In this document: positions 1-64,000 of the stretch, piece after piece
Numbering within the stretch: position 1 is the stretch's first letter
How the letters are laid out: every line of letters starts with the position of its first letter
Source: Phyllobacterium sophorae
Lineage (GTDB): Bacteria; Pseudomonadota; Alphaproteobacteria; Rhizobiales; Rhizobiaceae
Assembly: GCF_003010965.1 (NCBI RefSeq)
Contig: NZ_PGGM01000017.1
Coordinates: 1-64,000 of the forward strand
Direction of reading: 5' to 3'
Length of the DNA stretch: 64,000 nt
Translations under genes and position numbers: made by a program
Notes under the pieces: model-generated
What the model was told of the DNA's origin: nothing
The model's database searches: none
Seen by the model: only the letters and a program-made list of their open reading frames with translations

Positions 1-117
1 GACGATGTCGGTGCCCATCTCGCCCGAACCGATCAGGCCGATGCGGATCGGACGGCCCGTCTCCGCCCGCGCCTGCATGTCCCGCGCCAATCCCGTCAAT
101 GCAACATTCGTAGCCAT
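1..117 (-). CDS. NAD-binding oxidoreductase, N-terminal fragment (homoserine-dehydrogenase-like/SAF family)
   Basis: Only the first 39 codons lie in the window; the gene runs off the left edge. After about 20 residues the peptide reads RIGLIGSGEMGTDIV, a Rossmann fold start (GxGxMG) typical of NAD(P)-dependent dehydrogenases. The short leader rich in Ala and Arg resembles rhizobial homoserine-dehydrogenase-like proteins that carry a SAF domain further on, but that part cannot be seen here. It lies 55 bases downstream of the epimerase gene on the same strand, so it is probably the last visible gene of the sugar operon. The exact substrate is unknown. Confidence 0.5.
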   Translation of the reverse strand, partial: MATNVALTGLARDMQARAETGRPIRIGLIGSGEMGTDIV

Positions 118-172
118 AATGCCCTCCAGTCCGTTTCAGACCGGCATAGGACGGGAAAGTGTCATTGGCAAG

Positions 173-1180
173 CTAGACGTTGTGGAAACGGAATTCCGTG
201 CGCTGGTGATAGGTCCGGCCGGGGCGCAAGACCGTGGTTGGAAAGTGTGGCTGATTGGGACTATCGGGGAAATGCTGGGCTTCGAGGCACAGACCGGCAT
301 GCGGACCATAGCGCCGCCCGCCAAGGCCGGTGAGGGGAGGGATCATCGCTCCGTCATAAAATTGCAGGCCCGGCTCGTTGGTATGAACGTGCAGGGCAAG
401 ACCATTGCCACCCACAAGCGAGGCGGCGAAACGCATACCGTCGCTGACCGGTTCACTGAGGACGAAATTGTGATCATAAGGCGTTGAACCATGGGTTCCG
501 ATCCGTCGCGGCAGGCGGAAATCATAGGCGGTCGTATCAACGGCCGCGACCTCGCCCGTTGGAATGAGATTATCGCCGACCGGTGTATAGGCATCGGCGA
601 GAATCCGCAGCCTATGGTTGCGAATATCGCTCGCACCATCGAGATTGAAATAGCTGTGCTGGGCGAAATTGACGACCGTGGCTGCATCGCTCACGGCGTG
701 GATGTCAACGGCGAGTGTGGTGTCACCGACAAAACCATAGGTGCAGCGAATATCCATGTTGCCGGGGAAACCCTGATCGCCATCGGGCAAATGCAGGGCA
801 AGGGTAACCGAAGACCGGCTCCATGTCGTCATGGTCCAGCGGCGTTGCGAGACGCCGTTGCTGCCGCCGTGCAAGGTTTGAACGTTCTCGTTTCGATCGA
901 GTTGAATATCGTTCCCGTCAAGGACAAACCGTCCATTGGCGATCCTGTTGGCATAGCGGCCAACAAGAGCGCCGAAATAGGGCGACCGGCTCGGGTAGGG
1001 AGCAAACGTCTCGAAACCCAGGACAACGCCCTGAAGGCTTCCATCCCTTAACGGAATCTGCAAATCCCTGATGACGGCGCCCCAGCTTAAAATCTTGGCA
1101 ACCGCGCCGGCAGGCGATTGGATCGTCGCCTCATAGACCGGCTCTGCATCAAAAGTACCGAAGATTGGCAGCGGGCCCAA
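173..1180 (-). CDS. Aldose 1-epimerase (mutarotase), GalM family
   Basis: This 335-residue protein should interconvert alpha and beta anomers of an aldose in the cytoplasm. Family marks are visible: FGALVGRYANRIANGRF near residue 70, LHGG near 105, the NFAQHSYFNLDG block with the catalytic His near 170, YDHNFVL, and GLCLEAQHFPDSPN holding the catalytic Glu near 300. The start is a TTG one base after the stop of the upstream permease, with AGGGA ahead of it; no ATG fits the family N-terminus. Its place as the fifth gene of a YtfQRT-YjfF type operon suggests it prepares the imported sugar for the next enzyme. The specific sugar is not shown by the sequence. Confidence 0.9.
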   Translation of the reverse strand: MGPLPIFGTFDAEPVYEATIQSPAGAVAKILSWGAVIRDLQIPLRDGSLQGVVLGFETFAPYPSRSPYFGALVGRYANRIANGRFVLDGNDIQLDRNENVQTLHGGSNGVSQRRWTMTTWSRSSVTLALHLPDGDQGFPGNMDIRCTYGFVGDTTLAVDIHAVSDAATVVNFAQHSYFNLDGASDIRNHRLRILADAYTPVGDNLIPTGEVAAVDTTAYDFRLPRRIGTHGSTPYDHNFVLSEPVSDGMRFAASLVGGNGLALHVHTNEPGLQFYDGAMIPPLTGLGGRRYGPHAGLCLEAQHFPDSPNQPHFPTTVLRPGRTYHQRTEFRFHNV

Positions 1181-1181
1181 A

Positions 1182-2159
1182 TCAGTAATCCCTGGCAGCG
1201 ACGCTGCCGCGCGAGGAGAGTTTGGCCTGCAGGATCACAACGACGAGCAGAAACAGCCCGCGAATGACCGATTGCCAATAGGCAGAGAGCGAAATCCAGC
1301 CCTTGCCGTTTTCGAAATTCAGCACATTGAAGAGGATGCCGAGAAGCAGCACGCCCGCAAGCGTCGCGCCGACCGAACCAACACCCCCCGTCAGCAGTGT
1401 CCCACCAACGACGACCGCCGCGATTGCGAAGAGTTCCCAGCCAACGCCCTCGATCGGTTGCCCGGCGCCGAACTGTGACGCGAGGATGACACCGGCCAAT
1501 CCGGCCAATCCACCGCTGGCAAGATAGACCAGAAACTTTATGCGATCGGCGGGCAGGCCCATGAGGCGCGTCGCATCCTCATTGCCGCCGACGGCCAGCA
1601 CACCGCGGCCGGTGCTGGTGAAGTTGAGGATCAGCCAGCCGATGACATAAGCGACAATTGCGATCCACGCGGGAATGGGAAAGCCGAGAAAATTATCCTG
1701 CCCGATCGAGGTAAAGCCGCTTTCATAGGAGACTGAAACCGACTGATTGTCGGCCAGCAAAAGCGCCGTGCCGCTTGCTGCCAGCATCATCGCCAAGGTC
1801 GCGACGAAGGGCATGATCTTCAGGCGCGTCACCAGAATCGCGTTGATAAAGCCGACGCACAGACCAGCGCCGACGCCTGCGCCAAGGCCGGTCCATGCCC
1901 CTTGCGGGCTGGCCAGCGCCGCAACGACGCTGCCAAGGGCTGCAGTGGAGCCAACCGACAGGTCGATACCGCCAGTCATGATGACAAAGCACATGCCAAG
2001 TGCCACCAGGGCGAACATGGCGTTGTAACGCAGCACGCTGGAAATGTTGAAAAAGCCGAGGAAATAATCGTAGCGCGCCCAGCCAAACAGGATCAGCAAC
2101 AGCAAGGCCAGAACAACGCCATAACTGCCGAGCAGGGAAATCAACCTTGCCCTTGTCAT
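1182..2159 (-). CDS. Sugar ABC transporter permease, YjfF-like
   Basis: A 325-residue inner-membrane protein of the RbsC/BPD_transp_2 class with about eight to ten hydrophobic segments. The signature VIMTGGIDLSVGS lies near residue 70 and WELFAIAAVVVGGTLLTGG near 240, both typical of permeases for pentoses and hexoses. It is the second permease of the operon and its ATG overlaps the stop of the first permease (ATGA), so the two are translationally coupled and probably form a heterodimer. In E. coli the gene in this position is yjfF of the galactofuranose importer; I use that only as a likeness. Confidence 0.85.
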   Translation of the reverse strand: MTRARLISLLGSYGVVLALLLLILFGWARYDYFLGFFNISSVLRYNAMFALVALGMCFVIMTGGIDLSVGSTAALGSVVAALASPQGAWTGLGAGVGAGLCVGFINAILVTRLKIMPFVATLAMMLAASGTALLLADNQSVSVSYESGFTSIGQDNFLGFPIPAWIAIVAYVIGWLILNFTSTGRGVLAVGGNEDATRLMGLPADRIKFLVYLASGGLAGLAGVILASQFGAGQPIEGVGWELFAIAAVVVGGTLLTGGVGSVGATLAGVLLLGILFNVLNFENGKGWISLSAYWQSVIRGLFLLVVVILQAKLSSRGSVAARDY

Positions 2160-3151
2160 GCGCGTCGACCCTGTTGCTGGATCCAGACGGCGAGCACGAT
2201 GATCCCCGCCTTGACCACCAGCGCCGCCGCATCGGGAACGCCGTTGGCAAGCAAGGTATAACGCACAAGCTGGATCGTCATTGCACCCAAAAGGGTGCCA
2301 ATGATCGTTGCCTTACCGCCACTGAGCAGTGTCCCGCCAACGGCAACAGCAGCGATGGCGTCGAGCTCCATGCCCATGCCAACCAGGTTGGCATCGCTGG
2401 AGGAATTGATAGCGATGACGATCAGACCCGCGATACCAGCGCACAGACCACTGATTGCATAGACCACAAGTTTCACTTTGGAAACGGCGATGCCGGAGAG
2501 CGCCGCAGCGCGCTCATTGCCACCGATTGCAATTATCTGGCGACCGAAAACGGTGCGCTTCAGTATCCAGGCAGCGGCAATGACCAGCAAGGCCATGAGG
2601 ACGACCTGCACGGGAATGCCGAGGATGCGGCCAAGGCCAATCCACTGGAATTGCGGCACGCGGAATGTCTGGAGATTGCCATTGGTCATGACCTGGGCAA
2701 TGCCGCGCCCGGCGATGAACAACACCAGCGTAGCGACGATGGGCTGGATGCGGAATTTGGCGATCAACCAGCCGTTGAACAGGCCAAAAAGGCCGGCAAC
2801 GCCAATTGATATGATCATGGCCGCCGTGACGGCCAGGTAGATATTCTCGATCGGAACGATCTTGCCGAGGAAAATCATGGGCGCGAGCGCACCTGAAATC
2901 GCCATCAACGAGCCGACGGAAAGATCAATGCCACCTGTGGCGATCACCAGCGTCATACCGACGGCAACGATAACGATGGTACAGACCTGGGTGAGATTGA
3001 CATTCAAAGTCTGCGTCGTGGCGAAGTTGCGCGTGAAGACAAGATTAAACAGGATCAGCAGGACGAGCGCGATCAATGTGCCATAGCGCGCCATGAAGTC
3101 AAACGGATCGAAAGGTCGCGACAGGCGTTGTTGCCGGGCAGTGTCTGTCAC
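2156..3151 (-). CDS. Sugar ABC transporter permease, YtfT-like
   Basis: A 331-residue membrane permease with the motif TLVIATGGIDLSVGS near residue 80 and a segment reading DANLVGMGMELDAIAAVAVGG near 245. This resembles E. coli YtfT more closely than RbsC or XylH. The start overlaps the ATPase stop by four bases (ATGA) and its own stop overlaps the next permease in the same way. Together with the ATPase and the binding protein it should import a furanose or similar hexose; the substrate is inferred from family likeness only. Confidence 0.87.
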   Translation of the reverse strand: MTDTARQQRLSRPFDPFDFMARYGTLIALVLLILFNLVFTRNFATTQTLNVNLTQVCTIVIVAVGMTLVIATGGIDLSVGSLMAISGALAPMIFLGKIVPIENIYLAVTAAMIISIGVAGLFGLFNGWLIAKFRIQPIVATLVLFIAGRGIAQVMTNGNLQTFRVPQFQWIGLGRILGIPVQVVLMALLVIAAAWILKRTVFGRQIIAIGGNERAAALSGIAVSKVKLVVYAISGLCAGIAGLIVIAINSSSDANLVGMGMELDAIAAVAVGGTLLSGGKATIIGTLLGAMTIQLVRYTLLANGVPDAAALVVKAGIIVLAVWIQQQGRRA

Positions 3152-4686
3152 AGTGCAGCCCCCTCCATGACAGGTGCATTGCCGTGGGCCATAGCCGACA
3201 TCAGCGCATCTTCGGTCGCCTGATGGCGATTGAATTCAGCAACGCTGATGCCTTCGCGCAAGACAAAGACACGGTCTGCGCCCTCGATCACCTCTTCCAG
3301 TTCCGAGGAAATCATCAAAACAGCAAGCCCTTGATCGGCAAGCGATTTGATCAGTGACTGGATTTCGCCCTTGGCGCCAACATCGATGCCGCGGGTTGGT
3401 TCATCGAGAATGAGCAGGCGCGGATTCATTGCCAGCCAGCGGCCAAGTAACACTTTCTGCTGGTTGCCGCCGGAAAGCTCGCGCACCTTCTGGTCCGGTC
3501 CGGAACATTTGATCCCGAGTTGCCTGATGAACCGCTCGACGATGTTGCGTTGAGCCTTCTCGTCGATGATGCCGGATTTGCTGAGCTTGGGCATGAGCGC
3601 CAGCATCATGTTTTCCGCAACACTCATGTCGGGAACAATGCCTTCGCTTTTGCGGTCTTCGGTACAAAAACCCATGCCTGCGGCAATTGCATCGGAAGGC
3701 CTGTGCGGATCAAACCTTCTCCCGTCAAATTGCATGGTGCCGGCGCGCGGCCGATCAATGCCAAATACGAGCCTGGCTGTTTCGGTGCGGCCGGCGCCGA
3801 GCAGGCCGGCAAATCCGGCAATCTCACCACTGCGCACGGCAAAAGACACGTCCTGCACCGTCTGGTTGATGGCGAGGTTTTCAGCCGACAGGAGCACCTT
3901 GCCGATCTTCTTTTCGTCGCGATCGCTAAAGGCGGTCGCATGACCTTGGGCGCGCTCGATCGCGCGCCCGAGCATCGAGGAGACGAGACCGATCTTGTCG
4001 ATGTCTTTCATGGCTGCTGTTTTTACCGTGCGCCCATCGCGCATAATGGTGACACGGTCGCAAACCTCATAGAGCTCGTCGAGCTTGTGGCTGACGAAGA
4101 CGACCGAAACGCCCTCCCGCTTCAGCTGGCGAATGACATCAAAGAGAATGGAAACCTCGCGCTCGTCGAGCGAGGAGGTAGGCTCATCCATGATCACCAG
4201 CTGCGCCGAAAAACCGATGGCGCGGGCAATGGCGACCATCTGTTGCGTGGCAGTATTGAACTCCATCAATGGCCGTCGCACATCGGCACGCACATTGAAA
4301 CGCTGCAGCAACGCTTCGGCCTCCTTGTGCATGCGCTTCCAGTCAAGCAGGCCGTAGCGGCGAGCCTCACGGCCAAGGCAGATGTTTTCGGTGATGGAGC
4401 GATAGGGGACGAGATTGATCTCCTGATAGATTGTGCTGATGCCGCTGGCCTGCGCCTGCTGCGGCGAGAACACCTCGAAGGGCCTGCCATCGAACATGAT
4501 TTCACCGCCATCGCGCTTGTAATAGCCGGTCAGCACCTTGATAAGCGTCGATTTACCCGCGCCGTTCTGTCCGATCAGCGCGTGGACTTCGCCGCGTCCG
4601 ACCGCGAAAGACGCACCGGCCAGGGCAGGAATTCCGGCAAATCGTTTGTCGATACCCGTCATCGACAGGAGAACGTCAGTGTTCAT
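3148..4686 (-). CDS. Sugar ABC transporter ATP-binding protein, YtfR-like (two NBDs)
   Basis: A 512-residue cytoplasmic ATPase made of two tandem nucleotide-binding domains, as in RbsA/MglA/YtfR. The first domain has Walker A GQNGAGKST near residue 40 and Walker B VIMDEPTSSL near 165; the second has LLGAGRTE as a degenerate Walker A, the signature LSGGNQQK and Walker B LILDEPTRGIDVG. I chose the ATG giving MNTDVLLSMTG. The reading frame is open 33 codons further upstream, but that extension would run through a terminator hairpin and encode Arg-rich sequence not found in the family. The gene follows the binding protein by 100 bases. Confidence 0.9.
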   Translation of the reverse strand: MNTDVLLSMTGIDKRFAGIPALAGASFAVGRGEVHALIGQNGAGKSTLIKVLTGYYKRDGGEIMFDGRPFEVFSPQQAQASGISTIYQEINLVPYRSITENICLGREARRYGLLDWKRMHKEAEALLQRFNVRADVRRPLMEFNTATQQMVAIARAIGFSAQLVIMDEPTSSLDEREVSILFDVIRQLKREGVSVVFVSHKLDELYEVCDRVTIMRDGRTVKTAAMKDIDKIGLVSSMLGRAIERAQGHATAFSDRDEKKIGKVLLSAENLAINQTVQDVSFAVRSGEIAGFAGLLGAGRTETARLVFGIDRPRAGTMQFDGRRFDPHRPSDAIAAGMGFCTEDRKSEGIVPDMSVAENMMLALMPKLSKSGIIDEKAQRNIVERFIRQLGIKCSGPDQKVRELSGGNQQKVLLGRWLAMNPRLLILDEPTRGIDVGAKGEIQSLIKSLADQGLAVLMISSELEEVIEGADRVFVLREGISVAEFNRHQATEDALMSAMAHGNAPVMEGAAL

Positions 4687-4741
4687 TACAAAGCCATTTC
4701 TGAACGCATCGCAAAGGAGCCGACGCCGCAAGGCAACCGCC

Positions 4742-4775
4742 AAAAGAAAAGCCAGCGCCCTATAAGAGCGCTGGC
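4742..4775 (-). terminator. Intra-operon rho-independent terminator/attenuator after the binding-protein gene
   Basis: On the minus strand a perfect 8-bp stem, GCCAGCGC against GCGCTGGC (4768-4775 and 4751-4758), with a 9-base loop, is followed directly by TTTTCTTTT. It begins 12 bases after the stop codon of the ytfQ-like gene and before the ATPase gene. A leaky terminator here would give high binding-protein and lower ATPase/permease expression. Confidence 0.8.
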
Positions 4776-4786
4776 GCCATGACAAA

Positions 4787-5767
4787 TCAATAGGCGGTGC
4801 TCAGCAGTTCTTTGGCATTGCTGGCATCGTAGAACTGATCGGGGTTGATGAGCTTGTCTGGGATCTTCTCGCCATTGGCATAGGCAACAGCCGTGTCAAA
4901 TGCCTTGGGACCAAACCGTGGATTGCATTCCACAACCGCGGCAATCTTGCCATCGACCACCGCCTGTACGGCTTCCTTGCCGCCGTCGATCGACAGAACG
5001 AGAATGTCCTTGCCCGGTACCTTCCCGGCGGCTTCAATGGCAGAGATTGCGCCAATTGCCATCTCGTCATTATGGGCATAGATGACATTGGCGTCCGGAT
5101 GGGCCTGAAGCAGCGTCTCGGCAACCTGACGCCCCTTGTCGCGGGCGAAGTCACCGGTTTGCGAAGCGACGACCTTGAAGCCGGGGTTTTTGGCGATCAC
5201 CTCATCAAAGCCCTTTTTGCGGTCATTGGCCGGAGATGAGCCAGTCGTGCCCTCAAGCTCGATAATCGTGGTCTTGCCATTGGCGTTTTTGACGAGCCAA
5301 TCAGCGACACGCTGGCCTTCCTCGATGAAGTTCGAGCCAATGAATGTCACATAGTCCTCGCCGGCTTTCGCCAGCGACGCATCGACATTGCGATCGAGCA
5401 GAATCACCGGGATGCCGGCATTCTTCGCAGCCTTGATTGCCGGAATCAGCGGTTTTTCTTCGCGTGGCGCTAAAAAGATCAGGTCGACCCCCTGCGCAAT
5501 CATCGAATTGACATCAGCCACCTGCTTGGCCGCGGAACTGGCGGCATCCGTATAGACGAGTTGCCACCCGCGCTTCTTGGCTTCTTCCTGCATGCTGGCA
5601 GTCTGGGCAAGTCGCCATGGATTGTTGCTTTCGGTCTGGGCAAAGCCGACCTTGTAGGTGTCTTTCTTCTTGAGCGGCGGCGCGTCAGCCAATGCACTGC
5701 CAGCGGCCATAATGGCAGCCAGTCCAACGGCTGACGTGAACAGCAGACTGCGACGGGTGATTGTCAT
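4787..5767 (-). CDS. Periplasmic sugar-binding protein, YtfQ-like
   Basis: A 326-residue exported binding protein of the Peripla_BP_4 class. The N-terminus (TRRSLLFTSAVGLAAIMAAGSALA) is a signal peptide, possibly Tat-routed because of the paired Arg. The segments VGFAQTESNNPWR near residue 40, FLAPREEKPLIPAI near 97, NDRKKGFDEVI near 180 and VYAHNDEMAIGAI near 230 closely resemble E. coli YtfQ, which binds galactofuranose. It is the first gene of the operon, with GGGAGGAAATT about ten bases before ATG. It should deliver the sugar to the two permeases encoded downstream. Confidence 0.88.
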   Translation of the reverse strand: MTITRRSLLFTSAVGLAAIMAAGSALADAPPLKKKDTYKVGFAQTESNNPWRLAQTASMQEEAKKRGWQLVYTDAASSAAKQVADVNSMIAQGVDLIFLAPREEKPLIPAIKAAKNAGIPVILLDRNVDASLAKAGEDYVTFIGSNFIEEGQRVADWLVKNANGKTTIIELEGTTGSSPANDRKKGFDEVIAKNPGFKVVASQTGDFARDKGRQVAETLLQAHPDANVIYAHNDEMAIGAISAIEAAGKVPGKDILVLSIDGGKEAVQAVVDGKIAAVVECNPRFGPKAFDTAVAYANGEKIPDKLINPDQFYDASNAKELLSTAY

Positions 5768-5833
5768 TGAAAATTTCCTCCCAGAAATTCAAGCCGTGGC
5801 GATCCCACCCGGTAATCATCTCTACTTATAAAA

Positions 5834-5864
5834 ATTAGTCAATAATTATTTATATTGATTAGTC
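5834..5864. promoter_or_regulatory. Candidate operator in the divergent ytfQ/lacI-type promoter region
   Basis: An AT-rich patch holds the arms TTAGTCAATA and TATTGATTAG (8 of 10 positions inverted, 8-base spacer) and also ATTAGTC twice as a direct repeat 24 bases apart. It lies between the divergent binding-protein and LacI genes, where a LacI-family operator is expected. The repeats are seen; binding is inferred. Confidence 0.45.
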
Positions 5865-5941
5865 GCGCAAACTGCTCGTAATATTGCCGGCATCTTCATT
5901 GATTCCGGCCCGCTGGCGGGCGGCGAGAGGCATAGCTGCAG

Positions 5942-7072
5942 ATGAGCGATACAGTGGAAGACAAGCCCACTGAGAATTCAAGGACCGCTCGTATTGCATC
6001 CCGGCGCAAACGTGTTGGCAAGCGTGTTACCATGACTGATATTGCCCGTGTTGCCGGCTGTTCACAGGCAACCGTATCATTCGTGCTGAACAAGACACCC
6101 GGGATCAAACTTGCGGCCGAGACACGAGAGCGGGTTATCGAAGCGGCGCGTTCGCTGGGCTATGCCGCTCCAAGCTTCGCTCATCTCGATACGGGTGATG
6201 CTTTAACACCGGCGGTTGACGGCAAGATCGGCTTTGTCGTGGATCAGCTTGCCACCAGTCCCGAAGCGGTGGTCGCTATCGAGGGCGCGCGTCAGGCGTC
6301 ATGGAGTGCCGGCAACATCATCCTGGTCGCCCAAACGCTCAACGACCCGGATATGGAGCCGCGCACGATCAGAGCTCTGCACGAACAGGGGATTTCGGCG
6401 CTCATCTATATGGCAATTTTTACGCGTGAAGTGACCTTGCCTGCAGTGGTCTACGAACTGGACATACCGGTGATCCTGCTCAACTGCTATACGGCCGATC
6501 ATGCTTTTCCCGCTGTTGTTCCCAGCGAGATTGCAGGTGGCCAGCATTCGACCCGCCATCTCATCCAGCATGGTCACCGCCGGATTGGAACGATCACGGG
6601 AGAACCATGGATGGAGGCGGCGAAAGACCGTCTGAAGGGCTATCGCCGGGCGTTGGCGACGGGGGATATCCCCTTTGATGCTGAACTTGTGATCGAGGGC
6701 GACTGGTCGGCTAGCGCCGGCTACGCCGCAACCAAGGAGTTGCTGGCGCTGAAGGACCGTCCAACGGCAATCTTCTGCCAGAACGATCGCACCGCAATCG
6801 GCTGTTACGAGGCATTAAAGGAAGCCGGGATGCGCATTCCTGAAGATATTTCGGTTATTGGCTATGATGATGAAGAGATCTCGCGCCATCTCCACCCGCA
6901 GTTGACGACCTCGGTCCTGCCGCACCGGGCCATGGGCCGCTGGGCGATCGAACAACTGGACGCTGTTACGCTCTCATCAGGCATGCGCTATCCGATCACC
7001 AAGCTTGAATGTCCGCTGGTAGAGCGCCTGTCAGTTGCAGCGTGCGCGCAGGAGATATCCCTGCTGACCTAG
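5942..7072 (+). CDS. LacI family transcriptional regulator
   Basis: A 376-residue repressor-type protein. The helix-turn-helix TMTDIARVAGCSQATVSFVLN starts near residue 30, followed by the hinge helix region and a periplasmic-binding-protein-like effector domain ending in DISVIGYDDEEIS and the LTTSVLPHRAMGRWAIEQL block. It has about 30 basic residues before the DNA-binding domain, longer than usual; a second ATG at the HTH has no ribosome binding site, so the longer form is kept with some doubt. It is divergent from the sugar importer operon and is expected to control it in response to the imported sugar or a derivative. Confidence 0.87.
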   Translation: MSDTVEDKPTENSRTARIASRRKRVGKRVTMTDIARVAGCSQATVSFVLNKTPGIKLAAETRERVIEAARSLGYAAPSFAHLDTGDALTPAVDGKIGFVVDQLATSPEAVVAIEGARQASWSAGNIILVAQTLNDPDMEPRTIRALHEQGISALIYMAIFTREVTLPAVVYELDIPVILLNCYTADHAFPAVVPSEIAGGQHSTRHLIQHGHRRIGTITGEPWMEAAKDRLKGYRRALATGDIPFDAELVIEGDWSASAGYAATKELLALKDRPTAIFCQNDRTAIGCYEALKEAGMRIPEDISVIGYDDEEISRHLHPQLTTSVLPHRAMGRWAIEQLDAVTLSSGMRYPITKLECPLVERLSVAACAQEISLLT

Positions 7073-7194
7073 GGCGTGTTGATATTCAGGTGATGCCGGC
7101 TTGCAAATGGCCGCTTCTTCCGCTGGCCTGCCCCACGAGAAGGACGCTCCGCTCAGCTTCTCGAACCGCGGCCGTTTGACGGACCGGCGCATTA

Positions 7195-7372
7195 TCGAAC
7201 AGCCTCCAGGGGGTGTGGCACTTGTCTGAGCGATAAGATGACGCACCACTCGCTCCCCGTTGGTCGCAGAGCCAAGGCGACCTGCGCCAGCGTGAACTTC
7301 GATTTTTTCATGCCGAAACTCTCTGGACGGGCATTTTCCAGCCTCAACCGTCCAGAAAACCGGAAGTGTCAA
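7195..7372 (-). mobile_element. Degenerate IS remnant (IS3-like left end with 5' fragment of orfA)
   Basis: Reading the minus strand from 7371, TGACACTTCCGGTTTTCTGG looks like an IS3-group terminal repeat. About 60 bases later an ATG at 7311 opens MKKSKFTLAQVALALR, which matches the start of IS3-family OrfA proteins (the MKKSxFTxxQ pattern). The frame then breaks down and no transposase core follows. The TGA stop of the Lrp-type gene lies exactly at the start of this repeat. The other part of the 7073-7368 gap, beginning GGGCGTGTTGATATTCAG right at the LacI-type stop, may be another element end but shows no gene. Confidence 0.4.
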
Positions 7373-7830
7373 AGCGGCAACAATGCGTCAGGCTTCACAT
7401 CACCGATTGAGGCGTAACTGTGCGTTTCCCTGACACCAGGAAGCGGCAGAATGACCCGTTGCAGGAATTCCTGAAACGTCGCCATGTCAGCAATTCGTGC
7501 TTTGACCAGGTAGTCGAAACCACCAATCACCATATGGCATTCGATGATCTCGGGCGCCTTCACAACAGCCTCTGCAAAGCGGTCGAAGACGTGCGGCGCG
7601 GTGTGATCGAGCCTTACCTCGACAAAGACGAGCGTGCCGCGTCCGATCTTTGAGGGCTCCAGCACAGCCCGCACGGCGCGGATAAAGCCTTCACTGAAAA
7701 GGCGCTTGATGCGCTGTGATGCGCCGGTCGGTGACAGGCCAACACGTTGGGCGAGGTCAAGTACGGTCCGCCGACCATCTTCTTGCAATAGCCCCAGCAG
7801 CATCCGGTCGACACGGTCAAGATCGTTCAT
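7369..7830 (-). CDS. Lrp/AsnC family transcriptional regulator
   Basis: A 153-residue regulator of amino-acid metabolism type. It has the winged helix-turn-helix (LDRVDRMLLGLLQEDGR...LAQRVGLSPTGASQRIKRL, residues 3-50) and a RAM/AsnC effector domain (VEVRLDHTAPHVFDRF, IIECHMVIGGFDYLVKARIADM). I chose the ATG at 7830; a start 14 codons upstream would run into a palindrome that looks like its own operator. It is divergent from an ornithine cyclodeaminase-family gene, which it probably controls. Its stop codon coincides with the end of an IS remnant, so the last few residues could be altered. Confidence 0.87.
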   Translation of the reverse strand: MNDLDRVDRMLLGLLQEDGRRTVLDLAQRVGLSPTGASQRIKRLFSEGFIRAVRAVLEPSKIGRGTLVFVEVRLDHTAPHVFDRFAEAVVKAPEIIECHMVIGGFDYLVKARIADMATFQEFLQRVILPLPGVRETHSYASIGDVKPDALLPL

Positions 7831-7872
7831 TTCGGATTCACACTTTCCTCGGGCTGAATGCGCGATAATCAC

Positions 7873-7890
7873 GCAAAATGATCAAAATGC
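7873..7890. promoter_or_regulatory. Candidate Lrp-type operator
   Basis: The 18-base sequence GCAAAATGATCAAAATGC has outer arms GCA/TGC and a central TGATCA palindrome separated by A tracts. It lies between the divergent Lrp-type regulator and the cyclodeaminase gene. The placement and the A/T-flanked symmetry fit Lrp-family sites; binding is not shown. Confidence 0.4.
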
Positions 7891-7943
7891 AATACGGTTG
7901 AAAAGGCACTCAACGACTAACCGGAACGAAGGCAAGCAACATC

Positions 7944-8936
7944 ATGGACAGCACACAACCTTCTTCAAGCAATCACACCAAAGGTGAGATCCAGATTCTT
8001 TCGCTGAGCGAAGCGGAGATCAAAAAATGTATCGACCTGCACAAGCTGCTCGACGCGCTGGCGGACGGGTTCAAAGCGCTTTGCGACGGTCGTGTCGCCA
8101 ATCCAGCGCGGCCACAACTCGATATTCCGAATGCAGGCTATTTGCTGGCGATGCCGGCCTGGATGAAGGGCATGCATTTGACCGTGAAACTGGTCAACGT
8201 GTTCGAAGGCAATATCGCCCGGGGCATCCCAAGTCACCTGGCAACAATACACCTCTTCGATCCGGAAACGGGAATGCCTGTTTGTACGATGGATGGCACC
8301 TACATCACGGCCGTGCGCACGTCTGGCTCGGCCGTCCTCTCCGTGCGGGAGCTGGCCAGGCGCAATGCCAAGGTCGCGACCGTCGTGGGCGCTGGCGTTC
8401 AAGCCAGCCAGCACCTTCACCTGTTGCCACTCGTTCGAGATTTCCGGGAAATCCGCGTTTGCTCGAAGGATTTTGCTGATGCGCAGGCGCTGGCTTCACG
8501 CCATGCGGGTGTAATTGCAGTCAAGGATCTCGAAGCCGCCATACGCTCTTCAGATGTAGTGTGCCTCGCGACGCACGCCTACGTCCCGGCGATATCCGCG
8601 AAATGGGTTCAACCAGGAACGCACGTGTCCTCGGTTGGTGTCGCGCCACCCGGCGGCGAACTGCCGATCGATTTGATCGCCCGCGGCAGGCTCTTCGTTG
8701 AGAGCCGCGACGCCTTCTCGCCACCACCGGTGGGTTGTTGCGAACTTGCACATATCGATCCGCAGACAGGCACCGATCTTGGTGCGATGTTGCTGGGATT
8801 GCAACCGGGTCGCACGTCCGATCAGCAGATCACGATCTACAAGGCCATGGGCGTCGCCATGGAGGATATGGTGGCAGCCGACCTCGCCTACCGCGAGGCC
8901 AAACGCCTGGGTGTGGGCCAAACCATCTCGCTTTAG
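7944..8936 (+). CDS. Ornithine cyclodeaminase / mu-crystallin family protein
   Basis: A 330-residue NAD(P)-dependent enzyme of the OCD/mu-crystallin family. Members deaminate ornithine to proline, oxidise alanine, or reduce cyclic imines. The substrate Lys lies in LTVKLVNVF near residue 81, [16 protein letters not shown] near 120, and the Rossmann motif [12 protein letters not shown] near 150. The C-terminus [15 protein letters not shown] is also typical. A divergent Lrp-type regulator suggests an amino acid or imino acid substrate. It ends tail to tail with dctD with a four-base overlap. Which reaction it performs cannot be decided from the sequence. Confidence 0.85.
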
Positions 8937-10291
8937 AGCAAGGCTGCCGGCTTTGATCGTGCATAGTCCGCGCGATCAATGCCGTGACGTTGCAGCTTGT
9001 CGTAGAAAGTCTTGCGCGCAATGCCGAGCACTTCAATGGTCGCGCGCACGTCGCCATGGTTTGCACTTAAGGCATCGCGAATGAGTCTGGCTTCGTGCTG
9101 CTCCATTGCCTCGGGCAGGCTTTTGTTGGTCGGTTGACTGACTTGCGCTGTGTCCATATCGCCAAGACCGAGCGCAACCCGTTCGGCGAAATGCGACAGT
9201 TCTCGCACATTGCCGGGCCAATCATGCTCCATAAGCCGCAAGCGCAGCGATGCGGACATACGCGGTGGCTCCGTCTTAAACCGCGCTGCCGCACGCTGCA
9301 GGAAGTGCGTGAACAGCAAGGGAATATCGTCCTTGCGCTCGCGCAAAGGTGGAATGGAAACGGTGACAACGTTGAGCCGATAGAACAAGTCCTCGCGGAA
9401 ATTCGCCCGTTGTTGCGCACTGCCCAGATCAACCTTGGCGGCAGCAACCACCCGCAAATCCACCGGGCGGTGTTCATTGGTGCCCAGGGGAGTGATTTCG
9501 CGTGTTTCGAGGACCCGCAACAACTTGACCTGCGTCGACAGTGGCATGCTTTCGATCTCATCCAGAAACAGCGTACCGCCGCTTGCGTGTTCGATTCGGC
9601 CGACCCGCCGTTTTTGCGCGCCGGTAAACGCACCGGCCTCATGGCCGAAAAGCTCACTCTCGATGACCGTCTCAGGCAATGCGCCGCAGTTGAGCGCAAC
9701 GAAATTGCCCTGTTTGCGCCGGCTCCATTCATGCAGAAGCCCGGCCGCCACATCTTTGCCAGTGCCGGTTTCACCAGCAATCAGCACATCGACGTCGGCA
9801 TTGGCGACATGTCGTAACATCTGGCGCAAATGCTGCATGGCTGGTGTCTGTCCGATCAGTGGCAATGTCTCGTCGGACGATTCCAGCGCCAGCCGCAAGT
9901 GCCGGTTCTCCATGATCAGCCGCCGCTTTTCTGCTGCCCGCACGATGCTTTGCACAAGCCGGTCTGCAGCGTAGGGTTTGGCGATGAAATCATAGGCGCC
10001 TTCCTGCATCGCTGCGACGGCCATATCAATATCGCCGTGCCCGGTGATCAGGATGACCGGCAAGTCCGGATCCAGCGCCCGCAAACGGCGAAACAATTCC
10101 AGGCCATCAATATGCGGCATGCGCACATCGGTAACGACCACGCCAGCAAAATCTGCTGTCAGAAACCTTAACGCACCCAAAGCGTCAGCAAAGGGCGTGA
10201 CGGCGAAGCCGGCAAGCTCCAGTGTCTGCCGGTTGGCATTGCGCAAATCGTCATCGTCATCGACAAAAGCGACACTAGGCTGGAATTCCAT
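8933..10291 (-). CDS. dctD: C4-dicarboxylate sigma-54 response regulator DctD
   Basis: A 452-residue enhancer-binding protein. Order: receiver domain (phospho-acceptor Asp in [13 protein letters not shown], about residue 55), AAA+ domain with Walker A GETGTGKD and the sigma-54 contact loop GAFTGA, and a Fis-type helix-turn-helix at the C-terminus ([19 protein letters not shown]). Phosphorylated by DctB it should activate the sigma-54 promoter of dctA. The chosen ATG is two bases after the dctB stop; a TTG that overlaps that stop two codons earlier is an alternative. Identity as DctD rests on the domain order plus the dctB-dctA neighbours. Confidence 0.92.
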
Positions 10292-10293
10292 CG

Positions 10294-12150
10294 TCAAACG
10301 ACCCTCCGCAGATGCACGGTGAACTGCGTGCCCGCCCTGCTGCTTTCCACTTCAATGCGGCCTCCATATTCAGCGACGATGTCGTGGCAGATGACGAGGC
10401 CCAGCCCAAGGCCGCGTTCCTTGGAGGTGTTGAACGGCGTAAACAGCGCCTGCATGATCGCTGCGGGAATGCCCGGCCCGTTGTCGGAAACAATCAGCTG
10501 AACCTCATCCTTCGTCAGCGCATAACGCACACTGATCTTGCTTGCCGGACCGCCCTCGGTCGCCTCCAGCGCATTTTGCATCAGATTGATCAGCACCTGT
10601 TCAAGGCGGATGCGGTTGCCGTGCACCTTGATGTCAGGTGGGGGTGTTTGCGTGAAAATTTGTCCCGCCCTTTGCCGGAAACGGCTGCCAAGTAACAGCA
10701 TGGCGCCCTCGATAACGTCGCCGACGCTGATTGGAGCTGCATCGCTTGTGCCCTTGCGCGAGAAGGTGCGCAGCTCATCGGTGATGCTGCCGATGCGTTC
10801 GGTCAGACCGGCGATTGCTTTCAGATTGTCCTTTGCCGATTCCACCAGGTTGCGGCCAAGAAGGGTCCCGGCATTGTCGGCATAGGAGCGAATGGCAGCG
10901 ACGGGCTGGTTTATTTCGTGGGCAACGCCCGCCGTCACCTGACCCAAAATGGCAAGACGGTTTGCCTGTACCAGCTCCTGCTGCACCGTTTGCAGCTTGG
11001 CTTCGGTCTTCTGGCGCTCCTCGGCCTGCATCACCAATTCCGCATGGGCAGTGCTGAGGTCCGCGGTACGCTCGGCGACGCGGCGTTCGAGCTCCAGCCG
11101 CGCCTCCTCCTGTTCACGGGCGCGGCGCAGGGCCCGTCCGCGACGCAGAAGCAAGAAGGCTGTCAGACCAAGCAACGGCGCAAGAACAGCCAGCGCAAGC
11201 AACTGAGCGGTGCGCGTTGCCTCTGCAACGACTGCTGCTGCAGGCGTTAGCGATTGCAAGGTCCAGCTTGTCGTGGGCACCATGGTCCGTACACGCACGA
11301 ATTCCTGATCTTTCGCCGCATCGGGCAAACGCGCCTTGACAATATCGGGTTGCGATAGCGGCAGAGCCGGCAGGATGCTCAGGGGTTCGAGCGGCGCATC
11401 GCCAAATTGCAGGCTTTCGCGGATGGGCCCCATCTGATCGGCCGATACGGGTCCCTGCGTCATGAACCGCCATTGGGGAAAACTTGCAACCAAGACAATG
11501 CCGCGCTGATCGACGACATAGGTCGGATCACTATTGCGGCGCCAGTCTGCTTCGAGCGCATCAAATTCAAGCTTGACGACGATGACTCCAAGCAAGCCGA
11601 GCGGGCCATCGATGCGCCTCGAAATATACAGGCCAGGACGTTTGCTGACGGTGCCGAGCGCAAAGTGTTCGGCATCACCGGCAATGACAGCACGGGTGTA
11701 ATAGGGGCGGAAACTGTAATTGGTGCCGACGAAACTGGTGGGTTCACGCCAGTTACTGGAGGCAATCGCCACACCATCGGCATCGAGGAGATAAATGACC
11801 GCCGAGCGCGTTCCCGGTATCAGGCTTTCGAACTTGCGGTTGACGAGTTGCAGGATGCTGCCGCTGCGCGAGGAAAGCGCACTGAGGACATCGCGATCCT
11901 GCGACAGGACAAATGGCAAGGATCGCTGCTTTTCGAGCACCGTGCGCAGAAGCACGGCATTGAGATCTGCGGTGTTCTGGGCTCGCGTTTGCAGCGCTTC
12001 ATAGGCGCGCTGGCGACCATAATCGTTCGCAACGATGAGAGACCCTATTATGAGGATTGCTGCAAGGAGGCCGTAAACGAGTTTCGCAACACGTCCGGCC
12101 ATGCCACCGACAGGCTCATATTTCGATCGAAGCGCCGCTAGCTCTGCCAT
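10294..12150 (-). CDS. dctB: C4-dicarboxylate sensor histidine kinase DctB
   Basis: A 618-residue membrane kinase. A first membrane segment ([18 protein letters not shown], near residue 23) is followed by a large periplasmic double Cache-like sensor region, a second membrane helix ([19 protein letters not shown]), a coiled coil, then the phospho-acceptor box [16 protein letters not shown] and an HATPase domain ([23 protein letters not shown]). It senses C4-dicarboxylates such as succinate with DctA and phosphorylates DctD. I use the ATG giving [13 protein letters not shown]; the longer open frame runs through the activator sites of dctA and encodes a Cys-rich stretch. Confidence 0.92.
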
Positions 12151-12157
12151 TCCTGTA

Positions 12158-12207
12158 TTGTGCAGATATCCGCACAAACCGCAAGAAGAGCGTGCGGAGA
12201 TTCGCAC
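12158..12207. promoter_or_regulatory. Tandem DctD-type upstream activator sites
   Basis: Two inverted repeats lie side by side between dctB and dctA: TTGTGC-N8-GCACAA (12158-12177, perfect arms) and GTGCG-N6-CGCAC (12192-12207). Their centres are about 32 bases apart, and they lie 75-124 bases upstream of the sigma-54 promoter of dctA. Rhizobial dctA promoters are known to carry two tandem DctD sites in this arrangement, so I assign them to DctD. Confidence 0.75.
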
Positions 12208-12281
12208 AACATCTGCGCGGCAACACATACAGCAAAAAATTAAATTACATATTTTCAATTACTTAGCAAGTTTCAGCAAAC

Positions 12282-12296
12282 TGGCACACTCCTTGC
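12282..12296 (+). promoter_or_regulatory. Sigma-54 promoter of dctA
   Basis: TGGCAC-ACTCC-TTGC matches the -24/-12 consensus exactly, with the correct five-base spacer. Transcription should start about 12 bases downstream, roughly 85 bases before the dctA start codon. Confidence 0.88.
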
Positions 12297-12393
12297 AAAA
12301 GCAATGGCAGCGGCCGGTCTATCCGGTCTTTAACCGAGCCCGGGAGGCTGACAGGCAATTCTGCCAGACGCGGCTCATATCATGGAGGAAGTC

Positions 12394-13719
12394 ATGAGTC
12401 CTGTGACGATTAACGCAGCCCCGCAGCCGCGCGGCAAAACACCCATTTACGCCCACCTGTATTTTCAGGTGATCGTTGCCATTACCATCGGTATTGTGCT
12501 TGGTCACTTCTATCCTGAAATCGGCACCAGCATGAAGCCGCTCGGCGACGCCTTCATCAAACTGGTGAAGATGATCATTGCCCCTGTCATTTTCCTTACC
12601 GTCTCCACCGGTATTGCCGGAATGAGCGACCTGAAAAAGGTCGGACGGGTGGCCGGGAAGGCGATGGTCTACTTCCTGACCTTCTCGACCCTGGCCCTGA
12701 TTGTCGGGTTGATCGTTGCCAATGTGATCCAGCCGGGTGCTGGCATGAATATCGACGCATCCTCGCTCGATCCCAAAGCGGTCGCAACCTACACGCAGCA
12801 GGCGCATGAGCAAAGCATCGTCGGCTTCCTGACGAACATCATTCCCACGACAATCGTCGGTGCCTTCGCTTCGGGCGATATCCTGCAGGTCCTGTTCTTT
12901 TCGGTGCTGTTCGGTCTTTCGCTCGCCATGGTCGGCGAGAAAGCCGAACCGGTCACCAATTTCTTGCAGACCCTCGCAGCTCCGGTCTTCAAGCTGGTCG
13001 CAATCCTGATGAAAGCTGCACCAATCGGCGCCTTTGGCGCAATGGCCTTCACGATCGGCAAGTACGGCATTGGCTCGGTGGCCAATCTGATCTTCCTGAT
13101 CGGCACGTTCTATCTGACGTCCCTGCTTTTCGTGCTGGTCATTCTTGGCGCAGTCGCGTGGTACAACGGCTTTTCCATCCTGGCGCTGATCCGCTACATC
13201 AAGGAAGAGTTGCTGCTGGTGCTTGGCACGAGCTCGTCGGAAGCCGCTTTGCCAACGCTGATGGCAAAGATGGAGAAGGCAGGTTGTAAGAAGTCCGTGG
13301 TTGGTCTGGTTATTCCAACCGGCTATTCGTTCAATCTTGACGGCACCAATATCTACATGACCCTTGCTGCCCTGTTTATTGCGCAGGCAACCAACACGCC
13401 GCTGACATTGATGGATCAGGTGTTGCTCCTGCTCGTGGCAATGCTCAGTTCCAAGGGTGCTGCAGGCATCACCGGTGCAGGCTTTATCACTCTGGCCGCC
13501 ACGCTGTCGGTTGTTCCCGCCGTTCCGGTCGCCGGTATGGCACTGATCCTTGGCATCGACCGTTTCATGTCGGAATGCCGCGCCCTGACCAATCTCGTCG
13601 GCAATGCGGTCGCAACCATTGTTGTCGCGCGCTGGGAAGGCGAGCTGGACACCAACAAGCTGGCACAAGCGCTTAACGGTGAATTCGCCGACGAGGATGC
13701 ACTGGCTCTCGCCAGCTAG
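12394..13719 (+). CDS. dctA: C4-dicarboxylate:cation symporter DctA
   Basis: A 441-residue inner-membrane carrier of the DAACS (glutamate/dicarboxylate symporter) family. It imports succinate, fumarate and malate with protons or sodium. The substrate loop [17 protein letters not shown] (around residue 275), the [14 protein letters not shown] motif (around 310), the second hairpin [14 protein letters not shown] (around 355) and [16 protein letters not shown] are all present. The start MSPVTIN is chosen because GGAGGAA precedes it by a few bases; an in-frame ATG four codons earlier overlaps that site. It is driven by the sigma-54 promoter upstream and followed by a strong terminator. Confidence 0.95.
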
Positions 13720-13740
13720 GATGATACCCACTTGCAGCAA

Positions 13741-13767
13741 AGGCGGACCTTACGGTCCGCCTTTTTT
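13741..13767 (+). terminator. Rho-independent terminator of dctA
   Basis: A perfect 9-bp stem, AGGCGGACC with GGTCCGCCT, has a TTAC loop and is followed by a run of T. It lies 21 bases after the dctA stop, in the convergent gap with rhaK, and may also slow transcripts from the other side. Confidence 0.9.
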
Positions 13768-15133
13768 ATTTGTGACAAAGGCTTTCGCGCCAGCTTTGCG
13801 CATAAGCGTCGAAACTCCTGGTCAGCGGCACGACCGCATCGGGTGCCGGCTTGAGGGAGCATTGCGCACCGGCAAGGAGCGCTGCGCCAAGGCTGGTTCC
13901 GGTGGAGCCGGGCAAAGCGATGATTTCGCGCCCCGTCAGGGAGCGCAATGCCGACAGAAAAGTGTGATTGCGGGAAAAGGGGCCTTCAACGATTGTCGGG
14001 CCACGTGCGCCAATCAGTTCGAGGCAGGTCGCCGTCATTAATGCCGTATAGAGTGATGCCACCGCATTCAGCTCGCCGGACAAGCGCGGCTTGCCATTCA
14101 GCCAGTTTGCCGCGTGCGCCGGATAGGGGCCGGAACCCTGCACGACGCTCGGCAATATCATGCGTTGATCGCGAATGACACGGGCCAATACTTCTGCATC
14201 CGGCTCGGCGGCCAGGCCTTCGGTGAGCATGTCGAATTCACGTCCGCCCATGAACCGCGCCGACGGCACGGCCTTGCCGAAGGCATCGACATTGGCAAGT
14301 GTGTCGCGTGCAGGATCGAGCCGGTCCGGCCTGCCGCCGACGGCAAAGGAGACCACCCAGGTACCCGTCGATACCACGGAGAAGGGTGACGTGCGGGTGA
14401 TAAGGTGCGGCAACAGCGAAGCATTGGAATCGTGGATACCGCAATGAACCGCAATTGCCTTGTCGACGCCGATCTGCTTGGCCAAAGGTTCGCGCAAATC
14501 ACCGATCGTATCGAAAGCCGGGCGGATCGGAGCCATCAGTGAGCGAATTTCAAGTGTATCGACGAGGCTGGAGTAGCTGCCATTTTGCGGGTTCCACAAA
14601 TCGGTATGACAGCCAAGTGAAGTGACTTCATTCACGGCGATACCGGTCAGACGCCAGACCCAGTATTGTGCATAGGTCAGGATGCATTTGACCGACGCGA
14701 ACTGGGCAGGGAATTGCGTCTTCTGGTAGTGGATCTGTGCTCCGACATTCAGTCCGCCCGAAAGAAGCGGTGAACATGTCTCGGCGAAACTCGGCCGCAG
14801 GTCCGCATAGGCCGCACGCACGTCATCCGAATAGACATGTTCATAATCGATCACCGGCATGGCAAGACCATCATGCCCAAGCAATGCCGCCGACGCACCA
14901 TGGGCTGTGACCGAAATCGCATCGAAGCCTGGCGATCTGACGAACGCGATGAGTGTTTCGACAAAAAATGCCCACAGCGCTTCTACATCGTAATGCGGAT
15001 AGATCCCGCCTTTGACCACGCGGTTGTGGATGCTGCGTGCGGCAACTTCCGCCCCGGTCGCAGCATCGACCACAACGAGTTTGGCATTGGTCTTGCCCAC
15101 ATCGATGACGGCTATGCGGCGAACGTTGTTCAT
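13766..15133 (-). CDS. rhaK: Rhamnulokinase-type sugar kinase RhaK (FGGY family)
   Basis: A 455-residue cytoplasmic FGGY kinase. The ATP-binding start [17 protein letters not shown] lies at residues 8-24, the catalytic Asp in [15 protein letters not shown] near 245, and the second-lobe phosphate loops STGTWVVSF and [14 protein letters not shown] follow. It is the last gene of a rhaRSTPQUK operon; in Rhizobium leguminosarum RhaK phosphorylates rhamnulose and is also needed for activity of the rhamnose importer. The chosen ATG overlaps the rhaU stop (ATGA). A start six codons upstream is possible but would lie inside rhaU. Confidence 0.9.
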
Positions 15134-15453
15134 GGCATGTGAAACAGGCACACGAGGTCACGCTGGACCGGCGAATTGTCCGCATTGGTGACCATTATAT
15201 CGGCCATATGCGCCCACCATTTCTTCATCACCGGATGGTCGGGGAGGCTCTGCATCGTGTGGTCAACCGGGCGGGTCAACACGCCGAAGAGCGTGTTGGT
15301 GGTGCGGTCAAGATGGATCGAATAGTCGCTCACTCCCGCCGCGTGCAAAAGCTCGACGAGCTCGGGCCAGATCGCATCATGGCGCTTCAGATATTCCGGT
15401 TCCATGCCGGGACTGAGCGTCATGGTGAACGCATGTTTTTCTGTCGTGCTCAT
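15130..15453 (-). CDS. rhaU: L-rhamnose mutarotase
   Basis: A 107-residue protein of the RhaM/RhaU family that interconverts the anomers of L-rhamnose. The family core [13 protein letters not shown] holds the Tyr (about residue 21) and His (about 25) equivalent to the catalytic pair of E. coli RhaM, and [15 protein letters not shown] lies near residue 73. Both ends overlap neighbours by four bases (ATGA), so it is coupled to rhaQ and rhaK. Length matches the family (about 104-108 residues). Confidence 0.93.
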
Positions 15454-16451
15454 GCGGATTTCCTGTGTCCGAACTGCCGGATGATGATTGGCAGCGTGAT
15501 GGTGGTGATCAAGAGCAGGCCAATGAAAATCGACATGACGATACCCGGCACGTTGAGTAGGCCAAGCCCGAAGGTTACAAGCCCCATGACGAATGCTGCG
15601 ATGACGACGCCGCCAATCGTGCCAGAACCGCCAAGGATGGATATGCCGCCCAGAACGACCATGGTGACGATCTCAAGTTCCCAGCCCTGCGCGATCGATG
15701 GGCGCGTTGAGCCAAGACGCGAGGTTAGGCACACGGCGGCGATGCCGGCCATCAGGCCAGTCAACAGGAACAAAGTAAATTTGATACGCTCAACATGAAT
15801 GCCGGAGAATCGTGCGGCGAACTCATTGTTCCCGATGGCATAAACCCGGCGGCCGAAATTCGTCGCATGCAGCAAAACCGCGAAGAGGACGGCAAGGGCC
15901 GCAAACAGCACGAACTCGAAGGAAAAGACCCACAACACATAACCCTGACCAAAATAGGCAAAGGAAGCTGGATAGCCGCCATAGGCCTTGTCACCCAGAA
16001 CGATATAGGCGATGCCGCGAAACAAGCTCATCGTACCAATGGTAACAACGATGGATGGCAGGCGCAGGCCGGCGACAAGGATACCATTGATCATGCCGCA
16101 CCCGGCACCAACGCCGATTCCGATGGCAACGAGGCCCGGCGTGCCGACACCCGCCTGCGCTGCGGCGCCCATGGCGGTTGAGGCGAGCGCAATGATCGCT
16201 GCAACCGAAAGATCAATCTCTCCGGCGATGATCAGCAGCGCCATGGCGAAAGCAACCATGGCTTTTTCGGTAAAGTTGAACGTGGCGTCGGAAAGATTCC
16301 AGGCGTTGAGGAAGTAGGGCGAGGCCAATGCGTTGGCGATGAAGATAACCGCGGCCACCGCTACGAGCAGGGCTTCCCAGCTGGCGAACAGCCGGGTGAC
16401 CGATGTGCCCAGTCGATCCGGAATATGGCGTTTTTCAGGAACTGCGCTCAT
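15450..16451 (-). CDS. rhaQ: L-rhamnose ABC transporter permease RhaQ
   Basis: A 333-residue inner-membrane permease of the RbsC class. The signature [17 protein letters not shown] lies near residue 75 and [25 protein letters not shown] near 245. It follows rhaP with a four-base overlap. The assignment as RhaQ rather than RhaP rests on its position in the conserved order R-S-T-P-Q-U-K. It should form the membrane channel with RhaP, driven by RhaT. Confidence 0.9.
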
Positions 16452-17449
16452 GCCGTCACCTCGATCTGTTCGGATGCACCGCGATCACGCAGGATGATCC
16501 GGCCCCGGCGCCGTTCCTGGCGCGCGTTGAAAATGACAGCAGCAATGATCACCGAGCCGGAGATTGCCATTTGTGAGAACGGCGAAATATTGATGACGGG
16601 AAGCGCGTTCTTGATGACGCCGAGGAACAGTGAGCCGAGCACTGCGCCCGCGACGGAACCGATGCCTCCCAGCGTTGATATGCCACCAATGACACAGGCG
16701 GCGACGGTATCCAGTTCAAAGCCCGCCGCGATATCGACATAGGCAACCGCATAGCGCGATACCCAAAGATAACCGCACAACCCCGCCAGCGTTCCGGATA
16801 TGACGAAGGCATAAAAGCGGGTGCGTCCAACATCAATACCGGCATAAACAGCGGCTGTCGGATTGCCCCCAGAGGCATAGATGGCGCGGCCAAGGAAGGT
16901 GCGCGACATGACCACATACATGATGGCGACGATGACGATGGCTGTCCAGCCGAGGAGGGGCAGACCGAAAAAGAGCTGGCGTGGTGTCTGGAGGAACGGC
17001 GCCGTCATTTGATGCGCATTCACCCAGGCACCACCGGAAAGCACAAACGCCATGCCGCGGTAGATCGTGAGCGTGCCAAGTGTGACGACGATGGAAGGAA
17101 TGTTGAGCTTCCACACGAACAGGCCATTGATCGCCCCAAGAACAGCGCCAGTCCCCAGCGCAATGAGGATGATCAGTGCAAGCGGCATTGCCGGATAGGC
17201 AGCATTCAGCATGCCGATTGCCATGCCCGTAAAGGCGACATTGGCCGCGACCGAAAGGTCAATGGATTTGGTCAGGATCACCGTCATCTGGCCAAGCGCA
17301 AGAATGATCAGGATCGATGTGTCATTGAAAATGTTGGCAAGGTTGCCGGGCTTGGCAAAGCCGGGCGAACGCGCCGAAAAGACGGCAAGCAGCATGGCGA
17401 TAATGACCACCAGCAGCATTTCGCGGAATTTGAACAATTGCTTGATCAT
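16448..17449 (-). CDS. rhaP: L-rhamnose ABC transporter permease RhaP
   Basis: A 333-residue membrane permease, paralogous to the next gene. It has MTVILTKSIDLSVAANVAFTG near residue 60 and FELDTVAACVIGGISTLGGIGSVAG near 250. The ATG lies ten bases after the rhaT stop, and the stop overlaps the rhaQ start. It is the first of the two permease genes in the rhamnose operon. Confidence 0.9.
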   Translation of the reverse strand: MIKQLFKFREMLLVVIIAMLLAVFSARSPGFAKPGNLANIFNDTSILIILALGQMTVILTKSIDLSVAANVAFTGMAIGMLNAAYPAMPLALIILIALGTGAVLGAINGLFVWKLNIPSIVVTLGTLTIYRGMAFVLSGGAWVNAHQMTAPFLQTPRQLFFGLPLLGWTAIVIVAIMYVVMSRTFLGRAIYASGGNPTAAVYAGIDVGRTRFYAFVISGTLAGLCGYLWVSRYAVAYVDIAAGFELDTVAACVIGGISTLGGIGSVAGAVLGSLFLGVIKNALPVINISPFSQMAISGSVIIAAVIFNARQERRRGRIILRDRGASEQIEVTA

Positions 17450-17458
17450 TTCTGGTCC

Positions 17459-18979
17459 TCAGGCATTGCCTGTTGCGGCGCGGACTAACGTCTCTGCGCT
17501 CAGGTGATCGCGCTCATAGACACCGGCCGACAGGCCCTCGCGCATGACAAGAACCCGGTCAGACATGCCGAGGATTTCCGGCAGTTCCGAGGAGACCATG
17601 ATGATGCTGAGACCTTCGCCGGCAAGCTCGCTGATGAAGGCATGGACCGCAGCTTTCGAGCCGATGTCGATGCCCTTGGTCGGTTCATCGAGAATGAGAA
17701 TTTTCGGGTGCGTGGCCAGCCATTTGCCGATGACCACTTTCTGTTGATTGCCGCCGGACAGATTTCCCACCGGAATCGAGAGGGCGGCGGCACGCAGATC
17801 AAAACGCTCGGCATATTTGCGCGCCAGGGCGAATTCCTCGGCCGCGCGCAGGAAACCGGAGCGGGAAGTGCGGGTCAATGACGGCAGCGAGATGTTCTGG
17901 TAGATTGGCAACTGCAACACTGCGCCATGGCGGCCGCGTTCTTCCGGCACGTAGACGATACCGGCTTTGATCGCGTCGGCAGGCGAGTGGATCACGAGCT
18001 CCTTGCCGTTTAGTTTGAGCGAGCCGCTAGAGGGTCTTGTGACGCCGAACAGCGACTGGCAAATCTCCGAGCGGCCCGCACCGACCAGACCATAAATCCC
18101 GAAAATTTCCCCCTTTTTCAAGGCAAAGGAAATATGGCGGAACTCGGTCGGGTGGCTGTAATTGTCGACCGAAAGCACGGTCTCGCCGAGCGGTATCTCG
18201 ACTTTGGGAAAAGCGTGTTCGATCGACCGGCCAACCATGAGCTTGACGATCTCGTCCTGACCAACACCGGCAAGTACGCCACTGCCGACGGCCTTGCCGT
18301 CACGGAAGACGGCATAATGGTCGGCGATCTCGTAGACTTCATCGAACTTGTGACTGATGAACAGCACCGCCTTGCCCTGCGCTTTGAGCCGCTTGACGAT
18401 CTGGAACAGGTCATCGACTTCCTTGCGCGAAAGCGCAGCGGTCGGCTCATCCATGATGACAATGCGCGCATCAACAGACAGCGCCCGGGCAATGGCCACG
18501 AGGTGGCGCTGGGCGATGGAAAGATCCTTCAGCCGCGTGCGCGGATCGATATTGCTTTCCAGCGAATGCAGCAGTGCAAGTGCCCGTGCGTTCACGGCCT
18601 TCCAGTTGACAAAACCAAGCCGGGTTTTCGGCGCATGGCCGAGAAAGATATTTTCGGCGACCGACAACTCGTCGAAAAGCACGGTCTCCTGGTGGATTGC
18701 GGTTACGCCGAAATCGATTGCGTCCTGCGCATTGGCAAAGGCCACCGGCTCGCCGTCAACGTGGATTTCTCCTTCGTCCGACTGGTAGATCCCGGTGAGA
18801 ATTTTGACGAGCGTCGACTTCCCCGCACCGTTTTCGCCGATGAGCGCCGTCACCATGCCGGGAAACAGGGCGATATTGACATCATTGAGCGCTTTGACGC
18901 CGGGAAACGATTTGGAGATGCCGCGCATCTCAAGCAGCGGCGTTTCGGACAATGGCTCGGAAAGGGCAATCTTGTTCAT
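17459..18979 (-). CDS. rhaT: L-rhamnose ABC transporter ATP-binding protein RhaT
   Basis: A 506-residue ATPase with two nucleotide-binding domains like RbsA. First domain: Walker A GENGAGKST near residue 52, LSIAQRH signature, Walker B VIMDEPTAAL. Second: GLVGAGRSE, LSGGNQQK, LILDEPTKGIDIG. It powers rhamnose uptake through RhaP and RhaQ. Its transcription must pass a hairpin lying between it and rhaS, so it is likely made at a lower level than the binding protein. Not to be confused with E. coli RhaT, an unrelated symporter. Confidence 0.92.
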   Translation of the reverse strand: MNKIALSEPLSETPLLEMRGISKSFPGVKALNDVNIALFPGMVTALIGENGAGKSTLVKILTGIYQSDEGEIHVDGEPVAFANAQDAIDFGVTAIHQETVLFDELSVAENIFLGHAPKTRLGFVNWKAVNARALALLHSLESNIDPRTRLKDLSIAQRHLVAIARALSVDARIVIMDEPTAALSRKEVDDLFQIVKRLKAQGKAVLFISHKFDEVYEIADHYAVFRDGKAVGSGVLAGVGQDEIVKLMVGRSIEHAFPKVEIPLGETVLSVDNYSHPTEFRHISFALKKGEIFGIYGLVGAGRSEICQSLFGVTRPSSGSLKLNGKELVIHSPADAIKAGIVYVPEERGRHGAVLQLPIYQNISLPSLTRTSRSGFLRAAEEFALARKYAERFDLRAAALSIPVGNLSGGNQQKVVIGKWLATHPKILILDEPTKGIDIGSKAAVHAFISELAGEGLSIIMVSSELPEILGMSDRVLVMREGLSAGVYERDHLSAETLVRAATGNA

Positions 18980-18990
18980 CGATCATACCG

Positions 18991-19026
18991 AAAGAGAAAA
19001 AGTGCCCGGCAGATAACCTGCCGGGC
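18991..19026 (-). terminator. Intra-operon terminator/attenuator between rhaS and rhaT
   Basis: On the minus strand a perfect 9-bp stem GCCCGGCAG/CTGCCGGGC with loop GTTAT is followed by ACTTTTTCTCTTT. It starts about 20 bases after the rhaS stop. The placement mirrors the hairpin after the ytfQ-like gene in this window and would favour binding-protein expression. Confidence 0.8.
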
Positions 19027-19046
19027 CTGACGGCGGTTGTGCAGGA

Positions 19047-20042
19047 TCAGAAGATCTTGGAAAACTCGTCGATGTTCTTGGCGTCATAGACGAAAGGATC
19101 GGCCATGGCAGCCTCGCCATTGTCGCCAATCTTGATCTTGCCCATGCGTCCGGCGGCAATTTCGCTGCCCGCAGCACCATCCGTTTCACCCTTGACCAGG
19201 CGATAGGCAATCTGCGTTGCCGAATAGCCAAGGTCGATCGGATTCCAGATAGCAAATTCCTTCGTTGCACCCGACTTGATAGCGCCAGCCATTTCCGAGG
19301 GAAGACCAAGTCCTGTCACATAGACGTCGCCGATCTTCTTGGCATCGGCCACAGCCTGTGATGCGGCAAGCACGCCAACGGTTGTCGGAGCGACAATGAC
19401 CTTGACATTCGGCTGTGAGGTCAAAAGGCCCTGCGCTTCGCGATAGCTTTTGTCAGACAGGTCATCTCCGTAGACGGTGGTCACCAGATTGAGGCCAGGG
19501 AAATTCGGCAGCTGCTTCTTCATTTCCTCGATCCAGGTGTTCTGGTTGGTCGAGGTCGTCGTCGCCGAAAGAATGGCAAAGTCACCCTTGCCGTCCTTCA
19601 GATGATTGGCGGCCAACTGCAGGCACATCTTGCCGATCAGCTCGTTTGACGAGGGATTGAGATGCATGATGCGGCCATCCTTGGCGACAGCGGAATCCCA
19701 GGAAATAACCTTGATGCCGCGGGCTGCAGCTTTTTTCAGCGCGGGCACAACCGCGTCGGGATCATTGGCGGAAATTGCGATGGCGTTGACGTTCTGCGCA
19801 ATCAGCGCATTGATGACCTCGATCTGTCCTTCGGCCGTCGTCGATGTCGGGCCAGTATAGATGACCTCCACATCGCCAAGTTCCTTGGCGGCTTCCTGTG
19901 CCCCCTTATTGGCCGCTTCGAAAAAGCCATTGCCAAGGGATTTGACGACCAGGCCGATCTTGATGGTTTCGGCCTGAGCGTGCGATGCCAACATGGCAAG
20001 GGCGAGCGCCGATCCCAGTGCGAGTTTCTTTAAAAGTTTCAT
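19047..20042 (-). CDS. rhaS: L-rhamnose-binding periplasmic protein RhaS
   Basis: A 331-residue exported protein with a classic signal peptide (KKLALGSALALAMLASHAQA, cut near residue 24) and a Peripla_BP_4 fold: IKIGLVVKSLGNGFFEAANKGA, IAISANDPDAVVPALKKA, ISWDSAVAKDGRIMHLNPSS, VYVTGLGLPSEMAGAI. It should capture L-rhamnose in the periplasm. GGGAGG precedes the ATG. It follows the regulator gene by about 50 bases and is followed by an attenuating hairpin. The name RhaS follows rhizobial usage and is unrelated to the E. coli activator of that name. Confidence 0.93.
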   Translation of the reverse strand: MKLLKKLALGSALALAMLASHAQAETIKIGLVVKSLGNGFFEAANKGAQEAAKELGDVEVIYTGPTSTTAEGQIEVINALIAQNVNAIAISANDPDAVVPALKKAAARGIKVISWDSAVAKDGRIMHLNPSSNELIGKMCLQLAANHLKDGKGDFAILSATTTSTNQNTWIEEMKKQLPNFPGLNLVTTVYGDDLSDKSYREAQGLLTSQPNVKVIVAPTTVGVLAASQAVADAKKIGDVYVTGLGLPSEMAGAIKSGATKEFAIWNPIDLGYSATQIAYRLVKGETDGAAGSEIAAGRMGKIKIGDNGEAAMADPFVYDAKNIDEFSKIF

Positions 20043-20093
20043 TGTCTGTCCTCCCAGAGATTAAACGAATGGTTCGTCGACACCGTTCCGGCC

Positions 20094-20897
20094 TCAAGCG
20101 ACCGATACGGAATTTCTTGATTGATTGACCTGTGCGATGATGAGTTGAACGCCGGCGTCCTCGACCATCTTGCGGTCCGCATCTGAAATGCCGTCATCGG
20201 TGATAATGGTCGCAACGCGCTGCAACGGGCAGAGGATCAAGCTCGACCGGCGGGCGAACTTGCTCGAGTCAACCAGCAGCACCAACTCTTCGGCCTGGTT
20301 GATCAGTTTCTGCTCGCCCTGAATGATCAGCGCATCGGATTCCATGACGCCGAATGGTCCAACCCCTTGCGAGCCCATGAACATGCGCTTGCCATAGAAA
20401 TTGCGCGTCACGTCATTGTCGAACGGCGACAAAATGATGCTTTGCTCGCGGTAAATCGCACCACCGGGCACCGTGACCGAGCTTTTGGAATTCTTGACGA
20501 GATGCTCGGCAATGGCAAAGGAATTGGTCATCACCTGCAGGCGCCGTGCGGATAGAAAGTGTACCATCTGAAAGGTGGTCGTGCCGCCATTGATAATGAT
20601 CGCATCACCCTCTTCGCATAAGGCGACCGCCTCGCGGGCGATGGCGCGCTTCTTGTCGGCGTTTTCGGATTCGGAAACATGAAAGTGACGGCCAGCAAGC
20701 GGCGTCAACTGCGGCGGATGAACCGCCTCAGCACCGCCACGCACACGGCGCAGCTTTCCCTTCACGTGGAGCGAGGCAATATCACGACGGATGGTTGCCT
20801 CCGACGCTTCCGTCAGTTCCGCTATGTCCTGAATGGTGATGACCGGCTTTTCCTGAACAGCGCTCAGAATGATGCGGTGACGCTCACGCTCGTGCAT
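20094..20897 (-). CDS. rhaR: DeoR family regulator of rhamnose catabolism RhaR
   Basis: A 267-residue DeoR/GlpR type repressor. The N-terminal helix-turn-helix reads ITIQDIAELTEASEATIRRDIASL (residues 19-42); the C-terminal sugar-phosphate sensing domain holds DAIIINGGTTTFQMVHFL and LLVDSSKFARRSSLILCPL. It is the first gene of rhaRSTPQUK and divergent from rhaDI, as in R. leguminosarum, where RhaR represses the locus. AGGAGGAAGTGCA precedes the ATG. The inverted 9-mers in the divergent gap are the likely operator. Confidence 0.92.
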   Translation of the reverse strand: MHERERHRIILSAVQEKPVITIQDIAELTEASEATIRRDIASLHVKGKLRRVRGGAEAVHPPQLTPLAGRHFHVSESENADKKRAIAREAVALCEEGDAIIINGGTTTFQMVHFLSARRLQVMTNSFAIAEHLVKNSKSSVTVPGGAIYREQSIILSPFDNDVTRNFYGKRMFMGSQGVGPFGVMESDALIIQGEQKLINQAEELVLLVDSSKFARRSSLILCPLQRVATIITDDGISDADRKMVEDAGVQLIIAQVNQSRNSVSVA

Positions 20898-20944
20898 TGC
20901 ACTTCCTCCTCTTGTGACAATCTATTGCGCAAATCCATGATCAG

Positions 20945-21027
20945 TGTCAATCAACTTCAGTCAAAAAGTTTCATACCGCACTGCACAATGCAAGTTTATG
21001 ATCGAAATTGATCGTTTGTGATTGACA
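20945..21027. promoter_or_regulatory. Candidate RhaR operators in the rhaR/rhaD divergent gap
   Basis: The 9-mer TGTCAATCA at 20945-20953 recurs as its exact reverse complement TGATTGACA at 21019-21027, about 65 bases apart. Related TCAGTCAA and TTGATCG words lie nearby. The two copies flank the region where both divergent promoters should be, which suits repression by a DeoR protein binding at both sites. Confidence 0.5.
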
Positions 21028-21116
21028 TGAAAACGTAAATTGCTCCATAGCTAACGCAAATGACGGCGGCTTGGCGACACGTGTCCGGCCGGCAATTGAC
21101 CTATCGGGAGGCAAAT

Positions 21117-23213
21117 ATGGCAGACAAGGTCCAACTTCTGGATAATCGTTGGGACGATCAAAAAGCGGCAGGACTGGATGAGCCGGGCAAGCTGCTTTAT
21201 CGTTCCAATCTGCTGGGCGCCGATAAGCGCATCACCAATTATGGCGGTGGCAATACCTCTGCAAAAGTAAGTCAGAGCGATCCGCTGACCGGTCAGCCGG
21301 TCGAGGTGCTGTGGGTCAAGGGATCGGGCGGCGATGTCGGCACGATCAAGCTGGATGGTTTTGCCACGCTCTATATGGAAAAGCTTCAATCGCTAAAGTC
21401 CATTTACAAGGGTGTCGACGACGAGGACCGCATGGTCGGCTTTCTGCCGCACTGCACCTTCAATCTTAACAGCCGCGCCGCCTCCATTGATACACCATTG
21501 CATGGTTTCGTCCCGTTCAAACACGTCGACCACATGCATCCCGACGCTATCATCGCCATCGCTGCGTCGAAGAATTCCCGCGAACTGACCAGGGAAATAT
21601 TTGGCGAGGACATTGGCTGGCTGCCGTGGCGCCGTCCCGGTTTCCAGCTTGGGTTGGATCTCGGCGCTTACGTGGCTGCCCATCCAAACGCCAGGGGCGT
21701 CGTCCTCGAAAGCCACGGTCTCTTCACCTGGGCCAACGAGGCCAAGGCATGTTACGAACTGACGCTGGAAATTATCAATAAGGCGATTGTCTGGTTCGAC
21801 CAAAAGTCAGCGGGTAAATCGGCTTTCGGCGGGCAGGCCACCCAGTCGCTTGAACCTTCGCAACGCCGTGCGATTGCTGCAAGGCTGATGCCGGAAATTC
21901 GCGGCAAGATCGGTTTATCGGAGCGCAAGCTTGGGCATTTCGACGATCAGCCTGCTGTGCTTGAGTTCGTCAACTCGAACGAGTTGCACCCGCTGGCAGC
22001 ACTCGGCACCAGTTGCCCGGATCATTTCCTGCGCACGAAAATCCGGCCATTGGTGCTCGACTTCAATCCCGCACAGCCCGATGCCGAGGCTGTCGTCGCT
22101 TCGCTTGAAGGCGCGCTGGAGGCCTACCGCGCCGACTATGCCCGCTATTATAACGACTGCAGACATGCCAACTCGCCTGCCATGCGCGACCCCAATCCGG
22201 TGATTTTCCTGATCCCCGGCGTTGGCATGTTGTCGTTCGCCAAGGACAAGGCAACGGCGCGCATCGCCGCCGAGTTCTACGTCAACGCCATCAACGTCAT
22301 GCGCGGCGCTTCGTCAGTTTCCCAATATCAGGGGCTCCTGGAACAAGAGGCTTTCGATATCGAATACTGGCTGCTTGAAGAAGCCAAATTACAGCGCATG
22401 CCCAAGCCAAAATCATTGGCTGGGCGCGTTGCCTTCGTCACGGGTGGTGCTGGCGGCATCGGTCGTGCCACAGCCGAGCGGCTGCTGGGCGAGGGCGCCT
22501 GTGTCGTACTTGCCGATATTGATGCTGAAGCACTAAAGCTGGCACATGAGGATTTTGCCAAGCGCTATACGGCCGATACCGTGCGCAGCATCCCGTTGAA
22601 CGTGACAAACGAGGCTGGCGTCATCGCCAGCTTTACCGAGGCCGCCGTCGAATTTGGCGGTGTCGACATTCTCGTTTCCAATGCGGGTATCGCCTCCTCC
22701 GCACCGATTGAGACGACAGAACTTTCGATGTGGACGCGCAATATCGACATTCTGGCAACCGGCTATTTCCTCGTTTCGCGCGAAGCTTTCCGCCTGTTCC
22801 GGCGGCAGAAGATCGGCGGCAATGTGGTATTTGTCGCCTCCAAGAATGGCCTTGCAGCATCGCCCAATGCCAGCGCCTATTGTGCCGCCAAGGCAGCGGA
22901 AATCCACCTTGCCCGCTGCCTTGCGCTGGAAGGCGCGGAAGGTGGTATAAGGGTCAATACGGTCAATCCCGACGCCGTCCTGCGTGGCTCGAAGATCTGG
23001 AACGGCGAATGGCGCGAACAGCGCGCCGCCTCCTCCAATTTGCAGGTCGACGAGCTCGAAGAACACTATCGCAAGCGCTCGCTTTTGAAGCTCAATGTGT
23101 TACCCGAAGACATTGCAGAAGCGGTATACTTCCTCGCCTCGGATGCATCTGCAAAATCAACCGGTAACATTATCAATGTCGATGCGGGTAACGCGCAGAG
23201 CTTTACCCGGTAA
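21117..23213 (+). CDS. rhaD: Bifunctional rhamnulose-1-phosphate aldolase / short-chain dehydrogenase RhaD
   Basis: A 698-residue fusion. Residues 1 to about 410 form a class II aldolase (NYGGGNTSAKV, the metal-binding HVDHMHPD, and VLESHGLFTW); residues about 430 to 698 form a short-chain dehydrogenase (GGAGGIGRATAERLL, catalytic YCAAKAAE, and NVDAGNAQSF end). The aldolase should split rhamnulose-1-phosphate into dihydroxyacetone phosphate and L-lactaldehyde, and the dehydrogenase should oxidise the lactaldehyde. I chose MADKVQLL because GGGAGG sits seven bases ahead; the open frame starts 19 codons earlier. It is co-transcribed with rhaI. Confidence 0.93.
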   Translation: MADKVQLLDNRWDDQKAAGLDEPGKLLYRSNLLGADKRITNYGGGNTSAKVSQSDPLTGQPVEVLWVKGSGGDVGTIKLDGFATLYMEKLQSLKSIYKGVDDEDRMVGFLPHCTFNLNSRAASIDTPLHGFVPFKHVDHMHPDAIIAIAASKNSRELTREIFGEDIGWLPWRRPGFQLGLDLGAYVAAHPNARGVVLESHGLFTWANEAKACYELTLEIINKAIVWFDQKSAGKSAFGGQATQSLEPSQRRAIAARLMPEIRGKIGLSERKLGHFDDQPAVLEFVNSNELHPLAALGTSCPDHFLRTKIRPLVLDFNPAQPDAEAVVASLEGALEAYRADYARYYNDCRHANSPAMRDPNPVIFLIPGVGMLSFAKDKATARIAAEFYVNAINVMRGASSVSQYQGLLEQEAFDIEYWLLEEAKLQRMPKPKSLAGRVAFVTGGAGGIGRATAERLLGEGACVVLADIDAEALKLAHEDFAKRYTADTVRSIPLNVTNEAGVIASFTEAAVEFGGVDILVSNAGIASSAPIETTELSMWTRNIDILATGYFLVSREAFRLFRRQKIGGNVVFVASKNGLAASPNASAYCAAKAAEIHLARCLALEGAEGGIRVNTVNPDAVLRGSKIWNGEWREQRAASSNLQVDELEEHYRKRSLLKLNVLPEDIAEAVYFLASDASAKSTGNIINVDAGNAQSFTR

Positions 23214-23234
23214 TATGGGTCTCGGGAGGACATT

Positions 23235-24527
23235 ATGGCTGAACTGCACATTTCCGGCGAGCTGATTGCGTCGCACAACGACACACTGCTTGGCGCGCAC
23301 AAAAGCGATTACGAGGCGCTTGGGGCCCAGCTTGCGCGGCGCAACATCGATATCGATGCCATCACGGAGAAGGTCGCCGGCTTTTTCGTCGCCTTACCCT
23401 CGTGGGGTGTCGGCACGGGCGGAACCCGCTTTGCGCGTTTCCCCGGCCTGGGTGAACCGCGTGGCATCTTCGACAAGCTCGACGATTGCGCGGTGATCCA
23501 GCAGCTGACGCGCACGACGCCAACTGTCTCGCTGCACATTCCCTGGGACAAGGCTGACCCAAAGCGTCTGAAAACCCATGCGCAAGCCCTCGGCCTTGGC
23601 TTTGATGCGATGAATTCGAATACTTTTTCCGACGCGCCGGATCAGGCACATTCCTACAAATTTGGCTCGCTCAGTCATGTGGACGCGGCAACGCGGGCGC
23701 AGGCCATCGAGCACAATCTTGAATGTATTGAAATCGGCCGGGCGATCGGTTCGAAAGCCCTGACCGTGTGGATCGGCGACGGCTCGAATTTTCCGGGGCA
23801 GAGCAATTTCGCCAGATCCTTCGAGCGCTACCTTGCTTCCATGGCCGAAATCTACAAGGCATTGCCGGACGATTGGCGCATATTCTCCGAGCACAAAATG
23901 TACGAGCCGGCATTCTATTCGACGGTCGTGCAGGACTGGGGGACCAATTACCTGATTGCGCAGACACTGGGGCCAAAGGCCTTGTGTCTCGTCGATCTTG
24001 GCCACCATGCCCCCAATACCAATATCGAAATGATCGTTTCGCGGCTGATTCAGTTCAAGAAACTGGGTGGCTTTCACTTCAACGATTCCAAATATGGCGA
24101 TGACGATCTGGACGCGGGCTCGATCGATCCCTACCGGCTGTTCCTGGTGTTCAACGAACTGGTCGATGCGCAAGATCGCGGCGTGGAAGATTTTAATCCC
24201 GCCCACATGATCGATCAGTCGCACAACGTCACCGATCCGATTGAAAGCCTGATCTCCAGTGCCAATGAAATTCGCCGTGCCTATGCCCAGGCCCTGCTTG
24301 TCGAGCGCAGCGCACTGAGCGCCTATCAGGACGAAAACGATGCGCTGATGGCTTCAGATGCGTTGAAGCGGGCTTACCGTACCGACGTCGAACCCATCCT
24401 GGCCGAAGCCCGCCGCCGTTCAGGCGGTGCGATCGATCCCATCGCCACCTATCGCAGCAGCGGCTACCGCCGGTTGATCGGCAAGGAGCGTCCGCTCGCC
24501 ATGGCCGGAGGTGGCGGCATCATTTAA
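23235..24527 (+). CDS. rhaI: L-rhamnose isomerase, rhizobial type
   Basis: A 430-residue TIM-barrel isomerase that should convert L-rhamnose to L-rhamnulose. Metal and substrate motifs are visible: IFSEHKMYEPAFYS near residue 215, CLVDLGHHAPNTN near 252, and GGFHFNDSKYGDDDLDAGSID near 277. It belongs to the rhizobial/Pseudomonas stutzeri type, distinct from E. coli RhaA. GGGAGGACATT precedes the start, 21 bases after rhaD. A terminator follows. With RhaK and RhaD it completes the phosphorylative rhamnose pathway. Confidence 0.94.
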   Translation: MAELHISGELIASHNDTLLGAHKSDYEALGAQLARRNIDIDAITEKVAGFFVALPSWGVGTGGTRFARFPGLGEPRGIFDKLDDCAVIQQLTRTTPTVSLHIPWDKADPKRLKTHAQALGLGFDAMNSNTFSDAPDQAHSYKFGSLSHVDAATRAQAIEHNLECIEIGRAIGSKALTVWIGDGSNFPGQSNFARSFERYLASMAEIYKALPDDWRIFSEHKMYEPAFYSTVVQDWGTNYLIAQTLGPKALCLVDLGHHAPNTNIEMIVSRLIQFKKLGGFHFNDSKYGDDDLDAGSIDPYRLFLVFNELVDAQDRGVEDFNPAHMIDQSHNVTDPIESLISSANEIRRAYAQALLVERSALSAYQDENDALMASDALKRAYRTDVEPILAEARRRSGGAIDPIATYRSSGYRRLIGKERPLAMAGGGGII

Positions 24528-24551
24528 GACATTCAACATTCATGGGATCCG

Positions 24552-24585
24552 GGGCAGCGCTTAACCGTGCTGCCCTTTTCTTTTT
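24552..24585 (+). terminator. Rho-independent terminator of rhaDI
   Basis: GGGCAGC pairs with GCTGCCC around a ten-base loop and is followed by TTTTCTTTTT. It lies 25 bases after the rhaI stop. Confidence 0.85.
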
Positions 24586-24615
24586 GTGCATTGACAGCAG
24601 CGCCAGCATTTGATC

Positions 24616-24655
24616 TATTCTACTATAAAGCATTATAATCCATAATAGTGGAATA
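24616..24655. promoter_or_regulatory. Inverted repeat ahead of the peptide-type ABC operon (candidate IclR operator)
   Basis: TATTCTACTAT and ATAGTGGAATA form arms that match in 10 of 11 positions around an 18-base AT-rich centre containing CATTATAA. The same CATTATAA word occurs in the divergent promoter of the IclR gene at 30699. It ends 16 bases before the binding-protein start codon, so a bound repressor would block initiation. Confidence 0.5.
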
Positions 24656-24670
24656 ACAAAGGGAACCGTC

Positions 24671-26200
24671 ATGAAATCACTGAAGCTCGCACTCCTTCTT
24701 GGTTCAGCGCTGATTGCTGTTAGCCCCGCTGCTTTCGCCCAGTCAAAGGGCGGCGTCATCAATGTCGCCACGATCGGCGAGCCGCCGACGCTCGACGCGA
24801 TGGCTTCGACCGCCGATCTTGTCGGCATCGTCTCGCAGCACATCTTCGAGACGCTCTATACATTTGACAAGAGCTGGAACGTTACGCCGCTGCTCGCCGC
24901 CAGCCTTCCGGATGTATCGGCTGATGGCAAAGTCTACACCATAAAGCTGCATACCGGCGTCAAGTTCCATGATGGCACGGATATGGATGCGGCAGACGTC
25001 GTCGCCTCACTCAAGCGCTGGACCGAGATTGCCTCGCGCGGCAAGCAGACGGCTCCAATGATCAGCTCAATCGAGGCCGCCGATCCCGCAACGGTTAAAA
25101 TCACCCTCACCGCACCTTACGCACCACTGGTGTCGCTGCTGGCATTCAACAATGCCGCTGCGATCATCCTCCCAAGCGAAAAACAGCAAAACCCGATGAC
25201 CGATCCCATCGGGACCGGGCCGTATATGCTGAAAGAGCGCAAGGCCGACCAGTATATCCAGCTCACCCGTTTTGCCGATTACAAATCTGCCGAAGGCGAC
25301 GAAAATGGTTACGGCGGTGCGCGCCATCAATATCTGGACGAAATCCGCTTCGTTCCCGTTCCCGACCCCAATACCCGTGTCGAAGGCGCCCTTTCCGGCC
25401 AGTTCGATTATGTCGACAGCCTGCCGGTCGAGGCCTTTGATCGGCTGAAGGATCAAAAGGCGACCGAAGCCGTTCTGCTCAAGCCATTCGGCTGGCCGGT
25501 CTTCGTCATGAACACCAGTCAGGGCATCACCAAGAGCCAGGATCTGCGCCTGGCTGTCCGCGATGCCCTAAGCATGGAAGACATGATGGCCGCGGCCTTC
25601 GGCAGCACAGACTTCTATACGCTCAATCCGTCCATGTATCCCGACGGCTACAGCTGGAAGACCGATGCAGGTACACAAGGCGCCTATAATGTGGCGGACC
25701 CTGAAAAGGCCGCCGAGGAGCTGAAGAAAGCCGGCTATAATGGTGAGCCGCTGCGCATCCTGACAAGCCGCCAGTATGAGTTCCATTATAAGATGGCGCA
25801 GGTTGCAGCCGAATATTTGAAGGCCGCGGGCTTTACCGTCGACATGCAGGTCGTCGACTGGGCAACGCTGACGCAGCGCCGTGCTGACCCGAAGCTGTGG
25901 GACATTTATATCAGCCACAGCCCGTTCCTGCCAGAACCCGCCTTGATCGGTGCCATGTCGACCAGCGCTCCGGGCAATTGGGATACGCCGGCGCGCAAGG
26001 TGGCCGTCGATGCTTTCAATGCGGAAGTTGACCCGCAAAAGCGTGTGGCTTTGTGGGCCGAAGTTCAGAAGGTGATCTATGCCGAAGTGCCGATCATCAA
26101 GATCGGCGATTTCAACGCGCTGTCGGCCAAGTCACCCAAGCTCGAAGGCTTCACGCCGGCACCGTGGCCCTACTTTTGGAACGTGTCGCTCAAGCAGTGA
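24671..26200 (+). CDS. Dipeptide/oligopeptide-type ABC transporter substrate-binding protein
   Basis: A 509-residue SBP_bac_5 (DppA/OppA class) lipid-free periplasmic protein. The signal peptide is KSLKLALLLGSALIAVSPAAFA. Typical stretches are TIGEPPTLDAMASTADLVGIVSQHIFETLYT, LADGKVYTIKLHTGVKFHDGTDMDAADV with the usual GVKFHDG pattern, and PIGTGPYMLKE. These proteins bind peptides or other polar organic ligands; the neighbours here (amidohydrolase, RidA-like protein, PLP enzyme) argue for an amide or amino-acid derivative. It is the first gene of a five-gene operon. The substrate is unknown. Confidence 0.88.
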   Translation: MKSLKLALLLGSALIAVSPAAFAQSKGGVINVATIGEPPTLDAMASTADLVGIVSQHIFETLYTFDKSWNVTPLLAASLPDVSADGKVYTIKLHTGVKFHDGTDMDAADVVASLKRWTEIASRGKQTAPMISSIEAADPATVKITLTAPYAPLVSLLAFNNAAAIILPSEKQQNPMTDPIGTGPYMLKERKADQYIQLTRFADYKSAEGDENGYGGARHQYLDEIRFVPVPDPNTRVEGALSGQFDYVDSLPVEAFDRLKDQKATEAVLLKPFGWPVFVMNTSQGITKSQDLRLAVRDALSMEDMMAAAFGSTDFYTLNPSMYPDGYSWKTDAGTQGAYNVADPEKAAEELKKAGYNGEPLRILTSRQYEFHYKMAQVAAEYLKAAGFTVDMQVVDWATLTQRRADPKLWDIYISHSPFLPEPALIGAMSTSAPGNWDTPARKVAVDAFNAEVDPQKRVALWAEVQKVIYAEVPIIKIGDFNALSAKSPKLEGFTPAPWPYFWNVSLKQ

Positions 26201-26281
26201 CGCAATTGCAATTGGCGCGGATGAGACCCATCCGTCCGCGCCCATGCCTGACTGAATTGCAAACAGGATCAATCCGCCCAG

Positions 26282-27223
26282 ATGCTCCGTTACATACTTC
26301 AACGCTTTATCGGCATGATCATCGTGATGTTCCTGGTGGTGACGATTGTCTTCATCATCGTTCGCGTCACGCCCGGTGATCCGGCTGCCGTCATGCTTGG
26401 ACCGGAAGCGACCGCTGCAGACATCGCCGCCTTGCGCCAGCAGCTTGGGCTCGATCAGTCGATCCCGGTGCAATATGTGTATTTCATCGGCAACCTTGTG
26501 CAAGGTGATCTTGGACAGTCCATCTTCCTCGACCAGCCTGTATTGCAGGCACTGGCGCAGCGCGCCGAGCCCACCTTTTTTCTCACCATATTTTCGCTGC
26601 TGATTGCCAGCGTCATCGCCATTCCGATCGGCATCTACGCCGCCTATCGCCGCGGATCGTTCTTCGATCAGGCGGCAACAGCGCTGGCAATGCTCGCCGC
26701 AAGCATTCCAAGTTTCTGGCTCGGACTCATTTTGATGCAGATATTTGCTGTGCGGTTCGGCCTTTTCCCCGTATCGGGCTATGGCGGCCCCGGCACATCG
26801 CTGACGGAGCGGCTCGGTTACCTGGTTCTCCCCGCATTTGCGCTTGGCATTGTCTCTTCCGCCCTCATCATGCGTTTCACCCGGGCTTCGATGCTCGATG
26901 TGCTGGGCGATGACTATATCCGCACGGCCCGTGCCAAGGGTGTGGATGAGCGGCGCGTGGTACTGAAACACGCTTTCAAGAATGCCCTGATCCCCATCCT
27001 CACGGTCGTTGGCCTCACCGCCGCAGTGTTGATTTCCGGTGCGGTGGTCACTGAGACCGTCTTTGGTCTGCCCGGGGTCGGCAGCCTCGTTGTGTCCGCG
27101 GTGCTGCGCCGCGATTATCCCGTTATCCAGGGTGCGCTCCTCATCATTGCGGCGCTCTATGTTCTCATCAATTTCGCCATCGACATGCTCTACCTCGTCG
27201 TTGATCCAAGGGTGCGCTACTGA
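26282..27223 (+). CDS. Dipeptide-type ABC transporter permease (DppB-like)
   Basis: A 313-residue membrane protein with the N-terminal pattern MLRYILQRFIGMIIVMFLVVTIVFI and RVTPGDPAAVMLGP typical of DppB/OppB, then the EAA loop DDYIRTARAKGVDERRVVLKHAFKNALIP near residue 215, which contacts the ATPase. About six transmembrane helices are seen. Its stop shares one base with the next start (TGATG). Confidence 0.92.
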   Translation: MLRYILQRFIGMIIVMFLVVTIVFIIVRVTPGDPAAVMLGPEATAADIAALRQQLGLDQSIPVQYVYFIGNLVQGDLGQSIFLDQPVLQALAQRAEPTFFLTIFSLLIASVIAIPIGIYAAYRRGSFFDQAATALAMLAASIPSFWLGLILMQIFAVRFGLFPVSGYGGPGTSLTERLGYLVLPAFALGIVSSALIMRFTRASMLDVLGDDYIRTARAKGVDERRVVLKHAFKNALIPILTVVGLTAAVLISGAVVTETVFGLPGVGSLVVSAVLRRDYPVIQGALLIIAALYVLINFAIDMLYLVVDPRVRY

Positions 27224-28092
27224 TGACTGAAATCATGACAAACGCACCCATGAGCGAGCGCTCCAAATTCTTCCGCGTCCTCATCCGGCGCAAAACTGTG
27301 CTCTTCGGATTGATGGTGCTGGCCATCTTCGTGGTGCTAGCGGTGTTTGCGCCGTTGATCACGCCCTATGCGCCAAACAAATTGTCCATCGTCAACAGAC
27401 TAAAGCCGCCCGACATGAGATGGTTTTTCGGCACCGATGAATTTGGCCGCGACGTGTTCTCGCGCACGATCTTCTCGGCCCGCCTGTCGCTGATGGTCGG
27501 CTTTGCAGTCGTCGTGCTGGCATCGCTGATTGGCGTCACGCTCGGCATTCTTGCCGGCTTCTTCCAAAAGCTCGATGCGCCGATTACCCGGCTGATCGAT
27601 GCGATGATGGCTTTTCCTGACATTTTGCTGGCCATTGCGCTTGTCGCCGCGCTCGGGCCGTCGCTGACCACGGTCATCGTCGCGCTCAGCATCGTCTACG
27701 CGCCGCGGCTTGCCCGTATCGTGCGCGCTTCGACGCTGGTCATCCGCGAGCTGCCCTATGTGGAGGCGGCAACATCGCTCGGCATCTCGACGCGCCATAT
27801 CATGACGCGGCACATCCTGCGCAACCTGCTCTCGCCCATTCTCGTCCAGGGAACCTTCCTCTTTGCCAATGCGATGCTGGCGGAAGCGGGGTTGTCCTTT
27901 CTTGGGCTCGGTGTCAGCCCCGAAGTGCCAACCTGGGGCACGATGATCGCTTCAGGGCGACAATATATCGGCAAGGCCGACTGGATGACGCTGTTTCCCG
28001 GCATCGCCATCGTGCTTGCCGTTCTTTCCCTGCAGATGGTCGGCGACGGGTTCCGCGACCTTCTCGACCCCCGCCTCAGAAAGGATCTCTGA
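27223..28092 (+). CDS. Dipeptide-type ABC transporter permease (DppC-like)
   Basis: A 289-residue membrane permease of the DppC/OppC class. FFGTDEFGRDVFSR near residue 70 is the family hallmark; the EAA loop ELPYVEAATSLGISTRHIMTRHIL lies near 180. The start overlaps the preceding stop by one base, and two bases separate its stop from the amidohydrolase start, so permease and enzyme genes are co-translated. Confidence 0.92.
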   Translation: MTEIMTNAPMSERSKFFRVLIRRKTVLFGLMVLAIFVVLAVFAPLITPYAPNKLSIVNRLKPPDMRWFFGTDEFGRDVFSRTIFSARLSLMVGFAVVVLASLIGVTLGILAGFFQKLDAPITRLIDAMMAFPDILLAIALVAALGPSLTTVIVALSIVYAPRLARIVRASTLVIRELPYVEAATSLGISTRHIMTRHILRNLLSPILVQGTFLFANAMLAEAGLSFLGLGVSPEVPTWGTMIASGRQYIGKADWMTLFPGIAIVLAVLSLQMVGDGFRDLLDPRLRKDL

Positions 28093-28094
28093 TC

Positions 28095-29306
28095 ATGCCT
28101 GCCTCTTTTGCAACCGATGGTCGTTTGTTGCTGACCAACGTCAAACCGGTTGCCTTCGGACCTGACACACCATCTTCGACGATCGACATTCTGATCGATG
28201 CCGACGGAAAGATCGCCGAATTCGGCCGGTCGCTGAACGTTCAGGCCGACATTCGCCGTGTCGATGCCAACGGCGCGTGGATTTCACCGGGCTGGGTTGA
28301 TCTGCATACCCATATCTGGCACGGCGGCACCGACATTTCCGTTCGTCCGCAAGTGTGCGGCGCGCAGCGCGGTGTAACGACCATCGTCGATGCGGGGTCG
28401 GCCGGCGAAGCCAACTTTCACGGATTTCGCGAATACATCATCGAGCCGGCGCGCGAGCGCATCAAGGCGTTTTTGAACCTCGGCTCGATAGGGCTGGTCG
28501 CCTGCAACCGCGTAAGCGAACTCAGCGACATCCGCTCGATCGATATTGACCGTACGGTGGCCTGCGTCAACGAAAACCGCGATCATATTGTCGGTCTGAA
28601 AGTGCGCGCCAGCCACGTCATAACCGGGTCATGGGGCGTGACACCGGTAAAAGTGGGCAAAAAGCTCGCCAAGATTCTCAAAATCCCGATGATGGTGCAC
28701 GTCGGCGAGCCGCCGGCTCTCTATGACGAAGTCCTGGAGATTCTCGGGCCCGGCGATATCATCACCCATTGCTTCAATGGCAAGGTGGGCAGCAGCATTA
28801 TCGAGGACGACGACCTGTTCGAACTGGCGGCGCGCTGTGCAGGCGAGGGCATCCGCCTCGACATCGGTCACGGCGGTGCCTCGTTCTCCTTCCGCGTGGC
28901 GGAAGTCGCGATTAAGCGTGGTCTCCTGCCCTTCTCAATCTCGACCGACATCCACCTGCGCAGTTTGAATTTTGCCGTATGGGATCTTGGCACCACCATG
29001 TCGAAACTGCTGAGTGTCGGCATGCCGTTCGACAAGGTGGTGGAAGCAGTGACGATCTCACCGGCATCCGCCATCAATCTGCCGACGGACAATCTGCTTT
29101 CCGTCGGGGCACGCGCAGATTTCACCATCTTCGAGCTGGCCGCTTCCGATCTTACGGTTATCGATTCGATGGGCTACGAAGCCCGGCTCGACAAACTGTT
29201 CGAGCCACGCTGGGCAGTGCTTGGCAACGAGCTCATCACTGCCAGCCGCTATCAGCCGGCAGAGCCTGAAACATCCGGTGCCATCGCACCCTATTCATAC
29301 CGCTAA
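28095..29306 (+). CDS. Amidohydrolase/deacetylase, EF_0837/AHA_3915 type
   Basis: A 403-residue metal-dependent hydrolase of the amidohydrolase superfamily. The first metal site is WVDLHTHIWHGGTDIS (about residue 72), further ligands lie in IPMMVHVGEPP (about 203) and DIITHCFNGK (about 225), and the late Asp in FSISTDIHLR (about 283). An active-site Lys is likely in VGLKVRAS. Members are often annotated as dihydroorotase-like or N-acyl-amino-acid deacylases and are known to lie next to SelA-like PLP enzymes, as here. It probably splits an amide bond in the imported compound. The true substrate is not known. Confidence 0.78.
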   Translation: MPASFATDGRLLLTNVKPVAFGPDTPSSTIDILIDADGKIAEFGRSLNVQADIRRVDANGAWISPGWVDLHTHIWHGGTDISVRPQVCGAQRGVTTIVDAGSAGEANFHGFREYIIEPARERIKAFLNLGSIGLVACNRVSELSDIRSIDIDRTVACVNENRDHIVGLKVRASHVITGSWGVTPVKVGKKLAKILKIPMMVHVGEPPALYDEVLEILGPGDIITHCFNGKVGSSIIEDDDLFELAARCAGEGIRLDIGHGGASFSFRVAEVAIKRGLLPFSISTDIHLRSLNFAVWDLGTTMSKLLSVGMPFDKVVEAVTISPASAINLPTDNLLSVGARADFTIFELAASDLTVIDSMGYEARLDKLFEPRWAVLGNELITASRYQPAEPETSGAIAPYSYR

Positions 29307-29316
29307 GGAATAAGCC

Positions 29317-29814
29317 TTGAGCCATATATCAAGTCCGGCAATCGATGCTGACATTTCTCCCTACGACCGCCTGAAGGCGCTTGGCGTCTCGCTGCCGCCA
29401 GCGCCGAGCCCGATTGCCAACTTTGTTACCCATATCCAGGAAGGCAATATGCTCTACCTCTCGGGGCAGGGGCCGCGCGAAGTAGATGGCTTCATGCATA
29501 CCGGTAAGGTCGGTGGCAATGTGACTGTCGAAGAAGCCTACAAGCACGCGCGTCTGACAGGCATCAACCTGCTTGCGGTCATGCAGTCGGCCCTGGGGGA
29601 TTTGGGCCGCGTCAAGCGCGTCGTAAAACTTCTCGGCATGGTCAACGCCGTGCCCGATTTTGCCGATCATCCCTCGGTCATCAATGGCTGTTCGGATCTT
29701 CTCATCGACGTGTTCGGCGAAGCCGGGAACCATGCGCGTTCGGCGGTTGGCTTCGGCTCACTGCCAGGAAATATCACCGTGGAGATCGAGGCGATCATCG
29801 CCTTGAAAGACTAA
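29317..29814 (+). CDS. RidA/YjgF/YER057c/UK114 family protein
   Basis: A 165-residue member of the Rid family, longer at the N-terminus than RidA (about 128 residues). The conserved Arg lies in GNHARSAVGFGSLPGN (about residue 142) and the C-terminal Glu in VEIEAIIAL, both needed in RidA to hydrolyse enamines and imines. The start is TTG, ten bases after the amidohydrolase stop, with AAGGAA ahead. In this cluster it could clear an enamine made by the PLP-dependent enzyme encoded at 30767. That link is inference. Confidence 0.82.
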   Translation: MSHISSPAIDADISPYDRLKALGVSLPPAPSPIANFVTHIQEGNMLYLSGQGPREVDGFMHTGKVGGNVTVEEAYKHARLTGINLLAVMQSALGDLGRVKRVVKLLGMVNAVPDFADHPSVINGCSDLLIDVFGEAGNHARSAVGFGSLPGNITVEIEAIIALKD

Positions 29815-29818
29815 GGGC

Positions 29819-30652
29819 TTAAGAGTGGCTGCGCCAACCCATCACCGTTTCAATCCGTTCCGCCGAAGCCTTGACCTCGGTCGTATAACGCTCGGGATGA
29901 TCGGTGATCTTTTGTTCGGGAAGAACGATGGATATGGTCGCAATGCATGTCCCCTTGTCGTCGCAAATGGGCGAGGCAACGCAGGCAACGGCATAGTCCG
30001 ATTCGCCCGCCTGGATGGAAATGCGGGCCTGCAAGGCCTGCCTGGCCGATTCCGACAGCACCGCCGGATCGATCACCGCCCGTCCTGTCGGCGAGGATTT
30101 GGCGCAATGTTCGAACAGGTCCAGCCGCTCTTGTTCCGGCAGATGGCCAACCAGCAGGCGCCCGGACGCGGTCCAGTTGAGAGGCACCCGGGTGCCGACA
30201 CGAGACGTTACCTGGAAATGTCCCGGACCATCAGCCATGGCGAGCACCATCATATGGTCGCCGTCGCGGCCACAAACCTGAACCGTCTCGCCCGAAACGC
30301 GGCTGAGATTGTGCATTTCGTGATTGGCGACGTTGAGGAAATCCAGCGAACGCGCATAGGCAAGGCCGTAATGGTAAAGCCGCGCACCCAGCCAGACCGA
30401 GCTGTCACTGTTGCGCGAAAGCAGGTTCTTTTCGACCAGATCGTCGATAATCACATAGACGGTGGAAAGCGGCGCACCGATCGCCTTTGCGATGGCATAG
30501 ACACCGGCCGGGCTTCCTGTCTCGTACAAATAGTCGAGAATCTGCAGCGCGCGGTCAATGCCGCTGACACGCGATCGCTTGATCTTCGCGCCGGCCTTTT
30601 CGGTTTTGTCAAAACCGCGGGTGGCGTCGATGTCTGATGTCTTTGCGTCCAC
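29819..30652 (-). CDS. IclR family transcriptional regulator
   Basis: A 277-residue regulator with a winged helix-turn-helix ([42 protein letters not shown], residues about 30-72) and an IclR effector domain ([54 protein letters not shown]). It lies inverted inside the peptide-type transport cluster, with one operon ending at it and the other starting divergently from it, so it likely controls both. An inverted repeat upstream of each operon is a candidate site. Confidence 0.88.
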
Positions 30653-30698
30653 GTTCAGGCTCCTGGCAGGATCATTCAGTCTTGCGACTCTTTATTAC

Positions 30699-30718
30699 AT
30701 TATAACGGCATATATGCC
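30699..30718. promoter_or_regulatory. Candidate operator in the iclR/PLP-enzyme divergent gap
   Basis: CATTATAA at 30699 abuts the perfect 12-base palindrome GGCATATATGCC (30707-30718). CATTATAA also occurs inside the inverted repeat in front of the transporter operon at 24631. Shared words in the two promoters suggest one regulator, most simply the IclR protein. Confidence 0.4.
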
Positions 30719-30766
30719 AAGCAAAGGGAATGTTTTGCTCGGCAGCATCACTTCAAGGAGAATAGC

Positions 30767-31978
30767 ATGACCGACTCTCACACGCCGCCCGATTTGCGCC
30801 AGTCCCTCGGCCTTCGACCCGTTATCAATGTGTCGGGGACGATGACATCGCTCGGCGCGTCGATCGTCGTGCCGGAAGCTGTCGCAGCCATGAGTGCCAT
30901 ACTCCCGCAATTCGTGGAAATCAATGATCTGCACAAAATGGCAAGCCCCGTGATCGCACGCCTGACCGGCGGCGAGGCAGGCTTTGTCACGGCGTCCTGC
31001 TCGGCGGGCATCAGCCTCGCCGTTGCCGCAACGATGACCGGAAACGATCTGGCGGCCATCGAGCGTCTGCCCGACACGGCAGGGTTAAAGGACGAGGTCA
31101 TTATCCAGACAGGGCATGTTGTCAGCTATGGGGCACCGGTGGATCAGGGCATCCGGCTTTCTGGCGCCAGGGCCGTGCTCATCGGCCAGGCGACGTCATG
31201 CTATCCCTATCACCTCGAAGGCGCTATCAATGAGCGCACGGCAGCGGCGGTCTTCGTCGTTTCGCATCACACCGTTCAGTATGGGCTCATCGCCCTGAAG
31301 AAATTTGCCGAGGTCTGCCATGCGCGCGGCGTGCCGGTCATCGTTGATGCCGCGTCGGAATATGATCTGAAGATCTTCCTCGCACAGGGCGCCGATATAG
31401 CCCTCTATTCGTCGCACAAATTTCTTGGCGGTCCGACCGGCGGCATTGTTGCCGGGCGCAAGGAGCTGGTGCGCAGTGCCTTCCTGCAAAACATGGGGAT
31501 CGGCCGCGGCATGAAGCTTGGCAAGGAAAGCATCCTTGGCACCATTGCCGCATTGGAAGCCTGGGAGAAGCGTGACCATGCCGGCATTCGTGAGAAGGAA
31601 ACCGGCTACCTCAATTTGTGGAAGCAGACACTGACCGGCAAACCAGGTGTCACCGCCGAGATCGAGCCGGATCCGACCAACAACCCGCTTGATCGTTTGC
31701 GCGTGAGCGTCAATGCGCAAGAGTCGCATATAACGGCCTGGGATCTCGCCGATGCGCTGGCGCGCGGTGCCCATCCTGTCATCGTGCGCGATCACGAAGC
31801 CGAACACGGGTACTTCTATATGGATCCATGCAACCTGCATCCGGGCGAAGAGAAAATTGTGGCAAGGCGCCTTCATGAGGAACTTGGCAAGGCCACGGCG
31901 TCGAACGAAATCATCTCGACGCCATTTGAAGAACGCTATGCGCGTCGTATCGCCGGCCTGATGCGCTGGCCCGATTGA
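30767..31978 (+). CDS. SelA/DgaE-like PLP-dependent enzyme
   Basis: A 403-residue fold-type I PLP enzyme of the SelA-related group that includes D-glucosaminate-6-phosphate ammonia-lyase (DgaE). Start [15 protein letters not shown], cofactor region [15 protein letters not shown], the PLP Asp in [13 protein letters not shown] (about residue 195) and the PLP Lys in [14 protein letters not shown] (about 222) are visible. True selenocysteine synthase is unlikely because of the context and the shorter length. It may eliminate ammonia or another group from the compound freed by the amidohydrolase. AAGGAGAA precedes the start, 24 bases before the ATPase gene. Confidence 0.75.
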
Positions 31979-32001
31979 GCGGAACGGTAAAAGGATAGCC
32001 T

Positions 32002-33819
32002 ATGGAAAAGCCCATCGCCCCGGTTTTGTCGGTTTCCAACCTGACCACGTCCTTCCTCGCGGACGGTCAGTGGCGGCCGGTCGTGCGCAATGTATCATTT
32101 GATGTTGCGCCCGGTGAAACGGTGGCAATCGTTGGCGAGTCCGGTTCGGGCAAGAGCGTTACGTCACTTTCGATCATGCGGCTTTTGCAGCAGGACAAGA
32201 GCCGCATCGAAGGCAAGATCATGCTGGGCGGGAAGGATATTCTGGCATTGCCGGAAAACCAGATGCGCGCCGTGCGTGGCAATGATGTGGCCATGATCTT
32301 TCAGGAACCGATGACCAGCCTCAACCCGCTGTTCACGGTTGGCCAGCAGATCAGCGAGGCGCTGCTTTGCCACCACCCTATCTCGCGGGCAGAGGCGAAG
32401 GCGGAGACCGTTCGCCTTTTGGAAAAAGTCCGCATACCGGCAGCCAAATCGCGATTTGACGAATATCCGCACCGGTTTTCCGGAGGCATGCGCCAGCGCG
32501 TGATGATTGCCATGGCCCTTGCCAGCAAACCCAAACTGCTTATCGCTGATGAGCCGACAACCGCTCTGGATGTAACCATCCAGGGTCAGATCCTCGATCT
32601 CATCAAATTGTTGCAGGATGAGGAGGGGGCTTCGGTTCTGTTCATCACCCACGATATGGGCGTGGTGGCGGAAATTGCCGACCGGACCGTGGTCATGTAT
32701 GGCGGCGAGGCCGTCGAAACAGGCAAGACCGAAGACATTTTCGCCCGGCCACAGCATCCCTATACCCGGTCGCTGTTGTCTGCCGTTCCTATCCTTGGCT
32801 CGATGAAGGGACATAGCCGGCCCTTGCGGTTTCCCGTCGTGGATCGCGCCACGGGGAGCTCCGATACCCCCGTCGAAGCTGCCGATACGGTCCAGCGGGA
32901 AGCCGAGCCGCTTCTCGATGTGCGCAATTTGACGACACGGTTCAATATCCATTCCGGGATGTTCGGCCAGCTTGAGGGGCGGGTGCACGCGGTCGAGAAC
33001 CTGTCCTTTACCCTACAGCCCGGCGAAACGCTGTCACTGGTCGGTGAATCCGGCTGCGGCAAGTCGACGACCGGACGCTCGATCATGCGCCTTGTCCAGG
33101 CGCAAGGCGGCGAAGTTCTGCTCAACGGCCAGGATGTGCTGACCATGGATCAAAAGCAGCTGCGTGACATGCGCCGGACCATGCAAATGATCTTCCAGGA
33201 TCCGTTTGCCAGCCTCAACCCGCGCATGACTGTGGGTGCTGCAATCGCCGAACCGTATCTGGAACATAAGCTTGGAACCCGCGCCCAGGCACGCGAGCGG
33301 GTGGCGGATCTTCTGCAACGCGTCGGCCTCAGCGCGGACATGGCAGCGCGCTACCCGCACGAATTCTCCGGCGGTCAGCGCCAGCGCGTGTGCATTGCGC
33401 GCGCGCTTGCTCTTGATCCCAAGATTATCGTCGCCGACGAATCCGTCTCGGCGCTCGATGTGTCGATCAAGGCGCAGGTCATCAATCTTCTCCTTGATCT
33501 GCAGGCCAGTCTGAACCTGGCATACCTTTTCATTTCGCATGATATCGCAGTCGTCGAACGGGTCAGTCATCGCATCGCCGTCATGTATCTGGGCGAAATC
33601 GTCGAAATCGGACCGCGCGCGGCGATTTTCGAAAATCCGCAACATCCCTATACCAAAAAGCTGATCTCGGCAGTGCCTGTTCCCGATCCGGCGCGGCGCG
33701 GGATGAAACGACCGGTCTCAAATGAGGAGATCAAGAGTCCCGTGCGTACACCGGACTTTGTCGTTCCCGTGCGCCAGTATGCGGAAATCTCGACAGGGCA
33801 CCTGGTCCAGCTGCAGTGA
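32002..33819 (+). CDS. Fused dipeptide-type ABC transporter ATPase (DppD-DppF)
   Basis: A 605-residue protein joining two ATPases that are separate in E. coli Dpp. First half: Walker A GESGSGKSVT, signature FSGGMRQRV, Walker B LLIADEPTTALDV, and the C-terminal oligopeptide motif HPYTRSLLSAVP. Second half: GESGCGKSTTG, FSGGQRQRVCIARAL, VADESVSALDV, and HPYTKKLISAVP. It must serve the permeases encoded at 26282 and 27223. It is separated from them by the inverted regulator and sits in the operon of the PLP enzyme, an unusual split that still suggests one system. Confidence 0.9.
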   Translation: MEKPIAPVLSVSNLTTSFLADGQWRPVVRNVSFDVAPGETVAIVGESGSGKSVTSLSIMRLLQQDKSRIEGKIMLGGKDILALPENQMRAVRGNDVAMIFQEPMTSLNPLFTVGQQISEALLCHHPISRAEAKAETVRLLEKVRIPAAKSRFDEYPHRFSGGMRQRVMIAMALASKPKLLIADEPTTALDVTIQGQILDLIKLLQDEEGASVLFITHDMGVVAEIADRTVVMYGGEAVETGKTEDIFARPQHPYTRSLLSAVPILGSMKGHSRPLRFPVVDRATGSSDTPVEAADTVQREAEPLLDVRNLTTRFNIHSGMFGQLEGRVHAVENLSFTLQPGETLSLVGESGCGKSTTGRSIMRLVQAQGGEVLLNGQDVLTMDQKQLRDMRRTMQMIFQDPFASLNPRMTVGAAIAEPYLEHKLGTRAQARERVADLLQRVGLSADMAARYPHEFSGGQRQRVCIARALALDPKIIVADESVSALDVSIKAQVINLLLDLQASLNLAYLFISHDIAVVERVSHRIAVMYLGEIVEIGPRAAIFENPQHPYTKKLISAVPVPDPARRGMKRPVSNEEIKSPVRTPDFVVPVRQYAEISTGHLVQLQ

Positions 33820-33943
33820 CCTTCGTTATCGAATGCAACCGCTGACACAAGGGGGCGATGGCGCGCGCTGAAAAATTTCTCTATCATTCGCCTTGGCGCC
33901 GTGGCATTCCTGCGCCATCGGAAACGCACGACAGAGCGGCACC

Positions 33944-35134
33944 ATGACCCAGCAATTCATCGACCATTTGTCCCGCGAACTGGCCGGACTGAAGGAGACC
34001 GGACTATACAAGTCCGAACGTGTCATCACCTCGAAACAGGCCGGGCAGATCGAGATTTCGACAGGCGCAAAGGTGCTGAATTTCTGCGCCAACAACTATC
34101 TCGGCCTTGCCAACAATGAAGAGCTGGCGGCAGCCGGCAAGGCCGCACTCGACCGTTACGGTTACGGCATGGCCTCGGTGCGTTTCATCTGTGGCACACA
34201 GGAAGAGCATAAGCAGCTTGAAGCGCGCATCTCCAGTTTTCTTGGACTTGAAGATACGATCCTGTACTCCAGCTGTTTCGACGCCAATGGCGGCCTGTTC
34301 GAAACGCTCCTTGGTGATGAAGATGCCATCATCTCGGATGCGCTCAACCATGCATCGATCATCGATGGTGTGCGCCTTTCCAAGGCCAAGCGCTTCCGCT
34401 ATGCCAACAACGACATGGCCGCTTTGGAAGAAGAACTGAAGAAGGCCGAAGGCAGCCGCTTCAAGATGATCGCTACAGACGGCGTGTTCTCAATGGATGG
34501 CATTATCGCCAATCTTCAGGGCGTGTGTGATCTTGCAGAGAAATATGATGCGATGGTCATGGTCGATGACAGTCATGCCGTCGGTTTCGTGGGCAGCCAT
34601 GGCCGCGGCTCCGCCGAACATTGCGGTGCCGAAGGGCGCGTCGATATCATCACCGGTACCCTTGGCAAGGCGCTGGGCGGCGCATCGGGCGGCTATACAT
34701 CCGCCAAGGGCGAAGTGATCGACTGGCTGCGCCAGCGCTCGCGACCCTACCTGTTTTCCAATACGCTGGCCCCGGTCATTGCCGCAGCTTCATTGAAGGT
34801 TTTTGACCTGATCGACCAGGGCGCGGACCTGCGGGCGCGCCTCAATGCCAATGCTGCGCATTTCCGCCGGGACATGACAAAGCTTGGTTTCACCCTGGCT
34901 GGCGCCGACCACCCGATCATACCGGTGATGCTCGGCGAAGCGACGTTGGCCCAGGAGATGGCATCGCGCATGCTGGAGAAGGGCGTATACGTCATCGGCT
35001 TCGCATTTCCGGTGGTACCGAAGGGCCAGGCGCGCATTCGCACACAGATGTCTGCCGCCCACACCACGCAAGATGTCGCCCGGGCGATTGATGTCTTTGC
35101 GGAAGTAGGGCGTGATCTCGGTATCATCAAATAG
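33944..35134 (+). CDS. kbl: 2-amino-3-ketobutyrate CoA ligase (glycine C-acetyltransferase)
   Basis: A 396-residue alpha-oxoamine synthase that splits 2-amino-3-ketobutyrate with CoA to glycine and acetyl-CoA. [12 protein letters not shown] near residue 47, [19 protein letters not shown] near 85, [11 protein letters not shown] near 210 and the PLP Lys in [16 protein letters not shown] near 244 match Kbl; length equals E. coli Kbl (398). I chose the ATG giving MTQQFIDHL; an open frame 17 codons longer has no family match. It forms an operon with tdh. Confidence 0.95.
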
Positions 35135-35143
35135 GATAGATCC

Positions 35144-36181
35144 ATGTCGAACATGATGAAGGCACTGGTCAAGGCCAAGGCGCAACCGGGGATCTGGATG
35201 GAACGGGTTCCGGTTCCCGAACCTGGCCCCAACGACGTTCTGATCCGCGTCAAGAAATCCGCCATCTGCGGAACCGATGTGCATATCTACAATTGGGACC
35301 AGTGGGCAAAGGCGACGATCCCCGTGCCGATGGTGGTGGGCCATGAATTTTGCGGCGAGATCGCCGAGATCGGTTCGGCCGTAACCAAATACAAGGTCGG
35401 TCAGCGCGTTTCGGGCGAGGGCCATATCGTGTGCGGAACCTGCCGCAATTGCCGGGCGGGCAGGGGGCATCTGTGCCGCAACACGCTGGGCGTCGGCGTG
35501 CACCGGCCCGGGTCCTTCGGCGAATATGTCTGCATTCCGGAAGCCAATGTCGTGCCTATCCCCGATGACATCGCCGATGAAATTGCCGCGATCTTCGATC
35601 CGTTCGGCAATGCCGTGCACACGGCGCTGAGCTTCGATCTTGTTGGCGAGGATGTGCTTGTCACCGGCGCTGGCCCCATCGGTATCATGGGAGCGCTGGT
35701 CGCAAAGCGCTCCGGCGCCCGCAAGGTGGTGATCACGGATATCAATCCGGCACGTCTTTCACTCGCCCGCAAGCTCGGCATTGACTATGTCGTCGATGCT
35801 TCGTCGCAAAACCTCGCCGATGTCATGCGGGAAATTGGCATGACCGAAGGTTTTGATGTCGGTCTGGAAATGTCGGGCGCGGCTCCGGCCTTCCGCGACA
35901 TGATCGACAAGATGAACAATGGCGGTAAGATCGCCATCCTCGGTATTGCACCAACCGGCTTCGAAATCGATTGGAACAAGGTCATTTTCAAGATGCTTAA
36001 CCTGAAAGGCATCTATGGCCGCGAGATGTTCGAGACCTGGTACAAGATGATTGCCTTTGTCCAGGGCGGACTTGATCTGTCGCCGATCATCACGCACCGT
36101 TTGCCGATTGATGATTTCCAGGCGGGATTTGACGCAATGCGCTCCGGCAGTTCCGGCAAGGTGGTCCTGAGCTGGGACTAG
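35144..36181 (+). CDS. tdh: L-threonine 3-dehydrogenase
   Basis: A 345-residue zinc alcohol dehydrogenase family enzyme oxidising L-threonine to 2-amino-3-ketobutyrate. Catalytic zinc ligands lie in [17 protein letters not shown] (Cys about 42) and VVGHEFCGE (His/Glu about 67); the structural zinc cluster is [15 protein letters not shown]; the NAD site is [12 protein letters not shown] near 172. Nine bases separate it from kbl, whose product uses its unstable intermediate. The pair feeds threonine carbon to glycine and acetyl-CoA. Confidence 0.96.
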
Positions 36182-36278
36182 GGCACTTCGATCTTGAAGC
36201 CTTGATCCTTGTATCGCCACAATTAAACGCCCACCTGCGTTGATGACATCGGCACACCAGCGAAACTCAGGTAGGTAT

Positions 36279-37217
36279 ATGGCAGCAAAGTCGCTAAGGC
36301 GCGCGCTATTCATCGTTAATCCCAATGCGCGCAACGGCAGAAAGTCCGTCGCTACAGTCCGTCAGGTCCTTGAAGATGGGGGCCTGACGCTTGTCGATGC
36401 AGCACCTGCACAAGGCGAAAATCTATCTGATGTCATCCGCCGCATGAGCAAAGCCTGCGATCTCGTGATTGTTGGCGGCGGCGACGGGACGCTGAATTCG
36501 GCAGCGGCCGGTCTCGTAGAGACAGCGCTGCCGCTGGGGGTCCTGCCGCTGGGCACGGCCAATGATTTCGCACGGACGATCGGCATTCCGCCGGACGCGC
36601 ACGAAGCCGCCAAGTTAATCCTTTCCGCCACGCCCCGGCCGATCGATCTGGGCGAGGTCAATGGTCACCTGTTTTTCAATGTGGCCAGCATCGGGTTCAG
36701 CGCGGAACTTGCAAGCGAACTGAGCGAAAAAGCCAAAAAGCGATGGGGCAAGCTCGGCTATGCCATTGTTGCTGCGCGGCTCTTGGCCCGTTCACGTCTG
36801 TTCACGGCATACGTCGAACATGACGGGTCGGTGGAAGAAATAAGGACGATGCAGGTATCGGTTGGCAATGGCCGGCACTATGGTGGAGGAATGACGGTCG
36901 AGGAAACCGCGACCGCCGATGACGGGCGCCTGGATTTCTACAGTCTTGAGGTTGATCACTGGTGGCGATTGCTGACCCTGTTGCCAAGCCTGCGCAAGGG
37001 CACGCAGGGCAAATGGGATGATGTGCGAGCCTTCCAGACCACCGAAGTCACGATCAAGACGAGCAGGCCGCGTGCGGTAAATACGGATGGAGATCTGACA
37101 ACGTGGACACCGGCCTATTTCCGCATCCGGGAAAAGGCGATCCATGTCTTTGCTCCCTTGGACAAGCAACAAGGATTGCTTACGCCGATTGAAACGGAGG
37201 TGTCGAACGATCGCTGA
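36279..37217 (+). CDS. Lipid kinase, YegS/diacylglycerol kinase catalytic family
   Basis: A 312-residue protein of the DAGK_cat/YegS/BmrU family. The nucleotide motif VIVGGGDGTLNSAAAGL lies near residue 60, LGVLPLGTANDFARTIGIP near 87, and the C-terminal lobe GNGRHYGGGMTVEETATADDGRLD near 190. Such enzymes phosphorylate diacylglycerol, phosphatidylglycerol or sphingoid lipids at the membrane. I use the ATG giving MAAKSLRRA because AGGTAGG precedes it; a TTG/ATG frame 12-13 codons longer is possible. No functional link with its neighbours is apparent. Confidence 0.85.
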   Translation: MAAKSLRRALFIVNPNARNGRKSVATVRQVLEDGGLTLVDAAPAQGENLSDVIRRMSKACDLVIVGGGDGTLNSAAAGLVETALPLGVLPLGTANDFARTIGIPPDAHEAAKLILSATPRPIDLGEVNGHLFFNVASIGFSAELASELSEKAKKRWGKLGYAIVAARLLARSRLFTAYVEHDGSVEEIRTMQVSVGNGRHYGGGMTVEETATADDGRLDFYSLEVDHWWRLLTLLPSLRKGTQGKWDDVRAFQTTEVTIKTSRPRAVNTDGDLTTWTPAYFRIREKAIHVFAPLDKQQGLLTPIETEVSNDR

Positions 37218-37314
37218 TTGCAGCCGATCGTCACCATGCTGCAGTCAGATTGTTTGACTTGGGGACAATTGGTGCGACACTCAATGCTTTCCGCGAACCT
37301 AAAGGGAGGCAAAC

Positions 37315-37701
37315 ATGACGATGAACTTGTTCTGCCGATTGCTGAGCGGCGCTATGCTGACAATACTGGTCATCTCGGGAGCCGCAGCGCATCACGGCTG
37401 GTCCTGGGCCGAGGCGGATCAGCTGGAGCTCAAAGGGGTAGTTCGGGATATTTATATAGGACCACCGCATCCAACGCTGGATGTTGAGACAGCCAATGAC
37501 GGTCTGTGGCGCATAGAACTTGCAAACCCGCGTCAAACCGAAAGGTCGGGCTTTGTCCAAGGTGTTGCAAAGGTTGGCGATGAGATCACCGCACTTGGAA
37601 ATCGCTCCAGCGATCCAAAGGAAAAGCGCATGAAGGCGGTAAGGATTACTGTAGGCGGGAAAACCTTTGATATCTACCCTGAGCGCATCAAGACGAATTG
37701 A
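37315..37701 (+). CDS. Exported small protein, DUF6152-like
   Basis: A 128-residue protein with a signal peptide (LLSGAMLTILVISGAAA) and mature start HHGWSWAEADQLELKGVVRDIYIGPPHPTLDV. The AHHGW start and the 'GVV..... PHP' pattern match the DUF6152 family of unknown function. GGGAGG precedes the ATG. Its stop overlaps the TTG start of the next membrane protein, so the two are translationally coupled. It is expected in the periplasm; no enzymatic motif is seen. Confidence 0.7.
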   Translation: MTMNLFCRLLSGAMLTILVISGAAAHHGWSWAEADQLELKGVVRDIYIGPPHPTLDVETANDGLWRIELANPRQTERSGFVQGVAKVGDEITALGNRSSDPKEKRMKAVRITVGGKTFDIYPERIKTN

Positions 37702-38183
37702 TTGACGCGCTGGTGGAGCTTCTGCAGGCGTTCTCTGAGTGGCCAGGCGCAGTCGTATTGCGGCGGGTTCAGCTTGTCTACCTGCTTGTCAACGCGGCGC
37801 ATATAGTCTCGATCGGACTTGTGGTCGGCGCGATCGTGTCGCTGGATCTTCGAATACTCGGAGCGTTCAAAGGGTATCCGATCAGTGTCCTTGGGCCGCC
37901 GCTATCGCGTATCGCGGCGATCGGTGTGGTACTCGCGATCGCCACAGGATTGATGCTTTTCTCGGTGCGGCCGATTGCCTACGCCCAAAATACCGCCTTC
38001 CTCGTCAAGGTCGGGCTCGTCGGTTTTGGCATCATCAATGCCGTTCTTCTCCATCGCAGTCGCCATTGGCCGATTGCATTGTCGGGCGGCAAAATACACC
38101 GAGGAGTTAAGGTATCGGCGTTTTTGTCGATAACGGTCTGGATCAGTGCCATCATCGCCGGTCGTTGGATTGGGTTTCTTTAA
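37698..38183 (+). CDS. Small integral membrane protein, DUF6644-like
   Basis: A 161-residue protein with four likely transmembrane helices (about residues 25-50, 68-88, 98-115 and 138-158). It starts with TTG that overlaps the preceding stop (TTGA). It resembles the DUF6644/DUF2214 type membrane proteins that often accompany DUF6152 genes. A His within VNAAHIVSIGL and one in LLHRSRHW could in principle bind heme or metal, but nothing proves this. Confidence 0.65.
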   Translation: MIDALVELLQAFSEWPGAVVLRRVQLVYLLVNAAHIVSIGLVVGAIVSLDLRILGAFKGYPISVLGPPLSRIAAIGVVLAIATGLMLFSVRPIAYAQNTAFLVKVGLVGFGIINAVLLHRSRHWPIALSGGKIHRGVKVSAFLSITVWISAIIAGRWIGFL

Positions 38184-38513
38184 TTGGGTTGTGATGCATC
38201 AGCAACCATGCGCTGATCATCAGGGCACGTTGTTCCATTGGTAATCGATGGGGGAAATTTATCAGAGGCGTTTCCCGGACAACACCTTATTTTTTTGCTG
38301 GATTTCCTAGTTTTAAAGGATAGACCATAGTGGCATCGGCCCAGCAGCGCTGCATGGGACCACGGCACTAACGCGTAACTGAAATCGGAGTCCAAACGTT
38401 AGCTATTCTTGTGCGGACAAGTTTTGCGCCATGGCGATAAGCGTGAATGTTGATGTGATCTATGATGTTCAAGGTCAACTGACTTCATATTAAATATTCC
38501 GCGATGTGCCTTG
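38184..38513. other. Intergenic region without a recognised gene
   Basis: About 330 bases between the DUF6644-like gene and the amidohydrolase-like gene. Six-frame reading shows no family-like peptide. The only structure I noticed is CTTGT-GCGG-ACAAG at 38408-38421, a short inverted repeat that could be a regulator site for the downstream trio. Confidence 0.4.
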
Positions 38514-39434
38514 ATGGAACCGCCTGATGGCATGAGACGTTGTCTTCGTACCGACCGGCTTGGCCCGATAGAAAATTGTGGCGAGAAGGATTTTAGTCCA
38601 TCAATTGGGAGAACAAACTTGGGGTCGCAGGATGAATCGGAAAATAGTGCTGCCGATTGGTGGACAGTGCATTGCGGTTTGTCCCCGATCTTGGCTACGG
38701 CAATTCACAACGGCCACGCGGTCCGTCCAGCCATTGCGACCTTGATGGCGATCTCAGAAGCCGAGCGATTGCGCGAAGAAGATCCGTTCACCGCTTTCGC
38801 CGTTTGCGACGTTCCCAATCGTATCATCTTCCATCGTTCGCGCTTCGAGGTCGACCTTAACCGAGCGCGTGATGGGGCAATCTACCTTTCGCCCGAGCAG
38901 GCTTGGGGCATGGACATATGGAATGCGAAACCCGACCCAAAGTCGATAAGGGATACGCTCAGCGTCTATGATGCCTACTACTCGATGCTGAGGCATGTCT
39001 TGCGACAGCTCGAGAAACATCATGGGCGTTTCGTCGTACTCGACATTCATAGTTATAATCACCGCCGCGGCGGCCCGCACGCAGCGCCTTCTGATCCGAA
39101 AACCGCGCCCGATATCAATATCGGTACCTACTCCATGGATCGAGACCGATGGGCGCATGTTATCGATCCCTTCATGGAAAAACTGCGCGGGTTCACGTTT
39201 CGCGGGCACCGCATGGACGTGCGCGAGAATGTGGCGTTTGAAGGTAAAGGCGAGCAGACGCGATTCATTCATGAAGCGTTCCCCAGGACCGGCTGCGCCA
39301 TCGCCATCGAATTTAAAAAATTCTTCATGGATGAATGGACAGGCTTGCCGGACAAGTCAGCGCTGGCGGCCATGCGTGCTATGGTCCGCTCGACCCTACC
39401 CGTCCTGGAGGAAAGCCTGCGGGCGATGCGATGA
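38514..39434 (+). CDS. N-formylglutamate amidohydrolase-like protein
   Basis: A 306-residue protein of the N-formylglutamate amidohydrolase (HutG-like deformylase) family, zinc hydrolases that cut C-N amide bonds. The family stretch FEVDLNRARDGAIYL lies at about residues 112-126 and VVLDIHSYNHRR with the metal His at about 179; FKKFFMDEWTG is near the C-terminus. About 50 N-terminal residues have no family match. The start ATG is preceded in frame by TTG; neither has a strong Shine-Dalgarno. It overlaps the DUF1704 gene by four bases, so it is tied to that unknown pathway rather than to histidine breakdown; no hut genes are near. Confidence 0.75.
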   Translation: MEPPDGMRRCLRTDRLGPIENCGEKDFSPSIGRTNLGSQDESENSAADWWTVHCGLSPILATAIHNGHAVRPAIATLMAISEAERLREEDPFTAFAVCDVPNRIIFHRSRFEVDLNRARDGAIYLSPEQAWGMDIWNAKPDPKSIRDTLSVYDAYYSMLRHVLRQLEKHHGRFVVLDIHSYNHRRGGPHAAPSDPKTAPDINIGTYSMDRDRWAHVIDPFMEKLRGFTFRGHRMDVRENVAFEGKGEQTRFIHEAFPRTGCAIAIEFKKFFMDEWTGLPDKSALAAMRAMVRSTLPVLEESLRAMR

Positions 39435-41332
39435 GCAAGGCACAAACCAGCAAGAGATCGGCGACGGCCGTCGACATAACAGCGGTCGAGGAGGCACTTG
39501 CATCAATCAATGCCGGAAAGTCAGTGCGATGCGACCTCGACAATGGGGGGCGGATTCACATCGATCGTGCTCTCCCTTTTCTTTGCGTCCATGTGAGCGA
39601 TGGGCGCGGCGGTGACGCAGCGCTGGATATTACGTCGGCAAATGCGTCCTATCTGATCGCCCCTGATCTGGATTTCGCCGTGGCGGCTGTCGAAGTAATT
39701 GCCGGCGCCATGACGGAGCGCTTTACCGCCTTCGTGGTGCTCGACGTCGGCGAACTCGCGCAGGATAGGCTTTTAAGTGATGATGCCCCCTATCTCCTGC
39801 CTTTCGAAATCACCCTTTCCGGCACCGATCAACCGGAAACCCATGCTGCGTTAGACGGTTTTGCCTCAGCGGTTGGGAGCATCGAGGCGAAATTCCGTTC
39901 GCCCCGTGTCGATAGACGTCGTGCAGTAGACGATCCGCACGCCCTTCTTGCCGCGCGCTTGCGCGGCTTTCCCTGCGTGACCGTTCGTTTTGCACCAATC
40001 TACCGGGTGCCTGGGTCCGAGAACACCTATCCCGACCTGCGCGAAAGGGTGGTGGCCAACATTTTCGATGCCGGGTTGCAGGCGATCGCCGCATTCCTGA
40101 AGGCGGCCGGCATTTTCAAGTTGCCGACGCATCGCGCGCTCGGGCGGCGCGCCTTTGTCGACGCTGTCGAACGTGCCGATCGCTGTATCGACGAAATCGC
40201 CGCGACATTCGACTTTCTGCTGGCGGTCACGCCCATCAACGCCGATGCGGCCTGGCACGATTTTAAGGCGAACGGATTTCAGCGTCCGCCCCAATTCCTC
40301 TACCGGCCGCTAACCGTCCAGGTAAATGTCGAAAAGAAAAAGCTCTTCTCTATTGCCTTCGACCGCTTTGAAGATCCCGTTCTTTTCAATCTCTACCGCG
40401 AAAAGCAACAGGAACTCGATTTGCAATTGTCGATGCTCTTCGCCCGGGAAACGCCTCGCTTTATGGAGTTCAGCCGCGTCCTTTACGGACGCGTCGAACC
40501 TGGCCTGCTGCATGCGGCAAAAGACATCCTGGCCAAAACGGCGGGTCCCGGGGGCGAAATTGCAGGCGGCGGCGGTCGGGCCGGAAGCGTCGATTGCTAC
40601 GTCATCGAGCAGGCGGCGCGTACCATGATCGAAATGTATCGCAGGCAATATTCCGGTTTTGAGGCGACGGTCGAGCTGCGCGACGACCTGCCAGCGGGTC
40701 TTTTGGTTTCGGGGGGCCGCCTTCTGATTTCTCGCAGCACCAGCATGACGCGGCGCAGACTGACCGCTCTCCTCAGTCATGAGATCGGTGTTCACCTATT
40801 GACCTATTTCAATGGGTCGGCTCAAGGGCTGCGGTTGTTCCGGACGGGCCTTGCGGGGTATGAGGGCGTGCAGGAAGGGCTTGCAGTCTTGGCTGAATAT
40901 CTCGTTGGCGGCATGACCACTGAACGCCTGCGCCTCATTGCAGCCCGCGTTGTCGCATGCGCGGCGATGCTGGAAGGCGCATCGTTCCAAGAGACATTCC
41001 ATGCACTGGTTCGCGACTATGGCTTCAGCGAAATCAGCGCCTTCCATATGACGCTTAGACTATATCGAGGAGGAGGTCTGGCAAAGGACGCGATCTATCT
41101 GCGCGGCCTCCTGGAGGTGCTCAAGCATCTGGGCAGCGGCGGCGCACTCGATCCGTTCTGGATGGGGAAAATCGCTGCGTCGCATTTCGGTGTCATGCAG
41201 GAATTGAATTCCCGCGGTCTGCTGAAAGCACCGGAAATAAGGCCGGTTTTTCTTTTGCATCCGCAGGCTCAGAAGCGACTGGAGAAAGCTCGTTCTGGCC
41301 TCCTGCCCGTCGAAATGATCGCAAGTTCGTAA
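39431..41332 (+). CDS. DUF1704 / QEGLA-motif putative metallocarboxypeptidase
   Basis: A 633-residue protein of the TIGR02421/DUF1704 family, sometimes called flavohemoglobin expression-modulating QEGLA protein. It holds HEIGVH at residues 450-455 (an HExxxH metal motif) and QEGLA at 481-485, which would supply the third ligand. The same family in animals contains the tubulin tyrosine carboxypeptidases (MATCAP/TMCP), so a C-terminal amino-acid-removing peptidase is a fair inference. The ATG overlaps the upstream stop (ATGA); the frame is open 32 codons further up inside the previous gene. The substrate in bacteria is unknown. Confidence 0.82.
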   Translation: MSKAQTSKRSATAVDITAVEEALASINAGKSVRCDLDNGGRIHIDRALPFLCVHVSDGRGGDAALDITSANASYLIAPDLDFAVAAVEVIAGAMTERFTAFVVLDVGELAQDRLLSDDAPYLLPFEITLSGTDQPETHAALDGFASAVGSIEAKFRSPRVDRRRAVDDPHALLAARLRGFPCVTVRFAPIYRVPGSENTYPDLRERVVANIFDAGLQAIAAFLKAAGIFKLPTHRALGRRAFVDAVERADRCIDEIAATFDFLLAVTPINADAAWHDFKANGFQRPPQFLYRPLTVQVNVEKKKLFSIAFDRFEDPVLFNLYREKQQELDLQLSMLFARETPRFMEFSRVLYGRVEPGLLHAAKDILAKTAGPGGEIAGGGGRAGSVDCYVIEQAARTMIEMYRRQYSGFEATVELRDDLPAGLLVSGGRLLISRSTSMTRRRLTALLSHEIGVHLLTYFNGSAQGLRLFRTGLAGYEGVQEGLAVLAEYLVGGMTTERLRLIAARVVACAAMLEGASFQETFHALVRDYGFSEISAFHMTLRLYRGGGLAKDAIYLRGLLEVLKHLGSGGALDPFWMGKIAASHFGVMQELNSRGLLKAPEIRPVFLLHPQAQKRLEKARSGLLPVEMIASS

Positions 41333-41351
41333 CCTGGTGTAGGATCACTCC

Positions 41352-42398
41352 ATGCGCATAGCATTCTTTGTCAACTCCATCGAAGGCGAAACGCCGCGTT
41401 ACACGACCACTCTGCTGGCGCTCGCCGCGCTCAGCCGTGGACATGAGATCTACTATCTAACGCCTGGCGATTTCGTGCTGCGTGCCGATAATAGTCTCAT
41501 GGTGCGCGCCACCGTACTGCCCGGTACCACCTATAAAAAATTGGAAACCTTTCATAAAGACTTGCAGAGCGACAAGACCAAGATCGAAACGATCGACGTG
41601 CGCGAAATCGACGTGATCTTCCTGCGCAATGACCCGGCACAGGACGCCGCGGAGCGGCCATGGGCTACACATGTCGGCGCGATGTTTGGTCGACTCGCAT
41701 CCGAACGCGGGGTGCTGGTCGTCAACGATCCCACTGGCCTCGCGCTCGCTCAAAACAAACTTTATTTTCAGGACTTTCCTGAATCCGTGCGACCGATCAC
41801 GTTGATTTCCAAAAGTATCGAAGAAATCCGCGCTTTCATCGAAAAACAGCCGATGGGCGCCATCGTCAAACCTTTGCAGGGGTCCGGTGGCAAGAACGTT
41901 TTCAAAATCGATTCGCCAAAGGATGCCAATCTTAACCAGATATTCGAAGCGGTCAGCGGCGAAGGCTACCTCATCGCTCAAGGCTATCTGCCCGAGGCCA
42001 AGGCAGGTGATATTCGCCTCTTCGTGATGAACGGAAAGCCGCTGAAACGAGACGGAAAATATGCCGCCTTTCGCCGGGTGCCGGCAAAAGGTGAAGTGCG
42101 CTCCAATATCCATGTCGCAGGCACCGCCGAGATCGTGGAGATTAACGATAAGATTTTAGCAGTCGCCGAAATGGTGCGACCAAAACTGGTACAGGACGGG
42201 ATGTTCCTTGTTGGCCTTGATATCGTCGCCGACAAGATCCTTGAGATCAACGTCTTCACCCCGGGCGGGCTTTCGAGCATGTCGGAGATGTACCAAACCG
42301 ATTTTGCCGAGAGCGTGATCTTGGCGCTTGAAAACAAGCTGACGATCCGTGAGGCGTATCCGGCCTCGGTGTCCAATCGACAATTGGCAGCGCTGTAA
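41352..42398 (+). CDS. ATP-grasp ligase, glutathione-synthetase-like
   Basis: A 348-residue ATP-grasp protein similar to prokaryotic glutathione synthetase (GshB, about 315 residues). N-terminal Rossmann-like MRIAFFVNSIEGE, ATP-binding GAIVKPLQGSGGKNVF near residue 175, glycine-rich RSNIHVAGTA near 258 and metal-binding LEINVFTPGGLSSM near 298 are visible. GshB itself ends this motif with E-N-SPTG, so the substrate pocket differs. It lies 19 bases after the DUF1704 gene. It likely forms an amide or peptide bond that one of the two hydrolases can cut. Confidence 0.82.
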   Translation: MRIAFFVNSIEGETPRYTTTLLALAALSRGHEIYYLTPGDFVLRADNSLMVRATVLPGTTYKKLETFHKDLQSDKTKIETIDVREIDVIFLRNDPAQDAAERPWATHVGAMFGRLASERGVLVVNDPTGLALAQNKLYFQDFPESVRPITLISKSIEEIRAFIEKQPMGAIVKPLQGSGGKNVFKIDSPKDANLNQIFEAVSGEGYLIAQGYLPEAKAGDIRLFVMNGKPLKRDGKYAAFRRVPAKGEVRSNIHVAGTAEIVEINDKILAVAEMVRPKLVQDGMFLVGLDIVADKILEINVFTPGGLSSMSEMYQTDFAESVILALENKLTIREAYPASVSNRQLAAL

Positions 42399-42554
42399 TT
42401 GATTATCGGCGGTCAGCACGCGCCATTTGTGACTTGACTGGGATCACCAGGGCAGGTGACACCGATTTCAACCGGGCATCGCTAATGCTCTTCGTTCTGT
42501 CGAATTACCACGCGGCCGAATGCAACAACCCCCGAAAGCAATGCCATGCCACGG

Positions 42555-43235
42555 TCACGATCGCCCATCGCCCAAAACCTCTTTCAGCCGGTTCAGATCA
42601 TGGACGAATTTGATTTGCTCCGCATTCGCTGCGTGCCGATCACGGATTCTGAGAATGTATGACGGATGAATGGTGACAAGCACAGGCGGCAGGTTTTGCG
42701 GACGAAAGATCGTGCCACGATCCTTTGTAATACGAATCGCTTTGCCGACTAAATAACCTGCGGCCGTGGTTCCAAGGGCGACGATGATTTTCGGCTCGAT
42801 CAGTTTGAGTTCGCTGCGCAACCACCAGGCACACGTTCGTATTTCGCCAGCATTGGGCTTTGAATGCAGCCGCCGTTTGCCGCGCTGCGTGAATTTGAAG
42901 TGTTTGACTGTGTTGGTGATGTAGCAGCGCTCCCGGTCAATGCCGGCCCTTGACAGGGATTCATTCAAAACGGCGCCCGCAGGCCCGACAAAGGGCCTAC
43001 CTGCCAGGTCCTCCTTGTCACCCGGTTGCTCACCGATAAGAACGATCTCTGCCTGCATCGGCCCCTCGCCAAAGACGGTCTGTGTAGCATGTTTGTAGAG
43101 ATCACAGCGCTTGCAATGTTCGGCCTGTGCTTTGAGTTCGCGCAACGAGCCGACATTGGCTGTTTCGCCTTCCCGAAGATCAAACGTATCCATGACGACC
43201 ACATTGCGGCTGGTAGGACACCCGCCCTCGATCAT
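42555..43235 (-). CDS. Uracil-DNA glycosylase, UdgX type
   Basis: A 226-residue uracil-DNA glycosylase superfamily protein. Motif GEQPGDKEDLAGRPFVGPAG begins near residue 68, two Fe-S candidate Cys lie in HCKRCDLYKHA (41, 44) and one in IRTCAWWL (about 135), and the late motif HPSYILR is near 190. The insertion KRRLHSKP (residues 120-127) matches the KRRIH loop that defines UdgX, whose His attaches covalently to the abasic DNA after uracil removal. I chose the ATG with AGGAC nine bases upstream; a second ATG 14 codons later is an alternative. The frame is open about 80 codons more but that part looks non-coding. Confidence 0.87.
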   Translation of the reverse strand: MIEGGCPTSRNVVVMDTFDLREGETANVGSLRELKAQAEHCKRCDLYKHATQTVFGEGPMQAEIVLIGEQPGDKEDLAGRPFVGPAGAVLNESLSRAGIDRERCYITNTVKHFKFTQRGKRRLHSKPNAGEIRTCAWWLRSELKLIEPKIIVALGTTAAGYLVGKAIRITKDRGTIFRPQNLPPVLVTIHPSYILRIRDRHAANAEQIKFVHDLNRLKEVLGDGRS

Positions 43236-43422
43236 TCTGTTTTCGTCCTGCCGCTCTAACGCGGCAGCAATGCGCAGGTTCCCAAGGGGTGCGCAAGCTC
43301 TCGGATTTGAGCGTGGACGCGTCGGCCGCAGCGCATGGAAGCTTTCGAAATCGTCGCCGTCCAAACAGCCAGCGGTTGCAGGGCGTTCCGTTCTCTGAAT
43401 GCCACTGAAATATGAGCAAATT

Positions 43423-43468
43423 TTGTGCAGGCATAATAAATAGGCAGAAGCTTCCCGCCGCAGCACAA
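43423..43468. promoter_or_regulatory. Candidate enhancer half-sites upstream of the nrt-like operon
   Basis: TTGTGC (43423-43428) and GCACAA (43463-43468) form inverted half-sites, each inside a longer AAATTT-flanked match, about 100-140 bases upstream of a sigma-54 promoter. Enhancer-binding proteins such as NtrC or NtrC-like regulators bind at such distances. The same half-sites occur in the dctA activator site but with an 8-base spacer. The rest of the 43236-43563 gap shows nothing else I recognise. Confidence 0.35.
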
Positions 43469-43563
43469 ATTTCACGCTTGGGCCGGGGAACCTCGGTACT
43501 CCATGTGAGCGGCCAGCGAAAATTGTTTATTGTTTTCAACAAACTACCTGATCTATCGGAAAG

Positions 43564-43579
43564 TGGCATGGGGTTTGCT
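43564..43579 (+). promoter_or_regulatory. Sigma-54 promoter of the nrt-like operon
   Basis: TGGCAT-GGGGT-TTGCT matches the -24/-12 consensus with one change at the sixth position. The GG to GC spacing is correct. Transcription would begin near 43590, exactly where the first leader hairpin starts. Confidence 0.7.
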
Positions 43580-43589
43580 TGTATAGGTT

Positions 43590-43714
43590 GTTCCGTCAAT
43601 GACGACAGGAACCCGTAGGGCGCCGCAGGGGGCCTCAAAGACATCGACGTCGCTCGGGCAAGTACATTTCACCGGTCCACCCCGGGGAATGCACCCATCC
43701 AGCGGCGTTTTTTT
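43590..43714 (+). promoter_or_regulatory. Leader RNA: ANTAR-type two-hexaloop antitermination element with terminator
   Basis: Hairpin 1 (43590-43612) pairs GTTCCGTC with GAC-A-GGAAC around the six-base loop AATGAC. Hairpin 2 (43640-43651) pairs GAC with GTC around ATCGAC. Both loops have A at position 1 and G at position 4, the known target of ANTAR proteins such as NasR, NasT and AmiR. A terminator can form from CGTCGCT (43648-43654) with AGCGGCG (43701-43707), extended by GGG/CCC, followed by seven T. Its 5' arm overlaps the 3' arm of hairpin 2, so the two forms exclude each other. I infer nitrate- or ligand-controlled antitermination. Confidence 0.65.
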
Positions 43715-43762
43715 ATGGCTCGAACGGCTCAATAAGGCCGAAGCATTTAAAGGGAACAAACG

Positions 43763-45061
43763 ATGAAACAGAAACTGTCGACTGGCATACAAAGACGAAA
43801 ACTTTTGAAAGCAGGCGGAGTGCTTGCTCTGCTTGCCGCTGCCAAATCCGCCTTTCCTGCTGGCGCCTATGCAGCAGCTGCAAGTCCAGAGACCACGAAG
43901 GCAACCTTGGGCTTCATTGCACTGACCGATTCCGCGCCATTGATCGTTGCCAAGGAGAAGGGCCTGTTTGCCAAATATGGCATGCCGGATGTCGAAGTCG
44001 TCAAGCAGGCCTCGTGGGGCACAACACGCGACAACTTGGTGCTGGGTTCAACTGGCAATGGTATCGACGGCGCACATATTCTCACCCCGATGCCCTACCT
44101 CATCAGCGCCGGCAAGGTGACCCAGAACAACCAGCCTTTGCCCATGGTCATCCTCGCGCGCCTCAATCTCGACGCCCAGGCGATTTCCATCGGGTCGGCC
44201 TATGCCGATTTGAAGGTTGGAGCCAATTCCGGTGTCTTGAAAGAGGCGTTTGCCAAGAAGAAGGCAGAGGGTAGCCCGGCCAAAGCTGCGATGACGTTTC
44301 CTGGCGGCACGCATGATATGTGGATACGCTATTGGCTCGCCGCCGGTGGCATAGACCCCGACAAGGACCTCGAAACCATCGTCGTTCCGCCACCACAGAT
44401 GGTTGCCAACATGAAAGTCGGCACGATGGATTGCTTTTGCGTCGGTGAGCCGTGGAATGCCCAGCTCGTCAATCAGGGCATCGGCTATACGGCAGTAAAT
44501 ACGGCGGAAATCTGGGCCAAGCATCCGGAAAAATCGTTTGCCATGCGCGCCGATTGGGTTGAGAAAAACCCCAACGCCACCAAGGCGCTGCTGATGGCAG
44601 TGATGGAGGCCCAGCAATGGGCTGACGACTTGGCGAACAAGGACGAGCTGGCAGCAATTGTCGGCAAACGCGCCTGGTTCAATGTCCCTGCCACCGATAT
44701 CGTCGGACGGCTGAAAGGCGATTACGACTATGGCTCGGGGCGTGTCGAAACGGCCAGCCCGCATTTAATGAAATTCTGGCGTGATCATGCCTCCTATCCG
44801 TTTCAAAGCCATGAAAAGTGGTTTCTGACCGAGAATATCCGTTGGGGCAAATTTGCGCCGGACACGGACATCAAGGCATTGGTCGGCAAGGTCAACCGCG
44901 AGGATCTGTGGCGCGAGGCAGCAAAGGAACTCGGCGTTGCCGCTTCCGATATCCCCGCCTCGACTTCGAGAGGTTCGGAAACTTTCTTCGACGGCAAGAT
45001 TTTCGATCCGGACAATCCGCAGACCTACCTTGCCAGCCTCGACATCAAACGTTTTGCTTGA
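43763..45061 (+). CDS. NrtA/CmpA-like ABC transporter substrate-binding protein
   Basis: A 432-residue exported protein of the nitrate/bicarbonate-binding type. The signal peptide carries a Tat motif (QRRKLLKAGG) followed by a hydrophobic stretch. The segments ALTDSAPLIVAKEKGLFAKYGM, TFPGGTHDMWIRYWLAAGGIDPDKDLETIVVPPPQMVANM and DCFCVGEPWNAQLV are typical of NrtA. GGGAAC precedes the ATG. Expression is expected from the sigma-54 promoter through the antitermination leader. Nitrate is the most likely ligand given both the family and the ANTAR-like leader, but cyanate, bicarbonate or taurine cannot be excluded. Confidence 0.85.
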   Translation: MKQKLSTGIQRRKLLKAGGVLALLAAAKSAFPAGAYAAAASPETTKATLGFIALTDSAPLIVAKEKGLFAKYGMPDVEVVKQASWGTTRDNLVLGSTGNGIDGAHILTPMPYLISAGKVTQNNQPLPMVILARLNLDAQAISIGSAYADLKVGANSGVLKEAFAKKKAEGSPAKAAMTFPGGTHDMWIRYWLAAGGIDPDKDLETIVVPPPQMVANMKVGTMDCFCVGEPWNAQLVNQGIGYTAVNTAEIWAKHPEKSFAMRADWVEKNPNATKALLMAVMEAQQWADDLANKDELAAIVGKRAWFNVPATDIVGRLKGDYDYGSGRVETASPHLMKFWRDHASYPFQSHEKWFLTENIRWGKFAPDTDIKALVGKVNREDLWREAAKELGVAASDIPASTSRGSETFFDGKIFDPDNPQTYLASLDIKRFA

Positions 45062-45072
45062 AGGAAACCGGT

Positions 45073-45957
45073 ATGGCCGTCAGCCCCATTCCTGTGAACA
45101 AGAAGCCATATGCGGTCAAGATCATGACCCTTGCGGTTTCCCCAAAAGCTGTTGCTCGGCGGTCGCTTGCGCAGTGGCTCTCTTCTTTGGCAGGACATGT
45201 TCTGCCACCGCTCATTACCTTGGCATTCCTGATGGTGTTTTGGGAGATCATTTGTTCGTCACCAACCGCAAGCGTTCCACCACCCTCACGTGTTGTCTCC
45301 GAAACCTGGGAACTGATTATTCATCCGTTCTATGTGGGGCAGGGCGTTGACCAGGGTCTGTTCTGGCATATCTTGGCCAGCCTCAAGCGTGTGGCTTTCG
45401 GTTATTGCCTTGCTGCGATCGCCGGGATTGCCCTTGGTACGCTGGTTGGGCAGAGCGATTGGGCCATGCGGGGTCTCGATCCGATCTTCCAGGTTTTGCG
45501 TACCGTGCCGCCGCTTGCCTGGCTGCCACTTTCACTCGCCGCGTTCAAAGACGGCAATCCCTCTGCAATCTTCGTGATCTTCATTACAGCCATATGGCCG
45601 ATCATCATCAATACCGCCGTCGGCATCCGCAATATTCCGCAGGACTACCAGAACGTCGCCAAAGTACTTCGCCTTAACCAGTTCGAATATTTCACCAAGA
45701 TCATGATCCCGGCAGCAGCCCCTTATATTTTCACGGGCCTGCGCATCGGCATCGGCCTGTCGTGGCTCGCCATCGTTGCTGCTGAAATGCTGATTGGCGG
45801 TGTCGGCATCGGTTTTTTCATCTGGGATGCCTGGAATTCCTCACGCATCAGCGACATCATTCTGGCTCTCATCTATGTCGGCATTGTCGGTTATCTGCTT
45901 GATCGCGCCATCGCCTTCCTCGCCAAAACGGTAACCCGCAACACGGCAAGCGCCTAA
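45073..45957 (+). CDS. NrtB-like ABC transporter permease
   Basis: A 294-residue inner-membrane permease of the NrtB/SsuC type with about six helices. The EAA-type loop IPQDYQNVAKVLRLNQFEYFTKIMIPAAAPYIFTGLRIG lies near residue 195. I chose the ATG at 45073 with AAGGAA before it, eleven bases after the binding-protein stop; the open frame runs 85 codons further upstream but overlaps the binding-protein gene in another frame. It is the middle gene of a three-gene operon. Confidence 0.88.
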   Translation: MAVSPIPVNKKPYAVKIMTLAVSPKAVARRSLAQWLSSLAGHVLPPLITLAFLMVFWEIICSSPTASVPPPSRVVSETWELIIHPFYVGQGVDQGLFWHILASLKRVAFGYCLAAIAGIALGTLVGQSDWAMRGLDPIFQVLRTVPPLAWLPLSLAAFKDGNPSAIFVIFITAIWPIIINTAVGIRNIPQDYQNVAKVLRLNQFEYFTKIMIPAAAPYIFTGLRIGIGLSWLAIVAAEMLIGGVGIGFFIWDAWNSSRISDIILALIYVGIVGYLLDRAIAFLAKTVTRNTASA

Positions 45958-45970
45958 GGAGGAGACCAAC

Positions 45971-46768
45971 ATGTCAAAGCCCTATCTCTCGCTTGAACAG
46001 ATCGACATGGTGTTCAGCCGCGGCGGCACCACCACACCGGTCCTAAACCAGGTTTCCCTGACCGTCGAAAAGGGTGATTTCATTTCGATAATCGGCCATT
46101 CTGGTTGTGGAAAATCGACGCTGCTCAATATTGTGGCAGGCCTGACCACGGCCACACGCGGCGTGGTTTTTCTGGATGGCGCAGTTGTCGATGCACCGGG
46201 ACCAGACCGGGCAGTCGTATTTCAGAACCATTCCCTGCTACCCTGGCTGACAGTCTACGAAAACGTCAAGCTGGCTGTCGACAAGGTATTCTCGGCGACA
46301 AAAAGCCGGGCAGAGCGTCACGAGTGGACCATGCGCAATCTCGAATTGGTACAGATGGTCCACGCCAAGGACAAGCACCCAGCGGAAGTCTCCGGCGGCA
46401 TGAAGCAGCGCGTCGGCATTGCGCGGGCGCTGGCGATGGAGCCGAAAGTTCTGTTGCTCGATGAACCGTTCGGGGCACTTGACGCGCTGACGCGGGCGCA
46501 TCTTCAGGATCAGGTCATGCAGATTCACGCTGAACTCGCCAATACGGTGTTGATGATCACCCACGATGTGGATGAGGCCGTGCTCCTTTCAGATCGTATC
46601 GTCATGATGACCAACGGTCCTTCGGCCAGGATCGGAGAGATTTTGCATGTTCCGCTCCTTCGTCCGCGCCGGCGCATCGAGCTGGCATCTGATGCGACCT
46701 ACATCCGCTGCCGATCGGCAGTGCTGAAGTTCCTCTATGAGCGTCACCGGCTCGTGGAGGCCGCGTAG
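45971..46768 (+). CDS. NrtC/NrtD-like ABC transporter ATP-binding protein
   Basis: A 265-residue ATPase. Walker A GHSGCGKST lies near residue 43, the signature VSGGMKQRVGIARAL near 140, Walker B VLLLDEPFGALD near 160, and the H-loop MITHDVDEAVLLSDR near 195, as in NrtD/SsuB/TauB. It has a single nucleotide-binding domain without the binding-protein-like tail found in NrtC. GGAGGAGA precedes the start. It completes the transporter; no nitrate reductase gene is visible in the window. Confidence 0.9.
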   Translation: MSKPYLSLEQIDMVFSRGGTTTPVLNQVSLTVEKGDFISIIGHSGCGKSTLLNIVAGLTTATRGVVFLDGAVVDAPGPDRAVVFQNHSLLPWLTVYENVKLAVDKVFSATKSRAERHEWTMRNLELVQMVHAKDKHPAEVSGGMKQRVGIARALAMEPKVLLLDEPFGALDALTRAHLQDQVMQIHAELANTVLMITHDVDEAVLLSDRIVMMTNGPSARIGEILHVPLLRPRRRIELASDATYIRCRSAVLKFLYERHRLVEAA

Positions 46769-46782
46769 GCCAGAAGGAACCG

Positions 46783-46872
46783 ATGCAAATTCTGTCTAAG
46801 GGGCCCTTCTTTGATGCCGGCGGGGTCCTGCCGGCGGAACAATCGCGTCGGCGCAGCGGCGGCACGAAATAG
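46783..46872 (+). CDS. Possible small protein of 29 residues
   Basis: An ATG at 46783 has AGAAGGAA at good distance, 14 bases after the ATPase stop, and opens a 29-codon frame beginning MQILSKGPFFDAGG and ending in basic residues. No family match is recognised. It may be a short chance frame inside the operon tail; a GC-rich hairpin (GCCGGC repeated around 46814-46833) overlaps it. Confidence 0.25.
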   Translation: MQILSKGPFFDAGGVLPAEQSRRRSGGTK

Positions 46873-46946
46873 TCTGGGTTCGACAGGCAAAAAGTAGCAG
46901 AGATGCACCCCATTGGGCAGCGCTTGTGTGATGGGGTCATTGCGGC

Positions 46947-46982
46947 AAAAAAATGCGCGGGTCCCTTCATCGATGAAGGGAC
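46947..46982 (-). terminator. Candidate terminator of the superoxide dismutase gene
   Basis: GTCCCTTCATCGATGAAGGGAC (46961-46982) is a perfect 22-base palindrome, and on the minus strand seven T follow it after a seven-base gap (complement of 46947-46953). It lies about 55 bases after the SOD stop. The gap between stem and T run is longer than ideal, so a factor-binding palindrome remains possible. Confidence 0.45.
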
Positions 46983-47035
46983 GTATCAACCGTTGCCACT
47001 GCCACTGCCCAAGCCGCCCCACGAGCGCACGCGTC

Positions 47036-47716
47036 TCATGGCTGGAATTGGTCGCTGGCGTGGCGCCAGTTGACAAGATTGTCGAAAACAGCGCTCACAT
47101 GTTCAGTGCGACGGTTTTCGTAGTCGAGATAATAGGCGTGTTCCCATACATCAATTCCGACAATAGCAACCTTGCCCGCGGCGATGGGCGTACCTGCATC
47201 CGGCAATCCAAGAACGGCCAGTTTTCCATTGTCGTTCACGAGCCATACCCAACCGGTGCCAAACACCGTGTCCGCTGTCTCAACGACCTTCTTCTTCAGG
47301 CCATCCATTCCACCAAATTCACGCTCGACGGCTTCCTTGAAACTGCCGGTTGGCGCCTCCGGCCTGCCCCTGAACTGCGCCCAGTAGAAATCATGATTCC
47401 ACGCCTGTGCGGCCTGATTGAAAATGGCTTGGTCGTTCTTCGCGGTCGACTCTGAGACAACTTCGTCAAGCGATAGATCGGCATAGGCGGTATTCTGGAC
47501 CAACTGGTTCAGCTTCCTGAAATAGCCCGCATGGTGCTTGCCATAGTGCAGTCCTACCGTTCTTGCGGAAATCGTCGGCGAAAGTGCATTTTCATCGTAG
47601 GGAAGTTTCTTCTGGGCGAAAACTGTGGCAGCGGATGTTGAGATTGCAGGAGAAAGAATTGTGCCGGCAAGCGCTACACCGGATGCTGCGATCAATTGAC
47701 GGCGATTGACGATCAT
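47036..47716 (-). CDS. Exported Fe/Mn superoxide dismutase
   Basis: A 226-residue superoxide dismutase with an N-terminal signal containing a twin Arg (VNRRQLIAASGVALAGT), so it is probably Tat-exported to the periplasm, unlike the usual cytoplasmic SodB. Metal ligands are visible: His in TVGLHYGKHHAGY, His in AWNHDFYWAQF, and Asp and His in GIDVWEHAYYLDY. The C-terminus WRHASDQF is truncated relative to typical enzymes by little. It lies 107 bases after the cyclase gene on the same strand and may be the last gene of that signalling operon. Metal preference is not decided. Confidence 0.88.
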   Translation of the reverse strand: MIVNRRQLIAASGVALAGTILSPAISTSAATVFAQKKLPYDENALSPTISARTVGLHYGKHHAGYFRKLNQLVQNTAYADLSLDEVVSESTAKNDQAIFNQAAQAWNHDFYWAQFRGRPEAPTGSFKEAVEREFGGMDGLKKKVVETADTVFGTGWVWLVNDNGKLAVLGLPDAGTPIAAGKVAIVGIDVWEHAYYLDYENRRTEHVSAVFDNLVNWRHASDQFQP

Positions 47717-47823
47717 CTTTCAACTCCTCGACGATAGAAACTGATTTGTTAATCGAAATGGGGCTCGGCCTAAACTTACCAATGTGGCTCGCAGTGGAGC
47801 GTGGCAGGTCTTTAGCCATCCTT

Positions 47824-49374
47824 TTACGAAAGCACATAAGTTGTGTATTTGCCGATCCCTCTGATTTCCATAACTTCCTGTTGAGCATCCGCGAAACGCG
47901 CTCCGAGCGCTTCGAACGTGCTTTGCGATACCTGGATTCGTCCTGGGATACCGTAGGATTCCATCCGGCTCGCAACGTTAACCGTATGGCCCCACACATC
48001 ATAGACAAATCGCTTTCGGCCGATCAGGCCGGCAATCACCGGCCCGGTGTTTATCCCGATGCGCAGGCTAAGGGGAGGCTCCGGCCCGATGTCTTTGGCC
48101 ATTTCCGCCAACAACGCCTTGCTAAAGGCAACTGCCGCCAAAGCATGATCAGGGCGAGGGTCGGGCAATCCCGCTGCTGCCATATACGCATCTCCAATGG
48201 TCTTGATCTTTTCAACACCATATTGATCGGCAAGTTCGTCAAAACGCGAAAACAGATCCCCCAGCCTTCGTACCACCGCCGCTGCCGGCGTGCGCGCCGC
48301 AAACCCGGTAAAATTGACGATATCAGCGAACACGATTGTGGCCATGTCAATTCGGTCAGCGATGACCTCCTCGCCATCAGCCAGCCGGTTTACGACCTGC
48401 CTTGGAAGAATGGCATGAAGCAGCGCATCGGCCCTGTCTTTTTCGAACTCGATTTGGGCGAGATATCGCTTTTCCCGTTCGCGCCAACGGCTGCGCTCAA
48501 GACAGGCGGTAATACGCGCTCGCAACAGGATCGGATCGATCGGTTTTTGTAGATAGTCTTCAGCGCCTGCTTCGATGCAGCGGATGACTGCCTCATCATC
48601 TTTCAGGCCCGAAATCATGATGACGCGAATTTCCCGCAAATGCGCGTCCGACTTGAGCCGGCCAAGAAGCTCAATGCCATTCATGTCGGGCATCAGGACG
48701 TCAGCCAATGCAAGATCGAATTCTTGCGTCCCTAGAATTCTGAGCGCCTCCTTGCCCGAACTTGCCACAACAACGGCGTGGCCCTCGCGACCAAGGCGCC
48801 TTGCCAGGAGATCGCGGTTTGATGCGGAGTCGTCAACGACGAGGATGCGCGCTGTCTCTTCAACCAGCCCCGACGGCCGAGCGGCTATCGTTCGGGCAAG
48901 GTTGGCAGCGATCGTTGCATCGAGCCCATTTTCAGACTTTTCGCCAAGATCGAAAGGCGAAATATCAGTCCCTGCATCCATCTGCTGAAGGAGAGTTCGG
49001 CTTTCGTGAATGATCCTCGATATATCCCCAGTGGTGCGCGGCGATAAGGTGTCTGCAAAGTCCTCAATGATCATCTCGGAGTAGCCAAGAATCGCATTCA
49101 TTGGGGTTCGCAGGTCGTGGCGCAACAGGGCATGGCCTGTAAAGCCGTTGCCGCCAGGCACTTCCTCGTCGAGGAACCGCCTGATCAATGCGTTCAAATC
49201 GCGGGCCGCGCACAGCACCCTTTCCAGGTCTGGCAGCGCGTCGGTGGGTCCAGCCTCGCGCACCTCCTCAATGACCAGTTCCTGATAGCTCAGGATTGCC
49301 TGTGCTGGATCGACGATTTTCTGCACGATTCTGGCGACATATGCGCGATGGCCGATGTCAAGAGATTGGGCCAC
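47824..49374 (-). CDS. Response regulator/class III nucleotide cyclase with HisKA-like N-terminus
   Basis: A 516-residue signalling protein. Residues about 80-115 form a HisKA-like helix with HDLRTPMNAILGYSEM but no HATPase domain follows. A receiver domain comes next (ILVVDDSASNRDLL, acceptor Asp in LALADVLMPDMNG, K in DYLQKPID), then a class III cyclase domain with metal Asp in IVFADIVNFTGFA and IKTIGDAYMAAAGLP. It should make cAMP or cGMP when its receiver is phosphorylated, presumably by the kinase two genes upstream. The isolated HisKA region may serve for dimerisation or phosphotransfer. It starts four bases after the response regulator stop. Confidence 0.85.
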   Translation of the reverse strand: MAQSLDIGHRAYVARIVQKIVDPAQAILSYQELVIEEVREAGPTDALPDLERVLCAARDLNALIRRFLDEEVPGGNGFTGHALLRHDLRTPMNAILGYSEMIIEDFADTLSPRTTGDISRIIHESRTLLQQMDAGTDISPFDLGEKSENGLDATIAANLARTIAARPSGLVEETARILVVDDSASNRDLLARRLGREGHAVVVASSGKEALRILGTQEFDLALADVLMPDMNGIELLGRLKSDAHLREIRVIMISGLKDDEAVIRCIEAGAEDYLQKPIDPILLRARITACLERSRWREREKRYLAQIEFEKDRADALLHAILPRQVVNRLADGEEVIADRIDMATIVFADIVNFTGFAARTPAAAVVRRLGDLFSRFDELADQYGVEKIKTIGDAYMAAAGLPDPRPDHALAAVAFSKALLAEMAKDIGPEPPLSLRIGINTGPVIAGLIGRKRFVYDVWGHTVNVASRMESYGIPGRIQVSQSTFEALGARFADAQQEVMEIRGIGKYTTYVLS

Positions 49375-49378
49375 CAGC

Positions 49379-49744
49379 TCATCCTCCGGTCAAACGGGCG
49401 ATTTTGTCGAGAAGTGCCGGCAATTCGATCGGCTTGGTATCGTAGTCATCACAACCGGCTTCCATCGCCTTTTCTCGATCGCCAGCCATGGCATGGGCAG
49501 TAAGGGCGATAACCGGAATGCCAGCGGTTGCGGGGTTGTCCTTGATCCGCCTTGTCGCTTCCCAGCCATCGATCACCGGCAGGCTCATGTCCATCAACAC
49601 CAGATCGGGCATTGCAGTCACCGCCGCTTCCACGCCGGCAAGGCCGTTGGTTGCGATGATCACCTCGTATCCCCGCCGTTCCAGCCGGCGGGAAAGCATG
49701 TCCCGGTTCATCTCATTGTCTTCGACAAGAAGAATCTTGGTCAT
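49379..49744 (-). CDS. Single-domain response regulator (DivK-like)
   Basis: A 121-residue stand-alone receiver domain: ILLVEDNEMNRDMLSRRL, acceptor Asp in LVLMDMSLPVIDGWEATRRI (about residue 53), T in VIALTAHAM and K in DYDTKPIEL. It lacks an output domain, so it acts as a phosphorelay shuttle between the kinase upstream and the cyclase downstream, or by protein contact. The ATG giving MTKILLVED is chosen; the frame is open 40 codons further into the kinase gene. Confidence 0.88.
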   Translation of the reverse strand: MTKILLVEDNEMNRDMLSRRLERRGYEVIIATNGLAGVEAAVTAMPDLVLMDMSLPVIDGWEATRRIKDNPATAGIPVIALTAHAMAGDREKAMEAGCDDYDTKPIELPALLDKIARLTGG

Positions 49745-49758
49745 CCTATTCGGGCTCC

Positions 49759-52476
49759 TCACGCATCTTCGCTCACCGGCACATGCCGCTTTAAGGCTGC
49801 GATCAGGTCGGCGCGGCCTCTGGTCCCTTTTTTCACAACTTCGCTCGCACGCAGCTTCAGCCAATCCAGTTCGTCGCGGGTCAGATCCTTGGATGTGACG
49901 ACAACGACCGGAATATCGGCCAGGTCCTGCCTTTCCTGTATGGCGCGAAGCAAGGCGAAGCCGTCCATATTCGGCATCATCAAATCCAGCACCATCACGG
50001 TAGGACGTCCCGCATCAAGCTCTGCGAGGCCCCGCTGACCGTCCGCGGCCTCACGAACGCGCCAGCCCTCGCGAACAAGCACTCTGCGAAAGAGTTCACG
50101 TGTCGCCGGATCGTCGTCGACGATGAGCACGTCGTGCCGCCCGGGGCCGGCCACGGCGTTTAATGTCTCAATGAGTTGGCGCGGATCGATCGGCTTGATC
50201 AAATGGTCTGCAGCGCCGAAGGCCAGGCCCATCTCGCGGTCCCCCACAACGGTTGCGAGGATGACGGGGATATCGCTGAGCGCCTTGTCGGACTTGATTT
50301 CGCGTAACACCGACCAGCCGTCCTGACCTGGCATGATCACGTCCAGGATAATGGCATCGGGACGCAATTTGCGCATTTTTGCCATGCCTTCTTCACCGCC
50401 TGCCGCCTCGATAACCTTATAGCCGGCGCCGCGGATCGTGTCCGACATGAATTTGCGCGCCCGGGCCTCGTCGTCGATTACCAGAACCGTTCCACGGGTT
50501 CGCTCTGCCGCGGGCCGATCAGGTGGTGGTGAAATGTCCTGTGCAACGTTGGTTTTGCAGCTTGCAGGAATCCTGAAGCGAAAGGTCGAACCCTTGCCGA
50601 ACTCGCTCTCCACATCAATGGTTCCGCCCATCATCTTGATGAAATGTCGGGTAATGGCGAGACCAAGCCCGGTTCCGCCGTAATTTCGCGTGGTTGAAGA
50701 ATCGACCTGAACGAACGCCTGGAAGAGCTTTGCCTGCTGCTCGTGCGTCATGCCGATCCCGTTGTCGCTGACAGAAAACTCCAGCCAGTCACCACCGCTC
50801 TCAAGCGAGCGGTTGACCGAAAGGCGGATTTCATCGTTTTCGGTAAATTTGGCAGCGTTCGAGAGAAGGTTGAAAAGGTTCTGTCGCAGCTTGGTCTTGT
50901 CGGTCTCAATTTCGTCCGGCTCGACGGAGGCGGTTACTGTCAGCCTGTTGCCCTTCTTCGCGATCAGCGGCGCAACGGTGCTTTCAACGTCCACGAGCAG
51001 CTGTTTCACACTGACAGGCTCGATATAAAGCTCCATCTTGCCCGCCTCGATCTTCGAAAGATCCAGAACATCATTGATCAATGCCAACAGGTGCCGCCCA
51101 GACCCCATGATCTTGCCGAGGTCGGCGACAAAACCGGGCTTGTCCAGATCATTGGCATCTTCAATGAGCATCTCGCTATAGCCAATAATCGCATTCAAGG
51201 GCGTGCGTAATTCATGGCTCATTGAAGCGAGGAAGCGACTCTTTTCTTGACTGGCAACTTCCGCGCCGCGCCGCGCCGCCTCCAGTTCCGTATGGCGATG
51301 CTTCAAATCAGTAATGTCGGTGTAAACCGCAACAGTGCCGCCTTCGGGGGTCTTGCGCTTGGCGATACGAAGCCACATGCCGTTGGCAAATTGCCGTTCG
51401 ATGGTGCCGTGTGGTTCCTGGTGACGCCGCAGAGCCTCATTCACCCAATTGTCTATGCCCATGCTGCCGATTTCAGCGGTGCCGCGTTCCGCCTGCGCGC
51501 GCATGATATCCTCGAAGGTGGTTCCTGGTATCATGAGATCTGCAATCTCCGGGAATATTTCCAGATACCGCTGATTGACAAGGACAAGCCGATCCTGCGC
51601 GTCAAAGAACGCAAAGCCGTCCGGGATCGTCTCGATTGCGGTCATGACGGTGTTTCTCTGGCGTTCGGCTGCCATTTCGAGCATTCGCCGCTCCGCCTGG
51701 CCGTCGCGCAACAGTCGCAAGGTCGTCGAAAGCCTGCCGAATTCATCTTGACCCTCCGGCGGCAGATCGACGTCCTCTTGTCCCTGCGTCAGTTGGATCA
51801 TGGCTTTGTCGACGCGCCCGAGTGGGACCAATATCGATCGAAGCACCAGCCAGGTCATTATCGCGCCGGCTATCGTAATCAAACCCACCGCGATCACGGA
51901 GCGAATATACGTATTGCGCGCTGACACGGCAGCCATGTCACGCGCACGATCCGCTTCGGCCTCAAGGCGGTTTTCAAGGGTCGTCAGTACGCCGTCGACC
52001 TCGTCGCTAAAACTCCTGGCAGCGGCCAGCTGGGTGTTTCCGATGACACGGTTGTCTGCCGTATAGGCATCAACCGCCTGCATCATCTTGTCGTAGTAGG
52101 ACTTGTAACCTTTCTCGATCGTATTGGCAGCATCCGGTGCAAAAACCTTCAGCTGTGCCAGATCTTCCTCCAATGCCGTGCGCGCTGCCTCAGCCCGTCT
52201 TTCGGACAGTGTAAGCAGGCTGACAGAAAGATCGGTGAGCCAATAGCGCACCTCACCAAAATGCCGGTGCGCCTTTGCGGCTTCGCTGAACATGTGAAAG
52301 CGGGCATTTGCTTCCTCGACGCGCCGCTGGTTCTCTAGCAAATCGTGCGCCATAAAGGCAACGCTCACCAATAAAGCGCCAAGCAAGGCAGCTGAAAGAC
52401 AAACAAGGCGGAGGGGGATCTTTCGGGCGGCCAAACGACCGATCTGTGTCCAGATGGCGTCGACCAAGGCGCTCAT
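49759..52476 (-). CDS. Hybrid histidine kinase with HAMP, PAS and two receiver domains
   Basis: A 905-residue membrane kinase. Order: membrane helix (about 20-45), periplasmic four-helix sensor, second helix (about 190-212), HAMP, PAS ([26 protein letters not shown]), phospho-acceptor [19 protein letters not shown], HATPase ([21 protein letters not shown]), then two receivers with Asp in [13 protein letters not shown] and [13 protein letters not shown]. Its start overlaps the stop of the heme-protein gene (ATGA). A heme-binding DUF3365 partner suggests that redox state, oxygen or a small gas is sensed. The double receiver allows a multi-step relay to the next two genes. Confidence 0.9.
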
Positions 52477-53216
52477 TTGAACAGTGTGATGCTGATCGCA
52501 CCCCCCAGTTCGCCCTCGCTTCCCCCCTCTTTTGGATAGCCGGAAATGTCAATCTCACCTTTGGGCTGGCCATGACATGTCAGGCAGGATGCGGAATAAT
52601 ATTCGGGAATGAGCATGCGGAACGACTTGCGGCCGTCCGTTTCGACCTCCTCGACGAAAGACTGGCCCTTTGGCCAATCGGCAGACAGGAATTTGCCTTC
52701 GATGACCTGCTGTTCCCATTTGTCGGGAAGCGCCTTGCGGTTTCGCACCAGATCCGTGGGAGCCGTGACTTTCATCTTTGCATGATCGCCGACTTTTTCC
52801 TCAAAGCGCTCGTTGACCAGGCGGGCAAAGGTGGCCGGGATAAATCCTTTAAACCCGACCCCCTTGGCATCGATCATTTTCTGATTCTCATCGACAACCT
52901 CTCGCAATGCCGCGAGCTGAGCGTCGAACAGCTGCTTGTCCTGTTGGCTGAATTGATCGTCCGGTACCGGTTTTCCTTTTGAGAAAATTTCAAGCGCTTC
53001 GTCGGCAACGCGTTGGCCGGTAAGGTTCTTCTTTCCTATCGATGCGTCGTTGATGAGGGATTGATGACTTGAGATGACAGTGCGACCAGCACGCAAAAAA
53101 GCAGCAAGTCGTTCCCCAGTCGCAACGTCGCCATTGTCATCTGCCGCAACAAAGCCCGCAAGAAAGCACAAAGCAAATCCTGCCAACAAGGCTCCGCATC
53201 TCAGACCGCGATGCAT
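52473..53216 (-). CDS. DUF3365 (Tll0287-like) periplasmic c-type heme protein
   Basis: A 247-residue exported protein with signal peptide ([19 protein letters not shown]) and a DUF3365/Tll0287-type domain. Near the C-terminus [18 protein letters not shown] holds one CxxCH motif, so heme c is attached in the periplasm. This fold resembles Cache/PAS sensors and often senses redox or gas ligands. I chose MHRGLRCG because AGGA precedes it; ten more codons are open upstream. It is the first gene of the operon and is coupled to the hybrid kinase by a four-base overlap, so I infer it is the sensor subunit. Confidence 0.85.
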
Positions 53217-53801
53217 CAATAGTCCTCGTATTGTTGCGATTTTCAAGCCATTGTATCAGACGAACCCTCAATGCAAAATGTACTATATTGGGCTAACTTT
53301 ACCATCATTGGCCTGGGTTCGAAGCGTCGGATTGACCACATTGTGCGCAGCGCATTGAAACCTGCACAAATCAAATCGCGTCTCCGTTACACAATGGCCG
53401 CTGCCTGGCGCACCTGGCGACAAAACGCATGGCCGGACGTACCGCCGCCTCACAGAGCGTTTCCTCGTCGGCCGCATCGTTCTTACGCACGAATGACTTC
53501 ACTTAAGTATGGCGCTCAATCAAAGCGCATGGCCGAGATCAACGTTTCCATCCTTTAAACATCGATACCGTGGGGGCGTTGCCCTCAGGCAGAACCTGAT
53601 GAACTCCAGTGTGCAAGGTCGCCACAACGCTCATTTGATGCTAGGATAAAATCGCCAAGAAAGTCGACGAGGTTCCGAGTGCCATCGCTGCAAAGACACC
53701 GGAATTGAGGGGGGAAGGACCGAGTCGCTGGGGGACAAGAATCCCGACACCAAGTGCCTTCCCGGCCACCCGCCCGTCGAAGAACGAGGGAGGCGATTTC
53801 C
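53217..53801. other. Intergenic region without a recognised gene
   Basis: About 585 bases between the start of the heme-protein operon and the FAD oxidase. Short open frames (for example 53271-53558 on the plus strand) are rich in Arg, Pro and Trp and match no family pattern. It should hold the promoter of the minus-strand signalling operon; I see no clear operator. Confidence 0.4.
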
Positions 53802-55226
53802 GTGACCGAAATTCAGTTCAAAGGGCTCAAGGGCGCAAGTACCGCCCTATCACATGAAATTTTGACGACGTTGCAATTACAGCTTCGCGGCAGTCTATGT
53901 CTGGCCGACGAAGCCGGATATGACGAAGCGCGGACGGTCTGGAACGCGATGATCGACCGGCGGCCAGCCGCTGTGGTGCGCTGCCACGGTGCCAGTGACG
54001 TGATGCGCGCCGTGCGCCTGGCCCGCGACAACGGACTGCTCCTGGCGGTGCGCGGCGGTGGCCACAACATCTCCGGAAACGCAGTTTGCGAGGGTGGGCT
54101 CTTGATCGACCTGTCGCCGATGCGCTCGGTTCGTATCGATCCGAAGACGCGCAGCGCGCGGGTAGAACCCGGCGTAACGCTCGGCGAGTTTGACAAGGAG
54201 GCGCAAGCGTTCGCTCTTGCCACGCCGCTCGGCATCAACTCAACCACAGGGGTCGCCGGGCTCACGCTTGGCGGCGGCTTCGGGTGGCTCAGCCGCAAGT
54301 TCGGATTCACGGTTGACAATCTCACCTCGGCTGATGTGGTGACCGCCGACGGCACGCTCCTTCAGGCAAACGCAACGGACAACCCCGATCTTTTCTGGGG
54401 TATTCGCGGTGGTGGCGGCAATTTCGGCGTGGTGACGTCGTTCGAGTTCAAATTGCATCCGATCGGTCCCGAAGTGGTATCGGGGTTGATCGTCCACCCG
54501 TTTGCGCGCGCCCGCGAACTCCTCGCCGGCTACCGCCAGGTCGCGGCCCAGGCGCCTGATGAGCTGACCATCTGGGTGGTGCTGCGCAAGGCGCCCCCGT
54601 TGCCGTTCCTGCCGGCCGAGACGCACGGCAAGGAAATTGTGGTGTTCGCGGTGTGCTATACCGGCGAACCGGGGAAGGCGCAGGAGGCACTGGCGCCGCT
54701 TCGCGCGCTCGGCGAGCCGATCGCCGACGTCATCGGCCCACAGCCCTACGCGGCCTGGCAGACCGCGTTCGATCCGCTGCTGACGCCGGGGGCGTATAAC
54801 TACTGGAAATCACACAATTTCACTGCGCTCAGCGACGGACTGGTCGACACGCTGGTCGATTCTATTGGCACGCTGCCAACGGCGGAATGCGAGGTGTTCA
54901 TCGCGCAACTCGGCGGTGCCAGTGGCCGCATAGCCGCTGACGCAACCGCCTTTCCGCATCGCGATGCCAATTTCGTGATGAACGTGCACACAAGGTGGCG
55001 CGAACGCGAAGACCAGGAGGCCTCAATCAAATGGGCTCGGGGGCTTTTTGCGGCGACCGCGGTGCACGCGACCGGCGGTGTCTACGTCAATTTCATGCCG
55101 GAAGATGAGACGGACCGAGTGGCGGGGGCTTATGGCAGCAACTATGCACGGCTGATGGCGCTCAAAGCCAAATTTGACCCGGATAACCTGTTCCGGCTGA
55201 ACCAGAACATTCAGCCGACGACGTAG
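53802..55226 (+). CDS. FAD-linked oxidase of the berberine-bridge type
   Basis: A 474-residue FAD_binding_4 plus BBE domain oxidase. The FAD-linking His lies in AVRGGGHNISGNAVCEGGLLIDL (about residue 88), the second FAD region is TGVAGLTLGGGFGWLSRKFGFTVDNL, and DNPDLFWGIRGGGGNFGVVTSF follows; the end YGSNYARLMALKAKFDPDNLFRLNQNI is the BBE signature. A Cys usual for the second flavin bond is not seen in the GWLSRKFG stretch, so a single covalent bond is likely. The GTG start is chosen with GAGGGAGG eight bases before it. Substrate may be a sugar, alcohol or aromatic compound. Confidence 0.88.
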   Translation: MTEIQFKGLKGASTALSHEILTTLQLQLRGSLCLADEAGYDEARTVWNAMIDRRPAAVVRCHGASDVMRAVRLARDNGLLLAVRGGGHNISGNAVCEGGLLIDLSPMRSVRIDPKTRSARVEPGVTLGEFDKEAQAFALATPLGINSTTGVAGLTLGGGFGWLSRKFGFTVDNLTSADVVTADGTLLQANATDNPDLFWGIRGGGGNFGVVTSFEFKLHPIGPEVVSGLIVHPFARARELLAGYRQVAAQAPDELTIWVVLRKAPPLPFLPAETHGKEIVVFAVCYTGEPGKAQEALAPLRALGEPIADVIGPQPYAAWQTAFDPLLTPGAYNYWKSHNFTALSDGLVDTLVDSIGTLPTAECEVFIAQLGGASGRIAADATAFPHRDANFVMNVHTRWREREDQEASIKWARGLFAATAVHATGGVYVNFMPEDETDRVAGAYGSNYARLMALKAKFDPDNLFRLNQNIQPTT

Positions 55227-55282
55227 CGCGCCAGGACAGCGGGAAGGCGTTCAGTAACAACGAGAGCCCGCGCGGAGGTAAC

Positions 55283-58200
55283 TTGGACATTGGGCAATGG
55301 CTGCGCGGCCTCGGCCTGCAGTCCTACGAGCAGGCGTTCCGCGACAACGGGGTCGACCTTGACGTCTTGCCCCTCTTGACGACAGACGACCTAAAGGAGA
55401 TCGGCGTTTCAGCGGTCGGCCACCGGCGGAAGATACTTGATGCGGTCGGCGAACTGATGACGGCGCGCCCGCAGGCGGCAGGTCACAAGGCTCCCGATCG
55501 AGCCGAGCGGCGACAGCTCACGGTCATGTTCTGTGACCTTGTCGGCTCGACGGCGTTATCGGCCAGCCTCGACCCGGAAGATATGCAAGAACTGCTGCAG
55601 GTCTATCATACACGCGTCGGCGATCTCGCCAGCAAACATGGCGGCTTTGTTGCCAAGTATATGGGCGATGGTGCCCTTATCTACTTCGGGTACCCCCATG
55701 CGCATGAGGACGACGCTGAACGGGCGGTGCGGGCGGGGCTCGCCCTCGTCGATGGCGTTTCCCAATTGACGGCGCACGGCGATCACCTCAAGGCCCGCGT
55801 TGGCATTGCCACCGGGCTTGTGGTGGTCGGCGAGCTGCTTGGGGTTGGCGAGGCGCAAGAGCGCGCGATAGCTGGCGAGACGCCCAACCTTGCCGCCCGG
55901 CTGCAGGAACTGGCCGAGGCCGGTGCGGTGGTCATCGCCAGCAATACACGGCGCCTTGTCGGCGACCTCTTCGAGCTTTCCCCACTGGCGCCGTCCGCGC
56001 TTAAAGGTTTCGCCGAACCAGTGCAGGCCTGGCGCGTGATCGGCGAGGGAAAGGCCGAAAGCCGATTTGAAGCGCTCCATGGCACGCGGGTCACACCCAT
56101 TGTCGGCCGTGAGGAGGAACTCGACCTCGTCTTGTCGCGCTGGCACCAGATAAAGGCGGGGCGCGGGCACGTTGTGCTCATCTCAGGGGAACCCGGCATT
56201 GGCAAGTCGAGGTTGGTGCTGGCCCTGCGCGAACGGCTGCAGGAAGAGTCAAAGGCATCGCTCAGCTACGCCTGCTCTCCGCACCACACCAACAGCGCGC
56301 TCTTCCCCTTTGTCACGCAGCTGGAGCGGGCGGCAGGATTTGCCTCAGGTGACGATTGGGACGAGCGCCTCGACAAGCTGGAAGCCCTGCTGCACGACAC
56401 ATCGGTGGGGCCCAACAACGCGGTGGCGCTCTTTGCCGACCTGCTCGGCATCCCGATCGGCCCGCGCTATCAGCTGGCTTCGATGTCATCGCTGCAAAAG
56501 AAGGGGCTCCTCTTCCGGGCCTTTCTTGCGCAGCTTGAAGCGCTCGCGGTGCGCGGCCCGGTGCTGGTGGTGCTCGAGGACGTGCATTGGCTCGATCCGA
56601 CGTCACGTGAACTCTTCGATCAGATGGTCGCGCAGCTTCGACATCTGCCTGTACTGCTCATCGCAACGTTTCGGCCCGAGCTGTCGCCGCCTTGGATCGG
56701 CTTTGCGCATGTCACGCTGGTCACGTTGAACCGCCTGGCGCAGGCCCAGATCCGGTCCCTGGTCGAGCGGGTGACCGGCGGCAAGGCGCTGCCCCCGGAA
56801 GTCCTGGAGCAAATCCTGGCGCGAACGGAGGGCGTGCCCCTCTTTACCGAGGAACTGACCAAGGCCGTGCTCGAATCCGGATTGCTCGGTCAAGACGGCG
56901 ACCGTTACGTGCTCGATGCGCCACTCCCGCCGCTGGCAATACCTGCGACCCTGCATGACTCGCTCATGGCCCGCCTCGATCGGCTCTCCCCGGTAAAGGA
57001 GGTCGCACAGATCGGCGCATGCATCGGCCGCGAGTTCGACCACGCGCTGCTTGCGGCCGTCGTTCCGTTGCCCGACAGCGATCTTGCGGCGGCGCTAGAA
57101 CGACTGGTCGCCGCGGAGCTTGTCTTTCGTCGTGGCACGCCGCCGGCGGCCACATACATGTTCAAGCATGCATTGGTGCGTGATGCGGCCTATCAGAGCC
57201 TGCTGCGAAAGCGTCGTCAGGAGTTGCATGCGAAGATCGCCACAGCCCTTGAGACAGACTTTCCCCAAACGCTCGAAGCGCAGCCTGAACTGGTTGCCTC
57301 GCATTTCGACGAGGCCGGGCACTTCGACAAAGCGGTTGGATACTGGCTACAGGCCGGCCTGTTGGCCGCCGGCCGCTCGGCCAATGTTGAAGCAATTGCG
57401 CATCTTCGATCGGGGCTCGCCAGCCTCGCAGCGTGTTCCCCCGGCGAAGCTCGTTCGCGGTTGGAGTTGTCCCTGCTGCTGGCGCTTGGCGCTCCGCTCC
57501 TGTTCACCAAGGGATACGCGTCGCGCGAGGCGGAAGCGGTCTACAAGCGCGCCCGGGAGCTGTGCCGGGAGCTTGGCAACGATGCGGATCTTTTCACAGC
57601 GATAAGAGGACTTGGATATGTTTATCATGTGCGTGCCAACCTTCGTGAAGCGACGCCGCTCACTGACGAAACGGTCGAGCTCGCGCATCGGATTGGCGCC
57701 CCGGCGTTTCTCGCCGAGGCCTACCATTTTGCCGGGGCACTGACGTTCCATCTCGGCAAATTCCGGGCCGCCCGCGATTGGCATCAGCAAAGCCTGGAGG
57801 CCGGCGCCAATCACCGCCATTTCCATTCAGAGGTCTACGGTATCAATATGGGCGCATTTTCCCGCGTCTATATCGCCCACTGCGATTGGCATCTTGGTCA
57901 ACCCGACCGTGCTCTGCAGACCGCCGAGGACGGGCTTGCGCTCGCGCGGGAAAGCGCGCGCCCCTTTAGTATTGCGCTCGCGCTCGATTACCTCGCGATG
58001 CTGCATCAGTTTCGACGTGATCCCGAGGCAGCACTCACGATCGCTGAGGAAGCCCGGAGCCTTTGCCGGGAATATCGGTTCGATTATTACGGAGCATGGA
58101 GCGCGCTGGTGCGGGCCTGGGCCATTGCAGAACAAGGCCCGCTCCAGCAGGGGCTCGCAGCCTATGATGCAGCGCTGAAGGAATTCGCAGAAACTGGCGC

Positions 58201-58618
58201 CGGGCTGCGGATGCCCCACTACCTTTGCCTGCTCGCCGCCATCCAGCGTAAGGCAGGACGGCGTGCCGCCGGGCTCAAAATCGTCGCTGAAGCGACTGAG
58301 ATCGCTGAAACAACGTTGGAGACCTGGTGCAATGCCGAACTCGAACGCGAGCGCGGCGAACTGCTGCTGCTCGATCCTTCCAACGACGCCAGCAAGGCGG
58401 CCGAAGCCGCCTTCAAGCGGGCGATCGATATTGCCGCCGATCAGGGCGCGAAAATGCTTCAACTGCGGGCCAGCGCTGCGCTGGCCCAGCTCTGGGCCGA
58501 GCACAATCGCATGAAGGAGGCTTTTGATATTCTCGCGCCGATCTATGACTGGTTCAGACGGGGGTTTGATACGCCCGATCTTTTGCGGGCCCGTAGTCTT
58601 CTTGCCAAACTACGATAG
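55283..58618 (+). CDS. SAM domain, class III adenylate cyclase, AAA ATPase and TPR regulator
   Basis: A 1111-residue protein. Residues 1-60 form a SAM domain (WLRGLGLQSYEQAFRDNGVD, LKEIGVSAVGHRRKI). A class III cyclase domain follows (TVMFCDLVGSTALS with metal Asp, YMGDGALIYFGYP). The central AAA/STAND ATPase has P-loop SGEPGIGKSRL near residue 298 and VLVVLEDVHWLDPTS. The C-terminal third is TPR-like helical repeats. The start is TTG with GGAGG five bases upstream. Such proteins are common in Bradyrhizobium-type genomes; the signal is unknown. It follows the FAD oxidase by 56 bases and may be co-transcribed. Confidence 0.87.
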   Translation: MDIGQWLRGLGLQSYEQAFRDNGVDLDVLPLLTTDDLKEIGVSAVGHRRKILDAVGELMTARPQAAGHKAPDRAERRQLTVMFCDLVGSTALSASLDPEDMQELLQVYHTRVGDLASKHGGFVAKYMGDGALIYFGYPHAHEDDAERAVRAGLALVDGVSQLTAHGDHLKARVGIATGLVVVGELLGVGEAQERAIAGETPNLAARLQELAEAGAVVIASNTRRLVGDLFELSPLAPSALKGFAEPVQAWRVIGEGKAESRFEALHGTRVTPIVGREEELDLVLSRWHQIKAGRGHVVLISGEPGIGKSRLVLALRERLQEESKASLSYACSPHHTNSALFPFVTQLERAAGFASGDDWDERLDKLEALLHDTSVGPNNAVALFADLLGIPIGPRYQLASMSSLQKKGLLFRAFLAQLEALAVRGPVLVVLEDVHWLDPTSRELFDQMVAQLRHLPVLLIATFRPELSPPWIGFAHVTLVTLNRLAQAQIRSLVERVTGGKALPPEVLEQILARTEGVPLFTEELTKAVLESGLLGQDGDRYVLDAPLPPLAIPATLHDSLMARLDRLSPVKEVAQIGACIGREFDHALLAAVVPLPDSDLAAALERLVAAELVFRRGTPPAATYMFKHALVRDAAYQSLLRKRRQELHAKIATALETDFPQTLEAQPELVASHFDEAGHFDKAVGYWLQAGLLAAGRSANVEAIAHLRSGLASLAACSPGEARSRLELSLLLALGAPLLFTKGYASREAEAVYKRARELCRELGNDADLFTAIRGLGYVYHVRANLREATPLTDETVELAHRIGAPAFLAEAYHFAGALTFHLGKFRAARDWHQQSLEAGANHRHFHSEVYGINMGAFSRVYIAHCDWHLGQPDRALQTAEDGLALARESARPFSIALALDYLAMLHQFRRDPEAALTIAEEARSLCREYRFDYYGAWSALVRAWAIAEQGPLQQGLAAYDAALKEFAETGAGLRMPHYLCLLAAIQRKAGRRAAGLKIVAEATEIAETTLETWCNAELERERGELLLLDPSNDASKAAEAAFKRAIDIAADQGAKMLQLRASAALAQLWAEHNRMKEAFDILAPIYDWFRRGFDTPDLLRARSLLAKLR

Positions 58619-59244
58619 TCGCATTCTAACACCCGCCCCGCATCCAGCTGGAACTTGCGCGCATTGGCTGCAAATGTGATTGGCTGAGGACGAGACCGGT
58701 ATCCGGTTGTTGCTTGGTTACAATCCTGCTGACGATCAGTCGGCGATTAATCGCATCAGGCGCGGCGACTATAACCACCTCAACGGCAAACCACGTCACG
58801 GTAAAATCGGGTAGAACACGCCGGTAATTCGACAGTGCTCTCGCATTCCGATCAGGCGTTCGGCATCTCTGGCTATCCAAAGGTTTATCGGCGATCATGC
58901 GCTGCCGAATATATGCGGATGGATATTGTAAGATCCAGGAGGGAGGCATTCGCGGTTGGCTCGTTAGCACGCAGGCCAGACTCGCTATCTGATAAGGTCC
59001 CGCAAGGCATGGACGGCGCAGAGGTCGAGAAGACTGACAGGGACGCCAAGCGATAAAACAGGGCCTGCTCCGCGCAAGGGTGTCGCGAAGGAAGCAAGCG
59101 CAATGAATCCCGCCTTGGCGAGGCGACGCCACGCCTCGATATAGGGGTTCGGCCCACGGACCGGCCCACCAATTGGTTTCAAAGCCGGCAACGGCAGCCG
59201 CGCCTTGCTCAATCCGATCCTTCCCGCTTTGCCTGCCCGACGGA
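58619..59244. other. Intergenic region, possible gene remnant
   Basis: About 625 bases with no confident gene. A short plus-strand frame from a TTG at 58681 to a TAG at 58818 reads AEDETGIRLLLGYNPADDQ and then NHLNGKPRHGKIG; this has a protein-like composition but no start signal, and may be the tail of a lost gene. A minus-strand frame at 58626-59132 has a Cys/Arg/Ser-rich composition unlike real proteins and is not called. Confidence 0.3.
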
Positions 59245-59727
59245 TCAGTTTCCGCTCATTTCGGCGATCTTGTCGAGGCCGGCCTTATAAATACTGCTGA
59301 TCACGCCCTTGGCCTCGTCATCGGATTTGCCCTTGGCATCAAAGCTGCTTTTCCAGTCCACCCGGGTCCCATCTCCTTGTGCCGAGACGCTGATCGTGGC
59401 GCGATAATTCGCAACGGGAAGCGGAGAGTCGATGATGGCATAGGTGTAGCTGGTATCCGTTTGCTCGACGAGTTTCTCCTTGATTGTGCCGCCGTCTGTG
59501 GTCGTGAGCGTGCGATAGGTTGCACCGCCTTCATCACTCTGCACGCACTTCGATACAGCGGGATGCCAGGTCCCAATGGCGCAGAAGTCGCCGATCTTCT
59601 TCCACACCGCATCCGGATTGCCCGCGACGGTTGCAGAACTGGCCACCTCCAGCGCTGCGGCTGATCCGACCAGAAGACCGATTGCAGCAATTGCGGACGC
59701 CAGGGTCTTTAGAGTGCTTGTTGTCAT
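59245..59727 (-). CDS. Exported SRPBCC (START-like) family protein
   Basis: A 160-residue protein with a signal peptide (LASAIAAIGLLVGSAAA) followed by an SRPBCC/polyketide-cyclase-like fold: VAGNPDAVWKKIGDFCAIGTWHPAVSKC, a YTYAIIDSPLPVANYRATISV strand pair, and GTRVDWKSSFDAKGKSDDEAKGVISSIYKAGLDKI at the end. Such domains bind hydrophobic ligands. Its export to the periplasm is less common. Neighbours give no clear role. Confidence 0.78.
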   Translation of the reverse strand: MTTSTLKTLASAIAAIGLLVGSAAALEVASSATVAGNPDAVWKKIGDFCAIGTWHPAVSKCVQSDEGGATYRTLTTTDGGTIKEKLVEQTDTSYTYAIIDSPLPVANYRATISVSAQGDGTRVDWKSSFDAKGKSDDEAKGVISSIYKAGLDKIAEMSGN

Positions 59728-60004
59728 CTGCGCGTTCCTCCCAACAAATGACCCATCCTGTTTATTTTCTCATGAATCGCGGTTTCCGGATAGGGACTTA
59801 TGCCCGAAGGCCGGTGCGCCCGGCCCATCCCCCACCGCTCTTGGAGCCTGGTCCGGCCGTTGTCGGACGCGTGTGATAGCAACCGCGCACCACCCAAGCG
59901 GCGATGACATTCCGTCGCCGGGTCCGGAGAATCGCACGTGCATGAAGACAGTTCCGGCGTGGCCTATCGAGCAAGATGCTGACGACGTTGGGCGAGGGCG
60001 CGCG

Positions 60005-60967
60005 CTATTTTCCCTGCACTTCGTAAATATAGATGGTCGATTGATCGTCTTCAGGTGCGAAATAGGCCATGAGACCGTTATCCGTCGTTTCAATCCAGAA
60101 CGGGTTTTGCGTCATTGGAAGCCCGGACTGCGTCCAGAGCTGAACCGGCATTTGGTAGACAGGCAGACCCGAGGCAAGATTGACGATCTCGAGACCGCCA
60201 AGGGCGAATTTCGGGCCATCCTTTTTGATCTGGTAGCTGGTCAGGCCACCGCAGAGCATTTCGCTGTGGCCAAGATATTTGCAATCCTGATAATCGATGT
60301 AGTGGGATGGATTGAGCTTGGCCAATTGCCCAGGGTCAACGCCGGCGTTGGTCACTTGCCCATTGTCGCCAAGTGTAAATGCGTAGAAGCGCCGCGATCC
60401 CCAACTGACTGCATTCAACGTCCGTTTCTCGCGGTCATGGATGACGCCGCCAAGATGATCGTGGTAGCGAAAAACTTCCTGCGGCCTCATTGTCTGAGGA
60501 TCGACTTTATAGATGATGGATGCGCTGTTCGGCCTGTATTCAGCAACCGGCACGAAAATCGCTTCGCCGTCGAAGTCAATACCGCCCGGATGATAGATCG
60601 AGCCGTCGCCGAGGATGACGTCCTCAACGAGATTGCCCTTTGAATCGACCTTGAAAAGATGCCCCACGCCTTTGCCCTTATCACGATCGTAACCGTCCTG
60701 CGGCTTGTCGTATTTCTTGGTGGGCGTGGTGATCTCCACCGACGTGATGTAGAAAAAATCGCCAATCTTCACCATTCCCTGCGGATGAAACGCTGGAAAC
60801 GATAATGGGATTTGTCCGACCCGTTTCCAGACCGTTCCCCTGTCCAAGGTCTTGATCGTTTCACTGATCGTGCGACCGGTATCAGCAGTTTGCGCGAGGG
60901 CGGGGGAGATAACAACCATCATCAAGATCGTCATGATGGTTGGCAATTTGCTGAGGCTTTCGAACAT
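60005..60967 (-). CDS. Exported DUF6454-like beta-propeller-type protein
   Basis: A 320-residue protein with a signal peptide (TIMTILMMVVISPALA). The mature part has repeated strands with HPQGMVKIGDFFYITSVEI, GVGHLFKVDSKGNLVEDV, HPGGIDFDGEAIFVPVAEYRP and DCKYLGHSEMLCGGLTSY, matching the DUF6454 family of unknown function and suggesting a beta-propeller. I chose the ATG giving MFESLSKLP over a TTG seven codons upstream. It is on the same strand as the SRPBCC gene, 277 bases apart; that gap holds no gene I can support. Confidence 0.7.
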   Translation of the reverse strand: MFESLSKLPTIMTILMMVVISPALAQTADTGRTISETIKTLDRGTVWKRVGQIPLSFPAFHPQGMVKIGDFFYITSVEITTPTKKYDKPQDGYDRDKGKGVGHLFKVDSKGNLVEDVILGDGSIYHPGGIDFDGEAIFVPVAEYRPNSASIIYKVDPQTMRPQEVFRYHDHLGGVIHDREKRTLNAVSWGSRRFYAFTLGDNGQVTNAGVDPGQLAKLNPSHYIDYQDCKYLGHSEMLCGGLTSYQIKKDGPKFALGGLEIVNLASGLPVYQMPVQLWTQSGLPMTQNPFWIETTDNGLMAYFAPEDDQSTIYIYEVQGK

Positions 60968-61182
60968 CCTGGGCTCCGTAACCGTCAAATCTTTTCACAA
61001 GGTGTACAACCGGCCCGTGACAGAAACGTGAATTTGAACCTCGCAAGCGGCTTCGGTTATGCCTGCGCAAAAGCTGACACAGACCGGTTACAGTGATGAA
61101 AGGTCCCCCGACGGTCGCATTGACCTTTCGTGCGCAGGGCATTGATGGGCCATTCCCTCTGGCGGTTCCTCAAGAATGGCAG

Positions 61183-62466
61183 TTACTGCTGATCCAGTCG
61201 AAGCGCTGCGGCTCGGCGATGGCCCTCCATCCCCTCCGTTCGACTTTGCCGTACCGACGGGGGAGCGACTGCGGCCACACCGCGCTCGTCGAGCCATTGG
61301 TGGGTGCACACCTTCACGTAGGATCCCACCCACAGACCTCCGGTGTAGCGTCCTGCAGCCATGGTCGGAAGCGTGTGGTTTGTCCCGCAGCACTTGTCGG
61401 AGTACACGACGCTTGCAAGTTTCCCGATGAACAGAGAACCATAATTGCGCAATTTTCCTGCAGTGGAATGGGCATCGCGCGTGTGAACCTCAAGGTGTTC
61501 CGCCGCGATATGGTCCGAATAGGCGATCATCGCGGTTTCATCAGCACAAACCGTGATTTCACCATAGTCACGCCACGCGAGGCCGGCGACATCGGCTGTG
61601 GGCAACGTTTCAAGTTGCCGCTCGACCTCCACCAGTGTTTCCTCGGCCAGTTTTTGGTCGGTGGTGATGAGGCCGACACGGGTCCTGACATCGTGCTCGG
61701 CTTGCGCAAGAAGATCGGTGGCGATCATCTTCGCTTCGCCGGTTTCGTCGGCAACGATGTAAATTTCGCTTGGGCCGGCCAATTGGTCGATGCCCACCTG
61801 GCCGAACACCTGCCGCTTGGCTTCATTGACGTAGGCGTTGCCCGGCCCGACGATCTTGTCGACGGCGGGAATGGTTTCGGTGCCGAACGCCATCGCGGCA
61901 ATGGCCTGCGCGCCGCCCACCTTGAAAATCCTGTCAGCACCGGACAAATGGCAACCGGCAATCATGGCCGGATGGGCATTGGGTGGCAGGCAGGCGATCA
62001 CCTGATCGCAGCCGGCGACCTTCGCAGGAACGATTGTCATGACGGGGGCAGACAGGATCGGATATCGGCCCCCGGGCACGTAGGCTCCAACAAACTCGAC
62101 CGGAATGATCCGGTGTCCCAGGTGCAATCCGGGAAGCGCATCGAATTCGAGGGGAAGTATGGTTCGAAGTTGCGCCTCGGCGAACGCCTTGACCCGCTCA
62201 ATGGCGAACTCCGTGTCTTTGCGGGTTTGAGGATCGAGGCTGGCAACCGCTTCCAGGCGGTCATCCAGGCTCACTTCGAAAGCCTCAATATCCACGCTGT
62301 CGTACGTGCGGGAGTATTGCCGCAGGGCAGCGTCCCCTTGTGCGCGCACATTTGCAATGATGTGCTTGACGGTGGCCTCGATTGCGGCCGTATCCGATCC
62401 CGAAGAACGGTTTGGCGTCTTGAGATGTTTGATTTTGTCGTCGAGTGGGTTGAAGCGGTTTGGCAT
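61183..62466 (-). CDS. Histidinol-dehydrogenase-family NAD-dependent dehydrogenase (HisD/HpsN-like)
   Basis: A 427-residue zinc dehydrogenase of the HisD family. Zinc and catalytic positions are kept: Q and H in LLAQAEHDVRTRV, the catalytic Glu-His in AAEHLEVHT, Asp in YSDKCCGTNHTLPT and His in TEGMEGHRRAAALRL. NAD site: DKIVGPGNAYVNEAKRQV and QLAGPSEIYIVADE. The context is not histidine synthesis: it is divergent from an XRE-cupin regulator and a PotD-like importer. Members in such settings include HpsN, which oxidises sulfopropanediol. The substrate is therefore an imported alcohol or amino alcohol, to be decided. Confidence 0.85.
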   Translation of the reverse strand: MPNRFNPLDDKIKHLKTPNRSSGSDTAAIEATVKHIIANVRAQGDAALRQYSRTYDSVDIEAFEVSLDDRLEAVASLDPQTRKDTEFAIERVKAFAEAQLRTILPLEFDALPGLHLGHRIIPVEFVGAYVPGGRYPILSAPVMTIVPAKVAGCDQVIACLPPNAHPAMIAGCHLSGADRIFKVGGAQAIAAMAFGTETIPAVDKIVGPGNAYVNEAKRQVFGQVGIDQLAGPSEIYIVADETGEAKMIATDLLAQAEHDVRTRVGLITTDQKLAEETLVEVERQLETLPTADVAGLAWRDYGEITVCADETAMIAYSDHIAAEHLEVHTRDAHSTAGKLRNYGSLFIGKLASVVYSDKCCGTNHTLPTMAAGRYTGGLWVGSYVKVCTHQWLDERGVAAVAPPSVRQSRTEGMEGHRRAAALRLDQQ

Positions 62467-62634
62467 CTCTAATCTCTAATTTGCTTGCTTCGCGAGGTCT
62501 GTCGTCACAATCGTGCACCTGCGGGTTGACTGCAATTGCTCCCGGGGCAGCCGTTCAGTATATTCACCACAGATGAGCGGTCTAACCTTGGGGGCAGCTT
62601 GATCGCGACACGGCACTCCACGGGGAAGGATTCC

Positions 62635-63183
62635 ATGCCAAAGATCGGCGTCAAATTGCGGGAAATGCGGCGCAGGCGCGATTTGGGCGTGCGTGAACTG
62701 GCGGCACGGTCCGGCATCTCCCATTCCACCATTTCCTTGATAGAACGCGACAGGATGAGTCCGTCGATCGACACGTTGAGTGCGGTCCTTGATGCTCTTG
62801 GAACGACGCTGCCGGGGTTCTTCAGCGATCTTCAGTCGAGCCTGCCATACACGCCGTTTTATGGATCAGACGAATTGGTGGAGATCGGCAAGGTCGAAAC
62901 GATATCCTACCGTGTCATTGGCCTCAATCACCCCAACAGGCAACTTCTCATGCTGCACGAAACCTATGCGGTTGGTGCTGATACGGGGGAAGCGTTCGCC
63001 CATGCTGCCCAGGAGGCGGGAATGGTCATTAGCGGCGCAGTTGAAGTGACGGTCGGGGGGCAGAAAAAAATCCTCAAAAAGGGCGATGGGTATTATTTCG
63101 ACAGCCGGCTTCCCCATCGCTTTCGCAATGCCAGCGAGGAGAAAAGCGAGATCTTGAGCGCAATAACCCCACCGACATATTGA
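62635..63183 (+). CDS. XRE family regulator with C-terminal cupin domain
   Basis: A 182-residue regulator: XRE helix-turn-helix at residues 4-60 (VKLREMRRRRDLGVRELAARSGISHSTISLIERDRMSPSIDTL) and a cupin from about 100 (TGEAFAHAAQEAGMVISGAVEVTVGGQ, GDGYYFDSRLPHRFRN). It is built like PuuR. GGGGAAGGA precedes the ATG; the open frame begins 33 codons earlier. It lies between the HisD-like gene and the binding-protein gene and likely controls both, responding to the imported substrate. Confidence 0.88.
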   Translation: MPKIGVKLREMRRRRDLGVRELAARSGISHSTISLIERDRMSPSIDTLSAVLDALGTTLPGFFSDLQSSLPYTPFYGSDELVEIGKVETISYRVIGLNHPNRQLLMLHETYAVGADTGEAFAHAAQEAGMVISGAVEVTVGGQKKILKKGDGYYFDSRLPHRFRNASEEKSEILSAITPPTY

Positions 63184-63199
63184 CGAGAGGGGTTGCAAT

Positions 63200-63217
63200 C
63201 GGTGAATTTAATCACCG
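63200..63217. promoter_or_regulatory. Candidate operator ahead of the PotD-like importer
   Basis: CGGTGA-ATTTAA-TCACCG is a perfect 6-bp inverted repeat with a six-base AT spacer, about 80 bases before the binding-protein start. The half-site GGTGAAT recurs (as ATTCACC, 62562-62568) in the gap between the HisD-like gene and the regulator. A shared site for the XRE-cupin protein is a fair inference. Confidence 0.45.
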
Positions 63218-63294
63218 CTTTGCTTAATCGGGCTTTCAATCAAGTGAAACTGTGATTTGTTAGCCTTTGTCATAGAAAAACAAGGGGAATGACG

Positions 63295-64000
63295 ATGAAA
63301 ATTCTGAACGCAGCGTTGATGGCATGCGCGCTGGCCACCATCGGAACAATGACCGCTGAAGCCCGTGATCTGACGGTCGTGTCCTGGGGAGGCAACTACC
63401 AGGACGCGCAGCGCAAAATCTACTTCGAACCCTTTGCAAAGCAGAGCGGAAAGCCGGTGCTGGATGAGAGTTGGGACGGCGGCTACGGTGTCCTCCAAGC
63501 CAAGGTGAAAGCGGGCATTCCAAACTGGGACGCGGTCCAGGTCGAGGCGGAGGAACTTGCGCTTGGCTGCGCGGATGGCATTTACGAAAAGATCGACTGG
63601 GACAAGTTCGGCGGCAAGTCCGCGTTCCTGCCCGCTGCCGTCAGCGATTGCGGCGTCGGCGCGATCGTTTGGTCAACCGGAATTTCCTACGACGGCGACA
63701 AGCTCAAGCAAGCGCCGGCCTCTTGGGCCGACTTTTGGGACACGACGAAGATTCCCGGCAAGCGCGGCCTGCGTAAAGGAGCCAAATACGCGCTTGAATT
63801 CGCCTTGATGGCAGACGGCGTGGCCGCCGATGAAGTTTACGCGGTTCTTGCCACGCCGGAAGGCGTCGACAGGGCCTTCAAAAAACTCGATGAGCTGAAG
63901 CCGAACATTGTCTGGTGGGAGGCCGGAGCCCAGCCGCTGCAATTGCTCTCTTCAGGAGAAGTGGTCATGACGACGGCCTATAACGGACGCATAAGCGGTC
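63295..64000 (+). CDS. PotD-like ABC transporter substrate-binding protein, 3' end outside window
   Basis: The first 235 codons of an exported family 1 binding protein; the gene runs off the right edge. Signal peptide NAALMACALATIGTMTAEA, then DLTVVSWGGNYQDAQRKIYFEPFAKQSG, the usual start of polyamine and amino-acid-derivative binding proteins. KAGIPNWDAVQVE and SWADFWDTTKIPGKRGLRKG also match. AAGGGGAA precedes the ATG. Permease and ATPase genes are expected just beyond the window. Confidence 0.87.
   Translation, partial: MKILNAALMACALATIGTMTAEARDLTVVSWGGNYQDAQRKIYFEPFAKQSGKPVLDESWDGGYGVLQAKVKAGIPNWDAVQVEAEELALGCADGIYEKIDWDKFGGKSAFLPAAVSDCGVGAIVWSTGISYDGDKLKQAPASWADFWDTTKIPGKRGLRKGAKYALEFALMADGVAADEVYAVLATPEGVDRAFKKLDELKPNIVWWEAGAQPLQLLSSGEVVMTTAYNGRISG

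Follow-up and report, generated by a model that had tools for sequence, protein, structure and literature searches.

Three adjacent genes of Phyllobacterium sophorae, encoding an FGase-family amidohydrolase (FG), a MATCAP-family metallopeptidase (MC) and a GshB-like ATP-grasp ligase (GS), constitute a real, ancient and widespread unit, and their conservation across phyla argues that the association is not due to chance. We tentatively propose, with somewhat less than even confidence, that this trio forms a ligase/peptidase cycle acting on a small acidic peptide, linked to low salt in at least one lineage. The core of the proposal, that a maker and two cutters of amide bonds would act as one unit on a peptide, develops the suggestion of a sequence-only reading that one enzyme builds and two cut such bonds. 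It finds good support in the cross-phylum conservation, the fusion of FGase with MATCAP, and the retention of catalytic residues. All three genes are confirmed on the + strand of the window (the whole 64,000-nucleotide stretch that was analyzed), with the following features:

38619..39434, + strand: FGase-family amidohydrolase (FG; PF05013), with a probable TTG start; the open frame extends to 38511
39431..41332, + strand: MATCAP/DUF1704/TIGR02421 metallopeptidase (MC), 633 aa (PF08014, TIGR02421)
39482..40216, + strand: N-terminal domain of MC, a degenerate FGase fold from which the FGase catalytic residues are absent (hhalign, Foldseek of a model)
40259..41293, + strand: MATCAP catalytic domain (PF08014 match; Foldseek of the whole MC model)
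40778..40795, + strand: HEIGVH (HExxxH), predicted metal-binding motif (sequence, conserved in relatives)
40871..40885, + strand: QEGLA motif, putative third metal ligand (sequence; ligand role by analogy to the EEG of TMCP1)
41352..42398, + strand: GshB-like ATP-grasp ligase (GS), clade A, 348 aa (NF009110; tree)

Profile matches bear out the three family assignments of the sequence-only reading. FG matches PF05013 (E 4e-22; 79.9 bits versus a cut-off of 28.9), MC matches PF08014 (305.4 bits versus 27) and TIGR02421 (370.9 bits versus 338.65), and GS matches GSH-S_ATP (E 5e-50) and GSH-S_N (E 4e-14). The 4-base overlap of FG with MC and the 19-base gap between MC and GS are also as originally described, as are the HExxxH and QEGLA motifs of the DUF1704 protein (residues 450-455 and 481-485). 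The start first given for FG, at 38514, is doubtful. Full-length relatives (L151, L153, L156 and L159) begin a few residues upstream of a conserved tryptophan, which is W50/W51 in the 307-aa frame; the true start is probably the in-frame TTG at 38619, which GGGAG precedes by 7 nt and which would give a protein of 271 aa like those relatives. FG residues H66, G68, R111, D115, N117 and D178 (numbered in the 307-aa frame) are identical in 100/100 FG rows, and MC residues H450, E451, H455, Q481, E482, G483 and A485 are invariant across 13 proteins. The analogy for QEGLA as a putative third metal ligand is the EEG motif of TMCP1, as described in the accessible part of PMC10499314.

Conservation was assessed in the best 80 of at least 574 relatives of the MATCAP gene. 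All three genes are present in 76 of these 80 loci, spanning about ten phyla, and the trio is not confined to close relatives, the finding on which the earlier proposal was to stand or fall. The other such finding, retention of the metal-site residues in orthologs, also goes in its favor: HExxxH..xEG is kept in 113/114 MATCAP proteins of at least 300 aa from loci that also hold the ligase, the sole exception being a fragmented gene (L133). The pooled tallies count two loci twice (L040/L106, 59601 bases, and L054/L149, 138213 bases). When Planctomycetota regions were sampled by ligase, MATCAP was found in 10/12 and the full trio in 7/12. The trio is also present on pSymB of Sinorhizobium meliloti 1021. 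One viral contig carries a truncated MATCAP-ligase pair, and four phage records contain GshB-like matches at 28-32% identity. Among the papers listed by literature searches, none is on an FGase, MATCAP and ATP-grasp ligase trio; a 2009 survey of ATP-grasp amidoligase neighborhoods may include this gene set.

The two hydrolases are further connected by domain fusion. The N-terminal 245 residues of MC form a degenerate FGase domain, which hhalign matches both to the FG profile (93.5%, E 2.3e-7) and to a live fused FG domain (95.8%, E 7.4e-9). In the first locus set, five Pseudomonadota loci encode a live FGase and MATCAP as a single fused protein; in L179/L180 the two are split into separate ORFs, and in type A MATCAP proteins the FGase copy is degenerate. 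Foldseek of a model of the N-terminal domain returned amidase-3 and carboxypeptidase/aminopeptidase structures, and the FGase 2q7s ranked eighth (prob 1.00, E 3.4e-4). The whole MC model resembled metallocarboxypeptidases, including M32, and a DUF885 protein, at a weak level (best E 1.3e-4; four rows below 0.001 at TM ~0.3 and rmsd 12-19), with 2q7s at E 0.02. Purine nucleoside phosphorylases also appear among the Foldseek matches of both models. The solved human MATCAP is absent among the 50 Foldseek matches listed for MC, and a sequence search of solved structures returned none at E <= 0.1 for FG or MC. MC shares with the MATCAP/TMCP tubulin carboxypeptidases the Pfam MATCAP family and the HExxxH plus xEG metal site. 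It differs from them in being bacterial, in having the degenerate FGase domain in front, and in sharing an operon with a ligase, and no tubulin substrate would be expected.

The link to salt comes from RNA-seq of the marine bacterium Photobacterium damselae. In the accessible part of that study, RS17020 ('GshB') rises 38.4-fold and RS17025 ('QEGLA') 27.5-fold at 1% versus 3% NaCl, and RS17020 is among the top low-salt-induced genes and is treated as a glutathione synthetase (PMC10308900). These are very probably genes of the present system, since the ligase lies immediately beside FGase-MATCAP in 21/23 related loci checked; the identification draws on generic gene names together with those loci. 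Ligase and peptidase were induced together in these data, a co-rise for which a one-way storage model offers no explanation.

Some trio loci outside the rhizobia adjoin genes for mechanosensitive, Mg2+ and K-Cl transport. MscS occurs within 10 kb of the trio in 3/15 genomes that were not part of the discovery set (0.46 expected, P 0.011), and MscS or CorA in 4 of the same 15 (0.56 expected, P 0.003); these P values are indicative only, because the two Pfam families were picked after tblastn matches in those genomes had been seen. A tblastn search of new regions for ion genes gave a weak signal of 6/20. One of these, an SLC12 hit in L177, was dropped when Pfam identified it as a generic amino-acid permease, leaving 5/20, against 1/20 in same-genome controls (P 0.09) and 2/60 in controls overall (P 0.009); without genome G402, which was already in the discovery set, the count is 4/18. 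The ion-gene idea came from the discovery loci and the tblastn queries from nine of the test loci, and the held-out tests are modest. Among alphaproteobacterial loci, the kind to which the window belongs, tblastn found ion-type neighbors in 2/53 regions, and looser clustering found an MscS-like gene in 8; the profile scan of five neighbors of the window's own trio found no gene of ion-transport type. Other neighbors offer clues to an acidic substrate. In four loci from Bacteroidota the clade-B ligase has an SDF sodium:dicarboxylate symporter as its neighbor, probably as one inherited arrangement, and in a single case an AstE/AspA-type deacylase lies beside a locus with no detected FGase. A transporter in L140 has a Na_H_Exchanger plus TrkA_N layout, which we take to be that of glutathione-gated Kef proteins.

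The ligase itself has the two-domain GshB architecture and ATP-grasp motifs, and its closest solved relative is 1gsa. It passes NF009110 (PRK12458; 472.1 bits versus a cut-off of 408) but falls below the canonical glutathione synthase models TIGR01380 (204.8/299.05) and NF003573 (212.5/272). It also misses the RimK model TIGR00768 (75.5 bits, cut-off 143.4), with 49.6 bits over a cut-off of 21 for the looser Pfam RimK domain. The tree contains two deeply split ligase clades, A and B, each of which accompanies FGase and MATCAP; both clades occur together in L174 and L176, from Bacteroidota, and L135, L139, L140, L143, L163, L164 and L168 carry two or three ligases each. Elsewhere in the genome is another GshB-family gene, C11:413808, which scores higher against GSH-S_ATP (250.9 bits versus 171.8 for GS) and is provisionally taken as the canonical GshB. 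Long branches separate it from both trio clades, and midpoint rooting places it with clade B, at the end of a very long branch. GS shares its R-P, K-P-L, G-G and R-S-N motifs. The amino-acid loop 'RSN.H.GG', considered as a RimK-like substrate clue, was rejected, since the same motif occurs in this other GshB and is therefore uninformative about the substrate of GS.

Several other explanations need to be weighed. In one, GS would make glutathione or a close analog (gamma-Glu-Cys-X) and the two hydrolases would recycle the product. The NF009110 name 'glutathione synthetase', the relationship to 1gsa, the motifs shared with the other GshB, the grouping of that GshB with clade B, and the Kef-like layout in L140 all fit such thiol metabolism. 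It is nonetheless unlikely, given the missed GshB models, a better-scoring GshB elsewhere in the genome, the long branches, the finding that loci hold anywhere from one to three different ligases, and the regular company of MATCAP. FG likewise has the family membership and catalytic residues of the N-formylglutamate amidohydrolase HutG but scores 25.7 bits against the TIGR02017 cut-off of 278.75, and it goes together with MATCAP, as a fusion or as a coupled gene. For the trio, roles in canonical glutathione or hut metabolism are disfavored, because the GshB and HutG cut-offs are missed; the original remark that no hut or glutathione genes are near holds for the five neighbors scanned by profile. 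The trio could instead make an osmoprotective dipeptide resembling N-acetylglutaminylglutamine amide (NAGGN) at high salt and degrade it when salt drops. The NAGGN trio, composed of an amidotransferase, a GNAT/ATP-grasp synthetase and an M42 peptidase, is tied to salinity and has a similar three-gene ligase-plus-peptidase logic, and the ion and osmotic neighbor genes and the suggested marine origin of a few relatives are in keeping with the idea. NAGGN protein families are, however, absent among the FG, MC and GS profile matches at E <= 0.01. Moreover, the sole expression data set, from P. damselae, shows the ligase induced at low rather than high salt in the accessible part of PMC10308900, and this quite improbable model was dropped for that reason.

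The sequence-only reading had offered tail editing and a small-peptide pathway side by side; the small-peptide metabolite pathway is still the best reading, and protein tail editing has gained no direct support. In tail editing, GS would add and MC remove residues on a protein tail, as eukaryotic tubulin tyrosine ligase (TTL) and carboxypeptidases do. TTL is an ATP-grasp ligase, human TMCPs are presumably MATCAP family members, and the pairing of such a ligase with a MATCAP-type carboxypeptidase recalls the tyrosination cycle; RimK-type protein glutamate ligases are also distant relatives of GS. Such a role is distinctly unlikely, however. GS retains the GshB N-terminal domain, whose known members act on small substrates, and by the models scored is GshB-type and below the RimK cut-off; the unit includes an extra FGase, a family with no part in protein tail editing to our knowledge; and no candidate target appears among the 60 largest neighbor clusters. 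The argument for it remains MATCAP homology and known tubulin chemistry, human TMCPs removing C-terminal Tyr and Glu and shortening poly-Glu chains according to the accessible part of PMC10499314. Ordinary amino-acid or peptide salvage, with hydrolases that degrade N-acylated peptides and the ligase as a loosely linked passenger, would suit the degradative character of both hydrolase families, the five further FGase-family genes in the genome (six in all) and the occurrence of MATCAP without a ligase in 26/40 own-phylum regions. It is very improbable, because the ligase stays with both hydrolases in about ten phyla, whichever clade it belongs to, and extra ligase copies have been gained inside the operon. 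There is also a slight chance that the genes mature a gene-encoded ribosomal peptide, as ATP-grasp ligases do for graspetides (PMC8939145, accessible part). Against it, the window's trio genes nearly abut, and among the 15 largest clusters no precursor-type small ORF (20-110 aa, at most 1.2 kb from the trio) is common beyond related rhizobia; the largest shared clusters either come from 4-7 rhizobial loci or correspond to the end of the MATCAP gene.

In the preferred cycle for a small acidic peptide, GS would activate a carboxylate with ATP and join an amino acid to it. MC, as a carboxypeptidase with a dead FGase-fold domain in front, would trim C-terminal residues, and the live FG would cut an N-terminal acyl or amide bond beside an acidic residue. 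The peptide most likely would contain glutamate or aspartate. We infer the acidic substrate, the small soluble product, the cytosolic site and the direction of each reaction. The system may contribute, at least in one lineage, to how cells respond to low salt outside (hypo-osmotic conditions or low ionic strength), and by analogy the window's own operon would serve the same purpose.

The fullest version of this idea, which we regard as doubtful but worth stating, is that an unrecognized peptide-metabolite system is present in about ten bacterial phyla, disguised by the annotations 'glutathione synthase', 'N-formylglutamate amidohydrolase' and 'flavohemoglobin expression-modulating protein'. 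Such a system would make and dismantle an undescribed acidic peptide as external salt falls, and its carboxypeptidase would represent the bacterial stock of the eukaryotic tubulin-tail carboxypeptidases. If this is true, a misnamed peptide pathway would be present in many genomes, to judge from the number of MATCAP relatives and the frequency of the trio among the best of them. There would also be a new hypo-osmotic metabolite, and a bacterial biochemistry with which the tubulin-processing MATCAP family could be compared.

The three adjoining genes picked out by the sequence-only reading are all present, head to tail, on the (+) strand of the window, and their family assignments are solid:

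start inferred at TTG 38619, + strand: FG, FGase-family amidohydrolase
39431-41332, + strand: MC, MATCAP/DUF1704 metallopeptidase
41352-42398, + strand: GS, GshB-like ATP-grasp ligase

The earlier FG start at 38514 is doubtful; FG probably begins at TTG 38619, preceded by GGGAG, because this start agrees better with relatives. The P. sophorae genome contains one MATCAP gene, six FGase-family genes (FG included) and a second GshB-family gene that scores better than GS. The closest relatives found are from Phyllobacterium, with 81% identity in P. brassicacearum and 94.6% in Phyllobacterium sp. A18/5-2, where the relative lies on a 1.6-Mb replicon. A UdgX-family uracil-DNA binding protein gene (42555-43475, - strand; TIGR03914, above cut-off) is convergent with the trio operon, and two genes at 33893-36181 resemble, by eye, glycine C-acetyltransferase and threonine 3-dehydrogenase.

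It is highly likely that the three enzymes form a conserved functional unit. A MATCAP-alignment scan of 84,980 species genomes found at least 574 relatives, and the best 80, a sample skewed to the window's own type, were kept as the discovery set. All three genes are present in 76 of these best 80 loci, and the order FG-MC-GS, which the sequence-only reading had offered as a check, holds on one strand in 75 of the 76 complete loci, far beyond close relatives. The exception, L147, is rearranged, and L131 has an MgtE gene inserted between MC and GS. Among the incomplete loci, a contig end falls beside the missing gene in L143, L145 and L150, and no FG was seen in L137. Twenty-seven of the best 80 come from neither the rhizobia nor the alphaproteobacteria grouped with them; their record titles name Planctomycetota, Verrucomicrobia, Kiritimatiellae, Gemmatimonadota, Poribacteria, Calditrichaeota, Campylobacterales, Epsilonproteobacteria, Acidobacteria, Deltaproteobacteria, Magnetococcales and Bacteroidetes. 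The peptidase active-site residues are kept in 113 of 114 MATCAP proteins from ligase-bearing loci, and the conserved FG columns (H66, G68, E89-D91, R111, D115, N117, R118, D178, H180 and E267 in a 307-aa frame) in 98-100 of 100 rows.

Sampling by ligase first is less flattering to trio conservation than sampling by MATCAP. An NF009110 protein scored above cut-off in 9 of 149 genomes that share the phylum Planctomycetota with a Phycisphaerae genome, two of the nine being already in the discovery set; of 12 ligase-sampled regions, 10 contain a MATCAP and 7 the whole trio, while L166, L169 (a cut region) and L172 lack FG and L167 and L171 have the ligase only. Of 198 genomes taken from the phylum to which a Bacteroidales genome belongs, 10 (this centre genome counted) have a MATCAP at E <= 1e-30. 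Across the window's own phylum, a TIGR02421 scan of 398 genomes found the protein in 47, at 53 places; a ligase is also present in 14 of the 40 places fetched and absent from 26, whose MATCAPs are mostly shorter frames (~380-570 aa). MATCAP frames of ~430-570 aa with neither ligase nor FGase found nearby (L066-L079) are common in other Pseudomonadota.

The rhizobial trio is often carried on megaplasmids or chromids, and among 127 plasmid records that match MATCAP, some of them from outside the rhizobia, 113 cover >=80% of it. In S. meliloti 1021 the trio is at pSymB 1122996-1126740 (L241), downstream, by eye, of an apparent copper ATPase and a glycosyltransferase gene. On a Rhizobium sp. RCAM05350 plasmid (L133) each trio gene is in two tblastn pieces, reflecting a decaying operon or frame errors in the record. 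A contig called viral (IMGVR_UViG_3300031379_000384, L160) has a MATCAP fragment plus ligase, and genes that look phage-like by eye and resemble those of L160 lie near the trio in planctomycetotal L139 (2346-5144); a prophage may lie beside such loci.

In five loci from other Pseudomonadota (L041, L043, L045, L046, L050) MATCAP carries a fused, intact FGase domain, with which the N-terminal part of MC aligns; the regions fetched for these five showed no free-standing FG. Profile comparison confirms the relationship, matching the MC domain to the FG profile (93.5%, E 2.3e-7) and to the live fused domain (95.8%, E 7.4e-9). The FGase catalytic residues are missing from the MC domain, which is thus a degenerate FGase. 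Its predicted model (pLDDT 86, pTM 0.82) matches amidase-3, carboxypeptidase and aminopeptidase structures, with FGase 2q7s at rank 8 and modest TM-scores (0.37-0.40); purine nucleoside phosphorylases are also among the matches. The predicted whole-MC model (pLDDT 82, pTM 0.64) matches a DUF885 protein and metallocarboxypeptidases, M32 included, though the rmsd is large. Since the catalytic residues are absent from the window's domain and intact in the fused domain elsewhere, two types can be distinguished: type A, as in the window, combines a live FG gene with a dead FGase domain on MC, and type B has a single live fused domain. The fused domain of L044 is partly degenerate too, and in L179 and L180 the FGase-MATCAP pair is divided into two ORFs.

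The ligases also fall into two groups. Long, well-supported branches separate clade A (66 rows, GS included) from clade B (11 rows) in a 78-ligase tree. In its midpoint-rooted drawing the other GshB of the P. sophorae genome groups with clade B on a very long branch, an unsure placement. The partner of clade B is mainly a fused or split FGase-MATCAP. Both clades occur together in L174 and L176, in the order GS-B, FG, MC, GS-A. Seven loci (L135, L139, L140, L143, L163, L164, L168) have 2-3 ligases, and the tandem ligases long enough for the tree are all clade A. The presence of extra, divergent ligases in the same operon suggests that bonds are formed step-wise or in varied ways rather than in a single glutathione step.

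Several clues concern the substrate. Four Bacteroidota loci (L174, L176, L179, L180) have an SDF sodium:dicarboxylate symporter gene adjoining the clade-B ligase, in the same orientation and within 0.1 kb, an arrangement that may have one common origin; the SDF family consists of glutamate and aspartate carriers. In L177, where FG was not found in the region, an AstE/AspA-type (succinylglutamate desuccinylase/aspartoacylase) gene follows the ligase. The human TMCPs, which we take to be members of the MATCAP Pfam family, provide a third clue. They cleave C-terminal tyrosine and glutamate and trim poly-glutamate chains (PMC10499314). These clues hint at an acidic peptide, though none of them is proof, and we regard acidity as possible, somewhat on the doubtful side.

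Neighbouring genes normally have locus tags numbered five apart. In RNA-seq of P. damselae RM-71 at 1% versus 3% NaCl, the published data give 38.42-fold induction of A0J47_RS17020 ('Glutathione synthase GshB', discussed by the authors as glutathione synthetase) and 27.51-fold induction of A0J47_RS17025 ('Flavohemoglobin expression-modulating QEGLA motif protein'), both on chromosome II (PMC10308900). We compared 23 related loci, namely three named records plus 20 of 48 matched genomes from a 121-genome family sample; the 20 were chosen among high-identity matches, leaving out weaker matches, some with short MATCAPs. A ligase with its best match in clade B lies beside a fused FGase-MATCAP in 21 of the 23 (exceptions Vibrio sp. 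HDW18 and L266), and the P. damselae pair is therefore very probably this system. Induction of both enzymes at low salt speaks against a high-salt solute. A LysR-type regulator, presumably HdfR-like, and maoP flank all 23 loci. LysR relatives also lie close to trio loci L041, L042, L045, L046, L050, L052, L054 (duplicate: L149), L057 and L124 and the broken MATCAP locus L065, and none of this kind was found in 60 control regions. Sigma-54 activator genes lie near the trio or ligase in L131, L139, L140, L153, L170 and L171 (Pfam-confirmed in L139 and L153); similar genes occur in 4 of the 60 controls.

MscS, CorA, MgtE, CNNM/CorC, SLC12 and Na/H-antiporter genes were seen in non-alphaproteobacterial discovery loci, examples being confirmed by Pfam; none is among the window's five scanned neighbours.

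Regions with ion genes (tblastn, E <= 1e-10; MATCAP-only regions L066-L079, n=14, left out; 59 controls from genomes carrying the system, and L240 from a MATCAP-only genome)
Discovery regions: 11/27
Newly fetched regions: 6/20
Own-phylum trio regions: 4/14
MATCAP-only regions: 1/12
Alphaproteobacterial regions: 2/53
Control regions: 2/60

The queries came from nine loci, seven of them in the discovery set, and the fairest comparison is therefore that in the 20 new regions; discovery regions that supplied no queries score 4/20. The match in L177 proved by Pfam to be a generic permease, making the new-region count 5/20, against 1/20 same-genome controls (P 0.09) or 2/60 controls (P 0.009). Without discovery genome G402 (two of the 20) it is 4/18. 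Pfam adds an antiporter in L165 and MscS in L180, missed by tblastn and uncounted, as controls had the tblastn scan only. A second test applied Pfam models and a 10-kb distance to 15 genomes that were not in the discovery set. MscS was near the system in three (G468, G460, G705; 0.46 expected, P 0.011) and CorA in G554, giving four jointly (0.56 expected, P 0.003), both families having been picked after the tblastn look at those same genomes. The association is probably genuine, but it is by no means general, and rhizobia hardly show it. Involvement in adaptation to salt or ions is slightly favoured for at least some of the system's range.

The FGase, MATCAP and GshB-like ligase families are each already known; the trio combination and the salinity link were not found in the literature searched, and a 2009 survey might list the neighbourhood. 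The function of the window's own trio is argued by homology alone. As a ligase plus a peptidase, the trio is of the same general kind as non-ribosomal ligase-plus-peptidase peptide systems. On our overall reading, close to an even call but held tentatively, ligase and peptidase would run a cycle around a small acidic peptide, and this cycle would be tied to low external salt in some lineages.
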